From Henriciella sp. (GTDB lineage: Bacteria; Pseudomonadota; Alphaproteobacteria; Caulobacterales; Hyphomonadaceae): DNA of 64,000 nt. The stretch is taken from contig JASJAO010000002.1 in assembly GCA_030066975.1 (NCBI GenBank), positions 186,001 through 250,000 of the forward strand. Direction: 5' to 3'. How positions within the stretch are numbered: position 1 is the first letter of the stretch; every line of letters starts with the position of its first letter. A program made the translations under genes and the position numbers. The notes beneath the pieces were generated by a model. The model searched no databases. It worked only from the letters and a program-made list of their open reading frames with translations, and was not told the origin of the DNA. Shown piece by piece: positions 1 through 64,000 of the stretch.

Positions 1-639
1 AGCTTTTCCGGCGGTGTCGCGGTGCCGTTTGTGAATGATTATTTCTTCCCGCTGGGCGGGCTGTTCATCATTTTTGCGTCCGTCGTCATTGTCGGCTTTG
101 CCAATGCCGTGAACTTCACCGATGGCCTGGATGGGCTTGCAATTGTGCCGATGATGTTTTCGGCGGGTGCCTATGCGATGATTGCCTATCTCACCGGCAA
201 CTTCGTGTTCGCCGATTATCTCGGCATTCAGTTTACACCGGGCGCGGGTGAACTCGCTGTTCTGCTAGGCGCGATGATGGGCGCGGGCATGGGCTTCCTC
301 TGGTACAATGCCTATCCGGCCAAAGTGTTCATGGGCGATACTGGTTCGCTGGGGCTTGGCGGCATGATCGGCGTCGTCGCCGTGGCGATTAAGCACGAGT
401 TTGCGCTGGTCGTGATTGGCGGCCTGTTTGTGCTGGAAGTGCTGTCTGTGGTGACCCAGATCGGCTGGTTCAAGATCACGCGTAAACTGACCGGGGAAGG
501 TAAACGCATCTTCCTGATGGCGCCTTTGCATCACCATTTTCAGAAGAAGAACTGGCCCGAGACGAGGGTCGTCGTGCGCTTCTGGATTGTCTCGCTCCTC
601 TTCGCCCTTGTCGGCCTCTCAACGCTGAAGCTGAGGTGA
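1..639 (+). CDS. mraY: Phospho-N-acetylmuramoyl-pentapeptide transferase MraY (5' end outside window)
   Basis: Integral membrane enzyme that transfers phospho-MurNAc-pentapeptide from UDP to undecaprenyl phosphate, making lipid I. The reading frame is already open at base 1, so only the C-terminal part (about 212 residues) is visible. Seen: the [10 protein letters not shown] motif encoded near 112-141, which carries family catalytic aspartates; a further Asp motif, [13 protein letters not shown]; the C-terminal [12 protein letters not shown] block near 527-562; and several hydrophobic helices. It is followed after 10 bp by murD, the normal dcw-cluster order. Start and promoter lie upstream of the window. 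Confidence 0.97.
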
Positions 640-649
640 CGACACGCGC

Positions 650-2074
650 ATGATCCCCATCACCGAATATGCAGGGCGCGATGTCGCCGTCTACGGTCTC
701 GGACGGACCGGCCTGTCAGCGGCTAAAGCGCTGACAGCAGGCGGCGCGCGTGTGCATGCCTGGGATGATGGGGAGGCCGCACGCGACCGCGCTGAGGCGG
801 CCGGCATCAATGTGTCGGACATCAACAAACGCGACTGGCAGCGCTTCTCCGCGCTCGTCCTGTCGCCAGGTATTCCCTACAGGTTCCCGCAGCCGCATCG
901 TCTGGTGCGTCTCGCCGAAATGACGGGTGTTCCGGTGGTTGGCGATATGGAATTGTTCGCCCGCGCAGTGCAGACCCTACCGGAAAAAGCGCGTCCAAAA
1001 ATTGTTGGGATCACCGGCACGAATGGCAAATCGACGACCACCGCGCTGATTGGGCATATCCTGAAAGAGGCGGGTCGCGATGCCCGGATTGGCGGAAACA
1101 TTGGCACCGGCGTGCTCGACATGGCGTCGCTGCATGCGAATGCGGTCTATGTGCTGGAGCTGTCATCCTACCAGTTGGACCTCTGCGAGAGCCTGCATTG
1201 CGACGTCTCCGTCCTGCTCAATATTTCGCCGGATCATCTCGACCGTCATGGCGGCATGGAGGGCTATATTGAGGCGAAGAAGCGGATCTTCCTGAACCAG
1301 CGGTCGCGCGATGTGGCTGTGGTCGGCATTGATGATGCCGTGACGCAATCGATTGCCATGGGGCGCTCGCGTCCGGGTGAGGCGCGTGTGGTGCCGATCT
1401 CGTCCGAGTTTGGTCTCGCCGGTGGGGTGAGCGCCGTCGACGGACACCTTTTCGACAGCACGGGCGGGCAGGCGATCCGGGTTGGCGATCTCGCCGAAGC
1501 GGAGTCGCTGCCCGGGCGACACAATTATCAGAATGCGGCGGCTGCCTATGCGACCTGTCAGGCGCTGGGCGTCGCACCTGGTCGGATCATGGCCGGATTG
1601 CGCAGCTTTGGCGGCCTACCCCACCGTATGGAGCGCGTGGGTGAGATTGACGGCGTGCGCTTCATCAATGACAGCAAGGCGACCAATGCGCAGGCCGCCG
1701 AACAGGCGCTTAAAACCTGGCCCAAGGTCCACTGGATTGCAGGCGGGATGCCCAAAGCCGAAGGGATTGAGCCGCTAGCGCCGCTGTTTGACCGGATCGC
1801 AGGCGCGTATCTGATTGGCGAGAGCCAGGACGCGTTTGCCAAGACGCTCGGGCCGGATTTGCCGGTGACCAAGTGCGGGACCCTGGAGGCAGCCACGCAG
1901 GCGGCGTTCGACGCGGCCAAGGCTTCAGGTGAACCGAACCCGATCGTGCTCTTGTCGCCCGCCTGTGCGAGTTTTGACCAGTACAAGGATTTCGAAGCGC
2001 GCGGCGATGCCTTCCGCGCGATTGTGAAACGCCTCGCCGAGCGGACGTCTGCGCCCGCTGCAGAGGCAGTCTAG
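650..2074 (+). CDS. murD: UDP-N-acetylmuramoylalanine--D-glutamate ligase MurD
   Basis: Cytoplasmic ATP-dependent ligase that adds D-Glu to UDP-MurNAc-L-Ala. The 474 residues show the three-part Mur ligase architecture: N-terminal Rossmann domain (VYGLGRTG, about 14-21), central P-loop GITGTNGKSTT (about 120-130) with ISPDHLDRHG near 192, and a C-terminal domain with INDSKATNAQAAEQAL near 335 and LSPACASFDQY near the end. ATG at 650 follows mraY by 10 bp, and 11 bp separate its stop from ftsW, so it is read within the mur/fts operon. Length is normal for the family. Confidence 0.98.
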   Translation: MIPITEYAGRDVAVYGLGRTGLSAAKALTAGGARVHAWDDGEAARDRAEAAGINVSDINKRDWQRFSALVLSPGIPYRFPQPHRLVRLAEMTGVPVVGDMELFARAVQTLPEKARPKIVGITGTNGKSTTTALIGHILKEAGRDARIGGNIGTGVLDMASLHANAVYVLELSSYQLDLCESLHCDVSVLLNISPDHLDRHGGMEGYIEAKKRIFLNQRSRDVAVVGIDDAVTQSIAMGRSRPGEARVVPISSEFGLAGGVSAVDGHLFDSTGGQAIRVGDLAEAESLPGRHNYQNAAAAYATCQALGVAPGRIMAGLRSFGGLPHRMERVGEIDGVRFINDSKATNAQAAEQALKTWPKVHWIAGGMPKAEGIEPLAPLFDRIAGAYLIGESQDAFAKTLGPDLPVTKCGTLEAATQAAFDAAKASGEPNPIVLLSPACASFDQYKDFEARGDAFRAIVKRLAERTSAPAAEAV

Positions 2075-2085
2075 GAGCGGCTGCG

Positions 2086-3213
2086 ATGGTCGAGGTCGCG
2101 CTTCGCCCACGCTCCTCCAAAGCCTTTTTGCTGGAATGGCAGCGCGGTCTGGATTGGCCGGTTCTAATCGCCGCGACGGTGTTGTTGGGCGTGGGGCTGA
2201 TGCTGTCGCTGGCCGCCGCGCCCTCGGCGGCCATACGGATTGGCTATGACGACCCGTATTTCTTTGTGAAGCGGCATGTCCTGTTTGCCGCTGCGGCTTT
2301 GGTTGTCTTGATCGGCACCTCCTTGCTGGACCGGGTCTGGGCGCGAAGACTGGCAGCATTGGTGTTTTTCGTATCGCTGGCTTTGCTGGCTTACATTCTG
2401 ATTTCAGGTGGACATGAGGCGAAGGGCGCGCGGCGTTGGCTTCGATTTGCGGGCTTTTCACTGCAGCCATCTGAGTTCGTCAAACCGGCACTGGTGATCC
2501 TGACCGGATGGCTGCTGGCGCAGCGCCAGCTCTATCCGAACGGGCCGTGGGCGACGATAACGCTGGTCTTTTTTGTGGTGACGCTGGGCTTTTTGTTATT
2601 GCAGCCGGATGTCGGTCAGTCGGCGCTTTTGTCCGCCGCCTTCATCATTACCTTCTTTGTCTCCGGATTGCCGATGCGGCTTGCGGCGATATTTGCCGGG
2701 GCGGGCACGGCGCTGTCAGCGGTCCTGTTCCTGACCTTGCCGCATGTGCGCGCCAGGGTGATGAGTTTCATCAACCCCACTGACTATGACACCTATCAGA
2801 TCGACAAGGCATCCGAAGCGATTGGCCGCGGCGGTCTGTTCGGGGTCGGCCCGGGTGAAGGCAAGATCAAGACCGCGCTGCCGGATGCCCATACCGATTT
2901 CATCTATGCGGTGATGGGGGAAGAGTTCGGCTATCTCGCCGCAGTGGCCGTGATCTTTGTCTTCGGCTTTATCGTCTGGCGCGGGTTAAAGCGCGCCGCG
3001 CGATTGAACGATCCTTATCCACGCGCGGCGGCGACCGGATTGTTTGCACTTTTTGGTCTTCAGGCGGCCATAAACATCGCGGTAAATGTCAGTCTGATCC
3101 CGCCCAAGGGCATGACGCTCCCCTTCATCTCCTATGGCGGATCTTCAATGCTGGGCACGGCGCTGACGCTCGGGTTGGCGCTGGCGCTCACAAGGCGTGG
3201 ATCGTGGAGCTGA
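2086..3213 (+). CDS. ftsW: SEDS-family septal peptidoglycan polymerase FtsW
   Basis: Polytopic inner-membrane glycosyltransferase of the SEDS family that works with the FtsI transpeptidase at the division septum. The 375 residues contain about ten hydrophobic segments; family hallmarks are KGARRWL in the first third, [14 protein letters not shown] near 266-280, and the C-terminal [16 protein letters not shown] block. ATG at 2086 lies 11 bp after murD. Position between murD and murG identifies it as FtsW rather than RodA. The stop is 1 bp before the preferred murG ATG, consistent with coupled translation. Confidence 0.97.
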
Positions 3214-3214
3214 A

Positions 3215-4300
3215 ATGACAAAGCCACTTGTAGTGATTGGCGCAGGCGGAACCGGGGGACACATGTTTCCAGCCGCGGCCTTTGCCGAGGAAATGGCCTC
3301 GCGCGGCTGGTTTGTCGGCCTGATCAGTGATGATCGCGGCCTGCGCTATGGCAAGGACTTTCCCGCCGATTGGAAACTGGAAGTCAAAGCCGCGAGCCCC
3401 AACCTGCGCAAACCCTGGACGCTCCCCGCCACCTTCCTGAAATTGCGTGCAGGCGTCGGGACAGCGAAACAGAAGTTCAAGGCGCAGCGCCCGGCACTCG
3501 TGGCGGGGTTCGGCGGGTATCCGGCCTATCCGGCGCTGAGCGCAGGCAATGCGATGGGCATTCCGCTGCTGATCCATGAGCAGAACGCTGTGCTCGGCCG
3601 GGTCAATCGGCAGTTCGCGAACCGCGCCGCTGTGGTTGCGTCCGGGTTTGAGCGGCTCGATCGCCTACCAAACGGCGCTAAACATGCCCCGCTTGGTAAC
3701 CCTGTCCGCGCCCCGATTATCGAGGCCTCCAGCGCGTCTTATCCCCCGACGGACGGCGACCTGACCGTGTTCATCACGGGCGGCAGCCAGGGCGCGCGGA
3801 TCCTGGGCGAAGCCATCCCGCTGGCTATCGCCAATCACCTGGCCCCACCGATCCGGGCGCGAGTGAAAGTGGTCCAGCAAGTGCGCGAGGAGCAACTAGG
3901 TGAAGTCCGCGCTCTCTATGACAAGGCGATGGTGCGGGCCGAGTTGCGGCCTTTCTTTGATGATATGCCGGAACAGCTTTCGAAAGCGCATCTTGTCATT
4001 GCCCGCTCCGGCGCGGGCACTGTCAGCGAGATCGCGGTCATGGGCCGTCCGAGCATTCTGGTGCCGCTCAAGATCGCGATGGACGACCACCAGAACGCCA
4101 ATGCCGAAGGGCTTGCCGAAGCAGGCGCCGCTGACGTGATGCTGGAAGACAACCTCTATCCGAACCTGCTTGGCGAACTGCTCTCAGTTCGCCTCGGTGA
4201 CGGCGATGACCTCCGCGCCCGGGCAGCTGCCGCCAAGGCGCAGGGCAACGTCAACGCCGCGAAGGATCTGGCGGATTTAGCGGAGGGGATAAGTGGTTGA
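3215..4300 (+). CDS. murG: UDP-N-acetylglucosamine transferase MurG
   Basis: Peripheral membrane GT28 enzyme that adds GlcNAc to lipid I, giving lipid II. N-terminal [10 protein letters not shown] (residues 11-20), [12 protein letters not shown] near 115 and the donor-binding SGAGTVSE near 265 are diagnostic. The frame stays open to a GTG at 3197 inside ftsW, but the ATG at 3215 is preferred: it has GGAG at 3206-3209 at normal spacing and gives the usual N terminus, 361 residues. A 175-bp gap with a palindromic repeat separates it from murC. Confidence 0.96.
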
Positions 4301-4330
4301 GATCACCGCAATATCGGGTGAGCACTTCCG

Positions 4331-4420
4331 CAGCCCCATGGCTTGTCCATGGGGTCCATCTCCTGCACTTACGATTTTGTAAAAACTTCAGGCGTTGGAT
4401 ACCACGGACAAGCCGTGGCA
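4331..4420. repeat. Intergenic palindromic repeat between murG and murC
   Basis: Two hairpins face each other. The first is CCCCATGG-CTTGT-CCATGGGG at 4334-4354, the second CCACGG-ACAAG-CCGTGG at 4402-4418. Their loops (CTTGT and ACAAG) are exact complements, and the two halves are imperfect inverted copies that extend into flanking GGTCCATC and GTTGGATACC. This resembles the dispersed intergenic palindromes common in alphaproteobacteria (inference). No T-run follows, so it is not an obvious terminator. It lies between two genes of the mur operon. Confidence 0.7.
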
Positions 4421-4475
4421 AAGCGACATCTGAATAACCGAAACGTGTTCGCGCCAAGTTGAGGAAACAGATAGA

Positions 4476-5906
4476 ATGAAACCCTCCCCCACTCCGTTTC
4501 CCCTCGGTCCCGCGCATCTGGTTGGGATTGGCGGCATTGGCATGTCCGGCATTGCCGAGATCATGATGAACCTTGGCTATAGCGTGCAGGGCAGCGATAT
4601 TCGCGAGAGCGCCAATGTGGTGCGCCTGCGAGAGAAGGGCGCGGTCGTACATGTTGGCCACAAGGGCGAGAACGTCGCCGGGGCGGGCGCGGTGATCATC
4701 TCCAGCGCGATCAAGGATGACAATGTCGAGGTGATGGCGGCGCGCGCTGCGGGCATTCCTGTGGTGCGCCGAGCCGATATGCTGGCCGAGATCATTCGCC
4801 TGAAATGGACGGTCGCGATTGCCGGAACCCATGGCAAGACGACAACGACAACCATGATGGCCGCCTTGCTCGATGGCGCTGGCATTGATCCGACGGTGAT
4901 CAATGGCGGAATCATCAACGCTTATGACAGCAATGCCAAAGTCGGCACCGGTGAGTGGATCGTTCTTGAGGCCGATGAGAGCGACGGCACGTTCATGAAG
5001 ATCCGCCCGACCATTGCGGTCGTGACCAATATGGATCCGGAGCACATGGAGCATTACGGCACCATGGAAGCGCTGCGCGCCGCCTTTGACACCTATGTTG
5101 GGAACATCCCCTTCTATGGCTTCGGTGTGCTGTGCACCGATCATCCGGAGGTTGCGGCCATGGTCGCGCGGGTCTCCGACCGCCGTATCCTGACCTATGG
5201 CTATAACCGCCAGGCCGATGTGCGGGCCGTGAACCTGCAGCCCTCTGCCGATGGGGTGACCTTTGATGTGATGATCCGGGCGCGCCTGAACGCAGGCGAG
5301 CGGGTGATTGAAGGCGTCTTCCTGCCCATGGCGGGTGAGCATAATGTCTCCAACGCGCTGGCGGCGATCACAGTGGCGGTCGAACTGGGCGCGACCAATG
5401 ATCAGATCCGCGACAGCCTCGGCGCATTTGGCGGGGTGAAGCGGCGATTTACGGCGGTCGGGGAATGGACACCCGTGGCAGGCGAAGCGCCCGTGCGGTT
5501 TATCGATGATTATGCCCACCACCCGGTAGAGATTGAAGCTTGTTTGCAGGCGGCGCGTGCGATCCAGGGCCAGGGACGCGTGATCGCCATCTCTCAGCCG
5601 CACCGCTATTCCAGACTGAGCGATCTGTTCGAGGAGTTTGCGCAATGCTATCGCGAGGCGGATGTGGCGGTGATCACCCCGGTCTATGCCGCGGGCGAAA
5701 CGCCGATTGAGGGGGTCGACAGCAAGGCGCTGGTCACCAGTATGAAAGGCCACGGCCACAAACAGGCGCTGGAACTCGCCGAACTGGAAGGCCTGCCAGC
5801 ACTGGTTCAGAAACTGGCCCGGCCTGGGGATATGGTTGTCTGCATGGGTGCAGGCAGCATCTCAGCGCACGCGAACGAACTCGCCGAGGTATTGAGCGCC
5901 GGCTAG
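4476..5906 (+). CDS. murC: UDP-N-acetylmuramate--L-alanine ligase MurC
   Basis: Cytoplasmic Mur ligase that adds the first amino acid, L-Ala, to UDP-MurNAc. Seen in 476 residues: N-terminal GIGGIGMSG (about 17-25), P-loop AGTHGKTTTTT (about 116-126), EADESDGTF near 165, and C-terminal IDDYAHHPVEIEACL near 344 with ISQPHRYSRL after it. ATG at 4476 lies after AGGAAACAGATAGA. Its TAG stop (5904-5906) overlaps the stop of the convergent gene on the minus strand within a shared CTAG. Confidence 0.98.
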   Translation: MKPSPTPFPLGPAHLVGIGGIGMSGIAEIMMNLGYSVQGSDIRESANVVRLREKGAVVHVGHKGENVAGAGAVIISSAIKDDNVEVMAARAAGIPVVRRADMLAEIIRLKWTVAIAGTHGKTTTTTMMAALLDGAGIDPTVINGGIINAYDSNAKVGTGEWIVLEADESDGTFMKIRPTIAVVTNMDPEHMEHYGTMEALRAAFDTYVGNIPFYGFGVLCTDHPEVAAMVARVSDRRILTYGYNRQADVRAVNLQPSADGVTFDVMIRARLNAGERVIEGVFLPMAGEHNVSNALAAITVAVELGATNDQIRDSLGAFGGVKRRFTAVGEWTPVAGEAPVRFIDDYAHHPVEIEACLQAARAIQGQGRVIAISQPHRYSRLSDLFEEFAQCYREADVAVITPVYAAGETPIEGVDSKALVTSMKGHGHKQALELAELEGLPALVQKLARPGDMVVCMGAGSISAHANELAEVLSAG

Positions 5907-6580
5907 TTGATAATCGTCGCGGCGGTGGTTTCGGCCATTGTGTTGGCGGTGCGGATCGCGGTTCTAACCGCGCGGACAACCGCTTCTGAGGTGCCGGTCA
6001 CAAGACACTCTCCCGCACAGATCGCGCCGATCCGCTCTGCGTGCGCCGCGAGTTTGGCGCGATCGAAATTATGCTCGAGCAGGCCGACCGCATTGGCGAG
6101 CGTAATGGTCAGGCAGGTCCGCTCATTGACCGGGCCATGCACGGCGAACATGGCGCTCGCCATCTCTTCTTTCAGTTTCGTTTCAATTGCAGGCGAGGCT
6201 TCCGGCCAGATGGTGCGTTCGAACAGGCCGAACACTTTGGTTTTTTCCCTCGCCAGCGCGCCGAGATGCACAAGCTCATCGGCGAGCGTGGCGATGAAGT
6301 TCTTCTGATTGGCGAGGCGACTGATCCAGAAGGCAAGGTCGCGCGGTTTCGGGGCGGCGCCGATTTCCTTGTCGCACATCCGCAAGAAGGCCCCAAGCTC
6401 CAGATTATGACGCAGCGCGATCACGCCTTCGGGGTCCAGATCCAGCTCAATCGCTTCCTGCAGGAACAGATCTGCCAATGCGGCCCCGGCCAGGGCGGGT
6501 TGATAATAGCCGTCCTCAGTCTTGCCCGTTTCATCATTCAGCGACAGGAGGAGGATGGCTTGGGGAAGGGTGATGTCCAT
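5903..6580 (-). CDS. GPP34/GOLPH3-like protein
   Basis: 225 residues resembling the GPP34 family (eukaryotic GOLPH3/Vps74, which binds PI4P and Golgi glycosyltransferases). The bacterial role is unknown. Seen: N-terminal [16 protein letters not shown], an all-helical pattern through [18 protein letters not shown], and C-terminal [17 protein letters not shown]; there is no signal peptide or membrane segment. It is antisense inside the mur cluster, between murC and murB. Its stop shares CTAG (5903-5906) with the murC stop, while its start at 6580 is 86 bp from the murB start, so it is divergent from murB. Family assignment is by overall pattern rather than a catalytic motif. Confidence 0.8.
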
Positions 6581-6666
6581 GGAAACGCTCTAGTGGTTCT
6601 GTCTGGGTCCTCTACGTGCGGGACTTCGCCCCTTTTCCCATACTGCGACAAGCGTTAGGCGGGATT

Positions 6667-7596
6667 ATGACCTTTGATTCAAATGCTCTGCCCGAAGTTC
6701 GCGGCAAACTGATGAAGAATGCACCACTCGCGCCTTATACCTGGTTTCGGGTCGGTGGGGCCGCCGATGTTCTGTTTCTGCCCGCGGATGAAGGGGATCT
6801 TGGCGACTTTCTTGCCGCCTTGCCGCAAGAGGTCCCGGTGACGGTGCTCGGCGTTGGGTCTAACACCATTGTACGCGATGGCGGAGTGGAAGGCGTGGTG
6901 ATTCGCCTGATGGGGAAGTATTGGGGCGGTATTGAGATTGAGGATGGAGATGTGCATGCGCGCTCGGGCGCGCTTGACCTGTCTGTCGCCCGGGCAGCAG
7001 CGAAGGCGGGCGTTTCGGGCCTGTCTTTTCTGTCGGGCATTCCAGGCTCACTTGGCGGCGCAGTGCGCACCAATGCGGGTTGTTATGGTCGTGAACTGAG
7101 CGATGTCCTCGTCTCGGTTGAAGGCATTGCTCGTTGCGGCGGCGGTGTATCCATTCCGGTCTCGGAGATTGAATTCAGCTATCGCCATACAGATTTTCCG
7201 GCAGATGTCGTGGTCACTTCAATGACGCTTCGCGGTGACGCTGGCGGTGACCCAGAGACGCTGGCGGCAGAAATCGCCGCCCATCAGGCGCGGCGGGCAG
7301 AGACCCAGCCGATCAAGGAGAAAACGGGCGGCTCAACCTTTGCCAATCCCGACCCACCAGGCACGCCAGATCAACGATCCAGCTGGAAACTGATCGAGGC
7401 GGCCGGGTGTCGAGGCCTCCGGGTGGGCGGCGCGCAGGTCAGCGAAAAACACTGCAACTTTCTGATCAATATCGGAGACGCCACGGCGGCTGACATTGAA
7501 GCGCTGGGTGAACTGGTGCGGGCCCGCGTGCTTGAGCATTCCGGCGTGGACCTCAGATGGGAAATCCGGCGGATCGGGCGTCTGCAAGCGCCCTAA
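6667..7596 (+). CDS. murB: UDP-N-acetylenolpyruvoylglucosamine reductase MurB
   Basis: FAD/NADPH reductase making UDP-MurNAc. Seen: FAD-binding [12 protein letters not shown] (about 26-37), [31 protein letters not shown] near 120-137, and the type-I block [10 protein letters not shown] containing the proton-donor Ser, then [20 protein letters not shown]. The frame opens at a GTG at 6616, but ATG 6667 with AGGCGGG about 5 bp upstream gives the normal 309-residue protein. The TAA stop overlaps the TonB-receptor stop in CTAA (7593-7596). Confidence 0.97.
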
Positions 7597-9635
7597 AAGT
7601 TTCCGCGCAGGCGGAGCGTTAGAATATGCCCGAAATTGCGGGTGCGATCTTCCACCCGGTCGATCGGGCCGAGACGATCCGGTGAATAGATGACGCGGGT
7701 GAACTGGTCGTCCTGATCTGTCAGATTGGCGAGGAAAACTGAGGCTGTCATGCCAAACACATCCTTGTGCTCAATAAAGCCCCACATGAACCCCGGTTGA
7801 TTTTCGAACCGGCGTTGTGAATTGATGCGGAAGGTCGGCGCCTCCTGATACTCTTCATAATTCAGGCCCCAGGCCCAGTCAGTGCCCGGAATATCATGGC
7901 GGAATTCCAGCTCGTAAACGTAGATCAAGTCATCATTGATCCGTCTTGTGTCGCCCGTCAGTGGATCATCGACCCAGGACTTGCGCCAATCGCCTTCATA
8001 TTCGATCCGCGCGCCTTTCCAGCCGAGCTTGTCGAATTTGAACGTGCCTTCCACTTCAAAACGGATGCGTGTCGCGCTGTCGAGATTGCCGGGGCCTTCG
8101 CCCGTGCCGATCGGCACCTGATCGACAATGTCTTCCAGCGCTTCGCCGCGCACACTGAACGTCGCCGCGCCCCAGTCGCCATAATCGCGCTCGGCTTCGA
8201 CTTCCAGAGACCAGCTCTGTTCGGGCACGATATCGACATTGCCGGTCTGGTCGTCGCCCTGATTGAGATCGACGGAAGAGACGAAATCGAAGAAATTGAG
8301 CTGGCCGACCTCGCGTTCCAGCGTGGTGTTGATGGTCAGGTTGTCGCGCGGCGTCCAGGTGGTTGAGATCGATCCTTTGGGCCGGGTAAACGTCCGTGTC
8401 TGGCCGTTCTCACCGTCTGACATCAGCTCAGACACCTCCCCACCGAGCGAGGCCTGCAGGCGGATTTTCGGGGTCAGTTGGCGGCCATGGGTGATGAAGG
8501 CCTCGGCGCGCCGCTCTTCAACGGTAATGTCAGGGTCGCCGATATCGACCGGCACAAGCGGCCCGGTCCCGGTCGCTTCGAACAGTTTTGCGTCGCTTTC
8601 GAGCGAGTTGAACGCCCCTTCCAGAGACACCTGCCAGTCTGTCGTCTCAGACGTGTTCAACGTATATTCGGTGCGCAGAATGGATTCGCTTTCATCGACG
8701 GTGCGTTCAAATACTTCTTCGCTGAAATCGCTGCCATCAATCCGGCCGCCATAGAAGCGGGAAATCGTCGGGCTGTGCTCATTGCGCTGCAGGCCAATGA
8801 ATTTCAACCGGCCCGGCCCCAGATCGAATTCATAGTCTCCACCGACTTCACTGTTCCATTCGTCTTCAGCGAACTGGAAAATGGTTCTGGCGATTTCTTC
8901 TCTGTCCGGAGAGAAGCGGATCGACGCTTCGCGCTCATTCGATTCGATAATCGTATATTCGGCGTTGAGGTTGGCGATATGCCCGTTTGCCGGGGTCCAG
9001 GCGAGGCTGCCGGAGGTCTTCACAAAGGTGCCGATAAAGGTGAAGTCTTCGTCGCGAAGCTCTGTCAGTTCGCCGGTGCCATCGGTAATCCGCTCTAGTC
9101 CTGCACTCGCGCCGCGACCGGGTTCGCTCTCAAGTCCGAGGGTCCAGCTCAAATTGCCATTTTCGCCATTGGCGGACAGTTCGATCCAGTCATAGACCGG
9201 TGGCAGATTCTCCCGATAGCGGTGGCGATAGGTCCATGTGCCAGACACGCCGGTCGTCTTTGAAATCACATTGACGACCTGACCGCTGAGCCCGGCAATG
9301 TCGAGTGTGGCCCCTTCGAGCACATCGATCCGGATCACATTCGAAGCCGAAATCCGGTTCAACGCATCGCGGGCGCTGGTTGATTTTGATGAGATCCGTT
9401 GCCCATTGATGAGGACATTCTGGCTGGCCTGTCCAAATCCGCGTTCCCCGTCATTGTTGCCGCTGATCCGGAACCCCGGAATACGTTCGACCATGTCGAG
9501 CGCCGTCCGTGGTGCGAACTGCTCAAAATCTGCCGGGACAAAGCTTTGGGTTTCGGTGCTCGTATCGGATGTATCCTGGGCCATTGCATAGCCGGTCAGG
9601 CCGAGCGCCAGGCCCAAAACTAGAGTGCTCTTCAC
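7593..9635 (-). CDS. TonB-dependent receptor, short plug-and-barrel type
   Basis: Predicted outer-membrane receptor of 680 residues, short for the family. Seen: signal peptide [20 protein letters not shown], a plug domain from about 35 to 130 ([48 protein letters not shown]), then alternating beta-barrel strands ending in Phe (LRLRGNF). The substrate cannot be read. It is antisense inside the dcw cluster, with a 4-bp stop overlap with murB and a divergent start facing ddl across 195 bp containing inverted repeats. No TonB box is clearly visible. Confidence 0.88.
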
Positions 9636-9660
9636 GCGGGGAACTCCGACTCAATTAACC

Positions 9661-9734
9661 GTAATGTGGTTTCTGTTACATATGTAACTAATAGGTGCAA
9701 CGGGCAGAGTCACACATTACAGGCTTGTAATGTG
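9661..9734. promoter_or_regulatory. Inverted-repeat cluster between TonB receptor and ddl
   Basis: Three related sites occur in the 195-bp divergent region. GTAATGTG is at 9661-9668 and again at 9727-9734, and its exact inverse CACATTAC is at 9713-9720, forming an 8-bp inverted repeat with a 6-bp centre (9713-9734). Between them lies a perfect 14-bp palindrome GTTACATATGTAAC (9675-9688). The layout looks like operator sites for the receptor promoter, for ddl, or both. The regulator is not identifiable. Confidence 0.5.
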
Positions 9735-9830
9735 ATGCCTCTTAATACGGTCTAACCCCCGCCCTCTTAACGCCGCATCAACACTGATACTGGCTAATCA
9801 GGATGAGGTTTTCAGAGCAGAGGCAGGATC

Positions 9831-10739
9831 ATGAAATGCGTTGCGGTCGTGTATGGAGGGTGGTCGTCAGAACGCCCGGTGTCCTTGTCGTCCGGGCAGA
9901 AAATGGCCGCCGCGGCACGCGAGGGCGGCTATGACGTGGTCGAGATTGACGCGACGCCCGACCTGTCGGTTCAGCTGCGCGAGGCGGCGCCGGATGTGAT
10001 CCTGAATGGCCTGCACGGGCCGTGGGGCGAAGATGGCTGTGTCCAGGGCCTGTTTGAGATTCTGGGCATTCCCTATTCGCATTCCGGCGTGCTGGCCTCG
10101 GCGCTGGCTATGGACAAGATCAGATCCAAGACAGCGTTCAAGGCGGCCGGGCTGGATGTCGCCAGGGATGCGGCAGTCACGCGCGAAGAGGTGGCACGGG
10201 CGCACCCTCTGGAGCCACCTTACGTCGTCAAACCGGTGAATGAAGGATCGAGCTTTGGTGTGCTGTTTGTGCGCGCAGGCGCCAATGGTCCGGCCCGCCA
10301 AGTGCTCGGCGCAGACTGGCACTATGGCGACAACCTGATGGCCGAAGAATTCATTCCCGGCCGCGAGCTCACCGTCGGGGTTTTGGGAGACAAGGCCCTC
10401 GCTGTCACGGAGATCACGACATTAAGGGAGTTTTACGACTTTGATGCAAAATACGCAGATGGTGGATCGCGCCATGTGATCCCTGCCGACCTACCCGATG
10501 CCGTGACGCAGGCTGCGCTGGACGCGGCGCTCATCGCGCATCAGGCCTTGGGGTGCAGGGGCGCGACGCGATCTGATTTTCGCTATGACCCGTCAAAGGA
10601 GCGGCTCGTGATCTTGGAGACCAATACGCAGCCCGGCATGACGCCGACCTCGCTGGTCCCGGAACAGGCCGAGTATCTGGGCATGTCTTATGTCGATCTG
10701 GTCAGCTGGATGATTGAGGACGCCTCATGCCAAAGGTGA
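9831..10739 (+). CDS. ddl: D-alanine--D-alanine ligase
   Basis: ATP-grasp enzyme producing the D-Ala-D-Ala dipeptide for MurF. The 302 residues show [17 protein letters not shown] at the N terminus, [15 protein letters not shown] (about 63-77), ATP-binding [12 protein letters not shown] near 134-145, [16 protein letters not shown], and the C-terminal metal/substrate loop [22 protein letters not shown] at 9831 follows AGAGGCAGGATC. It overlaps ftsQ by 13 bp, which couples it to the divisome genes. This is the first gene of the cluster after the antisense receptor, so it probably has its own promoter in the 9636-9830 gap. Confidence 0.97.
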
Positions 10740-11548
10740 AGAAACCTGAGCCAGAGGAGGTCTATTACGACCGCGGCACGCAAATCTCGTCGGTGATCTT
10801 CGGTATTGTCATGGTGATCGCGATGATTGTTGCCGGGGCGGCGCTGCTCGGTGGCTCGCTGTCGAAAGCTTCGCAGCGCTGGAGCAATGCGTTTGACGGC
10901 ATGTCGCGCAGTGTCGGCCTATCGGTTGAAAGTGTTGAACTGGTCGGGCTGGAGCATATTCCGGCGGTGGCGCGATCGGTGCGGGAAGCAGCGATGATTG
11001 AGCCGGGCGAGAACATGTTTCGCGCCGATCCGCACACAATCCGCGCGCGCGTCGAAGACACCAGACTGGTCACCAATGTGCGCGTCTATCGCCTGTGGCC
11101 GGACACAGTGATGATCCGCGCTGACGCGGCGCAGCCGACCGCGCTCTGGTTCGACGGTGAAGGCTGGAAAGTGGTGGACAATTTCGGGCGTGTGATGACC
11201 CGCACACGGGCGAGCGATCATGCCCACTTGCTGAAATCGGCTGGACCGGGCGCTGCCGCCGCCGCACCGGACCTTGTCGCGGCGTTGGCGAAGGCGCCGA
11301 GTGTGGGTCAGCGGGTGGCGCTCGCACGGCGGGTGTCTGAGCGGCGCTGGGACCTGGAACTGACCACCGGGGCGACCCTGCGCCTGCCGGGGGACGAAGA
11401 TTTGAGTGTGGTTGCTGAAAGCCTTGCGCGGATGGAAGCGAGTGCGGATCTGACGCGCCGGGCCGTTCGCACAATTGATATGCGCGTGCCTGGACGGGTG
11501 TTCCTGACGCTGTGGCCCGCGTCGAGTAGAGTAGAGGAGGCCGCCTGA
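10727..11548 (+). CDS. ftsQ: Cell division protein FtsQ
   Basis: Bitopic inner-membrane divisome protein linking early and late division proteins. 273 residues: cytoplasmic tail (1-22), one transmembrane segment [21 protein letters not shown] (about 23-43), then a POTRA-type region beginning [20 protein letters not shown] near 64 and the FtsQ beta domain. ATG 10727 lies inside the end of ddl. The TGA stop overlaps the ftsA ATG by one base. Sequence conservation in this family is low, so position supports the call. Confidence 0.94.
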
Positions 11549-12843
11549 TGTCGACCAGTGAGAAACGGCTGAAACCCAAACAAATCGGCAAGGCCGGGAC
11601 GGTGATTGCCTCGCTCGATATCGGGTGTTCGAAGATTGCCTGCCTGATTGGCCGGGTTGATCCGGGCAGTCGGGCCGGGTTTGCGTTTATGGGCGGGGGA
11701 CGTCAGCAGAGCCGCGGGTTCAATGGCGGCTCGATCACGAACATGGATGCGTTGGAGCGGTCTGTACGCCTCGCGGTCGAGGATGCTGAGCGTGAAGCCG
11801 GCGAGCGGATTGAGAAAATCATCCTTGGCATCACCGGACCAAAAGTTGAAAGCCGTCTGGCCGAGGCTCAGATTGATCTTGGGCAAAGAGAAATCTCCAG
11901 CCGCGACGTGCAAAAAGTCTGGGCGCAAGCGCTCGGCAAGTCGGTGGCCAAGGAACAGAAACTGCTCGGGGCCTATCCGGTCATGTACGGCGTGGACGAT
12001 CAGGACGACATTCGCGACCCGATTGGCATGATCGGAAACACTGTCCGTGTGCTGCTGAATGTGGTCACCGCGCCGCGCTCTCTGGTTGACAATCTGACCG
12101 AGTGTTTGAGCCGTGCTCACCTCGAAGTGGAACAGATCGTTCCGTCTGCTTTAGCAAGCGGATCTGGCAGCCTGATCGATGACGAAGTTGAAAACGGCGC
12201 GATCTGTGTGGATTTCGGCGGCGGTGTCACATCTGTCTCGGTTTTTCTCAACGGCGCACCGGCCTGGCTCGATCTGGTGAAGCTCGGCGGGGCCAATGTA
12301 ACCGGCGATATCGCACAGGGAATCGGCACCACGTTTGCGGCGGCGGAGCGGCTGAAAACTGTATATGGGACAGCAGATCTCGAAGGACCGGGCCTGGCCG
12401 AGCGGATCGAAGCACCGCGTTTGGGCGATGATGGCCGCCTATGTGCCAGCCGGATGGCGCGCGGCGACTTGGCCAGTATGATCGTACCGCGGGTCGAAGA
12501 AGTGTTCGAAATCGTCAAAGCCAAGCTGATTGCCAGCGAATTGCGCCCGATTCTGCCGAGACGCACCGTTCTCACAGGTGGAGCAAGCCAGTTGCCGGGG
12601 GCGCGGGATCTCGCCGCAAAAGTGCTTAATCAGCCTGTTCGGCTCGGACGACCTATCGATGCTGATGTTTTAGGTGAAAATTATGGGAATCCGGCCTTTT
12701 CCACGGCGGCAGGTCTGATAAGCTACGAATTGAAGGGATTTGCGGATGCTTCGCGGGCTGGCGCGGCATCGGCGCTGGCCGGAGGAACGATCAGGCGTGG
12801 AATGATTGCCAGAGTCCTGACCTGGATACGTGAAAATTTCTGA
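11548..12843 (+). CDS. ftsA: Cell division protein FtsA
   Basis: Actin-fold ATPase that tethers FtsZ to the membrane. 431 residues with ATP-binding VIASLDIGCSKIACLIG near the N terminus (about 18-34), CVDFGGGVTSVSVFLNG near 216-232, VLTGGASQLPGA near 343, and a C-terminal amphipathic end RGMIARVLTWIRENF that fits the membrane-targeting sequence. The ATG shares its A with the ftsQ stop (TGATG), so translation is coupled. A 92-bp gap with cell-cycle regulatory signals separates it from ftsZ. Confidence 0.97.
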   Translation: MSTSEKRLKPKQIGKAGTVIASLDIGCSKIACLIGRVDPGSRAGFAFMGGGRQQSRGFNGGSITNMDALERSVRLAVEDAEREAGERIEKIILGITGPKVESRLAEAQIDLGQREISSRDVQKVWAQALGKSVAKEQKLLGAYPVMYGVDDQDDIRDPIGMIGNTVRVLLNVVTAPRSLVDNLTECLSRAHLEVEQIVPSALASGSGSLIDDEVENGAICVDFGGGVTSVSVFLNGAPAWLDLVKLGGANVTGDIAQGIGTTFAAAERLKTVYGTADLEGPGLAERIEAPRLGDDGRLCASRMARGDLASMIVPRVEEVFEIVKAKLIASELRPILPRRTVLTGGASQLPGARDLAAKVLNQPVRLGRPIDADVLGENYGNPAFSTAAGLISYELKGFADASRAGAASALAGGTIRRGMIARVLTWIRENF

Positions 12844-12859
12844 TCACGATCAGGTTCAC

Positions 12860-12874
12860 TTAAGAGTCTCTTAG
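12860..12874 (+). promoter_or_regulatory. CtrA-like box with embedded GANTC, upstream of ftsZ
   Basis: TTAA (12860-12863), a 7-base spacer, then TTAG (12871-12874): one mismatch to the CtrA recognition sequence TTAA-N7-TTAA. The spacer contains GAGTC (12864-12868), a CcrM methylation site, and the core TAAGAG-T-CTCTTA is a perfect palindrome. In Caulobacter, ftsZ is controlled by CtrA and by GANTC methylation (established). The site lies 62 bp before the ftsZ start. Confidence 0.65.
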
Positions 12875-12935
12875 GCCAACTCAGCCATTCTATGTCCGGA
12901 TACTGCTTGCGGCGCGTTGAATAGAAAGAGCGGGA

Positions 12936-14285
12936 ATGGTCATGACCAAAGAACTTAAACCACGCATTGTTGTGATTGGCGTCGGCGGCGCCGGTGGCAA
13001 TGCCGTCGATAATATGATCGAGGCAAACCTGCGCGGGGTTGAGTTCTATGTGGCCAATACCGATGCGCAGGCGATGCTGCGCTCCAAGACCGAGAATCGC
13101 GTCCAGCTCGGCCTGGAAACGACCGGGGGCCTCGGCGCAGGGGCCCGGCCTGAAGTCGGTGCAGCTGCCGCTGAAGAATCGATGGATGAGATCAATGCCA
13201 TCCTCGACGACGTGCACATGGTGTTTGTCGCCGCGGGCATGGGCGGTGGCACCGGGACTGGCGCTGCGCCGGTCATCGCCAAGGCTGCGCATGATCGCGG
13301 CATTCTAACCATTGGTGTCGTCACCAAGCCGTTCGGCTTTGAAGGCACCCACCGTATGTCAACCGCCGAAGCGGGACTGGAAAAGATCAAGGATGTCGTC
13401 GACACGCTGATCGTTGTGCCGAATCAGAACCTGTTCCGCATCGCCAATGAGCGCACCACATTCGCAGAAGCCTTCCGCATGGCCGATGATGTGCTGTATT
13501 GCGGGGTCCGCGGGATCACCGACCTGATGATCATGCCGGGTCTGATTAATCTCGATTTTGCCGACGTTCGCACCATCATGAAGGGCATGGGCACCGCGAT
13601 GATGGGCATGGGCGAAGGCGAAGGCGAAGGCCGCGCCCTGGAGGCGGCTCGCGCTGCGATCGACAACCCGCTGCTGGATGATGTGTCCCTGCGCGGCGCC
13701 AAGGGCGTCCTGATCAATATTACCGGCGGCTATGACCTCACCCTGTTTGAGCTCGATGAAGCCGCCAACGAGATCCGCCGCGAGGTGGACGATGATGCCA
13801 ATATCATTCTTGGCTCGACATTCGACCCGGACCTGGAAGGCCGCATTCAAGTCTCTGTCGTCGCCGCGGGGCTCAGCAAAGCGCTGCAGGCCGCCGCGCC
13901 GGAACCAAAATCAACTGCGCAGCCGACAATCGTCACGCCCTCACCGGTCAGTGAACCCATGCCGGAACCCGCACCTGTTGTCGCTGAAGCCGATCCGCGC
14001 CCCGACTTTGACGGGCGCACACTTCCCGCCGCGCACACAGAACTTGTAGAAGGCGAAGACCGTGTGTCTGCCGATGCCGTGTTTGGCTCGCGCCCCAAAG
14101 CCGACGGACCGGCGGGCTTCTCCAACCTGTTTGGCTGGCGCCGCGATGAGGCCACCGGTGACAATGACAGTGCCCCGGAAGCTGAGAAGATCGTGACCAC
14201 CCCGGACGACCATCCGACGGCGGCGCCGTTTGACGATGAAGACCTCGAAATTCCGGCCTTCCTGCGTCGCTCTGCCAATAATTAA
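12936..14285 (+). CDS. ftsZ: Cell division protein FtsZ
   Basis: Tubulin-like GTPase forming the Z ring. 449 residues: GTPase domain (about 10-320) with [14 protein letters not shown] and the tubulin signature [12 protein letters not shown] near 102-113; a Pro/Glu-rich disordered linker (about 325-430) that is long, as in Caulobacterales; and the conserved C-terminal peptide [14 protein letters not shown] that binds FtsA. Two starts are possible, ATG 12936 and ATG 12942; GGGA at 12932-12935 is better placed for 12942, which would remove two residues. The preceding gap holds a CtrA/GANTC-like site. Confidence 0.98.
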
Positions 14286-14427
14286 ACTTCTTTAATAACA
14301 GCGCGATAGCCCAGTCGCCCCATGGCGGCGGCGTGATGTTGGTTTTGCAACAAAGCGCAATAAACCTTGTCTTGAGTTTACACCGCTCCCTCGCTTTATG
14401 ACGCTTGAAATAGAGCGTTTACCTTGG

Positions 14428-14457
14428 GTCAGATTGAGTATGAGTCAGATTGAGTAT
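14428..14457 (+). repeat. Tandem 16-bp duplication spanning the lpxC start
   Basis: GTCAGATTGAGTAT occurs at 14428-14441 and 14444-14457, a 16-bp period. The first copy carries the preferred lpxC ATG (14440); at the same place in the second copy the triplet is ATC. Recent duplication of the initiation region is the simplest reading. Confidence 0.6.
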
Positions 14458-15354
14458 CAGAACACGCTGAACGAACCTATCACATGCGCGGGCATCGGCG
14501 TTCATACTGGCGCGCGCGCCAAGATGACCATTCACCCGGCTGAGCCCGGCACTGGCATTCGCTTCCTTCGAACCGATTTGCTGCGTCAGGGCGAGATTCC
14601 GGCGCGCGGTGACTTTGTGACCGAGGTTCAGCTCGGGACCACATTGACCAATGAGGATGGCCAATCGGTGGCCACGGTGGAGCATTTGCTCGCCGCCTGC
14701 GCAGGCATGGGTCTCGACAATCTGGTGATCGAGATTGACGGCCCCGAAGTGCCGATCATGGATGGCTCATCGGCGGTCTTTTGCGAATTGTTCCTGCAAG
14801 CGGGTCTGAAAGCCCAGCCCGCGCTGCGCCGCCGGATCCGCATCCTCGATACGATTGAGGTTTGTGAAGGCGAGAAATGGGCCCGCCTGTCGCCAAGTCA
14901 GGACAAGATCCTGACCCTGAAAGCCAAGATTGAGTTTGAGTCAAAAGCGATCGGCACCCAGCAAATGGCGATGCGCCTCGCGCCCGGCCTGTTTGCCCGC
15001 GATATCGCCTTTGCCCGCACGTTCGGCTTTTCACGCGACATTGAAGCGCTGCAGGCCATGGGGCTTGCCCGCGGCGGGTCGCTGGACAATGCGGTCGTGA
15101 TTGACGGCGATACGATTGTGAATCCGGAAGGCCTGCGCAGCGACGATGAATTTGTGCGCCACAAGCTGCTCGATGCGATTGGCGATCTGATGCTTGCCGG
15201 GGCCCCGATTGCGGGGGTTTATGAGGCCCTGAAACCCGGCCACGCGCTGAACAATCAGCTCGTGCGGGCGCTGCTCGAACAACCGGAAGCCTGGTGCTGG
15301 GAAACCGATACGCGTCCGGTTGAGGCCGAGCTCGCCCACGCGGCCAATCTGTAG
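14440..15354 (+). CDS. lpxC: UDP-3-O-acyl-N-acetylglucosamine deacetylase LpxC
   Basis: Zn-dependent deacetylase catalysing the committed step of lipid A synthesis. Seen: QNTLNEPITCAGIGVHTG at the N terminus, TVEHLLAACAGMGLDN with a zinc His (about 75-90), and the second zinc motif HKLLDAIGDLMLAG near 236-249. The frame opens at ATG 14398, but MSQIEYQNTL starting at 14440 matches the normal N terminus and gives 304 residues, the family length; the upstream ATG lacks a ribosome site. It closes the dcw cluster, as in many proteobacteria. The gene is regulated post-translationally elsewhere; nothing in the sequence shows it here. Confidence 0.96.
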   Translation: MSQIEYQNTLNEPITCAGIGVHTGARAKMTIHPAEPGTGIRFLRTDLLRQGEIPARGDFVTEVQLGTTLTNEDGQSVATVEHLLAACAGMGLDNLVIEIDGPEVPIMDGSSAVFCELFLQAGLKAQPALRRRIRILDTIEVCEGEKWARLSPSQDKILTLKAKIEFESKAIGTQQMAMRLAPGLFARDIAFARTFGFSRDIEALQAMGLARGGSLDNAVVIDGDTIVNPEGLRSDDEFVRHKLLDAIGDLMLAGAPIAGVYEALKPGHALNNQLVRALLEQPEAWCWETDTRPVEAELAHAANL

Positions 15355-15370
15355 AGTCTTCTGGGGGGGC

Positions 15371-16450
15371 CTAATCCCAATCCGGCATTGGGGTTTTGTC
15401 GTTGTTAGCGGGCAGGTCCGGCTGTGGGTGCCGTTCCAGCAAGTGTTCGATGATCTGATCGGCCACCCGTCCGGCTTCTCTTAACGGCTCATAGTCCCAC
15501 TGATTCAAGGCTCCTTCGAACCAGCGCGCACAGCCGCGGGCGATCAAATCCTCATGGAACAGCGCGAACTTGGCCGACTTGCCGGACAGGCGCGCGATAT
15601 GAACCGGCAGGCCGTGCCAGGCGGCATCGCACAACATATTGGCGCTGTCTTCGGTCACGATCGCGGCATCTGAATAGAGCAACCAGCCGAGATAGGGGTT
15701 CGGGCCGTCGTCACTTCCCGCCCAGAACTGTGCACCAATGCGATCGGCCAGCGCGCGCATTGAGGCGACGACAGAGACCGGCGTGCGTCGCGACGTGGTG
15801 ATACGCACCCGCCAACCCTCGCTGGCCAGCTTTTCGATCTGGGCTTCCAGCTGCTCTGCATCTTTGCGCCTAAATGTGTGCGTTTTGGAATCTCCGCCCA
15901 GGATCACCAGCACGCTTTTGCGGCGCTCATCGGCCAGATCAGCGAAGATCTGTCCGGCTTGCTCGATCGCGTCCTCGGAAAAATGCGACGGGGACCCTAC
16001 GGTGCGCAGCACGTTCGGGCCACTCAGTGCATCATGTTCGGGCACAACGACAAGGTCGAAGGCCGATGGGTCGGACTTCGGGTCAAGGATTTGAACCGTG
16101 TAGGTCTGACCGCCACTCCAGCCACGGGCCGCAACTGTGTAGGGGGCGCTGCGCCGTCCGGCAGCGATCCAGATACTCGGCCACGGTCCGTTCAGTTCCG
16201 CGCGCTGGTCCGGCGGCAGGGCGAGGCGCGGGGCGGGCCAGTTGATCCCGGGCAGCCAGGTCCAGGGCGCGCGCGGCTGCAGGGTCAGGGGTTCCGCGCG
16301 ATGGGCTGTGCCTTGAATATGCGCGATCTGCATCCAGCGGCGGGTCTCTGTCAGCGCGCTGACAATGGCGCGGACCTGGGCGGCGTTTCCGGCCCGTGCG
16401 TCGCTGACCGCCCAGATAGACGGGCCAAGAGATCCGGTAGATTCTGTCAC
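15371..16450 (-). CDS. ELM1/DUF1022-like protein (predicted glycosyltransferase fold)
   Basis: 359 residues resembling the ELM1 family, named after a plant mitochondrial fission factor; alphaproteobacterial members have no settled function. Seen: N-terminal IWAVSDARAGNAAQVRAI, WPSIWIAAGRRSAPYTVAARG (about 90-110), VVPEHDALSGPNVLRTVGSPSHF, LVILGGDSKTHTF, ITTSRRTP and VTEDSANMLCDAAWHGLPV near 265-283, the last resembling a GT-B donor-sugar pocket. No signal peptide is visible. It is convergent with lpxC with only 16 bp between stops. Function in envelope or lipid glycosylation is inference only. Confidence 0.82.
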   Translation of the reverse strand: MTESTGSLGPSIWAVSDARAGNAAQVRAIVSALTETRRWMQIAHIQGTAHRAEPLTLQPRAPWTWLPGINWPAPRLALPPDQRAELNGPWPSIWIAAGRRSAPYTVAARGWSGGQTYTVQILDPKSDPSAFDLVVVPEHDALSGPNVLRTVGSPSHFSEDAIEQAGQIFADLADERRKSVLVILGGDSKTHTFRRKDAEQLEAQIEKLASEGWRVRITTSRRTPVSVVASMRALADRIGAQFWAGSDDGPNPYLGWLLYSDAAIVTEDSANMLCDAAWHGLPVHIARLSGKSAKFALFHEDLIARGCARWFEGALNQWDYEPLREAGRVADQIIEHLLERHPQPDLPANNDKTPMPDWD

Positions 16451-16535
16451 GATATCTGCTTCAGGCCTCCCTCAGAGCCGAATCAGGTCGACCCTGACAG
16501 AATTTGAGTTTCGCGAGTAGGGGCGAAGCGCGGCC

Positions 16536-17009
16536 CTAGACGAATTGCAGGTCCGCGATTTCGTATACGCGCGCACCGCCGGGGGCGGCGACTTCCGCTT
16601 CGTCGCCAACCTGTTTGCCAATCAGCGCACGGGCCATGGGCGATGTGTTCGAGATTTTCAGCTCGGCGATATCGGCTTCGTCTTCGCCGACAATGCGATA
16701 GGTGAATTCTTCTTCACTATCGACGTCAACGATCGTGACCGTGGCCCCGAAGACAATCCGGTTGCCTTTGACCCGTTCCAGATCAATCACCTCAGCCCGA
16801 GACAGCTTATCTTCAAGCTCAACAATGCGGCCTTCGATAAAGGACTGTTTTTCCTTGGCGGCATGATATTCGGCATTCTCTGACAGATCACCGTGCTCGC
16901 GGGCGACAGAAATGGCCTGAATAATCGCAGGCCGTTCCACTGACTTCAAATTTTTCAGTTCTGCGTCGAGAGCGGCGTGGCCCTCGGCGGTCATGGGAGT
17001 GCGTTGCAT
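16536..17009 (-). CDS. greA: Transcription elongation factor GreA
   Basis: Binds the RNA polymerase secondary channel and stimulates cleavage of backtracked transcripts. 157 residues, the standard length: N-terminal coiled-coil hairpin (about 10-75) with [20 protein letters not shown], whose acidic tip is DLSENAEY, then a C-terminal FKBP-like domain with [26 protein letters not shown] and GDEAEV. Translated after carB on the same strand with a 53-bp gap, an arrangement common in alphaproteobacteria. Confidence 0.97.
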
Positions 17010-17062
17010 TTCGTTGATACCGTTACTGTTTCGATCAAGCGTCTGATCAAATCATGATTTCG

Positions 17063-20000
17063 TCAAGTAGGCGCGCCGTTCGCGTCTTGCAAGGCCCGGA
17101 CTGACAAGGATTGGTCTTGCAGCACACGGATCGCTTTCACTGCGGCGCTGGAGCCTGACATGGTCGTAAAATATGGGATATTGCCGAGCACAGCGGTGCG
17201 GCGGATCGACTTGGAATCCTTGCGGGATTGTAAGCCTTCAGTGGTGTTGAAGACGATATCAATCTCGCCATTCTTCATCTCATCGACAATGTTCGGTTTG
17301 CCATCGATCACTTTGCGAACGACGCGTGCCTCCAGGCCCTGATCTTCCAGATGCGCGGCTGTGCCTGACGTCGCCACCAGGTTGAAGCCAAGCTCCAGCA
17401 GACCTTTGGCGACTTCAATCGCGTCTTCCTTGTCGTCCTCGCGAACCGATAGGAAGGCATTGCCAGATGTCGGCAGGGTGACGCTGGCCGCAATCTGGGA
17501 TTTCAGGAAAGCGGCGGCGAAATTGTCGTCCCAGCCCATGACCTCGCCGGTGGAACGCATTTCCGGGCCGAGGATCGGATCGACATCCGCAAACCGGGCA
17601 AACGGGAACACGGCTTCCTTCACGGCCACGCGGCGGGCCTCGGCATGGCGCAAGTCGAACGCAGTTAAGGCCTCACCGGCCATGATCTTGGCCGCGATAC
17701 TGGCAATCGGCGCGCCCACGGCTTTGGCCACGAATGGCACGGTACGGGAGGCCCGCGGATTGGCCTCCAGCACATAAATCTCTTCGCCTTTGACCGCGTA
17801 CTGGATATTGATCAGCCCGCTGACATTCAGCGCTTTGGCAAGCGCGATGGTCTGCTCGGCCAGTCGACCGATAATGCTGGGTGGCAGCGTGTGTGGCGGC
17901 AGGGCGCAGGCGCTGTCCCCGGAATGCACACCGGCCTCCTCAATATGTTCCATAATCCCGGCAATGTGGACATTGGTGCCATCGCAAAGGGCGTCGACAT
18001 CCACTTCGATCGCATCGGAGAGATAGCGGTCGATGAAGAGGGACGCATCGCCTGAAGCCGCGAGCGCTGTGGCTGCGTGCAGGCGGACATCCTCGTCGCC
18101 GTGACAGATGCGCATCGCCGTGCCACTGAGCACAAAGGATGGACGCAGCATCACGGGATAGCCAAGCGCATTGGCCCGTTCCAACGTCTCCTCGACAGAA
18201 CTCGCGGTCGCAGATGGCGGCTGCTGAATACCGAGATCGCTCAGCAGCGCGGCCCATTGGTCGCGGTCTTCGGCAAGATCAATCGATTTCGGGGACGTGC
18301 CAAGGATCGGCACACTGGCATCGTGCAACGGCATGGCGAGTTTCAGCGGCGTCTGGCCGCCAAACTGAACAATCACCCCGGCGAGATCGCCATCGGACTG
18401 TTCGCGCGCGATGATCTCCGACACATGTTCTTCGGTCAGTGGCTCGAAATAGAGCCGGTCGGAGGTGTCATAATCGGTGGAGACCGTCTCCGGGTTGCAG
18501 TTCACCATGATTGACTCAATGCCGATATCGGCGAGCGCGAAGGCTGCGTGACAGCAGCAATAGTCGAACTCGATCCCCTGTCCGATCCGGTTCGGTCCGC
18601 CACCAAGGATGATCGCCTTCTTGCGGTCCGACACACCGGCTTCGCAGTCTGCGCTCACCTGCCCAAAAGCCGGGCGCTCATAGGTTGAATAAAGATAGGG
18701 CGTTTTCGCGGCGAACTCGGCGGCGCAGGTGTCGATGCGCTTATAGACCGGGCGCACCCCGAGGCCATGGCGCGCCGCCCGCACCTCCGCTTCGGACTGG
18801 TCCGTCAGCAGCGCCAGTCGCGCATCAGAAAAGCCTTGTGCCTTGAGGTCGATGAAGTCCTTCATCGTGCCGGGCAGGCCATCGCGCCGGATCCGGTCTT
18901 CGGTGCTGATCAGCTGCGCAATCTGGCGCAGGAACCAGAGATCGATCCGCGTCGCCTTATAGATGTCCTCAACGCTAAAGCCCTCACGCATCGCCTGCGC
19001 CACGACGCGCAGTCGGTCCGGCGTCTGCTTACCCAGCGCCTCGCGCAGGTCGGCAGGCGTCTCAAACACCATCTCATCCAGACCCGTCAGCCCGGTCTCC
19101 AGCGAGCAGAGCGCCTTTTGCAAGCTTTCCTGGAACGAGCGGCCAATCGCCATCGCCTCCCCGACCGACTTCATCGCCGTGGTCAGAACTGGCTCAGCAC
19201 CCTCAAACTTCTCGAACGCAAATCGCGGGATCTTGGTCACCACATAGTCGATCGTCGGCTCAAAGCTCGCAGGGGTCACACCCGTAATGTCATTGTCGAG
19301 CTCATCCAGCGTGTAGCCAACGGCCAGTTTGGCGGCGACCTTGGCAATCGGAAAGCCGGTCGCTTTCGAGGCCAAAGCAGACGACCGCGACACGCGCGGG
19401 TTCATCTCGATCACCACCAGCCGCCCATTCTCCGGATTGACCGCAAACTGCACGTTCGAGCCGCCGGTCTCCACGCCAATCTCCCGCAGGACCGCGAGCG
19501 AAGCATTGCGCATGATTTGATACTCACGATCAGTCAGCGTCAGCGCCGGAGCGACGGTAATCGAATCGCCGGTATGCACGCCCATCGGGTCGATATTCTC
19601 GATCGCACAGATGATGATCGCATTGTCCGCTTTGTCGCGGACCACTTCCATCTCAAACTCTTTCCAGCCAAGCAGGCTCTCATCGACCAGGATTTGCGCC
19701 ACCGGAGAGGCGGCGATGCCCGACCGGCAAATCTCTTCATACTCTTCGCGATTATAGGCCACCCCGCCGCCGGTGCCGCCCAGCGTAAAGGCCGGGCGAA
19801 TGATCGCGGGCAAGCCGACGGTCTCAAGCGCATCCATTGCGACCTGCAGGCCAGCGAGCCGATCATAGCTGCCATCCTCGCGCTTGGGCGAAGAGACGAT
19901 CTCGGCCCGCGGATTTTCCAGCCCGATCCGGTCCATCGCTTCACGGAACAGTTTGCGATCCTCCGCCATCTCGATCGCATCGGCCCGTGCGCCGATCAGC

Positions 20001-20341
20001 TCGACCCCGTATTTTGATAAAACCCCCGCCTGTTCAAGGGCGAGGGCACAATTCAAAGCGGTCTGACCGCCCATGGTCGGAAGCAGGGCGTCGGGCTGTT
20101 CCTTGGCGATAATCTTCTCGACAAAATCCGGCGTGATCGGCTCGATATAAGTCGCATCGGCGAGCCCCGGATCGGTCATGATCGTCGCCGGATTGGAATT
20201 GACGAGAATGACGCGATACCCCTCATCCTTTAGCGCCTTGATCGCCTGCACACCGGAATAATCAAACTCGCAGGCCTGCCCGATAATGATCGGCCCGGCA
20301 CCAATAACGAGGATGGACTGAATGTCGGTGCGTTTTGGCAT
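17063..20341 (-). CDS. carB: Carbamoyl-phosphate synthase large subunit
   Basis: Makes carbamoyl phosphate for arginine and pyrimidine synthesis together with CarA, which is not in the window. 1092 residues with the duplicated ATP-grasp layout: first half with [19 protein letters not shown] and [13 protein letters not shown], second half with [18 protein letters not shown] and a second grasp domain, then a C-terminal MGS domain ([10 protein letters not shown]). The frame extends to a TTG at 20362 that duplicates MPKR, but ATG 20341 has GAGGAG 6-7 bp upstream on the minus strand and is chosen. Confidence 0.97.
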
Positions 20342-20600
20342 CGTGACTCCTCGTTTAGGCAAACGGAGGCCCTATAGCGAGGAGTCGGAACCCCGCGCAA
20401 GAAAAATCGACCACAGGGGTGCGGAAAGCTTCGACGCCGGTCGCAAAGCGATCAAATCATCCAGTGGATCATTTGAAGGCGGAGAAGGCCGCGGCAGCGG
20501 CTTTTGCTCCCCTATGGCGCAATTTGAGCTGGGGGAGACGCTAAATCCGGGCGCGCTTGCAGACATCGCTTGCACGACCAAAGCCGCTGCTGAGGCAGGA

Positions 20601-21485
20601 TCAGCCCTGTTGGGCGAGGCGCCAGCGCCTGGGCGTCTCGCCATGGATCTGTTTGAACACACGCGTGAGATGCGGTTGATCGGAAAACCCACACGCCAGG
20701 GCAATGTCGATAACCGGCCGCGCCAAGTCCGTCAGCATTTCCGCCGCGCGCTCAGCGCGATATCGCGTGAGAAACTGATAAGGCGCATCGCCAATGACGG
20801 CTTTGAACATGCGTGAGAAATGAGATGAGGAGAGACCAGCTTCATTTGCCATCTCCTCGACCCCGATGTCCTCACCGAACCGGTCTGCCAGCAAGTCAAG
20901 CACGCGCCGATGCTGATCGGCGGTATAGGCGCGGGAGAATTCGGCCGCGTCGCTGCGTTCATCGCCATACTTCTGAATCAGCTTGATCAGGAACACGCGG
21001 GCAAGGCTTTCGAACATGACGTCGGAGCCTGTGCCACCGAGTTTCAAAGCATTAAGCAGCATGGTGGCGGCGGTGACAATGTCAGCGTCTTCAAACTGGG
21101 GCAGATCCTGCAATTGCTGCTCCGTCAGCAATATTCCGACTTCGCTTTTCGCAAAAGCCTCTAAGCGCTCCGGGTTCAACGTGACCACGATAACCTTGGA
21201 CGTCTCATGCCAGCGCCACCCGCTTTTCACGCCCGCGGGTGTCACAATGATCTCATTCGGCATCAGGGTGAAATCGCGATACTCGCCATCACGCCAGTGC
21301 TCGACCCTGTGTGGTGCAGGTTTCAAATTCACAAGAATATGATGCTGATCATAGATGTTCGGCGCCATGTATGCCGGCTCTGCCTCGAAGAATTCCAGAT
21401 TGAGCAAGGCCGCCGCTTTTGGGCGCACCAGATCGCTCGCACGCAGAAGCGGCTCACTGGGATAGGTGTCCTGATACGTCTTCAT
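20601..21485 (-). CDS. AraC-family transcriptional regulator
   Basis: About 294 residues. The N-terminal half is a cupin-like sensory region (EPAYMAPNIYDQHHILVNLKPAPHRVEHWRDG is its most structured part); the C-terminal 100 residues are a two-HTH AraC domain (DIGVEEMANEAGLSSSHFSRMFKAVIGDAPYQFLTRYRAERAAEML, then IDIALACGFSDQPHLTRVFKQIHGETPRRWR). The open frame begins at 21593, but ATG 21485 leaves a 119-bp divergent promoter shared with the Tat hydrolase gene and fits the family. It probably controls that neighbour; the ligand is unknown. Confidence 0.85.
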   Translation of the reverse strand: MKTYQDTYPSEPLLRASDLVRPKAAALLNLEFFEAEPAYMAPNIYDQHHILVNLKPAPHRVEHWRDGEYRDFTLMPNEIIVTPAGVKSGWRWHETSKVIVVTLNPERLEAFAKSEVGILLTEQQLQDLPQFEDADIVTAATMLLNALKLGGTGSDVMFESLARVFLIKLIQKYGDERSDAAEFSRAYTADQHRRVLDLLADRFGEDIGVEEMANEAGLSSSHFSRMFKAVIGDAPYQFLTRYRAERAAEMLTDLARPVIDIALACGFSDQPHLTRVFKQIHGETPRRWRLAQQG

Positions 21486-21604
21486 CTCTTGAGGATATAG
21501 AACGTGATGCGCAGAATTCTTCAAAAAACGGGCACACCCATACAATCGTGCCCACGCTGATCTCGGTAAGGTCGACTCAACCAAGTCAAACACAGGAGAT
21601 CGAC

Positions 21605-22615
21605 ATGGCTAACCTCATTCCAAACTTTGGTCGGCGCGGCTTTCTCGCCGGATCTGCAGCTGTTTTCACGCTGCTTCTCTCAGCTGAAACGGGCGCGCTC
21701 GATGCTCAGGCAAACGTCATTCAAGGACCCACGAATATGGAAAAAGTCACGTTTCACGTTGAAGACACACCGCTCGTTGGAGATGTCTACACGCCTCTAG
21801 AAACCGGTAAGCGCCCAGCGGTTGTGATCATCGGCCCCATGACCTTCCAAAAAGAGCAAGCGCCGACGGAATATGCCCAGCGCTTGGCAGACCAGGGCTT
21901 TGTCACCCTCGCATATGACAGCCGCTATCGCGGTGAAAGCGGCGGCGAGCCACGGGCTTGGGAAAATCCATTCCACAAGGTTGAAGATCTCAAAGCTGCG
22001 GTGGAGTATATCCGCTCCCGCCCAGACGTCGATGTCAGCGAGGTTTCAATTCTCGCCATCTGTCAGGGCAGCTCGATTGCCTTCCGCGCTGCGGCTGAAA
22101 TTGACGGTCTGAATGCGCTCGCAACGATCGCGGGTCATTATCGCGATGCTGAGGGTGACGTGGAATGGCTGACCGAAGAGGGTCTCGCCGCGCGCAAAGC
22201 TCAAGGCGAGGCCGCCAAAGCGAAGTTCGAAGCGACAGGCGAGATCGACTATGTGAAAGCCGTCGATCCAGTCGATATGAATGTCGGTATGCCGGGCGCG
22301 TTCGTGTATGACTGGTATGGACCTTGGGCCGAGCGCGGTCTGTGGGAAAACCGTTACGCGGTGATGAGTGACGCGGACCTTCTCGCCTATGAATCCATCA
22401 GCGCAGCTGAAACTCTGACGACGCCATGGCTGATGATCCACGGGGACTACAACTTCCTACCGAGCGCCGCGCGACGTCATATGGAAGCTGTGCCCGCGAC
22501 CACTCAGACCAAGACGATTTGGGATGATACACCGCACCTCGCTTACTACGACCAGCCTGAAGCCATTGATCGTGCGGCGGGTGAAGTCGTCGCCTGGTTC
22601 ACCGAGCAAAAGTAG
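21605..22615 (+). CDS. Tat-exported alpha/beta hydrolase (YcjY/dienelactone-hydrolase-like)
   Basis: 336 residues. N-terminal twin-arginine signal FGRRGFLAGSAA (R10-R11), then an alpha/beta hydrolase: strand PAVVIIGPMTFQKEQAP, FVTLAYDSRYRGESGGEPR, nucleophile elbow AICQGSSIAF (153-157, a CxGxS variant seen in YcjY-like proteins), and a late WDDTPHLAYYDQPE that supplies the candidate His. ATG 21605 follows ACAGGAGATCGAC, a strong ribosome site, so the longer upstream frame is rejected. Divergent from an AraC regulator. Likely a periplasmic esterase or hydrolase of unknown substrate. Confidence 0.85.
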   Translation: MANLIPNFGRRGFLAGSAAVFTLLLSAETGALDAQANVIQGPTNMEKVTFHVEDTPLVGDVYTPLETGKRPAVVIIGPMTFQKEQAPTEYAQRLADQGFVTLAYDSRYRGESGGEPRAWENPFHKVEDLKAAVEYIRSRPDVDVSEVSILAICQGSSIAFRAAAEIDGLNALATIAGHYRDAEGDVEWLTEEGLAARKAQGEAAKAKFEATGEIDYVKAVDPVDMNVGMPGAFVYDWYGPWAERGLWENRYAVMSDADLLAYESISAAETLTTPWLMIHGDYNFLPSAARRHMEAVPATTQTKTIWDDTPHLAYYDQPEAIDRAAGEVVAWFTEQK

Positions 22616-22659
22616 AGAACGTGCTACCCAAACGAATAGTAAGCATCCTTTCGTGATAT

Positions 22660-22685
22660 GTAGGGTGGGCCAAGGCCCGCCCTAC
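22660..22685. repeat. Short palindrome (REP-like)
   Basis: GTAGGGTGGGCC (22660-22671) and GGCCCGCCCTAC (22674-22685) form a 12-bp stem with one G-T pair and a 2-base centre. It has no T-run. It resembles short dispersed intergenic palindromes and lies 44 bp after the hydrolase stop. Confidence 0.65.
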
Positions 22686-22779
22686 AGCTATGATTTCTTC
22701 CCAATATCCGCCAACCCCTGCACAGCTTGCGCCTGTCCGGATGGGAGGAGAAGGCTGGCGGCGCTTCCAGTCCTTTCCT

Positions 22780-22858
22780 CCCCCGCGAGCGGGCTTCGAA
22801 GCGTCAGCAATCGTATACGATTGCGCTGAGAAGGTGGGCGCGCAGCGCTCGGAGGGGG
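22780..22858. repeat. Nested palindromic element
   Basis: Outer arms CCCCC (22780-22784) with GAGCG (22787-22791) pair with CGCTC (22846-22850) and GGGGG (22854-22858). Inside are two perfect palindromes: GCTTCGAAGC (22793-22802) and CAATCGTATACGATTG (22808-22823). The arm sequence GGAGGGG recurs in the element at 23550-23641 on the other side of the orphan gene. Confidence 0.6.
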
Positions 22859-22947
22859 CAGGGACCAATCCCCCGATCCGCGCCCAAAAATCGTGGATAG
22901 CGCGCGACTTATCCTCCCCTCACAAAACTCGCGTATGCTTCTAACCC

Positions 22948-23322
22948 ATGGACATTCGCTTCACCCTTGCCGCTGTACAGCACCTCCCGGTCTATCTCTG
23001 GCCGTGGGTGTGGTGGCAGCTGTTTGCGATCAAGCGCTGGTGCCGGATAAACAATCGTAAGGTCCTCTGGCAGGCGGATGAGCACGGTAAAGTCTGGGTC
23101 ACCTACGTGTCTGACGACGAGAAAGACCTCACCGCCTGGTGCCATCAACAGGCCAAGCTCTACCGCTCGCACTGGTACGCCCTGTACAATGAGTCCGGCG
23201 AGATGCACCTCAGCGCCATCCACTTCTGGATGGGCCGGATCATGGAATGCGGTGAGCGCTGCGTCGGTCACGTGCGGGTGGAGGCGGCGCGGGGTTTGCC
23301 AGCGGTTCAGGATAGTAGTTAA
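22948..23322 (+). CDS. Hypothetical Trp-rich small protein
   Basis: 124 residues not assigned to a family. The N terminus LPVYLWPWVWWQLFAIKRWCR is strongly hydrophobic and aromatic with flanking positives, suggesting membrane association rather than a cleaved signal; the rest is soluble, with Trp/His/Cys-rich stretches (LTAWCHQQAKLYRSHWYALYN, HFWMGRIMECGERC). ATG 22948 has only a weak ribosome site. An open frame on the opposite strand is longer, but its Arg/Pro-rich composition looks like a shadow. Both flanks are occupied by palindromic arrays. Confidence 0.6.
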   Translation: MDIRFTLAAVQHLPVYLWPWVWWQLFAIKRWCRINNRKVLWQADEHGKVWVTYVSDDEKDLTAWCHQQAKLYRSHWYALYNESGEMHLSAIHFWMGRIMECGERCVGHVRVEAARGLPAVQDSS

Positions 23323-23333
23323 AGATTGAGTTT

Positions 23334-23538
23334 GGCCTCGCGCTAACGCCCTTCGGGCGACGCGAGGCAGAAGCAGGTTCCGGTCTGGCTGCGCCAGCCC
23401 ATGAACCAGGCTCAAGGCTGCCCCCCCGTTCGGCAAATGCCGTCCTGGAACAGGAGCCCTCAGCTTGGTTCATGTGAGCGCGAAGCGCGATACGGAACCC
23501 GCTTCGACGCCCTGCGCCGAAGGCGCTCAGCGGGCGTC
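23334..23538. repeat. Multi-branched palindromic element (cloverleaf-like)
   Basis: A near-symmetrical set of stems. Left hairpin GCCTCGCG/CGCGAGGC (23335-23368) with inner CGCCC/GGGCG. Main stem AGCAGGTTCCG (23372-23382) with CGGAACCCGCT (23493-23503), one mismatch. Side hairpin CTGGC/GCCAG (23385-23397). Central stem CATGAACCA (23400-23408) with TGGTTCATG (23466-23474), perfect. Side hairpin GCGC/GCGC (23478-23488). Right hairpin GACGCCC/GGGCGTC (23506-23538) with inner GCGCC/GGCGC. It has no T-run. Either a mobile palindromic repeat or a structured RNA. Confidence 0.7.
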
Positions 23539-23549
23539 AAAACCACAAC

Positions 23550-23641
23550 CCCCTCCGAACCCGTCGCGCCCAGCTCGACTGGGTGTCCCCAAAAGCCGCA
23601 TCCGCGGCCGCACGTGCTGCTCTCGGACTTGATCGGAGGGG
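23550..23641. repeat. Second palindromic element
   Basis: CCCCTCCGA (23550-23558) and TCGGAGGGG (23633-23641) are perfect inverse copies enclosing a small hairpin CCCAG-CTCGA-CTGGG and a GCCGC/GCGGC pair. It abuts the larger cloverleaf element with 11 bp between. Confidence 0.6.
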
Positions 23642-23666
23642 CGCAGCCGATATCACGACGCATCAA

Positions 23667-23732
23667 TATGCAGTTGCATAATAAAACCAAATTCGCTATC
23701 TAGTCCTATATCGAAACCAAATAGAGTGTTTC
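23667..23732 (+). promoter_or_regulatory. Candidate operator/promoter of the HxlR operon
   Basis: Within 66 bp before the HxlR start: inverted repeat TATGCA-GT-TGCATA (23667-23680), and AAACCAAA repeated at 23684-23691 and 23714-23721 (30-bp period), the second copy being inside GAAAC...GTTTC. HxlR regulators usually autoregulate from sites like these (established for the family); which repeat binds is inference. Confidence 0.4.
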
Positions 23733-24221
23733 ATGCGGACCAAATCCTTCTCGACTATGCAATGCTCAATTGCGCGAACCCTGGAACATGTCGGGTCCTG
23801 GTGGTCGCTCTTGATCATTCGCGATGCGATGATGGGCGCGCGGCGCTTCAAACACTTTCAGCGCTCATTGGGTATTGCCAGGAATACGCTGACCAACCGG
23901 CTGAACGATCTGGTTGACGCCGGCATTCTCGCAAAAGGTCCGGCCGCCAACGGCTCCAAACACGAAGAATATGTCCTGACGGAGCGCGGGCGCGAGCTGG
24001 CCCCGGTGATCATCGCCTTGTCTCAATGGGGCGACAAATGGGTCGCGCATGACAACGGCCCGTCCACTGAAATCACCGTTAAAGCCACCGGCGAGCGGCT
24101 GCCGCGTATCTGGCCGCGCCGGGAGACCGGCGAACCGATGCAGCTCAGCGAGGTCGGCATGCGGCGCAATGAAAACGCACCGCCAATAGATTGGTCAAAC
24201 AGTGAGGAGGATAAATCATGA
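23733..24221 (+). CDS. HxlR-family winged-helix transcriptional regulator
   Basis: 162 residues. N-terminal CSIARTLEHVGSWWSLLIIRDAMMGARRFKHFQRSLGIARNTLTNRL (about 11-58) is the HxlR winged helix, with the N-terminal Cys (C11) found in redox- or aldehyde-responsive members; then LVDAGILAKGPA and YVLTERGRELAPVIIALSQWGDKW. An acidic, unstructured C-terminal extension follows. It is the first gene of a four-gene operon: the next ATG overlaps its stop (ATGA). It probably regulates the operon in response to a small reactive molecule (inference). Confidence 0.92.
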   Translation: MRTKSFSTMQCSIARTLEHVGSWWSLLIIRDAMMGARRFKHFQRSLGIARNTLTNRLNDLVDAGILAKGPAANGSKHEEYVLTERGRELAPVIIALSQWGDKWVAHDNGPSTEITVKATGERLPRIWPRRETGEPMQLSEVGMRRNENAPPIDWSNSEEDKS

Positions 24222-24538
24222 TTGCCTGCAATTGCATCGTCCAGGCCGGACAGATCTCGGCAGAGACCGAGGCCAGCTTGCGAACGTTCGTCAACGACTT
24301 CGCTGAGCGCCATTTCGGCACGCCGGCTGAAATCAGCTGGATGGCGATACCGGAAAAGAGCGGGTTCACCGCCGCGCGGCCAAGCACCTCATCGATTATT
24401 TCCATGCGCGCCAATATGCCTGTATCTCAGGCCGACCGCGAGACCCTGTTGAGAGAGCTGTGCAGTGTCTGGGCGCGCGAAACCGGACGTTCGCTCGACG
24501 AGATTGTCGGCGTTCTGTCTGACCCAATGCCAAACTAG
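24218..24538 (+). CDS. Tautomerase-like protein lacking the catalytic N-terminal Pro
   Basis: 106 residues with the strand-helix pattern of the tautomerase superfamily (CNCIVQAGQISAETEASLRTFVNDFAERHFGTPAEISWMAIPEK, and a C-terminal helix LLRELCSVWARETGRSLDEIVGVLSDP). Enzymes of this superfamily use Pro at position 2 after Met removal; here the start is Met-Ile-Ala-Cys, so the catalytic base is absent. Translation is coupled to the HxlR gene (4-bp overlap). It may be a non-catalytic partner of the next gene's product. Fold assignment is from pattern only. Confidence 0.6.
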   Translation: MIACNCIVQAGQISAETEASLRTFVNDFAERHFGTPAEISWMAIPEKSGFTAARPSTSSIISMRANMPVSQADRETLLRELCSVWARETGRSLDEIVGVLSDPMPN

Positions 24539-24548
24539 GAGCCCCCCG

Positions 24549-24953
24549 ATGCCTTTATATCTCTGCAACACCGCCAAAGGCGCGATCTCTGACGCGGCCA
24601 AGCCGAAGATCGCCGCCGACATCACGCGCATTCATTGCGATGTCACAGGCGCGCCAGCGAAATTCGTGCATGCCTTCTTTGTGGAAGAGGCAGCAGCCCC
24701 GCCAATTGACGGCAACACCGCGGTCCTGTTCGGCAGCATTCGCGCCGGTCGAACCGATGCCCAGAAAGCCCGGATCATCTCCGAAATGCGCCAGTCCATC
24801 CACACCCATGCCGGGATCGAACTCGACGAGATCGCCATGCTGACCACGGATGTGCCAGCGGCCTGGGCGTTTGAGGGCGGAGATATCATGCCTGAGCCCG
24901 GCGAAGAGGCGGCCTGGCTCGCCCGGCACGAAGCCGCCCCGGCGGCCGAGTAG
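24549..24953 (+). CDS. Tautomerase (cis-CaaD / 4-oxalocrotonate tautomerase-like)
   Basis: 134 residues beginning MPLYLCNTAKGAISD, so Met removal exposes the catalytic Pro1. ITRIHCDVTGAPAKFVHAFFVEE (about 29-51) and an internal second beta-alpha-beta half (ILFGSIRAGRTDAQKARIISEMRQSI-type helix) match the longer two-half tautomerases such as cis-3-chloroacrylate dehalogenase. The natural substrate is unknown. It starts 10 bp after the upstream paralogue's stop, so the two are expected to be made together. The longer upstream frame is rejected because only this ATG puts Pro at position 2. Confidence 0.82.
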   Translation: MPLYLCNTAKGAISDAAKPKIAADITRIHCDVTGAPAKFVHAFFVEEAAAPPIDGNTAVLFGSIRAGRTDAQKARIISEMRQSIHTHAGIELDEIAMLTTDVPAAWAFEGGDIMPEPGEEAAWLARHEAAPAAE

Positions 24954-24983
24954 TCGAACCGTTCAGACAACAAGGACAAGTCC

Positions 24984-25370
24984 ATGATCTCGCGTCTCTT
25001 TCTCGCCTTCAATGCCTTAGCGATTGGCCTGATCGGGATCCTCTATCTGTATGATCCCAATCTGCTCCTGGCACGGTATGATCTCGCAACCGGCAGCGCG
25101 GGCATGGATAATATGCTCCGCTCGACCTATGGCGGGCTGTTTCTGGCCTCAGCATCCGTCTTTCTGCTCGGCGTCTTCTCACCCATCCGACGCCGAGACG
25201 CGCTTGCCTTTGTGGCGATTTTTATGGCAGGCGCCGCGCTCGGTCGGATCGTCAGCATCCTCGCGGTGGGCAGCCCGCCGGCGACGATCATGCCGCTGCT
25301 TTACTTTGAAATCGTCATGACCGGGCTGGCCGTGACGCTATATATCAGAACGCCGCGCGCGCAATCCTAG
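24984..25370 (+). CDS. DUF4345-like membrane protein
   Basis: 128 residues with four hydrophobic segments (about 4-22, 46-66, 74-95, 100-120) and the conserved loop MLRSTYGGLFLASASVFLLG typical of small DUF4345-type proteins. Function unknown. It lies 30 bp after the tautomerase, with AAGGACAAGTCC before its ATG, and appears to be the last gene of the HxlR operon. Confidence 0.7.
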   Translation: MISRLFLAFNALAIGLIGILYLYDPNLLLARYDLATGSAGMDNMLRSTYGGLFLASASVFLLGVFSPIRRRDALAFVAIFMAGAALGRIVSILAVGSPPATIMPLLYFEIVMTGLAVTLYIRTPRAQS

Positions 25371-25439
25371 CCGGAGTGCAAGCCGCGCGCGGTGACAAAA
25401 ATACACCTCTTCGCAGCATTTTATTGCTAGGGGCGGTGG

Positions 25440-26894
25440 ATGCAGCTTCAGATTGTCATCCTTGCTCTGGGCATCATGACCGCCTTGCTGGGCGTGGCGA
25501 TGATCCCCTGCTGGCTGCTCGATATGGCGGATCAGGCGCCCGAATGGCCGGTCTTTGCCGGCAGCGCGACAGTACTGGTCCTGTTTGGCATTGGCCTGAC
25601 GATCCTCGCCGGTGGTCGGCCTGAACGGACCGGATCGAGAGAGGCGTTTCTACTCACCGTTCTGGTCTGGGTCGTGCTGCCTGGTCTCGCCGCGATCCCG
25701 TTCATGGGCGTTGGCATGTCGTTTACCGATGCGATGTTTGAAAGCATCTCAGGCCTGACGACCACCGGCGCGACCGTGATTGATCGGTTGGTGGATCAGC
25801 CGAGAGGGATCCTGCTCTGGCGGGCGATCCTGCAATGGTTTGGTGGCATCGGGATTATCGTCACGGCGATCGCCATTCTGCCCGTTCTGCGCGTGGGGGG
25901 GATGCAGCTGTTCCAGCTGGAAAGCTCTGACGTGTCAGGCAAGTTCATGCCGCGGATTGGTGAGATTACCGCCCAGACCGGCCTGATCTATCTCTTCCTG
26001 TCGATTGCCTGCGCCATCACCTATGCGGCCTGCGGTCTGTCGGCCTTTGACGCGATTGCCCATTCGATGACCACTGTCGCAGCTGGCGGCTACTCAACCT
26101 ATGACGCCTCGTTCGGCGCATTTCTGGACACACCAGCGCCGCTCGCGGCGATCTTCTTCATGATCATTGCAGGCCTGCCGTTCAGCTTGCTCGCGCTGGC
26201 CATGCTGCATGGACGGGCAAGACCCCTGCTAACCGATCCGCAACCGCGTCTGTTCATCGGATTGATTGTTGCGATCACCACGCTGATCTTTGTACTGCGC
26301 ATCATTGAAGACCATGACTATGTGATCATCAGCCCGGTCGCGGGCTATATCGAAACCCTGTTCAATGTGGTCTCGGTCATTACCGGAACCGGTTATGCCA
26401 CCGCGACATATGACGGCTGGGGCGAGGCGGCGGTACTGGTCTTTCTGGTCACGATCTTTCTCGGCGGCTGTGCCGGTTCAGCCGCCTGTGGGATCAAGAT
26501 GTTCCGGCTGGAGATCAGTTTCAGGGCGGTTTGGGCGCATACCCAACAGATGATCAGCCCGAACCGGGTCGTGCCGATCCGTTATGGCGGGCGCGTCGTG
26601 GACAATGATACGCTGCAATCGGTCATGGTGTTTGTCTTCCTGTATCTCGCCACGTTTGTGATCTCCGCGATCCTGCTCAGCCTCACCGGGGTTGATCCGC
26701 TGACCGCGATTTCAGGTGCGGCCACCAGCGTCTCAAATGTCGGCCCGGGCCTTGGCTCAACGATTGGGCCAGCGGAAACCTTCGCGACGCTGCCCGATCG
26801 GGCTAAGTGGATCTGCGCAACCGCGATGATCCTCGGACGGTTGGAGTTTACCGCTGTCTTCGTTCTGATGACCCGGCGGTTCTGGAAAGGCTGA
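25440..26894 (+). CDS. TrkH-family potassium uptake protein
   Basis: 484-residue polytopic protein of the TrkH/KtrB superfamily that forms the K+ pathway with a cytosolic TrkA-type regulator (none adjacent). Four P-loop repeats are visible: LTTTGATV near 107, TVAAGGYSTYDASF near 212, VITGTGYATATYDGW near 315, and SNVGPGLGSTIG near 433, each contributing the filter Gly. ATG 25440 is preceded by GGGCGGTGG. It stands alone before the tRNA gene. Confidence 0.93.
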   Translation: MQLQIVILALGIMTALLGVAMIPCWLLDMADQAPEWPVFAGSATVLVLFGIGLTILAGGRPERTGSREAFLLTVLVWVVLPGLAAIPFMGVGMSFTDAMFESISGLTTTGATVIDRLVDQPRGILLWRAILQWFGGIGIIVTAIAILPVLRVGGMQLFQLESSDVSGKFMPRIGEITAQTGLIYLFLSIACAITYAACGLSAFDAIAHSMTTVAAGGYSTYDASFGAFLDTPAPLAAIFFMIIAGLPFSLLALAMLHGRARPLLTDPQPRLFIGLIVAITTLIFVLRIIEDHDYVIISPVAGYIETLFNVVSVITGTGYATATYDGWGEAAVLVFLVTIFLGGCAGSAACGIKMFRLEISFRAVWAHTQQMISPNRVVPIRYGGRVVDNDTLQSVMVFVFLYLATFVISAILLSLTGVDPLTAISGAATSVSNVGPGLGSTIGPAETFATLPDRAKWICATAMILGRLEFTAVFVLMTRRFWKG

Positions 26895-26989
26895 GGGTAA
26901 GCCGTTTCAATTTTCGGCTTGCAATCCGCAGCCCCAAACCGTATTTGGCGCGCATGACTTGTTTTTTGAGCCCCGCACGACCGATCACC

Positions 26990-27010
26990 GCCTAGTTGTT
27001 TAACTAGGCG
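26990..27010. other. Perfect 9-bp hairpin upstream of the tRNA gene
   Basis: CGCCTAGTT-GTT-AACTAGGCG, 9 perfect pairs with a 3-base loop, ends 9 bp before the tRNA. There is no T-run after it. It may mark the end of the trkH transcript or a tRNA-processing context. Confidence 0.5.
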
Positions 27011-27019
27011 CACGATTTG

Positions 27020-27097
27020 CTGTGTGTAGCTCAGTCGGGTCAGAATACCGCGTTTGGAGCGCGGGGGTCGCAGGTTCAAATCCTGCCACACAGACCA
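27020..27097 (+). tRNA. tRNA-Pro(TGG)-like, with encoded CCA
   Basis: All arms can be drawn. Acceptor CTGTGTG (27020-27026) with CACACAG (27087-27093), discriminator A, and encoded CCA (27095-27097). Anticodon stem CCGCG/CGCGG with loop TTTGGAG, anticodon TGG at 27055-27057. T arm GCAGG-TTCAAAT-CCTGC. C1-G72 and A73 fit bacterial tRNA-Pro. Oddities: the D stem is poor (GCTC against GAAT, a C-A mismatch and a G-T pair), and position 37 is A where bacterial tRNA-Pro normally has G. It could be a diverged or non-decoding tRNA. Confidence 0.75.
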
Positions 27098-27171
27098 GTT
27101 TCCAATCCCACCTATAACCGGCGCGACGTAAATTGATTGCGGTTCGCGCACAAATCCGGCAGATGAAACAC

Positions 27172-28455
27172 ATGGCTGACACTGTACACATGACCAACGA
27201 CCTCCACGCAACGATGCTTGATATGGGCGCCCGCGCCCGGGCGGCTTCGGCTGAGCTTGCCCGGCGAACCCCGGATGCAAGAACCAAGGCCCTGCTTGCC
27301 ATGGCCGACGCGCTGAAAGCTGCAGAAGCCGATATCCTCGCGGCCAATGCAACTGATCTGGAGGGCGGCAAAGCCAAGGGCCTGAGCCCGGCCATGATGG
27401 ACCGGCTGGCGCTGACGCCGGAACGCCTCGACGGTGTCGCCGACGCTTTGAGGGATGTCGCCAAACTGGCAGATCCTGTCGGTGCGGAAATCGCGCGCTG
27501 GACGGTGCCAACCGGGCTCGACATTGCGCGCGTGCGCACACCGCTTGGCGTGATCGGGATCATTTACGAAGCCCGGCCAAACGTCACTGCAGATGCCGCA
27601 GCCCTGTGCCTGCGCTCCGGTAATGCGGCGATCCTGCGTGCGGGCAGTGAAAGCCTGCAATCGGCGATTGCGATTGCCAATGCGCTTCGAGCGGGCCTGA
27701 AACAGGCCGGCTTTCCGGAAGATGCGGTACAGCTCGTACAGACCACTGATCGCGACGCAGTGGGCCACATGCTGACTGGCCTTGGCGGCACAATTGACGT
27801 GATCGTGCCGCGCGGCGGTAAGGGCCTGGTGGCGCGTGTGCAGGACGATGCACGGGTGCCGGTCATCGGTCACCTTGAAGGGCTCTGCCACATCTATGTC
27901 GATGCCGATGCGGACCTGCAGAAAGCCATCGACATCACTGTAAACGCCAAATTGCGGCGGACCGGGATTTGCGGCGCGGCGGAAACGCTGCTGATGGACC
28001 GGGCGGTGGCCGCGCAAATGCTGCCAGCGATCGCGGCGGCGCTTCAGGATGCCGGTTGCACTTTGCGCGGCGATGCGGATGCGCGTGTGCTTATCCCCCA
28101 AATCGAGGCCGCGACAGAAGAAGACTGGCGCACAGAATATCTTGACGCGATCCTCTCGGTGCGCGTGGTCGATGGCCTTGACGGGGCACTCGACCATATC
28201 GCGACCTATGGCACCGGTCATACCGAAGCGATCATCACCGAAAACACCGCAACAGCGGAGCGGTTTCTGGCAGATGTCGATGCGGGCATCGTGATGCACA
28301 ACGCCTCGACCCAGTTCGCTGACGGCGGTCAGTTCGGTATGGGCGCAGAGATTGGCATCGCCACCGGGCGCATACATGCGCGCGGGCCCGTGGGTGCTGA
28401 ACAGCTGACCATCTTTAAATATCTCGTGCGCGGCACCGGACAGACGCGTCCTTAA
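27172..28455 (+). CDS. proA: Gamma-glutamyl phosphate reductase ProA
   Basis: NADPH-dependent reductase of proline synthesis, aldehyde-dehydrogenase fold. Seen: PLGVIGIIYEARPNVTADAAALCLRSGNAAILR, the cofactor segment VIVPRGGKGLVARVQ, the catalytic-Cys block KLRRTGICGAAETLL (Cys about 266), and C-terminal FADGGQFGMGAEIGIATGRIHARGPVGAEQLT. The frame opens at a TTG (27133) with ATGs at 27163, 27172 and 27190; 27172 gives 427 residues, the usual size, but the start is uncertain. It begins 74 bp after the tRNA. proB is not in the window. Confidence 0.95.
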   Translation: MADTVHMTNDLHATMLDMGARARAASAELARRTPDARTKALLAMADALKAAEADILAANATDLEGGKAKGLSPAMMDRLALTPERLDGVADALRDVAKLADPVGAEIARWTVPTGLDIARVRTPLGVIGIIYEARPNVTADAAALCLRSGNAAILRAGSESLQSAIAIANALRAGLKQAGFPEDAVQLVQTTDRDAVGHMLTGLGGTIDVIVPRGGKGLVARVQDDARVPVIGHLEGLCHIYVDADADLQKAIDITVNAKLRRTGICGAAETLLMDRAVAAQMLPAIAAALQDAGCTLRGDADARVLIPQIEAATEEDWRTEYLDAILSVRVVDGLDGALDHIATYGTGHTEAIITENTATAERFLADVDAGIVMHNASTQFADGGQFGMGAEIGIATGRIHARGPVGAEQLTIFKYLVRGTGQTRP

Positions 28456-28468
28456 TCCGCTTCTATGA

Positions 28469-28539
28469 TCCGCTCTTTTTCCCAACCAACGCCTTCAAAG
28501 CTCGCCGCCGCGGGTGGTTGGACCTGGGGAAAGAGCGGA
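28469..28539. other. Long imperfect hairpin between proA and nadD
   Basis: TCCGCTCTTTTTCCC (28469-28483) pairs with GGGGAAAGAGCGGA (28526-28539) apart from two extra T; inside, CCAACCA (28482-28488) pairs with TGGTTGG (28515-28521). It separates the two genes and covers the upstream GTG (28514) of the nadD frame, supporting the later nadD ATG. Confidence 0.55.
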
Positions 28540-28555
28540 CGGAGACCGCTCAGGA

Positions 28556-29164
28556 ATGCCTAGACTGCGCCCTGCTGCCCATTTGCCGCCCGCGGGCACA
28601 CGCCAGCGGATCGGCCTGTTCGGCGGCAGCTTCGACCCGCCGCACTCGGGCCACCTCCACGTCGCCGAGACCGCGCTGAAACGCCTGCGGCTCGACCAGG
28701 TCTGGTGGTTTCCAACACCGGGCAATCCGTTGAAAGCGCCGCCCGGAGAGTTTGACGCGCGCCTTGCCGCCGTTCAGGTTCTGACCGCACAGAACAAGGC
28801 GATGCGGATCAGCGATATCGAGATGCGGGCGCATCTGACCTATTCGATTGATCTCATCCGACTGGTCCGGGCGCACTGCCCTCAGGCCCAGCTGGTCTGG
28901 CTGATCGGCGCCGACAGTCTGATGACCATGCATTACTGGAAAGACTGGCGCCAGATTGCGGCGACCATCCCGATCGCGGTGGTCGCCAGACCCGGCTTCG
29001 AACTCGCCGCCCGCACCAGCCATTTTGCCCGCATCTTCCGTGACGCCCGCCTACCCGCACGCTCAGCGGTTGCCCTGCCCGGCCACAAGACCCCGGCCTG
29101 GACCTATCTCAACGCGCCACTCAATCGGATGAGCTCAACGGCGTTGCGGAAAAGGCGCAAGTAA
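28556..29164 (+). CDS. nadD: Nicotinate-nucleotide adenylyltransferase NadD
   Basis: Converts NaMN to deamido-NAD. 202 residues with the nucleotidyltransferase motif IGLFGGSFDPPHSGHLHVAE (HxGH near 30), WWFPTPGNPLK, WLIGADSLMTMHYWKDWRQI, and the C-terminal SSTALRKR. ATG 28556 is chosen because the alternative GTG at 28514 lies in a hairpin. It is followed directly by the asparaginase-like gene (no gap), then rsfS and rlmH, a typical alphaproteobacterial block apart from the asparaginase. Confidence 0.95.
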   Translation: MPRLRPAAHLPPAGTRQRIGLFGGSFDPPHSGHLHVAETALKRLRLDQVWWFPTPGNPLKAPPGEFDARLAAVQVLTAQNKAMRISDIEMRAHLTYSIDLIRLVRAHCPQAQLVWLIGADSLMTMHYWKDWRQIAATIPIAVVARPGFELAARTSHFARIFRDARLPARSAVALPGHKTPAWTYLNAPLNRMSSTALRKRRK

Positions 29165-29695
29165 ATGGACCATCCCAAGCTGCACATCTTCACTACCGGC
29201 GGGACGATCGACAAAGTCTATTTCGATGCCCTGTCAGAGTTTCAAGTCGGAGAGACCGCGCTTAATGCGATCCTGCGCGAAGCGAATGTCCGGTTCGAGC
29301 ACAAGATCACGCCGCTGATGCGCAAGGACAGTCTGGAACTGACGGACGCAGATCGCGCGGTGATCCATGAGGCCGTCTTAAATACACCGGCGAAACACAT
29401 TCTGATCACGCATGGCACGGATACGATGGCGGTCTCTGCCCGGCATATCAGTGACATTGGTGGTAAGACAATTGTCTTTACCGGCGCAATGCAGCCCGCC
29501 TCGCAGCGCTCCACCGATGCGATTTTCAATATTGGTTTCGCCATTTCGAACGCGTTTCTGCTGCCGCCGGGGGTCTATCTCGCGATGAATGGCCGGGTTT
29601 TCGATCCGCAAACCGTCGTGAAGGATCGCGCCGCGGGCCAATTCAAGACCGATCAGACAAGCAAATTGCGCGACTCGAATGATATATCCGCCTAA
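29165..29695 (+). CDS. Single-domain asparaginase-like protein
   Basis: 176 residues, about half the length of type I/II L-asparaginases. It contains the N-terminal catalytic domain only: IFTTGGTIDKVYFD (first Thr motif), then LITHGTDTMAVSARHI (second motif, the Thr-Asp and partner), VFTGAMQPASQRSTDAIFNIGFAI and MNGRVFDPQTVVKDRA. The C-terminal domain is missing, and the stop is followed by unrelated sequence. It starts at the base after the nadD stop. Possible roles are asparagine or isoaspartyl hydrolysis; activity of the lone domain is unproven. Confidence 0.85.
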   Translation: MDHPKLHIFTTGGTIDKVYFDALSEFQVGETALNAILREANVRFEHKITPLMRKDSLELTDADRAVIHEAVLNTPAKHILITHGTDTMAVSARHISDIGGKTIVFTGAMQPASQRSTDAIFNIGFAISNAFLLPPGVYLAMNGRVFDPQTVVKDRAAGQFKTDQTSKLRDSNDISA

Positions 29696-29882
29696 TTCGC
29701 TGGCAGCGCCTTCAGGGTTTGCGTGGCAAACACGTCACATCGGCTCCGGAATCCACGCTTTTGGGGTGATCAGGACATTGGGGATTCCAGGTCACAGTCA
29801 CCGTTTCTGCGCAGGCGGCTCTGGAGGCTGAGAGCGGCTCGTGTTATGTCTATGGCCAGCATAATTACATTGGAGCCCTGCC

Positions 29883-30281
29883 CTGCCTGCCCAAACATAT
29901 GAGACCCGTCCAGCAAGCGCTGTTTCGATTGACGATATCCGCGCCCGGTCCGAGCTACTCATCGCCTCTCTTGAAGATGATAAAGCTGAAGATCTTGTCG
30001 TAATCGACCTGGCAGGCAAATCCTCACTCGCTGATATCATGATCCTCGCGTCCGGCCGCTCGGCTCGGCATGTAAGCTCGATTGCCGATCATCTGGCGAA
30101 AATCGTCAAAGAACATACCGGTCAGGCGCCGAAGCTTGAAGGCATGCCGAATGCCGACTGGGTGTTGATTGATCTTGGCGATATTATTGTCCACCTGTTT
30201 CGCCCGGAAGTCCGCTCATTCTACAATCTGGAAAAGATCTGGGCCGATGAGGACAATAGCCACGTCCATAAAGACGTTTAA
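29883..30281 (+). CDS. rsfS: Ribosomal silencing factor RsfS (non-canonical start)
   Basis: Binds ribosomal protein uL14 and blocks subunit joining under starvation. Family sequence runs from SLEDDKAEDLVVIDLAGKSS through IMILASGRSARHVSSIADHL, EGMPNADWVLIDLGDIIVHLF and RPEVRSFYNLEKIW. Conserved residues begin well before the first ATG (30039). Upstream to the stop at 29862 there is no ATG, GTG or TTG in frame. CTG at 29883 has GGAG at 29872-29875 with a 7-bp spacer and gives 132 residues. An ATG at 29899 is out of frame by one, so an indel is an alternative. Confidence 0.85.
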   Translation: MPAQTYETRPASAVSIDDIRARSELLIASLEDDKAEDLVVIDLAGKSSLADIMILASGRSARHVSSIADHLAKIVKEHTGQAPKLEGMPNADWVLIDLGDIIVHLFRPEVRSFYNLEKIWADEDNSHVHKDV

Positions 30282-30296
30282 GCCGCGCCGTCTGCA

Positions 30297-30761
30297 GTGA
30301 ACATTACGATCCTGAGTGTCGGGCGTCTGAAAAAAGGCCCGGAGAAACAGCTCGTTGATGACTATGTCGATCGGTTTCGGAAATCCGGAAGACAGCTCGG
30401 CTTTCGCAGCCTGAATCTGATTGATGTGGAGGCTGGGCCAAGCCTTGAGGCAGAAGGCGCGCGGCTGCTTGCTAAGCTCCCGGAAGGGTCAAACGCCATC
30501 CGCCTGGATGAATTTGGCCCGCAGTGGACATCGAAGGCCTTCGCGCAAAAGCTCAGCAAATGGCGCGATGATGGCGTGGCTGAAACGGTATTCCTGATTG
30601 GTGGTGCCGCTGGCTATAGCCATGCGGTTCAGCAAGCCGTTCCAGCAACACTCGCCTTCGGGCCGCAAACCTGGCCACATCGCCTGGTGAAAGTAATGCT
30701 GAGCGAACAACTCTACCGCGCCGCAAGCCTGCTGGGCGGATTGCCTTACCACAAGGCTTAA
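30297..30761 (+). CDS. rlmH: 23S rRNA pseudouridine-1915 N3-methyltransferase RlmH
   Basis: SPOUT methyltransferase modifying helix 69 of 23S rRNA on the 70S ribosome. 154 residues, the family length: N-terminal ITILSVGRLKKGPEKQLVDDYVDRF, LDEFGPQWTSKAFAQKL near 70, AdoMet-knot motif VFLIGGAAGYSHAV near 98-111, and C-terminal PHRLVKVMLSEQLYRAASLLGGLPYHK. The start is GTG (30297), 15 bp after rsfS. Last gene of the nadD-rsfS-rlmH block. Confidence 0.96.
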   Translation: MNITILSVGRLKKGPEKQLVDDYVDRFRKSGRQLGFRSLNLIDVEAGPSLEAEGARLLAKLPEGSNAIRLDEFGPQWTSKAFAQKLSKWRDDGVAETVFLIGGAAGYSHAVQQAVPATLAFGPQTWPHRLVKVMLSEQLYRAASLLGGLPYHKA

Positions 30762-30984
30762 AGCCCACACTGTCCGGCCCGAGAGCGCTGAAAGCGTGGG
30801 CTGTAGAAGACACGCCGCGCCAAAATTATGCATATCGCCAGCCATGCGGGCGCAATTTGCCCGGTTTGCACGAATTTCGAGCGTTTCCGGGAATTTCGCC
30901 CCGTAGCGAACCCGGTGACTGGATAAAAGGTGGGCAGTTTTGTCTACGGAAGCCATCCGCTCTCCCAAATAAGAGGAAAAGAAG

Positions 30985-31665
30985 ATGGGTAAAACACTTT
31001 CGCGGGCCGCTTTGCTCGCCCTTGCAGCAGGCATCATGGCCACTCCCACCGTGGCCGCAGAAGGCGAGTTCAGCGGCAACATCGCCCTGACGACAGATTA
31101 CGTCTTCCGTGGTGTCACACAGTCTGACGGCGCGCCAATGGTTCAAGGCGGCTTTGACTGGGCTTCAGACGAATTCTATGTCGGAACTTGGGCGTCCGGT
31201 GTTGATTTCGGTGACGGCACCAGCACAGAGATCGACCTCTATGCCGGTTGGACACCAAGCGTAGGTCAGTTCGACCTCGATTTCGGCTTTATCTATTATC
31301 TTTACCCAGATGCTCCGGATGAGCCAGAGCAGAACTTCGTAGAAATCTACGCTGGCGCGAGCACGACCCTGGGTATTTTCGACGTCGGTGCTTCTTATGC
31401 CTACTCGCCTGAATTCTATCTAGAGTCCGGCGCAGCAGGTTATCTCAACGCGACGATCGGAACTGCCCTTGGCGAGAATTTCGGGATTGATGCCTCAGTC
31501 GGTTATTCGGACTCTTATGATGACAATTTCGACTCCTATACCGACTACTCCATTGGTCTAACCACATCCTTCCAGGATTATGTGGACCTCGATTTCCGTT
31601 ATATCGGCACAGATGACGATTCCATCGATGAGGCCTTTGTCATCACGGTCAGCCGAGGACTGTAA
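30985..31665 (+). CDS. TorF-like putative porin
   Basis: 226 residues: signal peptide MGKTLSRAALLALAAGIMATPTVAA, then GEFSGNIALTTDYVFRGVTQSDGAPMVQGGFDW, the N-terminal motif of this putative porin family, and alternating amphipathic beta strands rich in Asp, Tyr and Gly, ending RGL. An outer-membrane beta-barrel is expected; the substrate is unknown. AAGAGGAAAAGAAG precedes the ATG. Upstream, GAATTTCG occurs at 30872-30879 and 30891-30898, a possible regulator repeat. A strong terminator follows. Confidence 0.85.
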   Translation: MGKTLSRAALLALAAGIMATPTVAAEGEFSGNIALTTDYVFRGVTQSDGAPMVQGGFDWASDEFYVGTWASGVDFGDGTSTEIDLYAGWTPSVGQFDLDFGFIYYLYPDAPDEPEQNFVEIYAGASTTLGIFDVGASYAYSPEFYLESGAAGYLNATIGTALGENFGIDASVGYSDSYDDNFDSYTDYSIGLTTSFQDYVDLDFRYIGTDDDSIDEAFVITVSRGL

Positions 31666-31715
31666 TTCTTCTGTTCAAGCCAGCCTGTTTCCCTCCTGTC
31701 CAGGCTGGTGACATT

Positions 31716-31752
31716 GACCGTCACTTCGTTCTTCGGAGTGGCGGTCTTTTTT
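31716..31752 (+). terminator. Rho-independent terminator after the porin gene
   Basis: GACCGTCACT pairs with AGTGGCGGTC (10 pairs, one G-T) and is followed by a run of six T. It lies 50 bp after the porin stop and 44 bp before the antiporter start. A further hairpin, CAGCCTG/CAGGCTG at 31681-31707, precedes it. Confidence 0.88.
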
Positions 31753-31795
31753 ATTTGAATTCCGTACCATATGGATAAGACGAAGGAGACTTTTC

Positions 31796-33532
31796 ATGGC
31801 CGATCCATCCCTCAGTCCAGTTGAAGCGCTTATGCCGGCCATGGTCCTGCTTGGGGTGGGCGGTGCGTCAGCTGTGGCCTCAAAAGTGCTGAAGCTCAGC
31901 CCCATTGTCGGGTATCTTGCCGCTGGTGTACTGATCGGCCCGCACGTCTTCGGCGTCATTGAAGAAAACGCGACGACACATTTGCTGGCCGAACTCGGAG
32001 TCGTTTTCCTACTGTTTGATATCGGCATGCATGTGTCGGTGCGTGAGATGCGCGAGAGCGGCCGGGACATGATTGGACTGGCCCCGACGCATATGGTGCT
32101 CGCAGGTGTGCCCTTTACTATAGCGCTCGGCTTGTTTGGCCTGCCCTGGCCCGCCGCGATTGCGATCGGTATATCGCTTGCTCTGTCCTCAACCGCGGTT
32201 GTCTCGCGGATCATTGACGAGCGAAACCTCAATTCCTGTCCGCTCGGCCGCTCCGCGATCCATGTGCTGATTTTTCAGGATATTGTCGCCATCTTCCTGT
32301 TGATCTTCGCAAGCTCGCTTGGTGGGGACTCGGGCAATCTGGCCATCACGATGGGTCAGGCGGCAATTGCGGCATTTGTTGCGTTCGGCGCCGCGATCCT
32401 GGCCGGGCGCTATCTGATGGGGCCGGTGCTGCAACTTCTGATCTCAACCCGCAATCAGGAAGCGTTCACCGCCGCAACGCTCTTTCTGGTCCTCGCCGCC
32501 GCCGCTGCGACCGCCACGATGGGACTATCGCTGACACTTGGGGCCTTCCTTGCCGGTCTGGCCGTGTCAGGCACATCTTTCCGCCACCAGATCCAGACCG
32601 AGACCGGACCCTTCCGAGGCCTGCTCCTGTCTTTCTTCTTCATGTCAGTTGGACTGATGCTCGATGTTCCGGCCCTGATCGCCAATCTCCCACTGGTCAT
32701 CTTTGCCGCCATCACGATCCTCTTGTTCAAGACTATGTCTGGCATGCTGGCCGGTCTTCTGAACGGTTGGAGCAAGGCTGGCACCACCCAGTTGGGCTTT
32801 TTGCTGGCGCAAGGCTCTGAGTTCACACTCGTGGTTATGGCCATCATTGTTGCTGCATCTGACATTGTCTCGCCATTTGCAGAAACCATCATCGTCGCCG
32901 GAGTCGCTTTGTCGCTGGCCGCCGCACCGGTTTGGGCCGGTTTGGGGATGAGACTGTCCCGTTTGATCGCGGCCCGTCGCAAAGATGCGCCGGTTGATGC
33001 CCCCTCGAGCGGCGCGACAGCAACGCCGGTTGTGATTTTCGGCATGACCGATGCCGGGCGGCTGGCAGCTGATGCCTTGACCGACAATGACATCCCGTTC
33101 GTCGCCTTCGACGCCGATCCGGATCGGTTCATGTCGGCCATTGCGGACGGCTACCAGGTCCTGTTTGGTGATGCGTCCAACCTGAAACTGGTTGAAGCCG
33201 CCGGGGCTGCGCAAGCCCGCGCGATTGTGATCGGCGCCCCCCGCTATGAAGTATCCAAGGCGATTACACCTGCGGTGGAGCGGAACTTCCCCGGCACGCC
33301 GCGTTTTGTCAGCGTAACCAATGATGAAGACGAAGCCCGGTTCAGTGCTCTCGGCATGCATGCCTGGTTATCGGTCACTGAACCACACGGCATCGAAATG
33401 GCCGCTGACATTCTACAGGAACTCGGTATTGATGAAGATCGCATCAGTGAGTGGCTGAAAACACAATCGGAGCGGTACCATATCGAGGACCGCTCCGAAG
33501 ATGTGATCGAGATTGTTGAGGAGGCCGCCTAA
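31796..33532 (+). CDS. CPA2-family monovalent cation:proton antiporter (KefB/RosB type)
   Basis: 578 residues. About 12 membrane helices occupy residues 10-395, with the family blocks SPIVGYLAAGVLIGP, LAELGVVFLLFDIGMHVSVREM, ALSSTAVVSRIIDE and the ion-site stretch IFQDIVAIFLLIFA. A cytosolic TrkA-N-like domain follows (VVIFGMTDAGRLAADALTDNDIPFVAFDADPDR, about 412-445), so gating by nucleotide is likely. Substrate (K+ or Na+) cannot be decided. It is preceded by a terminator and is convergent with gcrA, 24 bp away. Confidence 0.9.
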   Translation: MADPSLSPVEALMPAMVLLGVGGASAVASKVLKLSPIVGYLAAGVLIGPHVFGVIEENATTHLLAELGVVFLLFDIGMHVSVREMRESGRDMIGLAPTHMVLAGVPFTIALGLFGLPWPAAIAIGISLALSSTAVVSRIIDERNLNSCPLGRSAIHVLIFQDIVAIFLLIFASSLGGDSGNLAITMGQAAIAAFVAFGAAILAGRYLMGPVLQLLISTRNQEAFTAATLFLVLAAAAATATMGLSLTLGAFLAGLAVSGTSFRHQIQTETGPFRGLLLSFFFMSVGLMLDVPALIANLPLVIFAAITILLFKTMSGMLAGLLNGWSKAGTTQLGFLLAQGSEFTLVVMAIIVAASDIVSPFAETIIVAGVALSLAAAPVWAGLGMRLSRLIAARRKDAPVDAPSSGATATPVVIFGMTDAGRLAADALTDNDIPFVAFDADPDRFMSAIADGYQVLFGDASNLKLVEAAGAAQARAIVIGAPRYEVSKAITPAVERNFPGTPRFVSVTNDEDEARFSALGMHAWLSVTEPHGIEMAADILQELGIDEDRISEWLKTQSERYHIEDRSEDVIEIVEEAA

Positions 33533-33556
33533 AGCGAAGCCTCGCGCCAGTCGGCC

Positions 33557-34081
33557 TTAGCCTGCAATCTTGCGCACGTAATCGTATTCAGACTTTTTGC
33601 GCTCGCGCTTTTTGGCTGGCTGAAACGCCACTTTCGCATGCTCTGCGCAGTAGGGCCCACAGGTCGCCTTGCGCCCACAGAACGCGAACTTCGGATCTGC
33701 CGGATCACCGATCGGCCACTTACACATGCTGTCGCGCAGTGTGAGAATGGTCGCGGCCTCGCCATCTGCCAGCGGCTGCGGCGGCAAGGTGACCATAACC
33801 GCCTTTTCCACGGTCCGGGTTTGAGCGTCGCTGCTCGGCGCAGCTGGGCGCGGCGTCACGACGCTGCCATCCGGTTGCACGCGCGGCTTCGGACGGGCCA
33901 GACGCGGCGGCCGTTTGACCGGGCGAGACGGCGTTGCACGACCCGACAGGCCAAGCCGATGCACTTTGCCGATCACAGCATTGCGCGTGACCCCGCCCAG
34001 CTCTTTGGCAATTTGACTGGCTGAATGCCCTTCAGCCCAGAGTTTTTTCAAAACCTCGACGCGATCTTCTGTCCAAGCCAT
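33557..34081 (-). CDS. gcrA: Cell cycle regulator GcrA
   Basis: 174 residues. N-terminal MAWTEDRVEVLKKLWAEGHSASQIAKELGGVTRNAVIGKVHRLGL is the GcrA DNA-binding helix-turn-helix; the middle is a basic, Pro-rich linker (ATPSRPVKRPPRLARPKPRV); the C terminus CKWPIGDPADPKFAFCGRKATCGPYCAEHAKVAF carries four Cys and a His and contacts sigma-70 in Caulobacter (established). GcrA activates promoters with methylated GANTC sites. Its own upstream region holds DnaA-box and GANTC sequences. Confidence 0.97.
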   Translation of the reverse strand: MAWTEDRVEVLKKLWAEGHSASQIAKELGGVTRNAVIGKVHRLGLSGRATPSRPVKRPPRLARPKPRVQPDGSVVTPRPAAPSSDAQTRTVEKAVMVTLPPQPLADGEAATILTLRDSMCKWPIGDPADPKFAFCGRKATCGPYCAEHAKVAFQPAKKRERKKSEYDYVRKIAG

Positions 34082-34197
34082 ACATATTCACTGCTTTACA
34101 GCAGCCCCTATATCTTGATGCAGGAATGCCCATCAGCCCCGCTCTAACGCTACATATCGTATCAACATCGAAATGAAGCACAAGATGCTGATAGCGG

Positions 34198-34266
34198 CAA
34201 TCCACAGGCAATCAATATATAGTAGGAACTGTGGATAAAGTAAGGCCTATCGCCAAACCGTGAATC
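34198..34266. promoter_or_regulatory. DnaA boxes and GANTC site upstream of gcrA
   Basis: TGTGGATAA (34230-34238) is the exact complement of the consensus DnaA box TTATCCACA; CAATCCACA (34198-34206) is a weaker box in the opposite orientation, 32 bp away. GAATC at 34262-34266 is a CcrM site. These lie in the 204-bp gap shared by gcrA (minus) and an ABC permease gene (plus). DnaA activates gcrA in Caulobacter (established), so the sites fit gcrA control. Confidence 0.6.
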
Positions 34267-34285
34267 TGGCCCTACATAGCGAGGC

Positions 34286-35116
34286 ATGCCTGATACATCT
34301 GCGCCGCTGGCGCCCCCAAAACCCCGCACCTATGGCGCGTTCAACTGGCTCGGTCTCTGGACGCTGTATAAGCGCGAAGTTGGCCGGTTTCTGAAAGTCT
34401 GGATGCAGACGCTGCTGGCGCCGGTCATCTCAACTTTGCTGTTCATGACGGTATTCAAGCTGGCGTTCGGCAATCGCGGTGAGCTGAGCGGTGATTTTGC
34501 CGGGCTCAACTATAATGACTTCCTGGCGCCGGGCCTGATCGTCATGGCGATGCTGCAGAATGCGTTTCAAAACTCCTCCAGCTCTTTAACGATCGCCAAG
34601 GTTCAGGGCAGCCAGGTGGACTTCCTGATGCCGCCGCTGTCGCCGGTCGAGCTGGCGACCGGCTTTATTTTTGGCGCGGTGACGCGCGGCCTGTTGGTGG
34701 GCGCGATCTCTGCGGTCGGTATTCATTTCAGCGGTCTGGCGAGCCTAAGCGTTGAAAACCTGTTTCCAGTGATCTGGTTTGGTCTGATGGCGACGATTTC
34801 ACTATCAGCCATCGGAGCCATGGGCGGGATCTGGGCCGACAAGTTCGATCACCTGGCCGCGGTTAGCAATTTTGTCATCGTGCCGCTGACTTTCCTGTCG
34901 GGCACCTTCTACGACATCAATGTGCTGGTCGAGCCGTTCATCACACTCGCCCATTTTGATCCGATTTTCTATCTCATTGACGGCTTTCGGTATGGCTTCC
35001 TGGACGCGGCCAATTCGAACCTTTTGACCGGATACATTGCGACCGGGGCGTTTGCCTTGGCGACATCGGCGGGCGTCTGGTGGATGATCAAAACCGGTTA
35101 CAAGCTGAAAAGCTAG
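34286..35116 (+). CDS. ABC-2 type transporter permease
   Basis: 276 residues with six membrane segments after a soluble N terminus: WMQTLLAPVISTLLFMTVFKLAF, FLAPGLIVMAMLQNAFQNSSSSLTIAK, then FIFGAVTRGLLVGAISAVGI, LMATISLSAIGAMGGIWADKFDH, FVIVPLTFLSGTFYDI and a last helix near 255. This is the ABC-2/YadH-like pattern used for lipid, polysaccharide or drug export. The matching ATPase is not adjacent: the next ABC gene is an ABC-F protein without a transport role. Divergent from gcrA. Confidence 0.88.
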   Translation: MPDTSAPLAPPKPRTYGAFNWLGLWTLYKREVGRFLKVWMQTLLAPVISTLLFMTVFKLAFGNRGELSGDFAGLNYNDFLAPGLIVMAMLQNAFQNSSSSLTIAKVQGSQVDFLMPPLSPVELATGFIFGAVTRGLLVGAISAVGIHFSGLASLSVENLFPVIWFGLMATISLSAIGAMGGIWADKFDHLAAVSNFVIVPLTFLSGTFYDINVLVEPFITLAHFDPIFYLIDGFRYGFLDAANSNLLTGYIATGAFALATSAGVWWMIKTGYKLKS

Positions 35117-35126
35117 TCCGCGGACA

Positions 35127-36926
35127 ATGGCCCAGCTTCCCATCGTTTCCATGACCGATGTCCGCCTGTCCTTTGGCGGGAAGCCTCTGTTTGAGGGCGT
35201 GACGTTTACCCTCGCGAAGGGCGAACGCGCTGCGCTTGTCGGACGAAACGGCGCCGGTAAATCGACGCTGATGCAATTGCTGACGGACCGCCACGCGCCA
35301 GATAGCGGGGAGCTCTGGATCAATCCGGGAACCGAGATCGTCGCGGTCGAACAGGAGCCGGACCTGTCAACCTTCGCGACCGTACTCGACTTCGCCGCGA
35401 TGGGCCTGGAGCAGGTCTGGACGGCGGAGGCCGAACTCGGCCATTTCGGTGTCGACCCGAGCGCGGATCCAAACACCCTGTCGGGTGGGCAAAAGCGACG
35501 GGCCGCACTTGCCCGGGCGTTCGCGCATGAACCCGATGTCCTGTTGCTGGATGAGCCGACCAACCACCTCGATGTGCCGATGATCGAGACACTGGAGGCA
35601 CGTCTGAAAAGCTTCAACGGCGCGGTCCTTCTGGTCAGCCACGACCGGACCTTTATGGAAAATGTGACGACGAATACGCTGTGGCTGCGAGACGGGATCG
35701 TGCGCAAGAGCCCGAAAGGCTACGCCCATTTCGACGACTGGGCGGCCGAAATCGAGGCGGCTGAAGAAAAACAGCTGGCGAAGATGAAAACCCAGATGAA
35801 AGCGGAAAATCGCTGGCTGGCGCGCGGCGTCACCGGCCGGCGGGCCCGGAATATGGGACGATTGCGGAAACTGCAACAAATGCGGGCTGAGCAATCGGCG
35901 CTGCGGACCTCGATCAATGCGGGAAAATCTACCGCCGGGATCAGCGCCCAGGCCGGGGACAGTCAAAGCCGCAAAGTGCTGGAGGCTCGCAATGTCTGCA
36001 AAGCCTATGGCGACCTCACCCTCGTTCGGGATCTGAGCCTGAAAGTGCTGCGCGGGGACCGGATCGGCCTCATTGGTCCCAACGGGGTCGGCAAGTCCAC
36101 CCTGGTCAAACTGCTGCTGGGAGAGCTTGAGCCAGACAGCGGCAGCGTGAAGCGCAACCCATCGCTGACGGTGACGTATCTCGACCAGAACCGGGATACG
36201 CTGAACCCGAAAGATACGCTGTGGGAGGCGCTAACCCCATCGGGCGGTGACAGCATTATGGTCCAGGGGCAGGCCCGTCATGTGGCGGGTTATGCGAAAG
36301 ACTTTCTGTTCAAGCCCGAACAGCTTCGCCAACCGGTGCATGCACTGTCCGGTGGTGAACGCAACCGGCTGACCCTCGCCCTGTCGCTCGCCAATGCAAC
36401 CGATCTTCTGGTCCTGGATGAACCGACCAATGATCTTGATATGCAGACGCTGGAGCTACTGGAGGACATGTTGCTGAACTTCACGGGCACGCTTCTGCTG
36501 GTCAGCCATGACCGGGCGTTTCTGGATGCAACGGTGACGTCTTGCCTGGTCCCGGTTGGCGACGGCCGCTGGGTGCAAACCGCCGGGGGCTGGAGTGATG
36601 CCCAGTCGCAGGTCGGACAAACCCGCGCTGAAACACCTTCGAAACCGAGAACGAAACCTGCCGGCAAATCGACCGCACCGAAAAAGGCGGCAAAACTATC
36701 CTTCAAGGACCAGCATCGCCTGAAAGAAGTTGAAGACGCGATGCCGCGTCTCAGTGAAGAGATCTCGGCTCTTGAAACCGAGCTTTCTGATCCGAACCTG
36801 TTCACCCGAGATCCAGACGCTTTCCATCGGCTCAACGCCCGGCTTGAGGCGGCAAGGGCGGACTTGGAACAGGCCGAAGAAGACTGGATGGAGATCGAAG
36901 CCAAGAAAGAGGCGCTGGCCGGATAG
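35127..36926 (+). CDS. ABC-F family ATPase (Uup-like)
   Basis: 599 residues, soluble, with two ATP-binding cassettes. Walker A GRNGAGKST (about 39-47) and GPNGVGKST near 320; signatures LSGGQKRR near 117 and LSGGERNR near 408; Walker B LLLDEPTNHLD and LVLDEPTNDLD. A linker with positive residues lies between the cassettes. The C terminus is a Lys-rich stretch and a coiled coil (LKEVEDAMPRLSEEISALETEL), typical of Uup, which acts on branched DNA and ribosomes. It starts 10 bp after the permease gene but is not expected to energise it. Confidence 0.9.
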   Translation: MAQLPIVSMTDVRLSFGGKPLFEGVTFTLAKGERAALVGRNGAGKSTLMQLLTDRHAPDSGELWINPGTEIVAVEQEPDLSTFATVLDFAAMGLEQVWTAEAELGHFGVDPSADPNTLSGGQKRRAALARAFAHEPDVLLLDEPTNHLDVPMIETLEARLKSFNGAVLLVSHDRTFMENVTTNTLWLRDGIVRKSPKGYAHFDDWAAEIEAAEEKQLAKMKTQMKAENRWLARGVTGRRARNMGRLRKLQQMRAEQSALRTSINAGKSTAGISAQAGDSQSRKVLEARNVCKAYGDLTLVRDLSLKVLRGDRIGLIGPNGVGKSTLVKLLLGELEPDSGSVKRNPSLTVTYLDQNRDTLNPKDTLWEALTPSGGDSIMVQGQARHVAGYAKDFLFKPEQLRQPVHALSGGERNRLTLALSLANATDLLVLDEPTNDLDMQTLELLEDMLLNFTGTLLLVSHDRAFLDATVTSCLVPVGDGRWVQTAGGWSDAQSQVGQTRAETPSKPRTKPAGKSTAPKKAAKLSFKDQHRLKEVEDAMPRLSEEISALETELSDPNLFTRDPDAFHRLNARLEAARADLEQAEEDWMEIEAKKEALAG

Positions 36927-37041
36927 TCACAGCGGTCGATTGAATTCGCGGGTTCTTGATTAGATTTTGTTAACCTTGCGACCGGTTTCCTGCTAGGCTC
37001 CCCAAAGCCGTCGGGACAAACGGTCGTGGGAGGAATGGATT

Positions 37042-38628
37042 ATGCGAAGATTATCCGCATTGATAATGGTATTTGTGCTGAGCGCATGCGCCACATCAAA
37101 CGAAAGTCCGGTTGTTGAAGCACCACCGGTTGAGCCTGTAATTGCAGAGGCTCCCCCGCCCGCGCCACCACCTCCACCTCCGCCCCCTCCTCCGCCGTTA
37201 CCACCGCCTCCGGCTCCGGCGGAAGAAACACCGACATCGCCGACACGCAGCTTGACTGTGCCCCCGCCTGCACCCGATCCAGTTGAGGTTCGGGCGATGG
37301 AAACGCCCGCCAGAAGCGCAAGTGAGTGTGAGCGGATCGCGGCTGAAGGCGCGCGCCGCGGGGATGAGTGGATCAGCTGCGTTTCTGTATTCTATGGTAC
37401 CAATCGTACAGCGGTCGAAGGCGATACGACGGCGATCAGCTCCAAAACGATCGGCAACGGCCGTGCGACGGATAAAGGCGATCTGTTCGACATTCGCCCC
37501 GAACCGCGCGCCAATTGTGAGCCGAGCCCGTTTGACTATTCGCAAACAGCTTCCAGCACACGGGTCTGTCATCTTGGCGAAGTGGTGATCAGTATTCCGG
37601 ACTCGCGGCGTGAGAAACTCGCCAAGGGCGGTGGGTCATTTAAAGCTGTACGAAGTGGCGCGAGACTGCGCGACCGCGATCTGAAGAAGTATTTCGCCCT
37701 GCTCGATCACTGGTCATATGATCGCGATCCGGAGGGATTTGCGGACCGCATTCATCAAGTCATCGCGGCTTCAGACCCGGACTCCGAGCACGCCTTCGTG
37801 TTCATTCATGGCTTCAATGTGCCATTCAGAAATGCTGCGTTCCGGACCGCACAGTTGAAATATGACATGGAGATTGATGGCCCGGCGTTCTTTTTCTCCT
37901 GGCCGTCAAACGGTAACCTGCTCGACTATCTCAACGATCAGGAAGATGCCGATCTCAGCGTCGATGCGCTGGCGCGGTTCCTGCGCTTTACGCATGAGAC
38001 AGTGAGCAGCTCAGACCGGCCGATGAAGCTGCATATCGTCGCCCACTCCATGGGCACGCGGGTGACTGCGCAGGCCCTTGCCCGGTTGAGCGACTTCAGC
38101 CGTGAGAAAAAGTTCGGACATGTCATCTTTGCCGCCGGGGATCTCGATTCCAATCTGTTTGCCGAATGGATGGGAGCCGCTGCGCCCATCTATGACGGGG
38201 TAACCATCTATACATCGCAATCCGATGCCGCTGTGGGCTTTAGCGGCGCGCTGCGGAATCTGTCCAGCAAGATGAACTTTTTCGGTTCCAACGGAAACGC
38301 CGACATCAAAAGCCGCATCGGTTTCTATAAAGGCGGTGGCCCGGCGGTGTTTGACATGCCTGACGATCTAGGACGCCAGTTTGTCAAAACCATCGATGTG
38401 ACCAAAGCTGCGTCGAAGAGCTTCTTCTTCAAAGTCAAACATACGACCTATGCGCAGTCGACCTCCATCACCAATGATATACGGTGTTTGTTTGATCATC
38501 CCTATTCGATGCCAGATGAGCGCTCCGGGCAGTTCAAGCGACTGACCACCGGACATCCGCATTGGGTGCTGGAGCCGAGATCGGTCATGGATCCGTCTTT
38601 TGCGAGTGTGCAATCGGTCTGTGATTAG
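37042..38628 (+). CDS. Lipoprotein with DUF900-type alpha/beta hydrolase domain
   Basis: 528 residues. Lipoprotein signal with lipobox LSAC (13-16), then a Pro-rich spacer with a run of about ten Pro near 42-55, and a hydrolase domain: WISCVSVFYGTNRTAVEGD, EVVISIPDSRREKLAKGG, AFVFIHGFNVPFRNAAFRTAQLKYDM, FFFSWPSNGNLLDYLNDQED, and nucleophile elbow HIVAHSMGTRVTAQAL (Ser about 335). The Pro tether would hold an esterase away from the membrane. Substrate unknown. Next gene downstream also encodes an exported protein. Confidence 0.85.
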   Translation: MRRLSALIMVFVLSACATSNESPVVEAPPVEPVIAEAPPPAPPPPPPPPPPPLPPPPAPAEETPTSPTRSLTVPPPAPDPVEVRAMETPARSASECERIAAEGARRGDEWISCVSVFYGTNRTAVEGDTTAISSKTIGNGRATDKGDLFDIRPEPRANCEPSPFDYSQTASSTRVCHLGEVVISIPDSRREKLAKGGGSFKAVRSGARLRDRDLKKYFALLDHWSYDRDPEGFADRIHQVIAASDPDSEHAFVFIHGFNVPFRNAAFRTAQLKYDMEIDGPAFFFSWPSNGNLLDYLNDQEDADLSVDALARFLRFTHETVSSSDRPMKLHIVAHSMGTRVTAQALARLSDFSREKKFGHVIFAAGDLDSNLFAEWMGAAAPIYDGVTIYTSQSDAAVGFSGALRNLSSKMNFFGSNGNADIKSRIGFYKGGGPAVFDMPDDLGRQFVKTIDVTKAASKSFFFKVKHTTYAQSTSITNDIRCLFDHPYSMPDERSGQFKRLTTGHPHWVLEPRSVMDPSFASVQSVCD

Positions 38629-38709
38629 ACTGCCTCCAGGGCAGCTCCAACGGTTCCTTAACGCCCGCCGTCTAATTTGAAGCTTCCAGCTTTTTGACGG
38701 AGTGCGATC

Positions 38710-39615
38710 ATGCAGTCTTTTCTGTCCCGTTCAGCCGCCGCAGCGCTGTCCAGCCTGATAATCCTTGCGCCAACCACAAATGCCGACCCCGCAACAAAGT
38801 CGGCTGCGACAGCCGAACTGCCGGGACAGGAGTATAATGTGTACCGCTCCGGCCAGCCTCATCGCTCGACCCGCGGTACAGACTCGATCTCGTGTCAGAC
38901 CGAGTGCAATATTGACGAGACCTGCGCTTCCTGGGCCTATGTCGCTGCAACCTTGCAAACCGGTCCGCGGTGTGAGTTGAAGCGGACCATTGGGCCCGGC
39001 GAATACCGACCGGGCTCCATTTCAGGCGTGTCGAGCCGATACTACCCGAACGGCAATGTTCGTCCAAAACCGGCTATGACAGAAGTGGCTGAGGCCTACC
39101 CGCCAGCTGGTTTTGCGCCTTATCCAGGCTCTGAAAACTGGCCCGCACCCTATGATTATCCAGTTGATCAGCAAGCCTTGCTCGGCGGTGCACCTTTGAT
39201 CAAATACAAATCGGTTCCGACCAAGACTACCGCCAAACCGAAACCGCCGGTCCAGCAAGCGACGGCTCAACCGCTGAGAAGCACGTCTGCTCATACACCT
39301 GCGGCAGGAGCACCAATGTCCTCTGTGATCACGCAGCGCCCGGCGACGTCGGCACCAAAAATTGTCTATAAGCCTGTAATTGCATCGCCGCCTCCCGCGT
39401 CAGCAACGCCAACACCGGTCGCCTATACGGCCCCGTCTCCCAAACCAACCACCGTGCCGGTCACGCCCCCTACACCGACGCCGCCCTCCTTGAAGCTCCG
39501 CAAGAACTGGACAGATCCAGACTATGGCGCGCAATCTTATTCGGTGCAGGACACAAATTACATCCCCGGCGATGAAGAAGCGACCGGCGGCTTTCTCGAG
39601 GGCGCACCGGAATAG
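38710..39615 (+). CDS. Exported protein with PAN/Apple-like domain
   Basis: 301 residues: signal peptide MQSFLSRSAAAALSSLIILAPTTNA, then a PAN-like domain (about 36-115) with QEYNVYRSG, four Cys in the pattern SCQTECNIDETCASWAY...GPRCELK, and SISGVSSRYY. The C-terminal 180 residues are low-complexity Pro/Thr/Ala-rich (a repeated TPTP/PPP pattern) ending in an acidic tail. PAN domains bind protein or carbohydrate (established for the family). It lies 81 bp after the DUF900 lipoprotein gene. Confidence 0.7.
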   Translation: MQSFLSRSAAAALSSLIILAPTTNADPATKSAATAELPGQEYNVYRSGQPHRSTRGTDSISCQTECNIDETCASWAYVAATLQTGPRCELKRTIGPGEYRPGSISGVSSRYYPNGNVRPKPAMTEVAEAYPPAGFAPYPGSENWPAPYDYPVDQQALLGGAPLIKYKSVPTKTTAKPKPPVQQATAQPLRSTSAHTPAAGAPMSSVITQRPATSAPKIVYKPVIASPPPASATPTPVAYTAPSPKPTTVPVTPPTPTPPSLKLRKNWTDPDYGAQSYSVQDTNYIPGDEEATGGFLEGAPE

Positions 39616-39637
39616 CGAAATAGGCTGTCGGGACTGG

Positions 39638-40597
39638 TCAGCCGTCGCGACGCGATCGGGGTCGCGGCGGTCGGCCCGTCGCCTTGCCTTTATGGCCTCG
39701 TCCCGCTCCGGAAGCTCGCTTCGCTCGGTCCTCGCGCGGCTCCCGATTCGGTTTGGCCCCGCCTTTGCCGACAAAGCTCCGGCCTTTGCGCACCACTTTG
39801 CCATCCGCATCGCGCAGGCGCGGCGGACGATCCGGCAGTGAGGCTGTGATCAAAGCTGCCCGTTCCTTGGCAGACAGGGCGCGCCATTGGCCCTCCGGCA
39901 AGTCGCCAAGCGCCAGCGGACCGATGCGCACGCGGTGCAGATCGACAACTTTCAGACCGACCAGATCACACATTCGGCGAATCTGGCGTTTGCGTCCCTC
40001 GCGCAGAACGAAACGGAGCGTCTGCCCGGCCTCCACTGTGACTTTCGCGGTTTTCAGTTTGCGCTTGTCGAGCTCCAGTCCGCTTCGGAGCAGCGTGAGC
40101 CGCCCTTCGGTGATCTGACCGGTGACTGTAACGAGGTATTCTTTCTCCAACGTATGCTGGGGGCCGATAATGGCCTTCGCCAAAACTCCGTCTTCAGAGA
40201 GAAGCAGCAGCCCGCGCGAATCCTGATCCAGCCGCCCAAGCGGGGCAAGCCGGGCGTTCCGGGCCGGCGGCGCAGATGAATCCGCGGCGGCCTTCGCTGT
40301 CAGCAATCGCGCGGCGGGCACCTGATCCTGCTCAGGCTGCGCCGACACAAACCCCACCGGTTTGTTCAGGACAGCAGTAAACTTGCCTTCAATCGACTTC
40401 TCAGCCTGCTGAGACAGAGTCAGGGTTTGGCCCGGTTCAATCTTATGGCCGGGTTGCTCGACCCGAACCTGGTCGACCATGACGCCGCCGCCAGCGATCA
40501 GCGCTTCGGCCTCGCGGCGTGAACACAGACCAAGTTCTGCCATCCATTTGTTAAGCCGAACCGGCGCATTGCCCTTATAGGTATGAGAGACAGCCAT
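39638..40597 (-). CDS. RsuA/RluB/E/F-family pseudouridine synthase
   Basis: 319 residues. S4 RNA-binding domain (about 14-60: RLNKWMAELGLCSRREAEALIAGGGVMVD), then the catalytic domain with AVLNKPVGFVSAQPEQ, the catalytic-Asp motif LGRLDQDSRGLLLLSEDG, KEYLVTVTGQITE and RFVLREGRKRQIRRMCDLVGLKVVDLHRVRIG. NKPVGFVS with GRLDQDS is closest to the RluF branch (23S U2604), but the target is not certain. A basic low-complexity tail of about 60 residues follows. Convergent with the PAN-domain gene, 22 bp between stops. Confidence 0.9.
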   Translation of the reverse strand: MAVSHTYKGNAPVRLNKWMAELGLCSRREAEALIAGGGVMVDQVRVEQPGHKIEPGQTLTLSQQAEKSIEGKFTAVLNKPVGFVSAQPEQDQVPAARLLTAKAAADSSAPPARNARLAPLGRLDQDSRGLLLLSEDGVLAKAIIGPQHTLEKEYLVTVTGQITEGRLTLLRSGLELDKRKLKTAKVTVEAGQTLRFVLREGRKRQIRRMCDLVGLKVVDLHRVRIGPLALGDLPEGQWRALSAKERAALITASLPDRPPRLRDADGKVVRKGRSFVGKGGAKPNREPREDRAKRASGAGRGHKGKATGRPPRPRSRRDG

Positions 40598-40639
40598 GCC
40601 GGGCGGTTTGAGCGGCGAACGTCACCGCGTCAATGGCTT

Positions 40640-41590
40640 TCATGCGGTACCGAGATCATAAGCCATGGCCACATCACAGCGTTCATAACGCGATCCGAAC
40701 CGGCGCATGATCTCTGCATTGTGTTCGAACCCCAATTTCTCATACAGATGGATCGCGGCTTCGCATTTCTTATTGGTCAGCAGGAAGAGTTCATCCATCT
40801 CCATGTCCCGCGCGCGTTCCAGCACGTTTTCGAGCAGGAACTCACCGGCCTTCCGGCCGCGTGCGGAGGCGAGTACGCCCATTTTGGTGAGCTCAAACAC
40901 ACCCGGTTCAATCGGCATCAGAGCACAGGTCCCGACGATCCCAAGGCCAGCGGCTTCAACGAACAGGATCTTCCCGCCTTTGTCGATAATGTAGCGTTTG
41001 GGATCAGACAGGACACGTTCATCGGTGTCTTCCATTTGAAACATATCGCTGACCCATTCCTCATTGATCGAATAGAAAAGCGGCGCGAGTTCATCGGTAT
41101 AGTCGACGATGGAAAGCGTCTGTGTGGCGCGAGACAGGAGCGATTGGTGATCCATGGCGTCTTCAATCCTCTTCAAATGATCCAGAAAATCTGTAGGGGG
41201 CCCCGCGCACAGCGCGGCTGCGGCGCGCGCGACGCCCGGAAACACCGTCTCTTTCATTAGGTGCACGGCGTCTTGCCCCGCCGCTGAGAGCGATATGGTC
41301 TTCTGTCGGCGATCGGCTTTCGATGTCTCGGTTTTCACCAGGCCAAGGTCGAGCAGGTTGTTCAGGCAACGTGTGACGGCGGGTTGGCTGACCCCCAGCG
41401 CATCTACCGCTTCGTTCACTGTGAGATGGCCATAGCGATCGAGTGCGGTGAGCAAGGGGAAGTGACTGGGCTGAGTTTTGAGACCGGCTTGCTCATGGAT
41501 TTTCAAAGCATCGGCTTGCATCCGTTCGGCCAGCCGCTTCAACCGGCTTCCGAGCGCGAGATGGCCAAGCTCTTCAAGAATATCAGGCAC
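40640..41590 (-). CDS. MarR-type regulator fused to a GNAT acetyltransferase
   Basis: 316 residues in two parts. Residues 1-160 are a MarR winged helix (HFPLLTALDRYGHLTVNEAVDALGVSQPAVTRCLNNLLDLGLVKTETSKADRRQKTISLSAAG). Residues 165-316 are a GNAT domain (ILFVEAAGLGIVGTCALMPI, ELTKMGVLASARGRKAGEFLLENVLERA as acetyl-CoA loop, ELFLLTNKKCEAAIHLYEKLGFEH). Such fusions are known in proteobacteria; the link between DNA binding and acetylation is not understood. It follows the pseudouridine synthase start on the same strand with a 42-bp gap. Confidence 0.9.
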   Translation of the reverse strand: MPDILEELGHLALGSRLKRLAERMQADALKIHEQAGLKTQPSHFPLLTALDRYGHLTVNEAVDALGVSQPAVTRCLNNLLDLGLVKTETSKADRRQKTISLSAAGQDAVHLMKETVFPGVARAAAALCAGPPTDFLDHLKRIEDAMDHQSLLSRATQTLSIVDYTDELAPLFYSINEEWVSDMFQMEDTDERVLSDPKRYIIDKGGKILFVEAAGLGIVGTCALMPIEPGVFELTKMGVLASARGRKAGEFLLENVLERARDMEMDELFLLTNKKCEAAIHLYEKLGFEHNAEIMRRFGSRYERCDVAMAYDLGTA

Positions 41591-41796
41591 ACCGATCCTT
41601 TTTTATATAACACGCTATGTATATCCGTAACCCCGTTTGCTTTCAAGCTTGATTTTTCGATGTTCAGCGGATAATGGCCGCTTATGCACCACGTTCTGAA
41701 AGCCGCTGCTCCAAAGCAGGTCTGCTGGACCCAATCGGTCTTGACCGGGTGCATGTGGCAAGCTGTGCAATCTTAATAGCTCAATCGCCAACACAT

Positions 41797-41855
41797 CACC
41801 CGCAATGCAAAATGCGGGTGTTCCTGTTTTCGAAGGCCCGCGCTCCCAAAACAGG
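41797..41855 (+). promoter_or_regulatory. Structured leader with mutually exclusive hairpins before a hypothetical gene
   Basis: Hairpin 1: CACCCGCA (41797-41804) with TGCGGGTG (41813-41820), perfect. Hairpin 2: CCTGTTTT (41823-41830) with AAAACAGG (41848-41855), perfect; its right arm contains most of the AGGA (41853-41856) ribosome site for ATG 41864. Alternative pairing: GCGGG in the right arm of hairpin 1 can pair with CCCGC at 41837-41841 inside the loop of hairpin 2. The layout resembles a translational switch. Ligand unknown. Confidence 0.45.
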
Positions 41856-41863
41856 ACCCTGAT

Positions 41864-42298
41864 ATGACTTTCCCAGACGAAGACCATTTCGATTCGCTGG
41901 CCCGCGATCTGATTGGCTGCGAGCTGCCTAAATCAGAGTGGACCCATGAGGCGCATTTCGCGGCTGCCCTCTGGTTCATTCGACACCCGGTGCGAAACGC
42001 GGAACGGGAAATGCCGAGTGTGATTATCGCCTATAATGAGGCCACAGGTGTCGCGAATACCGACACCGACGGGTATCATGAGACAATCACGCTGGCGTCC
42101 ATTCGGATGGCGAAACACTATTTGGCGGCCCACCCTGGAGACACCGCGCTCTCAGATGTTTTAAGCGGTCTGATGCGCAGCCCGTTAGGCCGATCGAGCT
42201 GGCCGCTGGACTATTGGACCAAACCCGTCCTGTTTTCGGTTACAGCCAGACGCCGGTGGGTAGACCCGGACATTAAACCCTTACCCACTCAAGTTTAG
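41864..42298 (+). CDS. Conserved hypothetical protein
   Basis: 144 residues, soluble, no signal peptide. Recognisable features are WTHEAHFAAALWFIRH (about 26-41), with a Thr-His...His arrangement, AYNEATGVANTDTDGYHETITLASIRMA, and a C-terminal SPLGRSSWPLDYWTKPVLFSVTARRRWVDPDIKPL. His and Glu residues in the first two blocks could bind a metal (inference). I cannot name the family. Translation probably depends on the hairpins at 41797-41855. It is convergent with the entericidin gene, with 1 bp between stops. Confidence 0.7.
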   Translation: MTFPDEDHFDSLARDLIGCELPKSEWTHEAHFAAALWFIRHPVRNAEREMPSVIIAYNEATGVANTDTDGYHETITLASIRMAKHYLAAHPGDTALSDVLSGLMRSPLGRSSWPLDYWTKPVLFSVTARRRWVDPDIKPLPTQV

Positions 42299-42299
42299 G

Positions 42300-42431
42300 C
42301 TAGTCTTTGGCCTCGTTGGCACTGTCCTTGAGGACTTTGCCAACCGTCTCGACATCCTCACCGACACCCGCAATCGTGTTGCAGGCGGCCAGAATGGGAA
42401 GGGCGATCAGGGCTGCGATCAAAGCTTTCAT
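42300..42431 (-). CDS. Entericidin-type small lipoprotein
   Basis: 43 residues: lipoprotein signal MKALIAALIALPILAAC with lipobox LAAC (14-17), then NTIAGVGEDVETVGKVLKDSANEA, the entericidin A/B pattern. The start is fixed by AGGAGAT upstream on the minus strand. Entericidins are small cell-envelope lipoproteins, described in E. coli as an antidote/toxin pair. A second, longer entericidin-like gene lies 64 bp upstream on the same strand. Confidence 0.88.
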   Translation of the reverse strand: MKALIAALIALPILAACNTIAGVGEDVETVGKVLKDSANEAKD

Positions 42432-42495
42432 AAGCGAATCTCCTAGATTGGCGCTGTAAATGGGGGCTAGGTGCCACGCTGGCAAGCCAGCGGGA

Positions 42496-42765
42496 TCAAT
42501 TCTGACGCGGTGTTGGCGGCGGCGCAGGGGCGCGGCAAGGTGGCAGACCGCCCCCCGCCAACTCATCCCCATAAGGATCGCAGGCGTCTCCGGCTTCGGC
42601 GCGATAGCGGTTTGAGGATCGGGGGCCGAACATCTCGTCGCGCGCCTCGTTTGCAAGGTGCGAAACACCCCCGCCGACAGCCTGAATGTCGCGCCCGACA
42701 CCATCAACGGTCGAGCATGCTGGCAGCATGCCACAGATGATAGCAGAAACCAGGAAAGAGCGCAT
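42496..42765 (-). CDS. Entericidin-like lipoprotein with C-terminal extension
   Basis: 89 residues: signal [17 protein letters not shown] with lipobox LPAC (14-17), [27 protein letters not shown] (entericidin core), then about 45 extra residues, Arg/Pro-rich with two Cys (ACDPYGDEL...[11 protein letters not shown]). ATG 42765 follows GGAGGTGACC, a strong ribosome site. Same strand as and upstream of the smaller entericidin. Longer than family norm (about 45). Function unknown. Confidence 0.78.
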
Positions 42766-42875
42766 GGTCACCTCCAAGATTGAACCGCCTGTATCCCATC
42801 CCCCTTGAAACCGCACAAGTGTATTCCCCTCCACCGCGACTCCCTGCTAAAGGGGCGGACGAGAGAGGACTTCGC

Positions 42876-43538
42876 ATGAAAACCGCTGTCATTGTCTTTC
42901 CCGGATCGAATTGCGATCGCGATGCCCAAGTCGCCCTGCGCCAGACAACCGGGGTTGAACCCGTGATGATCTGGCACAAGGACGGAACCATCCCGGAAGA
43001 TACGGACCTGGTCATGGTTCCGGGTGGGTTTTCATATGGCGATTATCTGCGCTGTGGGGCGATTGCGGGGAATTCACCTGTCATCAGCCAGCTGAACGCC
43101 CATGCTGAGCGCGGCGGTTACGTGCTTGGCGTCTGCAACGGGTTCCAGATCCTGTGTGAGACCGGATTGCTGCCAGGCGCCTTGATCCGAAATGCGGGAC
43201 TTGAATTTGTCTGCAAGCCGCAGGCGCTGAAAGTCGACAACGCCAATACGCCTTTCACCAGCGCCTATGCCGGAGACACTGAAATCTCGATCCCGATCGC
43301 CCATCATGACGGGAATTATGTGGCCGATGAGGACACGTTGAATGCGCTGGAAGATGAGGGACGGGTCGTCTTTCGCTATGTCGGCAATCCGAATGGCGCT
43401 TCGCGAGACATTGCCGGGATCGTCAGTGAGAATGGCCGGGTCCTTGGCATGATGCCGCACCCGGAACGCGCCATTGGCGGGCATGAAGGCGGAACGGACG
43501 GGATCGGCATGTTTGAAAGCCTGGTCGCAGCGATTTAA
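42876..43538 (+). CDS. purQ: Phosphoribosylformylglycinamidine synthase, glutaminase subunit PurQ
   Basis: Class I glutamine amidotransferase supplying ammonia to PurL in purine synthesis. 220 residues: [14 protein letters not shown] start, [18 protein letters not shown], nucleophile elbow [11 protein letters not shown] (Cys near 86), and C-terminal [11 protein letters not shown] (catalytic His and Glu). ATG 42876 with AGAGAGGA upstream is chosen over the longer frame from 42780. Its TAA overlaps the stop of the next gene (TTAA, 43535-43538). purL lies 3.4 kb downstream; purS is not visible. Confidence 0.97.
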
Positions 43539-44698
43539 ACCCGCGCCGCCAGCATGGCATGACCGTTGACCATGCGTTCCACCTCGCTCTGATCCACCTC
43601 CAGGTTCCAGTCGCCTTTGCCCACCGACCCGCCGAGCAGGATCCCGGTTTTACGCGGGAAGGAATAGAGCAGACCATGATCTGCGAACCGGCCGACATAG
43701 CCATAATCGATATCGCTCTGTGGCAAGAGCACTGAAAGCTGACCCCGCGCGGGAATAATCTCTTCGTCTTCGAACACTTTTCCCGCGCCAAGTCCCAGAC
43801 AGTTCACGATCGAAGCTTCCGTGAGCCTCGCGACATCGTCCTGGCTCTCAAATGTCCGCTCCACCATTTGTCCCCCGGCGCCCCTGAAGTCATTCACCAG
43901 GGCGCGCAGATAGATGTCCGGATCGATCATCAAGGTATAATAGCCATCCCAATGGGGGCTCCCGAACGGCCCGCCCCCGGATCGATTGCGCACAAGACCG
44001 GGATAGAGATCGTCGCCACCCATATAAGGATAGAGCGTGCTCATCGGTCGGCGGCTGAGAGAATATTGACGGATCCAATATACGCCGTAGCGCGGATCAT
44101 TAGCATAACGCACAAACCTGTAGAACGCGATCCGCGAGGCCTGGTGCAGCATGTCCAAGGTCTCAGGTGAGACCTGATCCCGTTCGAACAGGCTGACCGG
44201 GTTCCACATCGCCCCGGCGACGTTTGAGGTCGTATAAGGCGGGAATTCTGCTGCATAGATGGTGACGTTTGCACCGGCCCGTTGCAGCTCCAGCGCCGTG
44301 GACAGACCGATCGCACCACATCCGAGCACAGCAATATCCCGCTGGCCATGGGGCTTCACCATGGCCGCAGCCAGCTCCGCAACACCCCAGGACAGCGAAA
44401 CACCACCACCGCCATGCCCGTAATTGTGCACGACGTGTTTGTTCCCAAGCTTTACCGCTTCCAGCCTGGGCCCCGGTTTGCGGAAGGGCCTCAGGCCGAC
44501 AATCGTTCGGGTGACCCGATCGAACGAGGATCTGATCGGCGCCATCGGTGCGTCCAGCGGCAAGACCGGCGCCGATTGCAGCATGGACGGGATAGTTTGC
44601 TGTGGAGCTGGGCTGGTCGTGCAGTTTGCCAACCCACCAAGCGAAAGCGCCGCTCCGCCACGAAGTAAAACATCTCGTCTTCGCATTCGCGTCCCCAA
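43535..44698 (-). CDS. Tat-lipoprotein FAD-dependent oxidoreductase, circularly permuted D-amino-acid-oxidase family
   Basis: 387 residues. RRRDVLL with lipobox LANC (23-26) suggests Tat-exported lipoprotein. The order of DAO motifs is reversed from normal: VGLRPFR-GPRLE (67-80) and [17 protein letters not shown] (89-105), usually C-terminal, come before the FAD site [16 protein letters not shown] (124-139) and [14 protein letters not shown], with [11 protein letters not shown] and [23 protein letters not shown] near the end. Thus the last block of a DAO chain sits at the N terminus. Antisense between purQ and the DUF418 gene; shares TTAA with the purQ stop. Substrate unknown. Confidence 0.85.
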
Positions 44699-44852
44699 TT
44701 CTGTCGTATACAGATAGGGTCAGCGAATCTGAGGATAGATCAAGTCCCAAGCCACTTGAGGAGTGGACAATACCGTTGCTGCTCTTCAGACGCACTCGCT
44801 TGACGTGCAAGCGCCATGGCCGATACTCCACAAAAGACGAGGAGGGGGGCGC

Positions 44853-46046
44853 ATGGGATATCTCGAACAAAGTCAGGCGACGGGTCGCCATATTTTTCCA
44901 GACCTCGCGCGGGCCTTTGCGCTGTTTGGGATCGCGGTGGTCAATGTCGCGATCATGTCACATCCGATGATGAGCGGGTACGCCGCTGGCGCGCTAAACG
45001 GCTCCGCCGACTATGCGGCGCATTTTGGGGTCTCTGCGATCTTTCTGATGAAGTCCTACACGCTGTTTTCCTTCATGTTCGGGGTTGGGTTCGCCTATCA
45101 GATGCAATCTGCAGAACGCCGTGGGGTCGCTTTCTCGGGGCGCTATTGGCGACGTATTTTCGGCCTGTTTGTGTTTGGCATGATCAATATCGCCTTCGTG
45201 TTTCAGGGCGATATTCTTGTGACGTATGCGCTGCTGGGCTCGGTCCTGTTCCTGTTTCGAAATGCCAGCGCGCGAACGCTGAGCGGGTGGGCGATCGGCC
45301 TGTACAGCCTGCAAATCATCGCGGTGGTGATGATGACGCTCGGCGTCTGGGCCTGGGTGACATTTGACCCGGACAACCATGCCAGCGAAACCGCGCTGAT
45401 GGACGAGGAAGGCCTCGCCGCCGCACTCGCGTTCCGAGAAGGAACATTTATTGAAGCCCTGATCCAGCGATACAAGGATTGGTTCGGCGTGATCACTTTC
45501 GGCACCCTGTTTCAAGGGATTGGCGCTTTGGCCTTCTTTCTGTTTGGGTTCTCTGCGGTGAGACGCGGTACGATTGCTGACCCGACTGCCGAATTCTGGC
45601 GACGCTGTCGGCGGGTCTTCCTGCCCATCGGTCTTGTCGTCAGCAGCGTCGGGGCCTGGTTCATTGTTCAGGGGCAAGGCATGATGGACCCGACCATGAT
45701 GTTGGGGATGACCCTGATTTGCCTAGGCAGTCCCTTCTCGACCGCCGGGTATCTCGGGCTGATCGCCAAATGGGCCGCAGGCCCCGATGGGCCGATCAAG
45801 ACCTTCCTCGCCCGCGGCGGCACAGCTTCCCTGACGGCGTATCTGCTGCAAGGCCTGTTGCTGTCGCTGATCTTCAATGCCTACGGTTTAGGTCTTTTCG
45901 GGCAGTTTGGCGCGGCAACATGCATCGCGATTGGTGCAGGCGTAGCGATCATCTCCATCGTGTTCTCCAGCCTGTGGCGCGCCAAGTTTGAGCGAGGCCC
46001 GCTGGAGGTGATCTTGCGCCGGTGGACCTATCTCGGGAGGGTTTAG
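44853..46046 (+). CDS. DUF418/YeiB-type membrane protein
   Basis: 397 residues with about ten hydrophobic helices. N-terminal LARAFALFGIAVVNVAIMSHP and SYTLFSFMFGVGFAYQM match the DUF418 family, as does the C-terminal ARGGTASLTAYLLQGLLLSLIF (the family's SLTNYL-like box). Function unknown; the fold is related to acyltransferase-3-like proteins. ATG 44853 lies 8 bp after GGAGGGGGG; the longer open frame from 44763 is not needed. It faces away from the FAD oxidoreductase gene. Confidence 0.82.
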   Translation: MGYLEQSQATGRHIFPDLARAFALFGIAVVNVAIMSHPMMSGYAAGALNGSADYAAHFGVSAIFLMKSYTLFSFMFGVGFAYQMQSAERRGVAFSGRYWRRIFGLFVFGMINIAFVFQGDILVTYALLGSVLFLFRNASARTLSGWAIGLYSLQIIAVVMMTLGVWAWVTFDPDNHASETALMDEEGLAAALAFREGTFIEALIQRYKDWFGVITFGTLFQGIGALAFFLFGFSAVRRGTIADPTAEFWRRCRRVFLPIGLVVSSVGAWFIVQGQGMMDPTMMLGMTLICLGSPFSTAGYLGLIAKWAAGPDGPIKTFLARGGTASLTAYLLQGLLLSLIFNAYGLGLFGQFGAATCIAIGAGVAIISIVFSSLWRAKFERGPLEVILRRWTYLGRV

Positions 46047-46055
46047 GGGCGCGAC

Positions 46056-46916
46056 ATGTCGGATCTTCTTATTCCGGAAATCCTCTCACCTGATCGACTA
46101 CACATCGTGCTGAACAGCTCCGCTCGAGGCAGCCTCATGTTTCATTTGCGTGACCGGTATGACACGGAACTGCCTCACCTTGCCCATTGCCGATTTTTGC
46201 TAGCCGAGGTTGGTCCCATTTCCATTTTGGTAGATGCCGAAGAGCGAATGGCGTGGTTCGGCGAACAGGAGGGGGATTTTCTGCGGTATGTTGTACTCGA
46301 CGATGACGCCATTGACCCTTTCGGCGGACACGCCTTGTGGAAGACGATCGAAAACTGGTCCGGATCAATAACTTTCTGGATGTCGTCTCGTGACGCACAA
46401 GACCTTTCCTTTCTTTGCTTTCTTGCCGCCAATTTCCAGCGTATCAAACAGATCGATATTGTTGACGTCGACTGCCTAAGGCGCACTGTTAGACCGTTCT
46501 TGAATGTGGGCGAATGCAATTCCGATCAGCTCGGAGAAGCGGCGCAACACGCGACGAGACTATCAGATGATCAAGTTGTCTACCTCCAGCGGACCTATGC
46601 TGGATTAGTAGAAAACCCTTCTGGCCTCCGCGTCGTCAGGGATGGTACGTTGATTGAAGTTCCCATGACCTTCTTTGACAAGTACATGATCGCTTCGATG
46701 ACCGTGGAATGGCAAAAACTCCCTAAAGTAGTCGGTATGTTCTGGGCCGACCTCGCCGACAAGGAACATCTCAGGATTGACTATTTAGTCATGCTCTGGA
46801 GACTGAGCCTGTTGGAAGAGGCGGGCGTGATAGAGCGGCGCGGTGAAAGCCTCAAACCTTTGTTCGACGAAAACCCGCTGATGGGCGAAGTGCGTCTTTG
46901 TTCAAATGTAGTCTAG
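46056..46916 (+). CDS. DUF3658/DUF1835-like protein
   Basis: 286 residues, soluble. N terminus LHIVLNSSARGSLMFHL resembles the DUF1835 nucleotide-like loop; C terminus ASMTVEWQKLPKVVGMFWADLADKEHLRIDYLVMLWRLSLLEEAGVIERRGE resembles DUF3658. Base composition looks lower in GC than purQ and purL on each side (by eye), hinting at later arrival. It starts 9 bp after the DUF418 gene and ends 32 bp before purL. Function unknown. Confidence 0.6.
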   Translation: MSDLLIPEILSPDRLHIVLNSSARGSLMFHLRDRYDTELPHLAHCRFLLAEVGPISILVDAEERMAWFGEQEGDFLRYVVLDDDAIDPFGGHALWKTIENWSGSITFWMSSRDAQDLSFLCFLAANFQRIKQIDIVDVDCLRRTVRPFLNVGECNSDQLGEAAQHATRLSDDQVVYLQRTYAGLVENPSGLRVVRDGTLIEVPMTFFDKYMIASMTVEWQKLPKVVGMFWADLADKEHLRIDYLVMLWRLSLLEEAGVIERRGESLKPLFDENPLMGEVRLCSNVV

Positions 46917-46948
46917 CGAATCCTTGTGCCTCACGTTAAAGGCCGCGC

Positions 46949-49231
46949 ATGGCTGACTCATCGAGAACTATCGCCGCCATGCAGGCCGAACAGACGCAAA
47001 CCGATGCTGCTGAGCACGGCATAAACGCTGAGGAATGGGAGCGGCTGATTTCGCGGCTGGGGCGCAAGCCTAATCTGGTCGAGTTGGGCATCTATAGCGT
47101 CATGTGGAGCGAGCATTGCTCCTACAAATCTTCGCGGCGCCATCTCTCCAAGTTTCCGACCCAAAATGAGCACGTCATTCAAGGCCCAGGCGAGAATGCG
47201 GGTGTGATCGATATTGGTGATGGACAAGCGGCCATCTTCAAAATGGAGAGCCACAACCACCCCTCTTACATTGAGCCGTATCAGGGCGCCGCGACCGGTG
47301 TCGGCGGCATCCTGCGCGATGTCTTCACCATGGGCGCGCGGCCGATCGCACTGGTCAATGCGCTGCGCTTTGGCGACCCAAGCCATGAGAAGACTCGCAG
47401 CCTTGTTGCTGGCGTTGTCGCGGGCATTGGCGGCTATGGCAATTGTGTGGGCGTCCCGACGGTGGCGGGTGAGACGCAGTTCGACAAAGGCTATAATGGC
47501 AATATTCTGGTCAATGCGATGGCGGTCGGCCTCGCCGATCAAGACAAGATTTTCTACGCGCGCGGCGCGACGCCCGGCAATCCGATCTTCTATGTCGGCT
47601 CCAAAACCGGGCGCGACGGCATTCACGGCGCGACCATGGCCAGCGCGGAATTTTCCGAAGGCGACGAAGAGAAACGCCCGACCGTACAGGTCGGTGATCC
47701 GTTCACGGAGAAACTACTGATCGAGGCCTGTCTCGAACTGATGGCGACTGACGCCATTCAGGCCATTCAGGACATGGGCGCAGCCGGGCTGACCTCCTCT
47801 AGCGTTGAGATGGCTGATAGCGGCGGCGCGAATGGCGAGGGCATCGGCGTGCGGATGGACCTTGATAAAGTCCCGCAGCGCGAGACCGGCATGAGCGCCT
47901 ATGAGATCATGCTCTCAGAGAGCCAGGAGCGCATGCTCATGGTGCTCTATCCTGATAAGATCGATCTGGCGAAACAGATTTTTGAGAAGTATGATCTCGA
48001 CGCGGAAGTCATTGGCGAGACGACCGATACGGGTCGCCTCACTCTGTTGCAGCATGGCGAGGTGGTCTGCGATATTCCGGTTGCGCCGCTCGCCGAGGAC
48101 GCGCCGAACTATGACCGGCCCTGGGTCGAGCCGCCGGGGCGCGCACCGCTGGACATCGCCAAGTATCCAGAGCCCGAGGATTACGGAGAGGTTCTTCTGA
48201 AGCTCATGTCATGCCCGGATATGGCGTCAAAACGCTGGGTCTGGGAACAGTATGACCGCCACGTGATGGGCGATACGGTGGACAGCTCGCAAAGCATGGG
48301 CGACGCGGCGATCGTCCGCATTCACGGCACCAATAAAGCGCTTGCCATCACCTCTGACTGTAACCCGCACTATGTCGCCGCCGACCCGTATGAAGGCGGC
48401 AAACAGGCCGTCGCCGAGGCCTATCGCAACCTGTCAGCGGTCGGCGCCAAGCCCATCGCGATCACCGATAATCTGAATTTCGGCAACCCGGAAAAACCAG
48501 ATACGATGGGCTATATCGTCAAGGCGATTGAGGGCATGGCCGAGGCCTGCCGCGTGCTCGACTTCCCGGTCGTGTCCGGCAATGTCAGCCTCTATAATGA
48601 GACGGACGGCATCGCTATTCCGCCAACGCCGGTCTGCGGCGGGGTCGGTTTGATCGAGGATATCTCCAAGATCGCAACGCTAAAAGGCGCGCAACCAGGC
48701 GACGCACTGATCCTGATCGGAGAGACGAAAGGGCATATGGGGGCTTCGCTCTATGCCAGAGAGATTTTGGGTTTGGAGGGCGACGCGCTCGGCCCACCCC
48801 CGCCGGTGGATCTTGAGGTGGAAAAGCGGAATGCCGATTTTGTTCGGAGCTTGATCGAGCAAGGCTTGGTCAATGCGGTCCACGACGTCAGCGATGGCGG
48901 GATTGCTTGTGCGGCAGCGGAGATGGCATTGGCAAGCGGTGTTGGCGTTGAGCTGAGCGATTTCGGGCCTGAGCGACAGAGATACTCCGCGAACTTTTTC
49001 GGTGAGACCCAGGGCCGCGTAATACTGTCCGTTTCGCAAAGTGATTTATCCGCATTGATCCAGAATGCGGAGTTGCGCGACATCCGATGGAACCGTGTTG
49101 GGGATATCATTGGCGAAGAACTGGTGTTGCCTGATGACACTTATTCCATCCGAGAAGCGCGAATCCCCCTCGCCCGCCTGCGCGAGGCGCATGAAGGCTG
49201 GCTGCCGACCTATATGGATGGTGTCGATTAG
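46949..49231 (+). CDS. purL: Phosphoribosylformylglycinamidine synthase subunit PurL (small type)
   Basis: ATP-dependent synthase of FGAM; the 760-residue small form needs PurQ and PurS. Seen: HSYKSS-type block [14 protein letters not shown] near 51-64, [25 protein letters not shown] near 93-117, [33 protein letters not shown]-type active-site block, SQERMLMVL, and the second half with [16 protein letters not shown] and [21 protein letters not shown] 46949 lies in GGCCGCGC context without a strong ribosome site. purQ is separated from it by three unrelated genes. Confidence 0.96.
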
Positions 49232-49274
49232 GGATAGCGCTTGGCCTGCAAGCGCCAAACCCTAACTCATACCC

Positions 49275-49814
49275 ATGACCTCCATCCCCGATATCGCGCT
49301 GAGTGTGCGCCAGCCGTCTGCGTGGGCATTACTGCATGGCGGAAAAGATATTGAGAACAGAACCGCGTTCTCGGTGAAAGCGGGCGGCATGAAACCGGCG
49401 CGGATTGCTCTGCACGCGGCGAAAGGTATGACGCAAGCTGAGTATGAGTATGCCGCTTACAAGTTTGCAGACATTGGCTGCGTGGTTCCTCGACCGGACG
49501 ACCTGGCGCGGGGCGCGATCATTGGCGTGATCGAAGTCATCGCGATTGTCCACCGAGAAGAAACCGGCTCACCCTGGATGTCGCGGCGCTCGCCTGATAT
49601 GCGCGGTCTCGTTGTTGCAGATCCGATGGCGATTCAGCCAATCCCCGCAGACGGAGCGCGTGGCTACTTCAAGTGGAAGGCTGGCGGGGAGGTGTGCCAA
49701 CCTGCAGCCTGGATGAGGCGCTGGAACCACCCCTCAGGTGATGATCGAACCACCGACCTGTTTGCAGATCAGGCACCCGCCTATCGCGCACCGCCCAAGC
49801 GACCCTGGGGGTAG
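49275..49814 (+). CDS. ASCH-domain protein
   Basis: 179 residues. N-terminal IALSVRQPSAWALLHGGKDIENRT (about 7-30) is the ASCH/PUA-like signature; ARIALHAAKGM and ARGAIIGVIEVIAIVH follow, then YFKWKAGGEVCQPAAWMRRW. ASCH proteins bind RNA or modified nucleotides (established in general), with some acting as RNases or N4-acetylcytidine hydrolases; this one is not assigned. It lies 43 bp after purL and is convergent with the M28 peptidase. Confidence 0.8.
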   Translation: MTSIPDIALSVRQPSAWALLHGGKDIENRTAFSVKAGGMKPARIALHAAKGMTQAEYEYAAYKFADIGCVVPRPDDLARGAIIGVIEVIAIVHREETGSPWMSRRSPDMRGLVVADPMAIQPIPADGARGYFKWKAGGEVCQPAAWMRRWNHPSGDDRTTDLFADQAPAYRAPPKRPWG

Positions 49815-49821
49815 GCCCACC

Positions 49822-50802
49822 CTATTCCGCTTTCATGGCCGCGATCTCCACCAGACGCGCGTCGGCCGCAGCCGCCATCCTCACAACCGTCTCAACAGAG
49901 CGCAAATACCAATCCTGATCAACATTCTCGAAATCGTCGCTTGGCCTGTGATAGTCAGGATGATCTTCGACGCCGAGATAGAGGTGCGGAATCCCGGCAC
50001 GAAAGAACACGGCATGATCGGACAGAAGCGTCCAGTCATCGCGCCCCTCGCCGGTATCAAAACCCATACGAACCTCAACCGGTGCCTCACTCGCCACCGC
50101 CTCGATCATCGGCTTCAGCGCGGGCCAGTGCGCCGAACCGGAGGCCCAGAGCAGGCCGTTGTCGCCGCGTGAGACCATATCGAGGTTGAGATTGAACGCC
50201 ATGTGCTCCAGCGGCACGGGCGGATTGGTGATAAACTCGCGCGCCCCGCCAAAGCCGTCCTCTTCGGCATCCAGCGCCACGAACAGCACATCATGCGTCG
50301 GTTTGTTGGCAGAGAAATACTCCGCCGCTGCGAGTATCCCCGTCACACCTGAAGCATTGTCATCCATGCCATTATAGATCTCATCTTCGCGCACACCGAG
50401 ATGGTCAAAATGGGCGGTCAGCACCATGGTCAGGTCACTGTCGGACGTCCCCTGAATCAAGCCGATGACATTGACCCCGGGCTTGTCGGGCACAGCGTCT
50501 TCGCCGGTCGTGGGGTTGGTGAACGGGCCATACGTGAAGGCATGTTCGAAGGTGCCGTTGACGGGCTGTAAGCCAAGCGCCTGCATCCGCTCGATAATCA
50601 TCTCCCGGGCCTTGGCACTTTCCGGCGTACCTGGCGCGCGGCCCTGCATGTCGTCAGCGCTTAACGCCTCGGCCAGTTCCAGAACATAGGAACCGTCAAA
50701 CAACTCTGATGCGTTACGCGCCTCGTTCTGACCGCATCCGGCTAGAGCTAAGACAAGAAGAGCAGCAAAAGCAGATCGGGACGAAGTCATAAGGGGCGCC
50801 AT
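49822..50802 (-). CDS. M28-family metallopeptidase, lipoprotein
   Basis: About 326 residues. Lipoprotein signal FAALLVLALAGC with lipobox LAGC, then a Zn-aminopeptidase domain: VLTAHFDHLGV (first zinc His), GMDDNASGVTGILAAAEYF (bridging Asp), FVALDAEEDGFGGAREF (catalytic and zinc Glu), NLDMVSRG (Asp), and YHRPSDDFENVD (last His). All five zinc ligands can be seen. Starts at 50802 and 50790 are both possible and neither has a strong ribosome site. Probably periplasmic or outer-membrane peptide trimming. Confidence 0.88.
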   Translation of the reverse strand: MAPLMTSSRSAFAALLVLALAGCGQNEARNASELFDGSYVLELAEALSADDMQGRAPGTPESAKAREMIIERMQALGLQPVNGTFEHAFTYGPFTNPTTGEDAVPDKPGVNVIGLIQGTSDSDLTMVLTAHFDHLGVREDEIYNGMDDNASGVTGILAAAEYFSANKPTHDVLFVALDAEEDGFGGAREFITNPPVPLEHMAFNLNLDMVSRGDNGLLWASGSAHWPALKPMIEAVASEAPVEVRMGFDTGEGRDDWTLLSDHAVFFRAGIPHLYLGVEDHPDYHRPSDDFENVDQDWYLRSVETVVRMAAAADARLVEIAAMKAE

Positions 50803-50919
50803 TTGTTGAGTTCTGTTGACCTGCAAGGCCTAGTCGGGAAGCCGTCAAACTTCCAGCCAAAAAGTTTTGATCCAGTTGACCGGGGCCACCGTAGACAGGG
50901 CATACGAACCCTCAACTCG

Positions 50920-50994
50920 TTGCGCCGGGGTGGACCTCACAGAGTTTCCTCCCCCCTTGACTTTCAGGTCCTTCAACCCTGGCGCAATATTTTT
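50920..50994 (+). terminator. Hairpin with T-run, plus-strand orientation
   Basis: TTGCGCCGGGGT (50920-50931) pairs with ACCCTGGCGCAA (50976-50987), one mismatch, continued inside by GGACCT (50932-50937) with AGGTCC (50966-50971), and followed by TATTTT. The T-run overlaps the zapE stop codon on the other strand. Genes on both sides are on the minus strand, so a plus-strand transcript ending here would be antisense or a small RNA. Confidence 0.5.
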
Positions 50995-52072
50995 ATTGAG
51001 CCGGTTCAGGCATCCGATGTTCCTCTGACATGTATTCAGCAGATCTCATCTCATGCAGGCGGCTGGCCGTGCGGCGAAACTCAAAACTGCCTTTGCCATC
51101 CGGGTACAGATCGTCCGGTTCAGCCGCGGCGCTGGCCACCAGTTTCACCTTCGCCTCATACAGCGCATCAATGAGGGTCACAAAGCGGGCTGCTTCGTCG
51201 CGATTGGCTGGTGTCAATTTCGGAATACCGTCAAGCACGACCGTGTGGAAGGTTGCAGCGATGGTCAGATAGTCCTGCGGCCCCAGAGGACGCATGCACA
51301 ATTCTTCAAATGTGAACCGCGCGACGCCGGCGGCCTGGCGCTCCACCGGCACTTTGCGTCCCTGGACGGTGAGTTCACAGCCGTGCGGTACGGCCCCGAG
51401 CGTCAGCCGATCAAATGTATGATCCAGAGCAGCGCTCGCTTCGCCGACATACCAGACCGGGGCCTCGGTGAGGCGCTCCAATCGATAATCACGTTCTGAG
51501 GCCAGCTCAAACACATCGCACTTGTCCTTGAGCAAGTCGATAAAGGGCAGGAAGAGATGTCGGTTCAAACCGTCCTTGTAGAGATCGTCAGGGTGTCGGT
51601 TTGATGTCGCGACCACGCACACACCTCGTTCGAACATATGCTCAAACAGGCGCGAGAGGATCATCGCATCCGCGATTTGCGTCACCTGAAACTCATCAAA
51701 ACAGAGCAGCTTTGCCTCAGATGCGAAGGCCTTCGCCACCGGAGGAATGGGGTCACTGACATCGCGCCGCGCGCGAGCCTTGCCGAGCCGGTCATGGACG
51801 CGGCCCATGAACTCATGAAAGTGCACCCGGCGGGAGGTGACGGGGGCTGTCTCATGAAACAGGTCCATCAACATGGACTTTCCACGCCCAACACCGCCCC
51901 ACATGTAAAGCCCCCTGGCGGGTTTCGGCCTTTTGAACCAGGACTTCCTGGCGCTCTTGTTCAGCTGACCAATGACATGGTCGAGAGCCTCCGCGGCCGC
52001 CACCTGTGCAGGATCGCGCGACAGGACCGCGTCAGCGATGCGGGCATTCAGAATGTCGGTGACACTGCCCAA
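50993..52072 (-). CDS. zapE: Cell division ATPase ZapE (AFG1-like)
   Basis: 359 residues, AFG1/ZapE family: Walker A GLYMWGGVGRGKSML (about 54-68), HFHEFMGRVHDRL, Walker B LLCFDEFQVTQIADAMIL, sensor FERGVCVVATSNRHPDDLYKDGLNR. In E. coli ZapE affects Z-ring stability (established). Followed on the same strand by a T-run-bearing hairpin region, and preceded by the rhomboid gene, whose stop is 4 bp upstream of the zapE start. Confidence 0.94.
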   Translation of the reverse strand: MGSVTDILNARIADAVLSRDPAQVAAAEALDHVIGQLNKSARKSWFKRPKPARGLYMWGGVGRGKSMLMDLFHETAPVTSRRVHFHEFMGRVHDRLGKARARRDVSDPIPPVAKAFASEAKLLCFDEFQVTQIADAMILSRLFEHMFERGVCVVATSNRHPDDLYKDGLNRHLFLPFIDLLKDKCDVFELASERDYRLERLTEAPVWYVGEASAALDHTFDRLTLGAVPHGCELTVQGRKVPVERQAAGVARFTFEELCMRPLGPQDYLTIAATFHTVVLDGIPKLTPANRDEAARFVTLIDALYEAKVKLVASAAAEPDDLYPDGKGSFEFRRTASRLHEMRSAEYMSEEHRMPEPAQ

Positions 52073-52075
52073 GCC

Positions 52076-52702
52076 TTAACCGCCCCCAAGCGCCTGGGAC
52101 ACTTGCGTGGAGAATGCTGCAAGCGCCCGCGGCTCGACCAGGATCGTCGCCAGAATACCCGCGAGCGCACCGCCGAGATGAGCTTCGTGGGCAATGACCT
52201 TGTTTTGCCGTTGGGCCAGGAAAGCACTCGCGACGATGAAAATCACAGCAAATACAACAGCTGGCATCGGAATGAAGAAAAAGCCCAGCATCATGAAGGG
52301 AGCAAACAGACAGACACTTAAAATGACCCCGGAAGTCGCACCGGAAGCGCCAAGTGCGCGATAATCCAGATTGTTCTTATTCTCCAGCAAGGACCACAGG
52401 CTGCCGCCAGCGAGGGCTGCAACATAGATGAACAGGAAGCGCGGAGAGCCGAGCAATCCCTCAATCGCGCGGCCAAAGCCCCACAAGACATACATGTTTA
52501 CGAAGAGGTGCAGCATGCCCCCGTGCAGAAACCCGCTGGTAAAGACCCGCGACCACTCCCGGCCCCGCAAAATAGGCCCGACATGAAACAGGTTCTTTTC
52601 CATGAAGGCCGGATTGGAAAAGGCATAGACGCTGGCTGCGATATTCGCCGCAATTAACAGCACTGTCGCTGGATAGGCGGAAAGTTCGGAAACTTCAAAC
52701 AT
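52076..52702 (-). CDS. Rhomboid-family intramembrane serine protease
   Basis: 208 residues, six membrane segments. Family motifs: WSRVFTSGFLHGGMLHLFVNMYVLWGFGRAIE (about 50-81, with the HxxxN-type helix), the catalytic GASGATSGV near 118-126 (Ser), and AHEAHLGGALAG (His near 175 of the dyad). It should cleave within or near membranes. Same strand as zapE and 58 bp from the aguB stop, so possibly part of a minus-strand operon. Confidence 0.92.
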   Translation of the reverse strand: MFEVSELSAYPATVLLIAANIAASVYAFSNPAFMEKNLFHVGPILRGREWSRVFTSGFLHGGMLHLFVNMYVLWGFGRAIEGLLGSPRFLFIYVAALAGGSLWSLLENKNNLDYRALGASGATSGVILSVCLFAPFMMLGFFFIPMPAVVFAVIFIVASAFLAQRQNKVIAHEAHLGGALAGILATILVEPRALAAFSTQVSQALGGG

Positions 52703-52760
52703 GGTGTTGGCTAACCTAATCGGTGGGCGAGTGCACCTGCTTTTTCATCGCAGGTTGCCG

Positions 52761-53603
52761 CTAAACGAGATCTCCGTAGAGGTCAGGTCTGCGGTCGCGA
52801 AAGAAGCCCCACGCAGCGCGGTCACGTTCAATCTCATCGAGATCGAAATTCGCTCCGATGATGCCTGCCTCGTCGCGTCCAAGATCGGAGAGGATTTCGC
52901 CTGTGTGATCGGCGATGAAACTCGTGCCATAGAAGACCTGTCCCTCTTCATTGCCAATGCGATTGGCCGCAATTACCGGGATCACATTGCTGACGGCATG
53001 ACCGACCATAGCGCGTCGCCAGCGCGCTGAGGTATCAAGTGACGGGTCTTGCGGCTCGGCACCGATGGCAGTCGGGTAGAGGAGAACTTCGGCCCCTTGC
53101 AGCGCCATGGCCCTTGCGGCTTCCGGGAACCATTGATCCCAGCAGATGCCGACCCCGATCCGCCCTTTCCGGGTTGCCCAGACTTTGAATCCGGTATTCC
53201 CGGGCCGGAAGTAGAACTTCTCTTGGTAACCGGGGCCATCGGGGATATGGCTCTTCCGATACGTGCCAAGGCCTTTGCCGTCGGCATCAATCACGACCAC
53301 GCTGTTATAGTAATGCGGTCCGTCCTTCTCAAAAATCGACACCGGGATGACGACATTGTGCTGTGCCGCAAGCTGGGCCAGCGCAATCACGGCGGGATGT
53401 TCATGGGCCGGAAAGGCCGTTTCAAAATGACGCTCATCCTGGGTCTTACAGAAATAAGGTGAGCAAAACAGTTCCGGCAACAGGACCACATCGGCGCCAA
53501 GCTTGGCGGCTTTGACCACTTCAGTCGACACCGATTGTATGTTGGCCTGCATGTCCGGATCGAAGGCGAGTTGAACCGCGGCAACAGTAATCGTTCTGGT
53601 CAT
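52761..53603 (-). CDS. aguB: N-carbamoylputrescine amidase
   Basis: Nitrilase-superfamily hydrolase converting N-carbamoylputrescine to putrescine. 280 residues with the catalytic triad visible: Glu in VVLLPELFCSPYF (E44), Lys in GTYRKSHIPDGPGYQEKFYF, and Cys in VGICWDQWFPEAARAM. The plant-type RKSHIPDGPGYQEKFYF block is typical of AguB rather than other nitrilases. It overlaps aguA by 4 bp (ATGA), so the two-step agmatine route is one unit. Confidence 0.95.
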   Translation of the reverse strand: MTRTITVAAVQLAFDPDMQANIQSVSTEVVKAAKLGADVVLLPELFCSPYFCKTQDERHFETAFPAHEHPAVIALAQLAAQHNVVIPVSIFEKDGPHYYNSVVVIDADGKGLGTYRKSHIPDGPGYQEKFYFRPGNTGFKVWATRKGRIGVGICWDQWFPEAARAMALQGAEVLLYPTAIGAEPQDPSLDTSARWRRAMVGHAVSNVIPVIAANRIGNEEGQVFYGTSFIADHTGEILSDLGRDEAGIIGANFDLDEIERDRAAWGFFRDRRPDLYGDLV

Positions 53604-54610
53604 TTTACGCTCTGAATTGGAAAACGGGGCACTTCCCGCGTCATACAGTGGAAACTCCCGCCTCCGGCAAGTATCGCGCCAGCTGGAAGCGGCACAATCT
53701 GCAGCTCTGCCAGCAGGACTTGCAGCGTCCGAACCGCTTGCGCGCTATAAACGCTGTCATAGACCGGCAGGACGAGGACTCCGTTGCTGATCAAGAAGTT
53801 CATATGGCTTGCGGGCATCAGCTCACCTTCACTATTAAGAATCCTACCGGGCGAGGGCAGCGTCACGACCTCCAGCCCTGCCGCCTCTAAAGCCGATTGG
53901 CAGGCGGCAAACACACCGGCGTTTGGATCGTCTGGTCCTGACCGGCGCTGACAAATGACGCGCCCAGGCCCAATGAACCGGGCGAGATTGTCGACATGCC
54001 CATCTGTATGGTCGTTTATCAGCCCATCATCCAACCAGATTACGTCCGACACGCCGAAGGTTGCCCGAAGCGTCTCTGCGGCCTCGGCCTCCGTCCAGGC
54101 GTTCTTGCGATTTGGATGCAGCAGGCATTGACGCGTCGTCAGCGCTCGACCAGCACCATCAAAATCCACCGCGCCGCCTTCCAGCACGAAGGGATGGAGG
54201 CGCGTGCAAATTCGATCGGCCTTTGCGATGGCCTCAGCCGTCAGCGTGTCACCCGGCATGACGAATTTCTCGCCCCAGCCGTTGAAGGCAAAACAAAGCG
54301 CGAGGCCTTGCTCCTCCGCCTCGACATAGACGGGACCAGTATCTCTCAACCAGATGTCCCCACTTGGCACACGCAGGAGTTCGATCCGGCCCCCATCGGC
54401 GTTGAGGGCTTGCTGAGCCGTCCTATAGGCCTCGCCTGATCCGCAGGCGACTTGGACGCGAACTGTTTGACTGACCGTTTGAATGAACCGCGCGATTTCC
54501 GCTCGCGCCGGGTCGAGCGTGTCGCCCCATTCATCAGGCAGGTGCGGCCAGCCCACCCAAAGGGCGGCCTGCTCAGCCCATTCCGGCACGGGGCAAATCT
54601 GCTTCACCAT
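53600..54610 (-). CDS. aguA: Agmatine deiminase
   Basis: Converts agmatine to N-carbamoylputrescine, first step of the pathway completed by the next gene. PEWAEQAALWVGWP at the N terminus, SGDIWLRDTGPVYV, FEGGAVDFDG-like LEGGAVDFDGAG, NDHTDGHVDNLARF (His in the active site), and the catalytic Cys in GGGSFHCMTREVPR (about 322 of 336). ATG 54610 and ATG 54622 are both possible; a longer open frame to a TTG at 54664 is excluded because it runs over the terminator of the upstream receptor gene. Confidence 0.94.
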   Translation of the reverse strand: MVKQICPVPEWAEQAALWVGWPHLPDEWGDTLDPARAEIARFIQTVSQTVRVQVACGSGEAYRTAQQALNADGGRIELLRVPSGDIWLRDTGPVYVEAEEQGLALCFAFNGWGEKFVMPGDTLTAEAIAKADRICTRLHPFVLEGGAVDFDGAGRALTTRQCLLHPNRKNAWTEAEAAETLRATFGVSDVIWLDDGLINDHTDGHVDNLARFIGPGRVICQRRSGPDDPNAGVFAACQSALEAAGLEVVTLPSPGRILNSEGELMPASHMNFLISNGVLVLPVYDSVYSAQAVRTLQVLLAELQIVPLPAGAILAGGGSFHCMTREVPRFPIQSVK

Positions 54611-54643
54611 CGCGCGGCCCATGCCACAAAGTCCCGAAAAGCT

Positions 54644-54677
54644 CAAAACAAAAGGGCGACCCAAACGAGCCGCCCTT
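54644..54677 (-). terminator. Rho-independent terminator of the large TonB receptor gene
   Basis: Read on the minus strand: AAGGGCG (54677-54671), loop, CGCCCTT (54658-54652), then TTGTTTT. It lies 24 bp beyond the receptor stop (54701) and just before the aguA start. Confidence 0.85.
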
Positions 54678-54700
54678 CCGAGGTTTAGGTTGAGATTGAA

Positions 54701-57700
54701 CTAGAACTGGTACTTCACGCCCAGTTGAATCTGCCAGACAGACTGTTCCAGAACCTCAAGGTTTTCGATGCGATCCGGATCTTGCAGGTTGAAGTATTCG
54801 TACTGACCATCAACGATACGGGCAGAAACGACGTCGCGCTCATACTCGTACTCGGTCCGCTCAATACGGCCCCACTCATCGTTCAGCAGGTTTCCAAGGT
54901 TTTCAATGTCAAGGAAGAAGAATGTCCGGTGATCTTCGAGAATGCCCGGAAACTCCTGCTGGAGACGAAGATCGACAATCGTGGACCAGCGAGAGTTGTC
55001 GCCATTGCGCTCGGCAATTCCACCCGCATACTGAGACAGCTCAGAATTGTTGATGTAATCGAAGAACGCCTGTTGCGCATCCAGATCGCCGCCAAATGAG
55101 GTCGGTGAGAATAGCGGATCATTCGGGCCTGATGGGACGTAGAGCAGGTGTCCTGCATCATCTACACGGCTCTCACGGGCACAGCGACCGCCGCCAACAT
55201 CGAACACACAGGCGTTGTTCTCGGAGAAGGTATAGCTGTAGGGCTGACCGCTGCGGCGCTCGGCAAAGATTGAGGCCTTGGTTGCATAGTCACCGAAGAA
55301 CTTCTTCTCCCAGTTCGCGCGCAGCTTGAACAGGTGCTCAGTTTGGAAATTTGAGGTGCCTGTCCGGGGTTGCTGCAAGTCGTAACGAGCCGAGTCTGAA
55401 TAGTTCGATGTCGCTGTTGACGATGTGCCGTAACCGATATCTTCAACGTCCGCGTAGGTATAGCTTGTGAACAGGTCGAAGTCACCGACAATGGTTTCCC
55501 AATCCTTCGACGCAGAGACCGCAAACAACATGCTATGGCCTTTGTCGACAGAATCGACAATCAGGGCTTCTGGCGCTCCACCACAGTCGTACACACCACG
55601 GCCATCAGGCGCGATGGCAACGGGATCCTCACAATTCTGGTTGTACCAGTAAGAAGCATTTTCCAGCTTGTTGTAGAGGAAGTCAGCGGAGAACAACCAG
55701 TCCTCACCGAGGTATGGAACGTCCGTGTTATAGGCAACGCCCGCGCTCAGTTTCCAAGTTGTGGGGATATCGAAATCCTGACCCAACGCGTTCACAGACC
55801 CATCGGGCTCTTCTGTTGCCAGCGCGTCCAGTACATCGGCAGGGATATACTGGCCGGTTGCTGGATCAGGTTCGGTTGGAACCGCGACCGAACCAAAGGC
55901 ATTGGAGCTGTCAGAGATCACACCATCGTTTGAGTAGCTGTTTGAAATCCAAACGCCAGGAGACCCACCGGAGAAGCGGCCAATCCCGCCTCTAAACGTC
56001 AGATCATCTGTGGGTGTCCATTTGATCGACAGGCGCGGCAGGATAACGTCCAGACCGTCAATGTCGGCTGTATTGGTGTAGCCATAGCGCTCGCGGAAAT
56101 TTTCATTCTCGCGAATTTCACCCTCAGACTCATACCAGTCATAGCGAAGGCCCGCCTGGACTTCGATTGTCGGACTAAACGCCCAGGTGTCCTGGAAATA
56201 GAGTGAGTTGAAGTTGTAACCCCAAATCGCCCGAAGGTCGTTTTCATCGTTAGTGACCGCGTTGTTGTACAACAGTCCAGTCGCCGTCGCGCTTTCAAGG
56301 CCTTCGAGGCCCGTCGTCACCAAGGCACCGGTATCATCGAAAACAGGATCAAAGGCGTAGGAACCTTCTGAGTTCTGGGCGAACAGGTTGTCGACGTCGA
56401 CTTCTTCACGTTCAAAGCCAAATTTGAGCACGTGGTCACCGACCACATATTCCGCCGCGGCTTTGATTTGAAGGAATTCCTGATCAAGTTCATTCCCGTG
56501 ACGGAACCGGTCAGGACCCGTTACCAGATAGGCATCGTCCCCGTTCGGATCGACCTCAAAGTCCTCAGCAACATTGTAGAAGTTGTCTTCGTCATTCAAG
56601 CGAATACCAAAGGACGGGAACTCAGCTCCGTTCAGGGAATTCTGGCCCGTCGCCTGGGTTGTGGACGAAATCTTCAACTGGGTCGAGAAGTTCGGTGTCC
56701 AGTCCGAGAAGACATGACCGATAAAGCTCTCAACTTTTTCTGACCGGTCATACCAGGCTGAAGATGTCCCCAGACGATCGCCGCTTGTCAGGAAGTTGTT
56801 TCCGTTCTGCTCCCGGATCGTGTTGCCTTCAGTCAGGATGTAGGTGAATTTCGCCCGGTGATTGTTGTTGATGTTCCAGTCGATATTAGCGAGGATTTTC
56901 TCATCTTCTGCAGGGGCCTTGTCGAACCCACCAATGTCAAAGCCCCAAGTGTCGGAGACGATTTGACCGACTTCATCCACCTGATCGAACGAGATACTAT
57001 CGACTGTGTCCAGTGCGCCTGACCCAGCTGGGCCGTCCTGCAGTGGTGCGACTTCTTCATACTTGTCGTAGGCGACGAAGAAGAAGAGCTTGTCCTTGAT
57101 GATCGGGCCACCAAGGGTTGCGACGATTGTTTCTTCTTCAAACGTGAAATCGAAATCGTCGTCCTGGTTCTTATCACCGATCAGAGAATCATCGGTCATG
57201 TAATAGGCGATTGAGCCATGGAACTCGTTTGTACCTGATTTCGTGACCGCGTTGATTGTCCCGCCTGTGAAACCGTTGAATTCAACATCAAAGGGTGCGG
57301 TCTGAATTGAAAGTGATTCAATTGCATCGTAGGAAATCGGTGAGCGCTGTGTCGGATAACCGTTGGCGTTGAGGCCGAACCGGTCATTCAGGGGAACCCC
57401 GTCAATGGTCAGCGAGTTGAAACGGTTGTTAGCACCCGCGATGGTCAATTCTTTTGCGCCGCCAGACTGAACGTTAACGGATGCGAATGGATCAAGTTGT
57501 GCGGCATCTGTGATATCGCGATCAATCGAAGTGACTTCGTTCAACGCCTCAAGACCAAGACTCGTGCTAAGACCATCATTCAGGAAGCCAACCTGTGTTT
57601 GCGAGGCGGTTACAACCACCGTCTCAAGCGTGCGCGCGCCCTGCACAGTGATGTTGAGCGGGAAGGTTTCGTCAAGCGCAACGTAGATGTCGGAAATCTC

Positions 57701-57982
57701 AACCGGCGTGAACTCACCGCCACTAATCTCAACGGTGTACGGACCGCCAACACGGAGGTTCCTGGCCGAAAACACGCCGCTTTCATTTGTGAATGCGGTT
57801 GAAACCGTTCCGGAAGGTGTGTGCGTGATGATCGCCGTTGCCCCTGCGACCGGCTCTCCGGCTTGGGTCGTGACCGCACCCCGAATGGTCGACGTCGTGA
57901 CCTGTGCTTGTGCCGGTAGGGCCACAGCAACAGCGGCGAGCGACGCGGCGGCGACGCTGCCATACAATTTCCAATTTGACAT
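54701..57982 (-). CDS. Large TonB-dependent receptor, Oar/carboxypeptidase-regulatory-like type
   Basis: 1093 residues. Signal peptide to ALPAQA (about 26), then a carboxypeptidase-regulatory-like beta domain (TTSTIRGAVTTQAGEPVAGATAIITHTPSGTVSTA, about 29-105), a plug (VVVTASQTQ, LTIAGANNRFNSLTIDGVPLNDRFG, TAPFDVEFNGFTGGTINAVTKSGTNEFHGS) and a long barrel ending VKYQF. The frame opens at 58030, but ATG 57982 has GAGGG upstream and starts the signal peptide. Carries Asn/Asp-rich, lower-GC sequence. A Pho-box-like site lies 80 bp upstream; phosphate-linked substrate uptake is an inference. Confidence 0.92.
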   Translation of the reverse strand: MSNWKLYGSVAAASLAAVAVALPAQAQVTTSTIRGAVTTQAGEPVAGATAIITHTPSGTVSTAFTNESGVFSARNLRVGGPYTVEISGGEFTPVEISDIYVALDETFPLNITVQGARTLETVVVTASQTQVGFLNDGLSTSLGLEALNEVTSIDRDITDAAQLDPFASVNVQSGGAKELTIAGANNRFNSLTIDGVPLNDRFGLNANGYPTQRSPISYDAIESLSIQTAPFDVEFNGFTGGTINAVTKSGTNEFHGSIAYYMTDDSLIGDKNQDDDFDFTFEEETIVATLGGPIIKDKLFFFVAYDKYEEVAPLQDGPAGSGALDTVDSISFDQVDEVGQIVSDTWGFDIGGFDKAPAEDEKILANIDWNINNNHRAKFTYILTEGNTIREQNGNNFLTSGDRLGTSSAWYDRSEKVESFIGHVFSDWTPNFSTQLKISSTTQATGQNSLNGAEFPSFGIRLNDEDNFYNVAEDFEVDPNGDDAYLVTGPDRFRHGNELDQEFLQIKAAAEYVVGDHVLKFGFEREEVDVDNLFAQNSEGSYAFDPVFDDTGALVTTGLEGLESATATGLLYNNAVTNDENDLRAIWGYNFNSLYFQDTWAFSPTIEVQAGLRYDWYESEGEIRENENFRERYGYTNTADIDGLDVILPRLSIKWTPTDDLTFRGGIGRFSGGSPGVWISNSYSNDGVISDSSNAFGSVAVPTEPDPATGQYIPADVLDALATEEPDGSVNALGQDFDIPTTWKLSAGVAYNTDVPYLGEDWLFSADFLYNKLENASYWYNQNCEDPVAIAPDGRGVYDCGGAPEALIVDSVDKGHSMLFAVSASKDWETIVGDFDLFTSYTYADVEDIGYGTSSTATSNYSDSARYDLQQPRTGTSNFQTEHLFKLRANWEKKFFGDYATKASIFAERRSGQPYSYTFSENNACVFDVGGGRCARESRVDDAGHLLYVPSGPNDPLFSPTSFGGDLDAQQAFFDYINNSELSQYAGGIAERNGDNSRWSTIVDLRLQQEFPGILEDHRTFFFLDIENLGNLLNDEWGRIERTEYEYERDVVSARIVDGQYEYFNLQDPDRIENLEVLEQSVWQIQLGVKYQF

Positions 57983-58061
57983 AAAATTTCCCTCGAAATC
58001 CTCAAACTTGCAGATAGAGCGCAACTCCAAACGCTCCTGCGGCGGCGTCTATTGGTTAAGG

Positions 58062-58079
58062 AAGACAGTTCTGTGACAG
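58062..58079 (-). promoter_or_regulatory. Pho-box-like site upstream of the large TonB receptor
   Basis: On the minus strand this reads CTGTCACAGAACTGTCTT, two 7-bp repeats 11 bp apart, agreeing at 15 of 18 positions with the PhoB consensus CTGTCATAAAWCTGTCAY. It is 80 bp upstream of the receptor ATG. On the plus strand the same repeats read GACAGTTCTGT/GACAGTTCCGT (58064-58085). It lies about 110 bp before the divergent glycosyltransferase gene, so either gene could be the target. Confidence 0.6.
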
Positions 58080-58188
58080 TTCCGTAATGGTTGCACAACA
58101 CGCGGGATTCCATGCGTTCTTATTGCAAATGGGCAACACATGCGGCACAGGCTTTATTCCCAATGGCTTGGTTTGTAAGGCCTGCTAT

Positions 58189-59901
58189 ATGACCTCGTTT
58201 CGTCTCCCGGAAGATCCGCCGATCCGGACATCTTTAGCAATCATTTCAGGACTCTTGCTGTTCCGGCTGGTGCTTGTGGTCGCCTCTCCGCTGGAACTCT
58301 ATGCCGATGAAGCGCAATATTGGCGATGGGGTGAGACGCTGGAATGGGGTTATTATTCAAAACCGCCCATGATCGCGTGGCTGATCCATCTGAGCACAGC
58401 GATTTTTGGTGAGTCGGAGTGGGCGATTCGGCTGTTTGCGCCGATTCTGCACACCATCGCGGCGCTTGTTCTGATGCTGCTGTCGCGCCAGATGTTTGGT
58501 TCCAAGGCAGCGCTGATCACAGTGGTCGCGTATCTGGTCATGCCCGGGATAGTCTTGTCCTCGGCGATCATTTCCACAGATGGGGTGCTGTTCCCGTTCT
58601 GGTGTCTGGCGCTCTATCTGTTCTGGCAGCTGCGTGAGCGCCGGGCGGGTTGGCTCTCCGTTGTCGGGCTCGGCGTTGCGATCGGGTGCGGGTTCCTGTC
58701 AAAATACGCCATGGCCTATTTCGGCATCGGGATGGCGCTGACAATGCTGCTGGATCGTCCGACCCGTCAGGCGATGCTTAGCCTGAAGGGCGCAGCGGTG
58801 ATCGCGATTGCGGCTGCCGTGCTCGCCCCACATCTCGCCTGGAACGCCGCTAACAGTTTCCAGACTGTGGGTCATACGGTCGACAATGCCAACCTTGGCG
58901 GAGACTTGTTCAACCTTGAAAACCTGCCGGACTTTCTGGCCGATCAGCTCGGGATCTTTGGACCGGTGAGCTTTCTCGGCCTGCTTGCCGGACTGGTATT
59001 CGTGCGGGCCAGACCCGGAACGGACACCGCCGCGCGTGAAACCTGGCTTGCTTGTTTCATTGTGCCGGTTCTGGTGATTATTGCATTTCAGTCTGTCGTC
59101 TCGCGCGCCCACGCCAATTGGGCGGCCACCGCCTACCCGGCCGCAAGTGTTCTGATCGCCAGCATCTTTCTGCGCCTGAACACCACCCGGCGCACCTGGC
59201 TGATCATCGCGGCCGTGATTGCGGTGATTGTTCAGATCATTCCGGACTTCACCGCGCCGGTTCGATTGGGGATCGGGCTGGCGGCTGCGGCAACGATTCT
59301 GGGCTTGGGCGCCGTGTTTTCGTGGCGCTCTGTCGGCTTGTTCTGGTCTGGCGTCACGCTTCACGTCATTCTTGCCGCAGTGTTCGGGACGCTGTCGCTC
59401 GGACCACCAAGCTGGGTTGCCGCGCTCGGATTGGACAATGTGTTCAAGCGCACGCGCGGCTGGCAGGATCTCGCCAATCAGCTGGTCATTGAGGCTGAGA
59501 AAGTACAGCCCTCGGCCATCCTGGTAGATGAGCGTGAGGTCTGGCACGGGCTTGATTACTACACACGCGGTCGCCTCGACACACCGCTGATCCTGTGGCG
59601 TTATAATGACGGCATCAAAGCCTTTGCTGAGACACAGCCACTGACAGATGATATTGACGACCAGGTGCTGGTCGCAAGCTACCGCGCCAATCGTCGTCCG
59701 CGGATGCAGGCCGATTTTCAGACCTGGGAAGGGCGCGGTCTGGTCGGGGTTGATCTCGGGCATCGCTCAAACGGGTGCCCCCTGCGCCGTGAGTTACGCC
59801 TCTATCAGGCCAGCGACTACCAACCCCTCGCCCGTACCCGCGAATGGGTCGAGCGCTTTGAAGGACAGGAGCTCAACGCCCTGCCCAAGTGCCCCACTTA
59901 G
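58189..59901 (+). CDS. Glycosyltransferase family 39 / ArnT-like membrane protein
   Basis: 570 residues, GT-C fold with about 12 membrane helices. LYADEAQYWRWGETLEWGYYSKPPMIAWLIHLS near 35-68 is the catalytic-acid loop (DE) of the ArnT/PMT family, followed by IIATDGVLFPFW-like IISTDGVLFPFWCLALYLFW and SKYAMAYFG. The C-terminal soluble part is probably periplasmic. It would transfer a sugar or aminosugar from a polyprenyl carrier, for example onto lipid A, but the acceptor is not known. ATG 58189 is the first with a normal N terminus; the ribosome site is weak. Confidence 0.88.
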   Translation: MTSFRLPEDPPIRTSLAIISGLLLFRLVLVVASPLELYADEAQYWRWGETLEWGYYSKPPMIAWLIHLSTAIFGESEWAIRLFAPILHTIAALVLMLLSRQMFGSKAALITVVAYLVMPGIVLSSAIISTDGVLFPFWCLALYLFWQLRERRAGWLSVVGLGVAIGCGFLSKYAMAYFGIGMALTMLLDRPTRQAMLSLKGAAVIAIAAAVLAPHLAWNAANSFQTVGHTVDNANLGGDLFNLENLPDFLADQLGIFGPVSFLGLLAGLVFVRARPGTDTAARETWLACFIVPVLVIIAFQSVVSRAHANWAATAYPAASVLIASIFLRLNTTRRTWLIIAAVIAVIVQIIPDFTAPVRLGIGLAAAATILGLGAVFSWRSVGLFWSGVTLHVILAAVFGTLSLGPPSWVAALGLDNVFKRTRGWQDLANQLVIEAEKVQPSAILVDEREVWHGLDYYTRGRLDTPLILWRYNDGIKAFAETQPLTDDIDDQVLVASYRANRRPRMQADFQTWEGRGLVGVDLGHRSNGCPLRRELRLYQASDYQPLARTREWVERFEGQELNALPKCPT

Positions 59902-59923
59902 GAGTGCCCAGCTTAGGATTGAT

Positions 59924-62695
59924 ATGGCAGTTCTGAAGGCCATTCTTGGCCCCACCAATACAGGGAAGACCCATTACGCGCTGGAACGGATGATGGCGCA
60001 TACGACCGGCATGATCGGTCTGCCACTGCGTCTGCTCGCGCGCGAAGTCTATGACCGGGTGGTCAAGGCCAAGGGGCCTCGGGCTGTGGCCTTGGTCACT
60101 GGCGAAGAGCGGATTGTTCCCGATCAGGCCCGCTACTGGGTGTGTACGGTTGAGTCGATGCCGCTGGATCAGCGCGTCGCCTTCCTCGCGATCGATGAAA
60201 TCCAGCTGGCCGAAGACGATGAACGCGGCCACGTTTTCACCGATCGCATTCTCAATGCCCGCGGGACGGAAGAGACGCTGTTGCTGGGCGCGGAGACGAT
60301 GCGTGAGGTTTTGCGCGAGCTTGATTTCGAGTTTGAAACTGACACGCGGCAGCGCTTCTCAGAGCTGCGCTATGGCGGCTCCAAGAAGCTGACCAAACTG
60401 CCCAAGCGCACCGCCATCGTCGCCTTCAGCGCTGACAAGGTCTACGCGATTGCCGAAGTGCTTCGCCGCCAAAAAGGGGGCAGCGCTGTCGTCATGGGCG
60501 GGCTCAGTCCGCGCACGCGCAATGCCCAGGTCGAGCTCTATCAATCCGGCGAAGTCGACTATCTCGTTGCCACCGATGCGATCGGTATGGGATTGAACCT
60601 CGATGTCGACCGGATTGCATTTGCCGGGCGATCCAAGTTTGACGGGCGTCGACACCGCTGGCTGAGCGCTGCAGAATGCGGGCAGATTGCCGGGCGCGCC
60701 GGCCGGTTTCGCGACGATGGCGAGTTTGGTGAAACCAATGACTGCCCGCCGTTTGAAGAAGACGTCATTCATGCGATCGAAAACCATCGCTATGAGCCCG
60801 TCGCCGAGCTGCAATGGCGCAATTCAGATCTCGACTATCGTTCGATCAAGAGCCTGATCGCGAGTCTCGCTCGCAAGTCACCGCAACCGGTCTTGCGACA
60901 GAATCCACATGGACTGGACGAGTGGGTGCTGCGCCGCATGGCCGAGGATGAAGGCATCGGTCCCGACATTCGCGGCCCGCGCAAAGTCCGCCGTCTCTGG
61001 GACCTTGCTCGCCTGCCAGACTTTCGCAAAGCCGGGCATGAAGGCCATGGGCGCCTGGTGCTTGGCCTGGCTGAGACCCTTGCCGATCCAGACGCCCGGC
61101 TAGGCGAGGATGCCTTGTCCCGTCGCCTGGCCGAGCTTGACAATACAATCGGCGATATCGGTCTGTTGCAGCAGCGTCTGGCGATGATCCGGACCTGGAC
61201 TTACGCAGCTTTTAGGCCGGACTGGCTTGAAAATCCCGAACTTTGGCGCGAAACAACGCGAGCGATTGAAGATCGCTTGTCAGATGCGCTGCATGAGGCA
61301 CTGACTTTGCGATTTGTTGACCGACGAACGACGGCCCTGATTGCGGGCCTGAAGAGGGAAGATGTTTTGACGACGGATGTGTCTGAAGCAGGCGAAGTCA
61401 CGATTGAAGGCCACGTGGTCGGCAAGCTGATCGGACTGTCCTTTGCGCCTGAAACCAATGCCTCAACCCTGGAAGGTCGAACCTTGAGGAGCGCGGCACT
61501 CACCGCGCTCGAACCAATCATTGCAGATCGGCTGAAAGCGATCGCTGGGGCGCCCGAAGCGGCACTTGATATCAATGAGGATGGCCAGATTGTCTGGAAT
61601 GGCGTCGCGGTCGCGCGGCTCGCGCCCGGTCCACATTGGCTTGCGCCGAGCGCCAATCTGATCGGCGGCGAAAGCGCGGAACTGCATCAGCAGGAAGCGG
61701 CGACAACGCGCCTGAATGAATGGATTGGCACTGAGATTGCCAAGCGGCTCCCGACCCATTTCAAGCTGAAATTCAGCCCGGACGAAACGGGTCTGGACGG
61801 CCTGGCGCGCGGTCTTGCCTTCCGGTTGCTGGAAGGCGGCGCGGCCGCAGACCTGCGTCAGGAGGATCGGGCCCTGCTGCCCGGCCCGGAAGAGCGCGCC
61901 AAACTGAAAGAGGCTGGCATTCGCTCTGGGCGGATCGCTGCCTATGTTCCTGATGCGCAAAAGCCCGCGTCACAGCGTCTGATCGCGGTGTTGCAATCGC
62001 TAAGCGACGATCGCCAGCGCAGGGTTGCCCCGGAAGGGGCCGGCTCCTTCGAACTGGATGGGGAATGGCTCGACGAGGATCTGACCGCGCAGGGCTATCT
62101 GCGATTTGGCAAACGTGCTGTGCGCGCCGATCTCGCCGAACGGCTCGGCTGGGAGCTCTCCAAACGCCGCAAGGAAGCGGGCAAAGCGACGTTCGAAGTA
62201 CCGACAGATCTCGCCTCGATCATCTCCTGTCCGCTTGAGGATTTTCATGTTGTGCTGAAGGGTTTTGGCGTTGTCGCGGCCCAGAAAGACAAGGAGTCCG
62301 GCGCGGTGACTTTGTGGCGGTTCCAGTCACGCGCGTTTCAGGAAGAACAACGCAAGCGGCGCGAAAGCCGTCCACCGCGCAAGCCGCGCGGTGAAGGCGC
62401 TCGTCCTGCGGGCAGACACAAAGGCAAAGGCGGACATCGGCCTTCGGGTGGCAAGTCCGGCACATCTCGTCGCGGTGCCCCTCGCGAGAGACAACCGGAC
62501 CCGAACAGCCCGTTTGCTGCACTTGCCGCTCTGCTGCCGCCTGAGCCGCCGAAGCCGAAGAAGAAACGGAAGCCTAAGAAACAGAAGCCGACAGATTCGA
62601 CTGCGACACAAGCATCGCCTCAAGCTGTTCCATCGGACACCGATGCCCCCGCCGCGCCTGAGCCAACACCATCAAAATCAACCCCTGATGCCTGA
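59924..62695 (+). CDS. SUV3-like superfamily II RNA helicase
   Basis: 923 residues. Walker A LGPTNTGKTHYALE (about 8-21), FLAIDEIQLAEDDERG near 86-101 (DEIQ box), LLLGAETMREVL, VAFSADKVYAIAE, VVMGGLSPRTRNAQVELYQSGEVDYLVATDAIGMGLNLDVDRIAFAG, and QIAGRAGRF (motif VI). The helicase core is about 1-370, then the long C-terminal region of alphaproteobacterial members, and a basic Lys/Pro/Ala-rich tail from about 800. ATG 59924 is chosen over a frame open from 59648. Mitochondrial SUV3 is the eukaryotic relative; RNA turnover is likely. Confidence 0.9.
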   Translation: MAVLKAILGPTNTGKTHYALERMMAHTTGMIGLPLRLLAREVYDRVVKAKGPRAVALVTGEERIVPDQARYWVCTVESMPLDQRVAFLAIDEIQLAEDDERGHVFTDRILNARGTEETLLLGAETMREVLRELDFEFETDTRQRFSELRYGGSKKLTKLPKRTAIVAFSADKVYAIAEVLRRQKGGSAVVMGGLSPRTRNAQVELYQSGEVDYLVATDAIGMGLNLDVDRIAFAGRSKFDGRRHRWLSAAECGQIAGRAGRFRDDGEFGETNDCPPFEEDVIHAIENHRYEPVAELQWRNSDLDYRSIKSLIASLARKSPQPVLRQNPHGLDEWVLRRMAEDEGIGPDIRGPRKVRRLWDLARLPDFRKAGHEGHGRLVLGLAETLADPDARLGEDALSRRLAELDNTIGDIGLLQQRLAMIRTWTYAAFRPDWLENPELWRETTRAIEDRLSDALHEALTLRFVDRRTTALIAGLKREDVLTTDVSEAGEVTIEGHVVGKLIGLSFAPETNASTLEGRTLRSAALTALEPIIADRLKAIAGAPEAALDINEDGQIVWNGVAVARLAPGPHWLAPSANLIGGESAELHQQEAATTRLNEWIGTEIAKRLPTHFKLKFSPDETGLDGLARGLAFRLLEGGAAADLRQEDRALLPGPEERAKLKEAGIRSGRIAAYVPDAQKPASQRLIAVLQSLSDDRQRRVAPEGAGSFELDGEWLDEDLTAQGYLRFGKRAVRADLAERLGWELSKRRKEAGKATFEVPTDLASIISCPLEDFHVVLKGFGVVAAQKDKESGAVTLWRFQSRAFQEEQRKRRESRPPRKPRGEGARPAGRHKGKGGHRPSGGKSGTSRRGAPRERQPDPNSPFAALAALLPPEPPKPKKKRKPKKQKPTDSTATQASPQAVPSDTDAPAAPEPTPSKSTPDA

Positions 62696-62981
62696 TCAGG
62701 ACAGCGAAGAGATCCGGCTTGATATCTGGCTGTGGCGCGCCCGGTTCTTCCGCACGAGGTCGCTTGCAAGCGACCATGTCAGCCGCAAAGGCGTGCGCCT
62801 GACCCGTCACGGACAGACGCGGAAAACCGACAAGCCTGGCACGCGCATTCAGCCCGGTGATGTTCTGACCTTCTACAAAGCCAAAGACATCCAGACCATC
62901 GAGATGCTTGAACCCGGAACGCGGCGGGGGCCCGCCTCGGAGGCGGCCGCCCTTTACAGATCCATCGCGCCCGATCCATAA
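62688..62981 (+). CDS. S4-domain RNA-binding protein (Hsp15-like)
   Basis: 97 residues: EIRLDIWLWRARFFRTRSLASDHVSRKGVRLTRHGQT is the S4 RNA-binding motif of the Hsp15/HslR group, then KPGTRIQPGDVLTFY. The C terminus is a short basic tail. ATG 62688 overlaps the helicase stop by 8 bp, so translation is coupled. Hsp15-like proteins bind stalled 50S subunits (established for HslR); here the coupling to an RNA helicase suggests an RNA-related role. Confidence 0.85.
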   Translation: MPDQDSEEIRLDIWLWRARFFRTRSLASDHVSRKGVRLTRHGQTRKTDKPGTRIQPGDVLTFYKAKDIQTIEMLEPGTRRGPASEAAALYRSIAPDP

Positions 62982-62989
62982 GGCAGATT

Positions 62990-63430
62990 ATGAACGGATT
63001 TTTCTCAAAACTGTTTGGCGGGCGCGGCGAGGCGCCGGTTCGCGAGCTCGACCCCTATGAGGCCGCCGCCGCGCTGATGATTGAAGCGGCTTTGGTGGAT
63101 GGCATCTATGCCAATCTGGAAAGCGATATGGTGGCCGAGATCCTGGTGACCAGTTTCAACATGGACGCAGCGCGTGCTGACGAGGTATTGAAACGCGGCG
63201 AAGAGCTGGCAGAGAACGCCACTGACGCACATGCCCTGACCCGCCACGTCAAGAAGCTGCCAGACGATGAACGGACTTCAATCATTGAAGGTCTTTATCG
63301 GGTTTCCTTGGCAGACGGGGAAGCGTGCAAGTTTGAAGACGCCTACATTCGCCATGTTGCCAGCCTTTTGCACATTGACGATGTGACACGGGCTCATGCG
63401 CGCAAAAGAGCTGGGCTAAACGCACAGTGA
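62990..63430 (+). CDS. TerB-like protein
   Basis: 146 residues, soluble, mostly helical. AAALMIEAALVDGIYANLESDMVAEILVTSF (about 26-56) and a second related stretch with YRVSLADGEACKFEDAYIRHVASLLHI carry the Asp/Glu metal-binding helix pattern of TerB-like domains, known from tellurite resistance loci; single copies are widespread and usually not about tellurite. It starts 8 bp after the S4 gene and ends 74 bp before fdxA. Confidence 0.82.
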   Translation: MNGFFSKLFGGRGEAPVRELDPYEAAAALMIEAALVDGIYANLESDMVAEILVTSFNMDAARADEVLKRGEELAENATDAHALTRHVKKLPDDERTSIIEGLYRVSLADGEACKFEDAYIRHVASLLHIDDVTRAHARKRAGLNAQ

Positions 63431-63504
63431 CAGCCCGCTACATTGACTTGCGCGGTGACCACAGCCATTTGCCGTGCTGCAACATGAATTACTAGGGCCA
63501 GTTG

Positions 63505-63846
63505 ATGACCTATATCGTTATGGATGCCTGCATCCGATGCAAGTATATGGACTGTGTGGAAGTCTGCCCCGTGGACTGTTTCTACGAAGGCGAAAACATG
63601 CTCGTCATTCATCCTGACGAGTGTATTGATTGCGGCGTCTGTGAGCCGGAATGCCCGGTTGAGGCGATCAAGCCGGACACTGAAGATGAACCGGATGCCA
63701 AGTGGCTGAAGCTGAATACCGACTTCTCGAAAGTCTGGCCGAACATCACAATTATGAAAGAACCGCCAGCCGACCGCGAAGACTTTGCGCAGGAAACCGG
63801 AAAACTGGCAAAGTATTTCAGTGAGAAGCCCGGAACCGGCGACTAG
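63505..63846 (+). CDS. fdxA: Ferredoxin FdxA (7Fe-type, two [FeS] clusters)
   Basis: 113 residues. [21 protein letters not shown] supplies Cys for a [3Fe-4S]/[4Fe-4S] pair (first cluster CxxCxxxxC with CP further on), and [16 protein letters not shown] the second cluster. The C-terminal extension after residue 60 matches alphaproteobacterial FdxA. ATG 63505 is used; a TTG lies 3 bp earlier. A terminator follows 65 bp after the stop. Confidence 0.96.
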
Positions 63847-63910
63847 AGCATTCTCTATGGCAGTAGCCCCGTTGAAACCGCGCCAACTGTAATCAGATTA
63901 ATGAGAATTA

Positions 63911-63942
63911 AACGCGCCTATTGAGAATAGGCACGTTTTCTG
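63911..63942 (+). terminator. Rho-independent terminator after fdxA
   Basis: AACG-C-GCCTATT, loop GAG, AATAGGC-A-CGTT: 11 pairs with one C-A mismatch, followed by TTTTC. It ends the helicase/S4/TerB/fdxA unit. Confidence 0.8.
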
Positions 63943-63976
63943 CTATACATATTTGTCACAACAAGACTCACGAGCC

Positions 63977-64000
63977 ATGCACATTGTCGGTGGAAAGATC
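63977..64000 (+). CDS. Start of a further gene, possibly 16S rRNA methyltransferase RsmD (3' end outside window)
   Basis: ATG 63977 opens a frame reading MHIVGGKI to the window edge. This resembles the N terminus of RsmD (M-x-I-V-G-G-K/R). Only eight residues are available and the ribosome site is weak, so the call rests on that similarity and on a terminator lying just upstream. Confidence 0.3.

Follow-up and report, generated by a model that had tools for sequence, protein, structure and literature searches.

The closest described relatives of the protein considered here are the D-amino acid oxidases (DAAO) and D-aspartate oxidases (DASPO), in which the canonical order places the GxGxxG motif first and the GHGG block last. 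The HNYGHGG block is taken here to be the FAD-contacting block of the D-amino acid oxidases (DAOs), and Arg283 of human DAAO is presumed to be the arginine that binds the substrate carboxylate. The motifs of the solved enzymes (PDB 2du8, 1dao and 6rkf), namely GxGxxG, TT(S/T).VA...W.P, NC.G, RGQ, G(L/F)RPxR and H(N/H)YGHG, were all found in the window protein, whose best solved relative was 6rkf (1.4e-25). It differs from these enzymes in the reversed order of its two blocks and in the presence of a Tat-like signal.

The window protein was found to match Pfam PF01266 (DAO) well above the gathering cut-off (114 bits, E 1.4e-32, against 27.9 bits), but in two stretches, the best of which covered profile positions 1-290 of 353. 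Glycine oxidase ThiO (TIGR02352) was matched weakly, and membership of that family was rejected as the score of 50.7 bits lies far under the cut-off of 250.8.

No description of a permuted DAO was found in the literature searched, a scope that left most subscription journals outside. A released 'D-amino acid oxidase' has been reported from Asaia bogorensis (PMC12502724), and the word 'permuted' in PMC2916828 refers to monoamine oxidase compared with electron transfer flavoprotein.

Structure of the gene

The window, i.e. the whole stretch of 64,000 nucleotides of DNA that was analysed, was found to contain a permuted DAO-like gene on the minus strand (Table 1). The open frame 43535-44698 encodes 387 residues from a TTG at 44698; the ATG at 44686, with GGGGAC just upstream, is probably the better start and would give 383 residues. 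The block order of a DAAO/DASPO-type oxidase is swapped in this protein: VGLRPFR and HNYGHGGGG precede GCGAIG, as the earlier note had claimed, at residues 67-73, 91-99 and 126-131 of the 387-residue numbering. Both blocks were found to occur once each, which agrees with the claim that every expected piece is present once, and neither a frame with two copies of either block nor a tandem intermediate was found among the fetched loci. An additional C-terminal block in the ordinary place was rejected on the same ground. The ARGQLSV block was located at the C-terminal end, followed by about 30 more residues.

Table 1. Location of the permuted gene and its parts in the window (residues in the 383-residue numbering)
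Feature	Position	Strand	Basis
Permuted DAO-like gene, 383 aa, likelier start	43535..44686	-	ATG start, stop codon included
Tat-like signal, lipobox-like at its end, residues 1-22	44621..44686	-	sequence; similar N-termini in relatives
Block B, residues 53-112, usual C-terminal DAO block, here near the N-terminus	44351..44530	-	phmmer, block profiles, rotation
VGLRPFR, residues 63-69	44480..44500	-	alignment to human DAAO; conserved in relatives
HNYGHGGGG, residues 87-95	44402..44428	-	phmmer alignments and 30-row alignment
Block A, residues 114-383, core of the FAD-binding and substrate domains, usual N-terminal DAO block	43538..44347	-	Pfam DAO, phmmer, rotation
GCGAIG, residues 122-127, dinucleotide-binding GxGxxG	44306..44323	-	phmmer alignments and 30-row alignment

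Comparison with canonical chains

In a phmmer search against the PDB, all five alignments among the matches listed were with canonical DAAO/DASPO chains and consisted of two stretches in the opposite order to the query. In 6rkf, query residues 121-372 corresponded to chain positions 14-259 and query residues 64-115 to positions 281-335. With a profile of 30 permuted sequences, none of the best 60 of 76 PDB rows suggested the permuted order, as judged by the best stretch per chain, and in the top 17 DAAO/DASPO chains this stretch was the core at the chain start or, in 9vpf, block B at the end.

The chain without its first 48 residues was cut and rejoined in all 334 rotations, each of which was scored against a profile of seven canonical bacterial DAOs. 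The unrotated chain gave two profile matches of 130.2 and 53.6 bits, whereas the best rotation, starting at residue 114 (the block joint), gave a single match of 194.6 bits that spanned profile positions 2-313. More than 150 bits were obtained in 64 of the 334 rotations, with all cuts lying between residues 89 and 152, and the best of 50 shuffles reached -0.5 bits; chance was excluded because of this control and because the best rotation falls at the joint. No single full-length match was obtained when the signal was kept in the chain, because the signal then sits inside the rotated chain. In blastp the rotated chain outscored the unrotated chain with all 18 canonical sequences listed.

The spacing from YGHGG to GxGxxG was found to be 33 residues in 123 of the 146 permuted frames measured (four of 150 lacked the search motif), and 37 in all five members of the clade formed by loci L188, L189, L237, L238 and L239. 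For comparison, the residues from the YGHGG tyrosine to the C-terminus were added to those from the nearest ATG to GxGxxG in 17 canonical frames, which gave sums of 31-40 in ten, 45 in one and 59-341 in four, the latter with a distant ATG or an extra domain; no sum was obtainable in two. The joint looks like a direct head-to-tail fusion because its length of 33 is close to the free-end sum in ten of the 17 canonical frames. The earlier view that the order was rearranged rather than a piece lost is supported by the rise from 130.2 to 194.6 bits on profile rotation, together with the nearly constant joint in the 150 distinct permuted frames.

Conserved residues

Human residue numbers were derived from the chain positions of the phmmer alignment. 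R66 of the window protein (R70 in the 387-residue numbering) was found to align with human Arg283, G126-G131 (387 numbering) with human G7-G12, Y345 (387 numbering) with human Y228, and a 13-residue stretch with the human LTTTDVAAGLWQP stretch. The Arg-Pro-x-Arg of GLRPxR (R66, P67 and R69), YGHGG and the GxGxxG glycines were invariant in all 30 rows of the permuted alignment. The position of human Tyr228, inspected by eye in the same alignment, was occupied by Tyr within the clade of the window protein and by Tyr, Asn, Ser, Leu or Gly elsewhere. An amino-acid-like substrate is favoured because the carboxylate arginine is invariant in 30 of 30 rows.

Distribution of the permuted family

Block order was classed with separate profiles of block A and block B, both taken from the 30-row permuted alignment, and 150 distinct permuted frames were found among the fetched loci. 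The earlier note had described a single unusual chain; its order stands, and the protein belongs to a widespread family instead of being one odd case. By record titles the family was found in Pseudomonadota, Acidobacteriota, Gemmatimonadota, Verrucomicrobiota, Bacteroidota and Myxococcota, and in a seventh phylum, Actinomycetota, through a Nonomuraea record whose permuted frame carries no signal.

The counts from the following genome samples are lower bounds, since the samples overlap and the candidates scored per genome were limited. Among 61 genomes comprising that of the window and those of its relatives, 28 carried a permuted copy and 33 gave any match, the other matches being short FAD-motif ones. 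In the class sample (385 genomes, at most five candidates each) 49 genomes matched, of which 15 had a permuted copy and one (L045) a canonical copy, the rest being short matches. In the phylum sample (398 genomes, four candidates each) all 20 matching genomes were permuted. The phylum of genome G442, for which a reading as Acidimicrobiia was rejected because other genomes drawn from it group with Acidobacteria in the tree, gave 28 matching genomes of 247 (at most seven candidates each), 20 permuted and eight canonical; a canonical profile matched 22 of 199 genomes there, namely the same eight canonical and otherwise permuted ones. The canonical profile found 22 places in 19 of 299 genomes of the phylum of the window, 15 of these loci being permuted and the other seven (L226-L232) giving no block B match. 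Four of the seven were scanned and were closest to ThiO, one of them above its cut-off; other canonical-order proteins of the DAO superfamily are therefore present in that phylum.

The scan of named genomes with a permuted query confirmed at least 574 of at least 589 candidate stretches, and all 80 loci kept were permuted, a sample biased by the permuted query itself. Among 15 plasmid stretches five were permuted, nine were canonical and one (L240) was split in two frames; the annotated permuted plasmid genes were named only FAD-dependent oxidoreductase. The annotation of the L240 gene (2735-3798, plasmid pOM4 of Mesorhizobium onobrychidis) shows two overlapping frames divided close to the block joint, probably through a frame change within one gene. 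A canonical-order DAO frame with about 300 extra C-terminal residues was observed at L167 (1471-3501).

Two other genomes contained full-length homologues with 70% and 71% identity to the window copy. The window copy was closer to these copies, which belong to two other genera of the family, than to the permuted copies of its own genus (loci L005-L028), which were 34-51% identical to it and fell in several clades.

N-terminal signal

Export signals were sought with a rule of our own, consisting of RR, KR or QR followed by an uncharged hydrophobic stretch. This Tat-like rule fitted 140 of the 150 distinct permuted frames, with a lipobox-like end in 126, and none of the 18 canonical bacterial or archaeal frames; it also fitted 524 of 3000 shuffled N-termini and, among other frames, the first 60 residues of 115 of 896. 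A slightly different rule applied earlier to fewer loci had fitted 140 of 146 permuted and none of nine canonical frames. The canonical L164 showed a hydrophobic stretch in an upstream frame. Among the permuted frames missed by the rule, L081 and L101 show RR...C by eye, L043 starts at a contig edge, L187 is cut by an upstream stop and L044 has a hydrophobic start without RR. No signal was seen on inspection of the N-termini of L018, L188, L237, L238 and L239.

The window protein starts with RRRDVLL... and fits the rule. A lipobox is expected to have Gly, Ala or Ser before the Cys, and the window copy, with Asn in LANC, is atypical in this respect, its near relatives containing LTGC, LGGC or LGAC. 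The export proposed earlier is supported by the Tat-like start, which prevails across the family.

Phylogeny

Blocks A and B were set in one order and then aligned. The quick tree contained 115 rows (97 permuted and 18 canonical), left of 168 after the removal of near-copies, and was found to need one order change (support 82); L044 was placed on a very long branch. The careful tree contained 71 rows: 52 of the 97 permuted rows, selected by hand and not including L044, 17 of the 18 canonical ones, and segments of human DAAO and of a fungal DASPO. In this phylogeny of the subfamily, of the kind proposed in the earlier note, permuted and canonical rows were separated by one branch (97/92), recovered in 98% of 200 bootstrap trees. 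A single permutation event would fit this tree. The permuted rows other than the five-member clade (L188, L189, L237-L239) were set apart by a less well supported branch (82/93), and in view of this branch and of the joint length peculiar to the clade, two permutation events would keep a small residual probability.

The tree is unrooted and therefore does not prove which order is older; the canonical order is suggested to be ancestral because the eukaryotic enzymes share it. The permutation may precede export, because four of the five members of one deep permuted clade have no Tat-like start; these four of the five signal-less forms share the clade with the Tat-bearing L189. Two plasmid records of this clade have an FAD-binding oxidoreductase and a thiamine-diphosphate enzyme as neighbours, and a different, cytoplasmic use is suggested by them. 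Export appears typical of the permuted family, yet in the tree its association with the permuted order goes back to few independent changes.

Gene neighbourhood

The oxidase gene was found to converge on purQ, the two ends overlapping by four bases (43535-43538), with purL further on. Besides two copies of the window locus, purQ and/or purL were near the permuted gene in 20 loci among L001-L189, about five of which repeat a genome already counted; since it is seen in those loci, the placement is a feature of the relatives of the window. In the window, two overlapping minus-strand frames at 42300-42834 were observed to encode short lipoprotein-like peptides that, to our eye, resemble entericidins, and a MarR-type DNA-binding domain fused to a GNAT acetyltransferase domain was observed at 40640-41590, also on the minus strand.

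No conserved partner gene was found in the 85 frames scanned (45 + 40) of the 158 adjacent frames of 80 genome loci. Matches to S9 peptidases (4 of 40), Beta-lactamase-type hydrolases (3 of 45) and DUF5916 (3 of 45) were the commonest among the best 25 of 65 and the best 25 of 40 families, and assignment of a function from neighbours was rejected as these matches are too sparse to use. Gene calling was crude (longest open frames, some of them antisense to the oxidase), and the counts therefore miss some true neighbours. In Kozakia baliensis the permuted gene is directly followed by a cytochrome c gene. CxxCH was present in seven of the 158 adjacent frames; those of L079 and L084 resemble c-type proteins of the periplasm, and that of L123 may be another.

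Discussion

The window protein is best read as having the D-amino acid/D-aspartate oxidase fold in a naturally occurring, circularly permuted form, and as acting as a Tat-exported FAD enzyme on D-amino or D-aspartate-like substrates (probability about 0.78). In this reading a turn of a few residues would link the former C-terminal segment (GLRPxR...HNYGHGG...WG helix), head to tail, with the former N-terminal FAD strand (GxGxxG). The chain would instead be open between the tail that comes after GG...GDW and the residues leading up to GLRPxR, and its new N-terminus would bear the Tat-like signal, with a lipobox in most relatives. The protein would fold and bind FAD in the cytoplasm, after which Tat would export it folded, and it would be held at the periplasmic side of a membrane, where D-amino or D-aspartate-like substrates would be oxidised and electrons passed to O2 or another acceptor. 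The fold, the FAD content, the substrate, the acceptor, the location of the window copy and the placing of the GHGG segment next to the FAD are all features that we infer from sequence; a periplasmic, usually lipid-anchored enzyme of this kind is the most likely form.

The family may instead consist of permuted DAO-fold dehydrogenases with another substrate or acceptor, such as a periplasmic cytochrome c, which would not form H2O2 as a D-amino acid oxidase does. The Kozakia baliensis gene order, the CxxCH frames and the varying substrate tyrosine point in this direction, but cytochrome-type neighbours are rare and the invariant carboxylate arginine speaks for an amino-acid-like substrate, so that this reading is considered rather unlikely. 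A swapped dimer, in which block B completes the FAD site of the neighbouring subunit and the single chain is not a true circular permutant, is compatible with the sequence and is quite improbable, as the prevailing joint length, near the free-end sum of most canonical forms compared, is what would be expected of ends that meet in a single chain.

An artefact of frameshift, gene fusion or assembly has a negligible chance of accounting for the order. Nothing at the window gene speaks for it, the split annotation of L240 being the one case in a relative, and it was rejected on the basis of the family and the synteny: the order is shared by 150 distinct frames, full-length homologues with about 70% identity occur in two other genomes, and the placement near purL or purQ recurs in 20 further loci.

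The permuted proteins form a real and widespread branch of a known enzyme family, apparently undescribed in the literature searched and usually provided with an export signal. It is possible, at somewhat less than even odds, that a single ancient permutation made a separate bacterial DAAO/DASPO branch, and that the start, once moved off the FAD strand, allowed a Tat/lipoprotein signal to be added, giving rise to a periplasmic class in at least six phyla; this class is counted as six phyla and not seven because the actinobacterial member has no signal. If true, an entire FAD-binding oxidase that was circularly permuted in nature and became fixed across phyla would illustrate cleanly how a permutation may have given access to a new cellular location. 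DAAO engineering would gain a permuted scaffold that already exists in nature, the annotation of genes such as the plasmid ones mentioned above would be refined, and the family would point to the oxidation of D-amino acids outside the cytoplasm.
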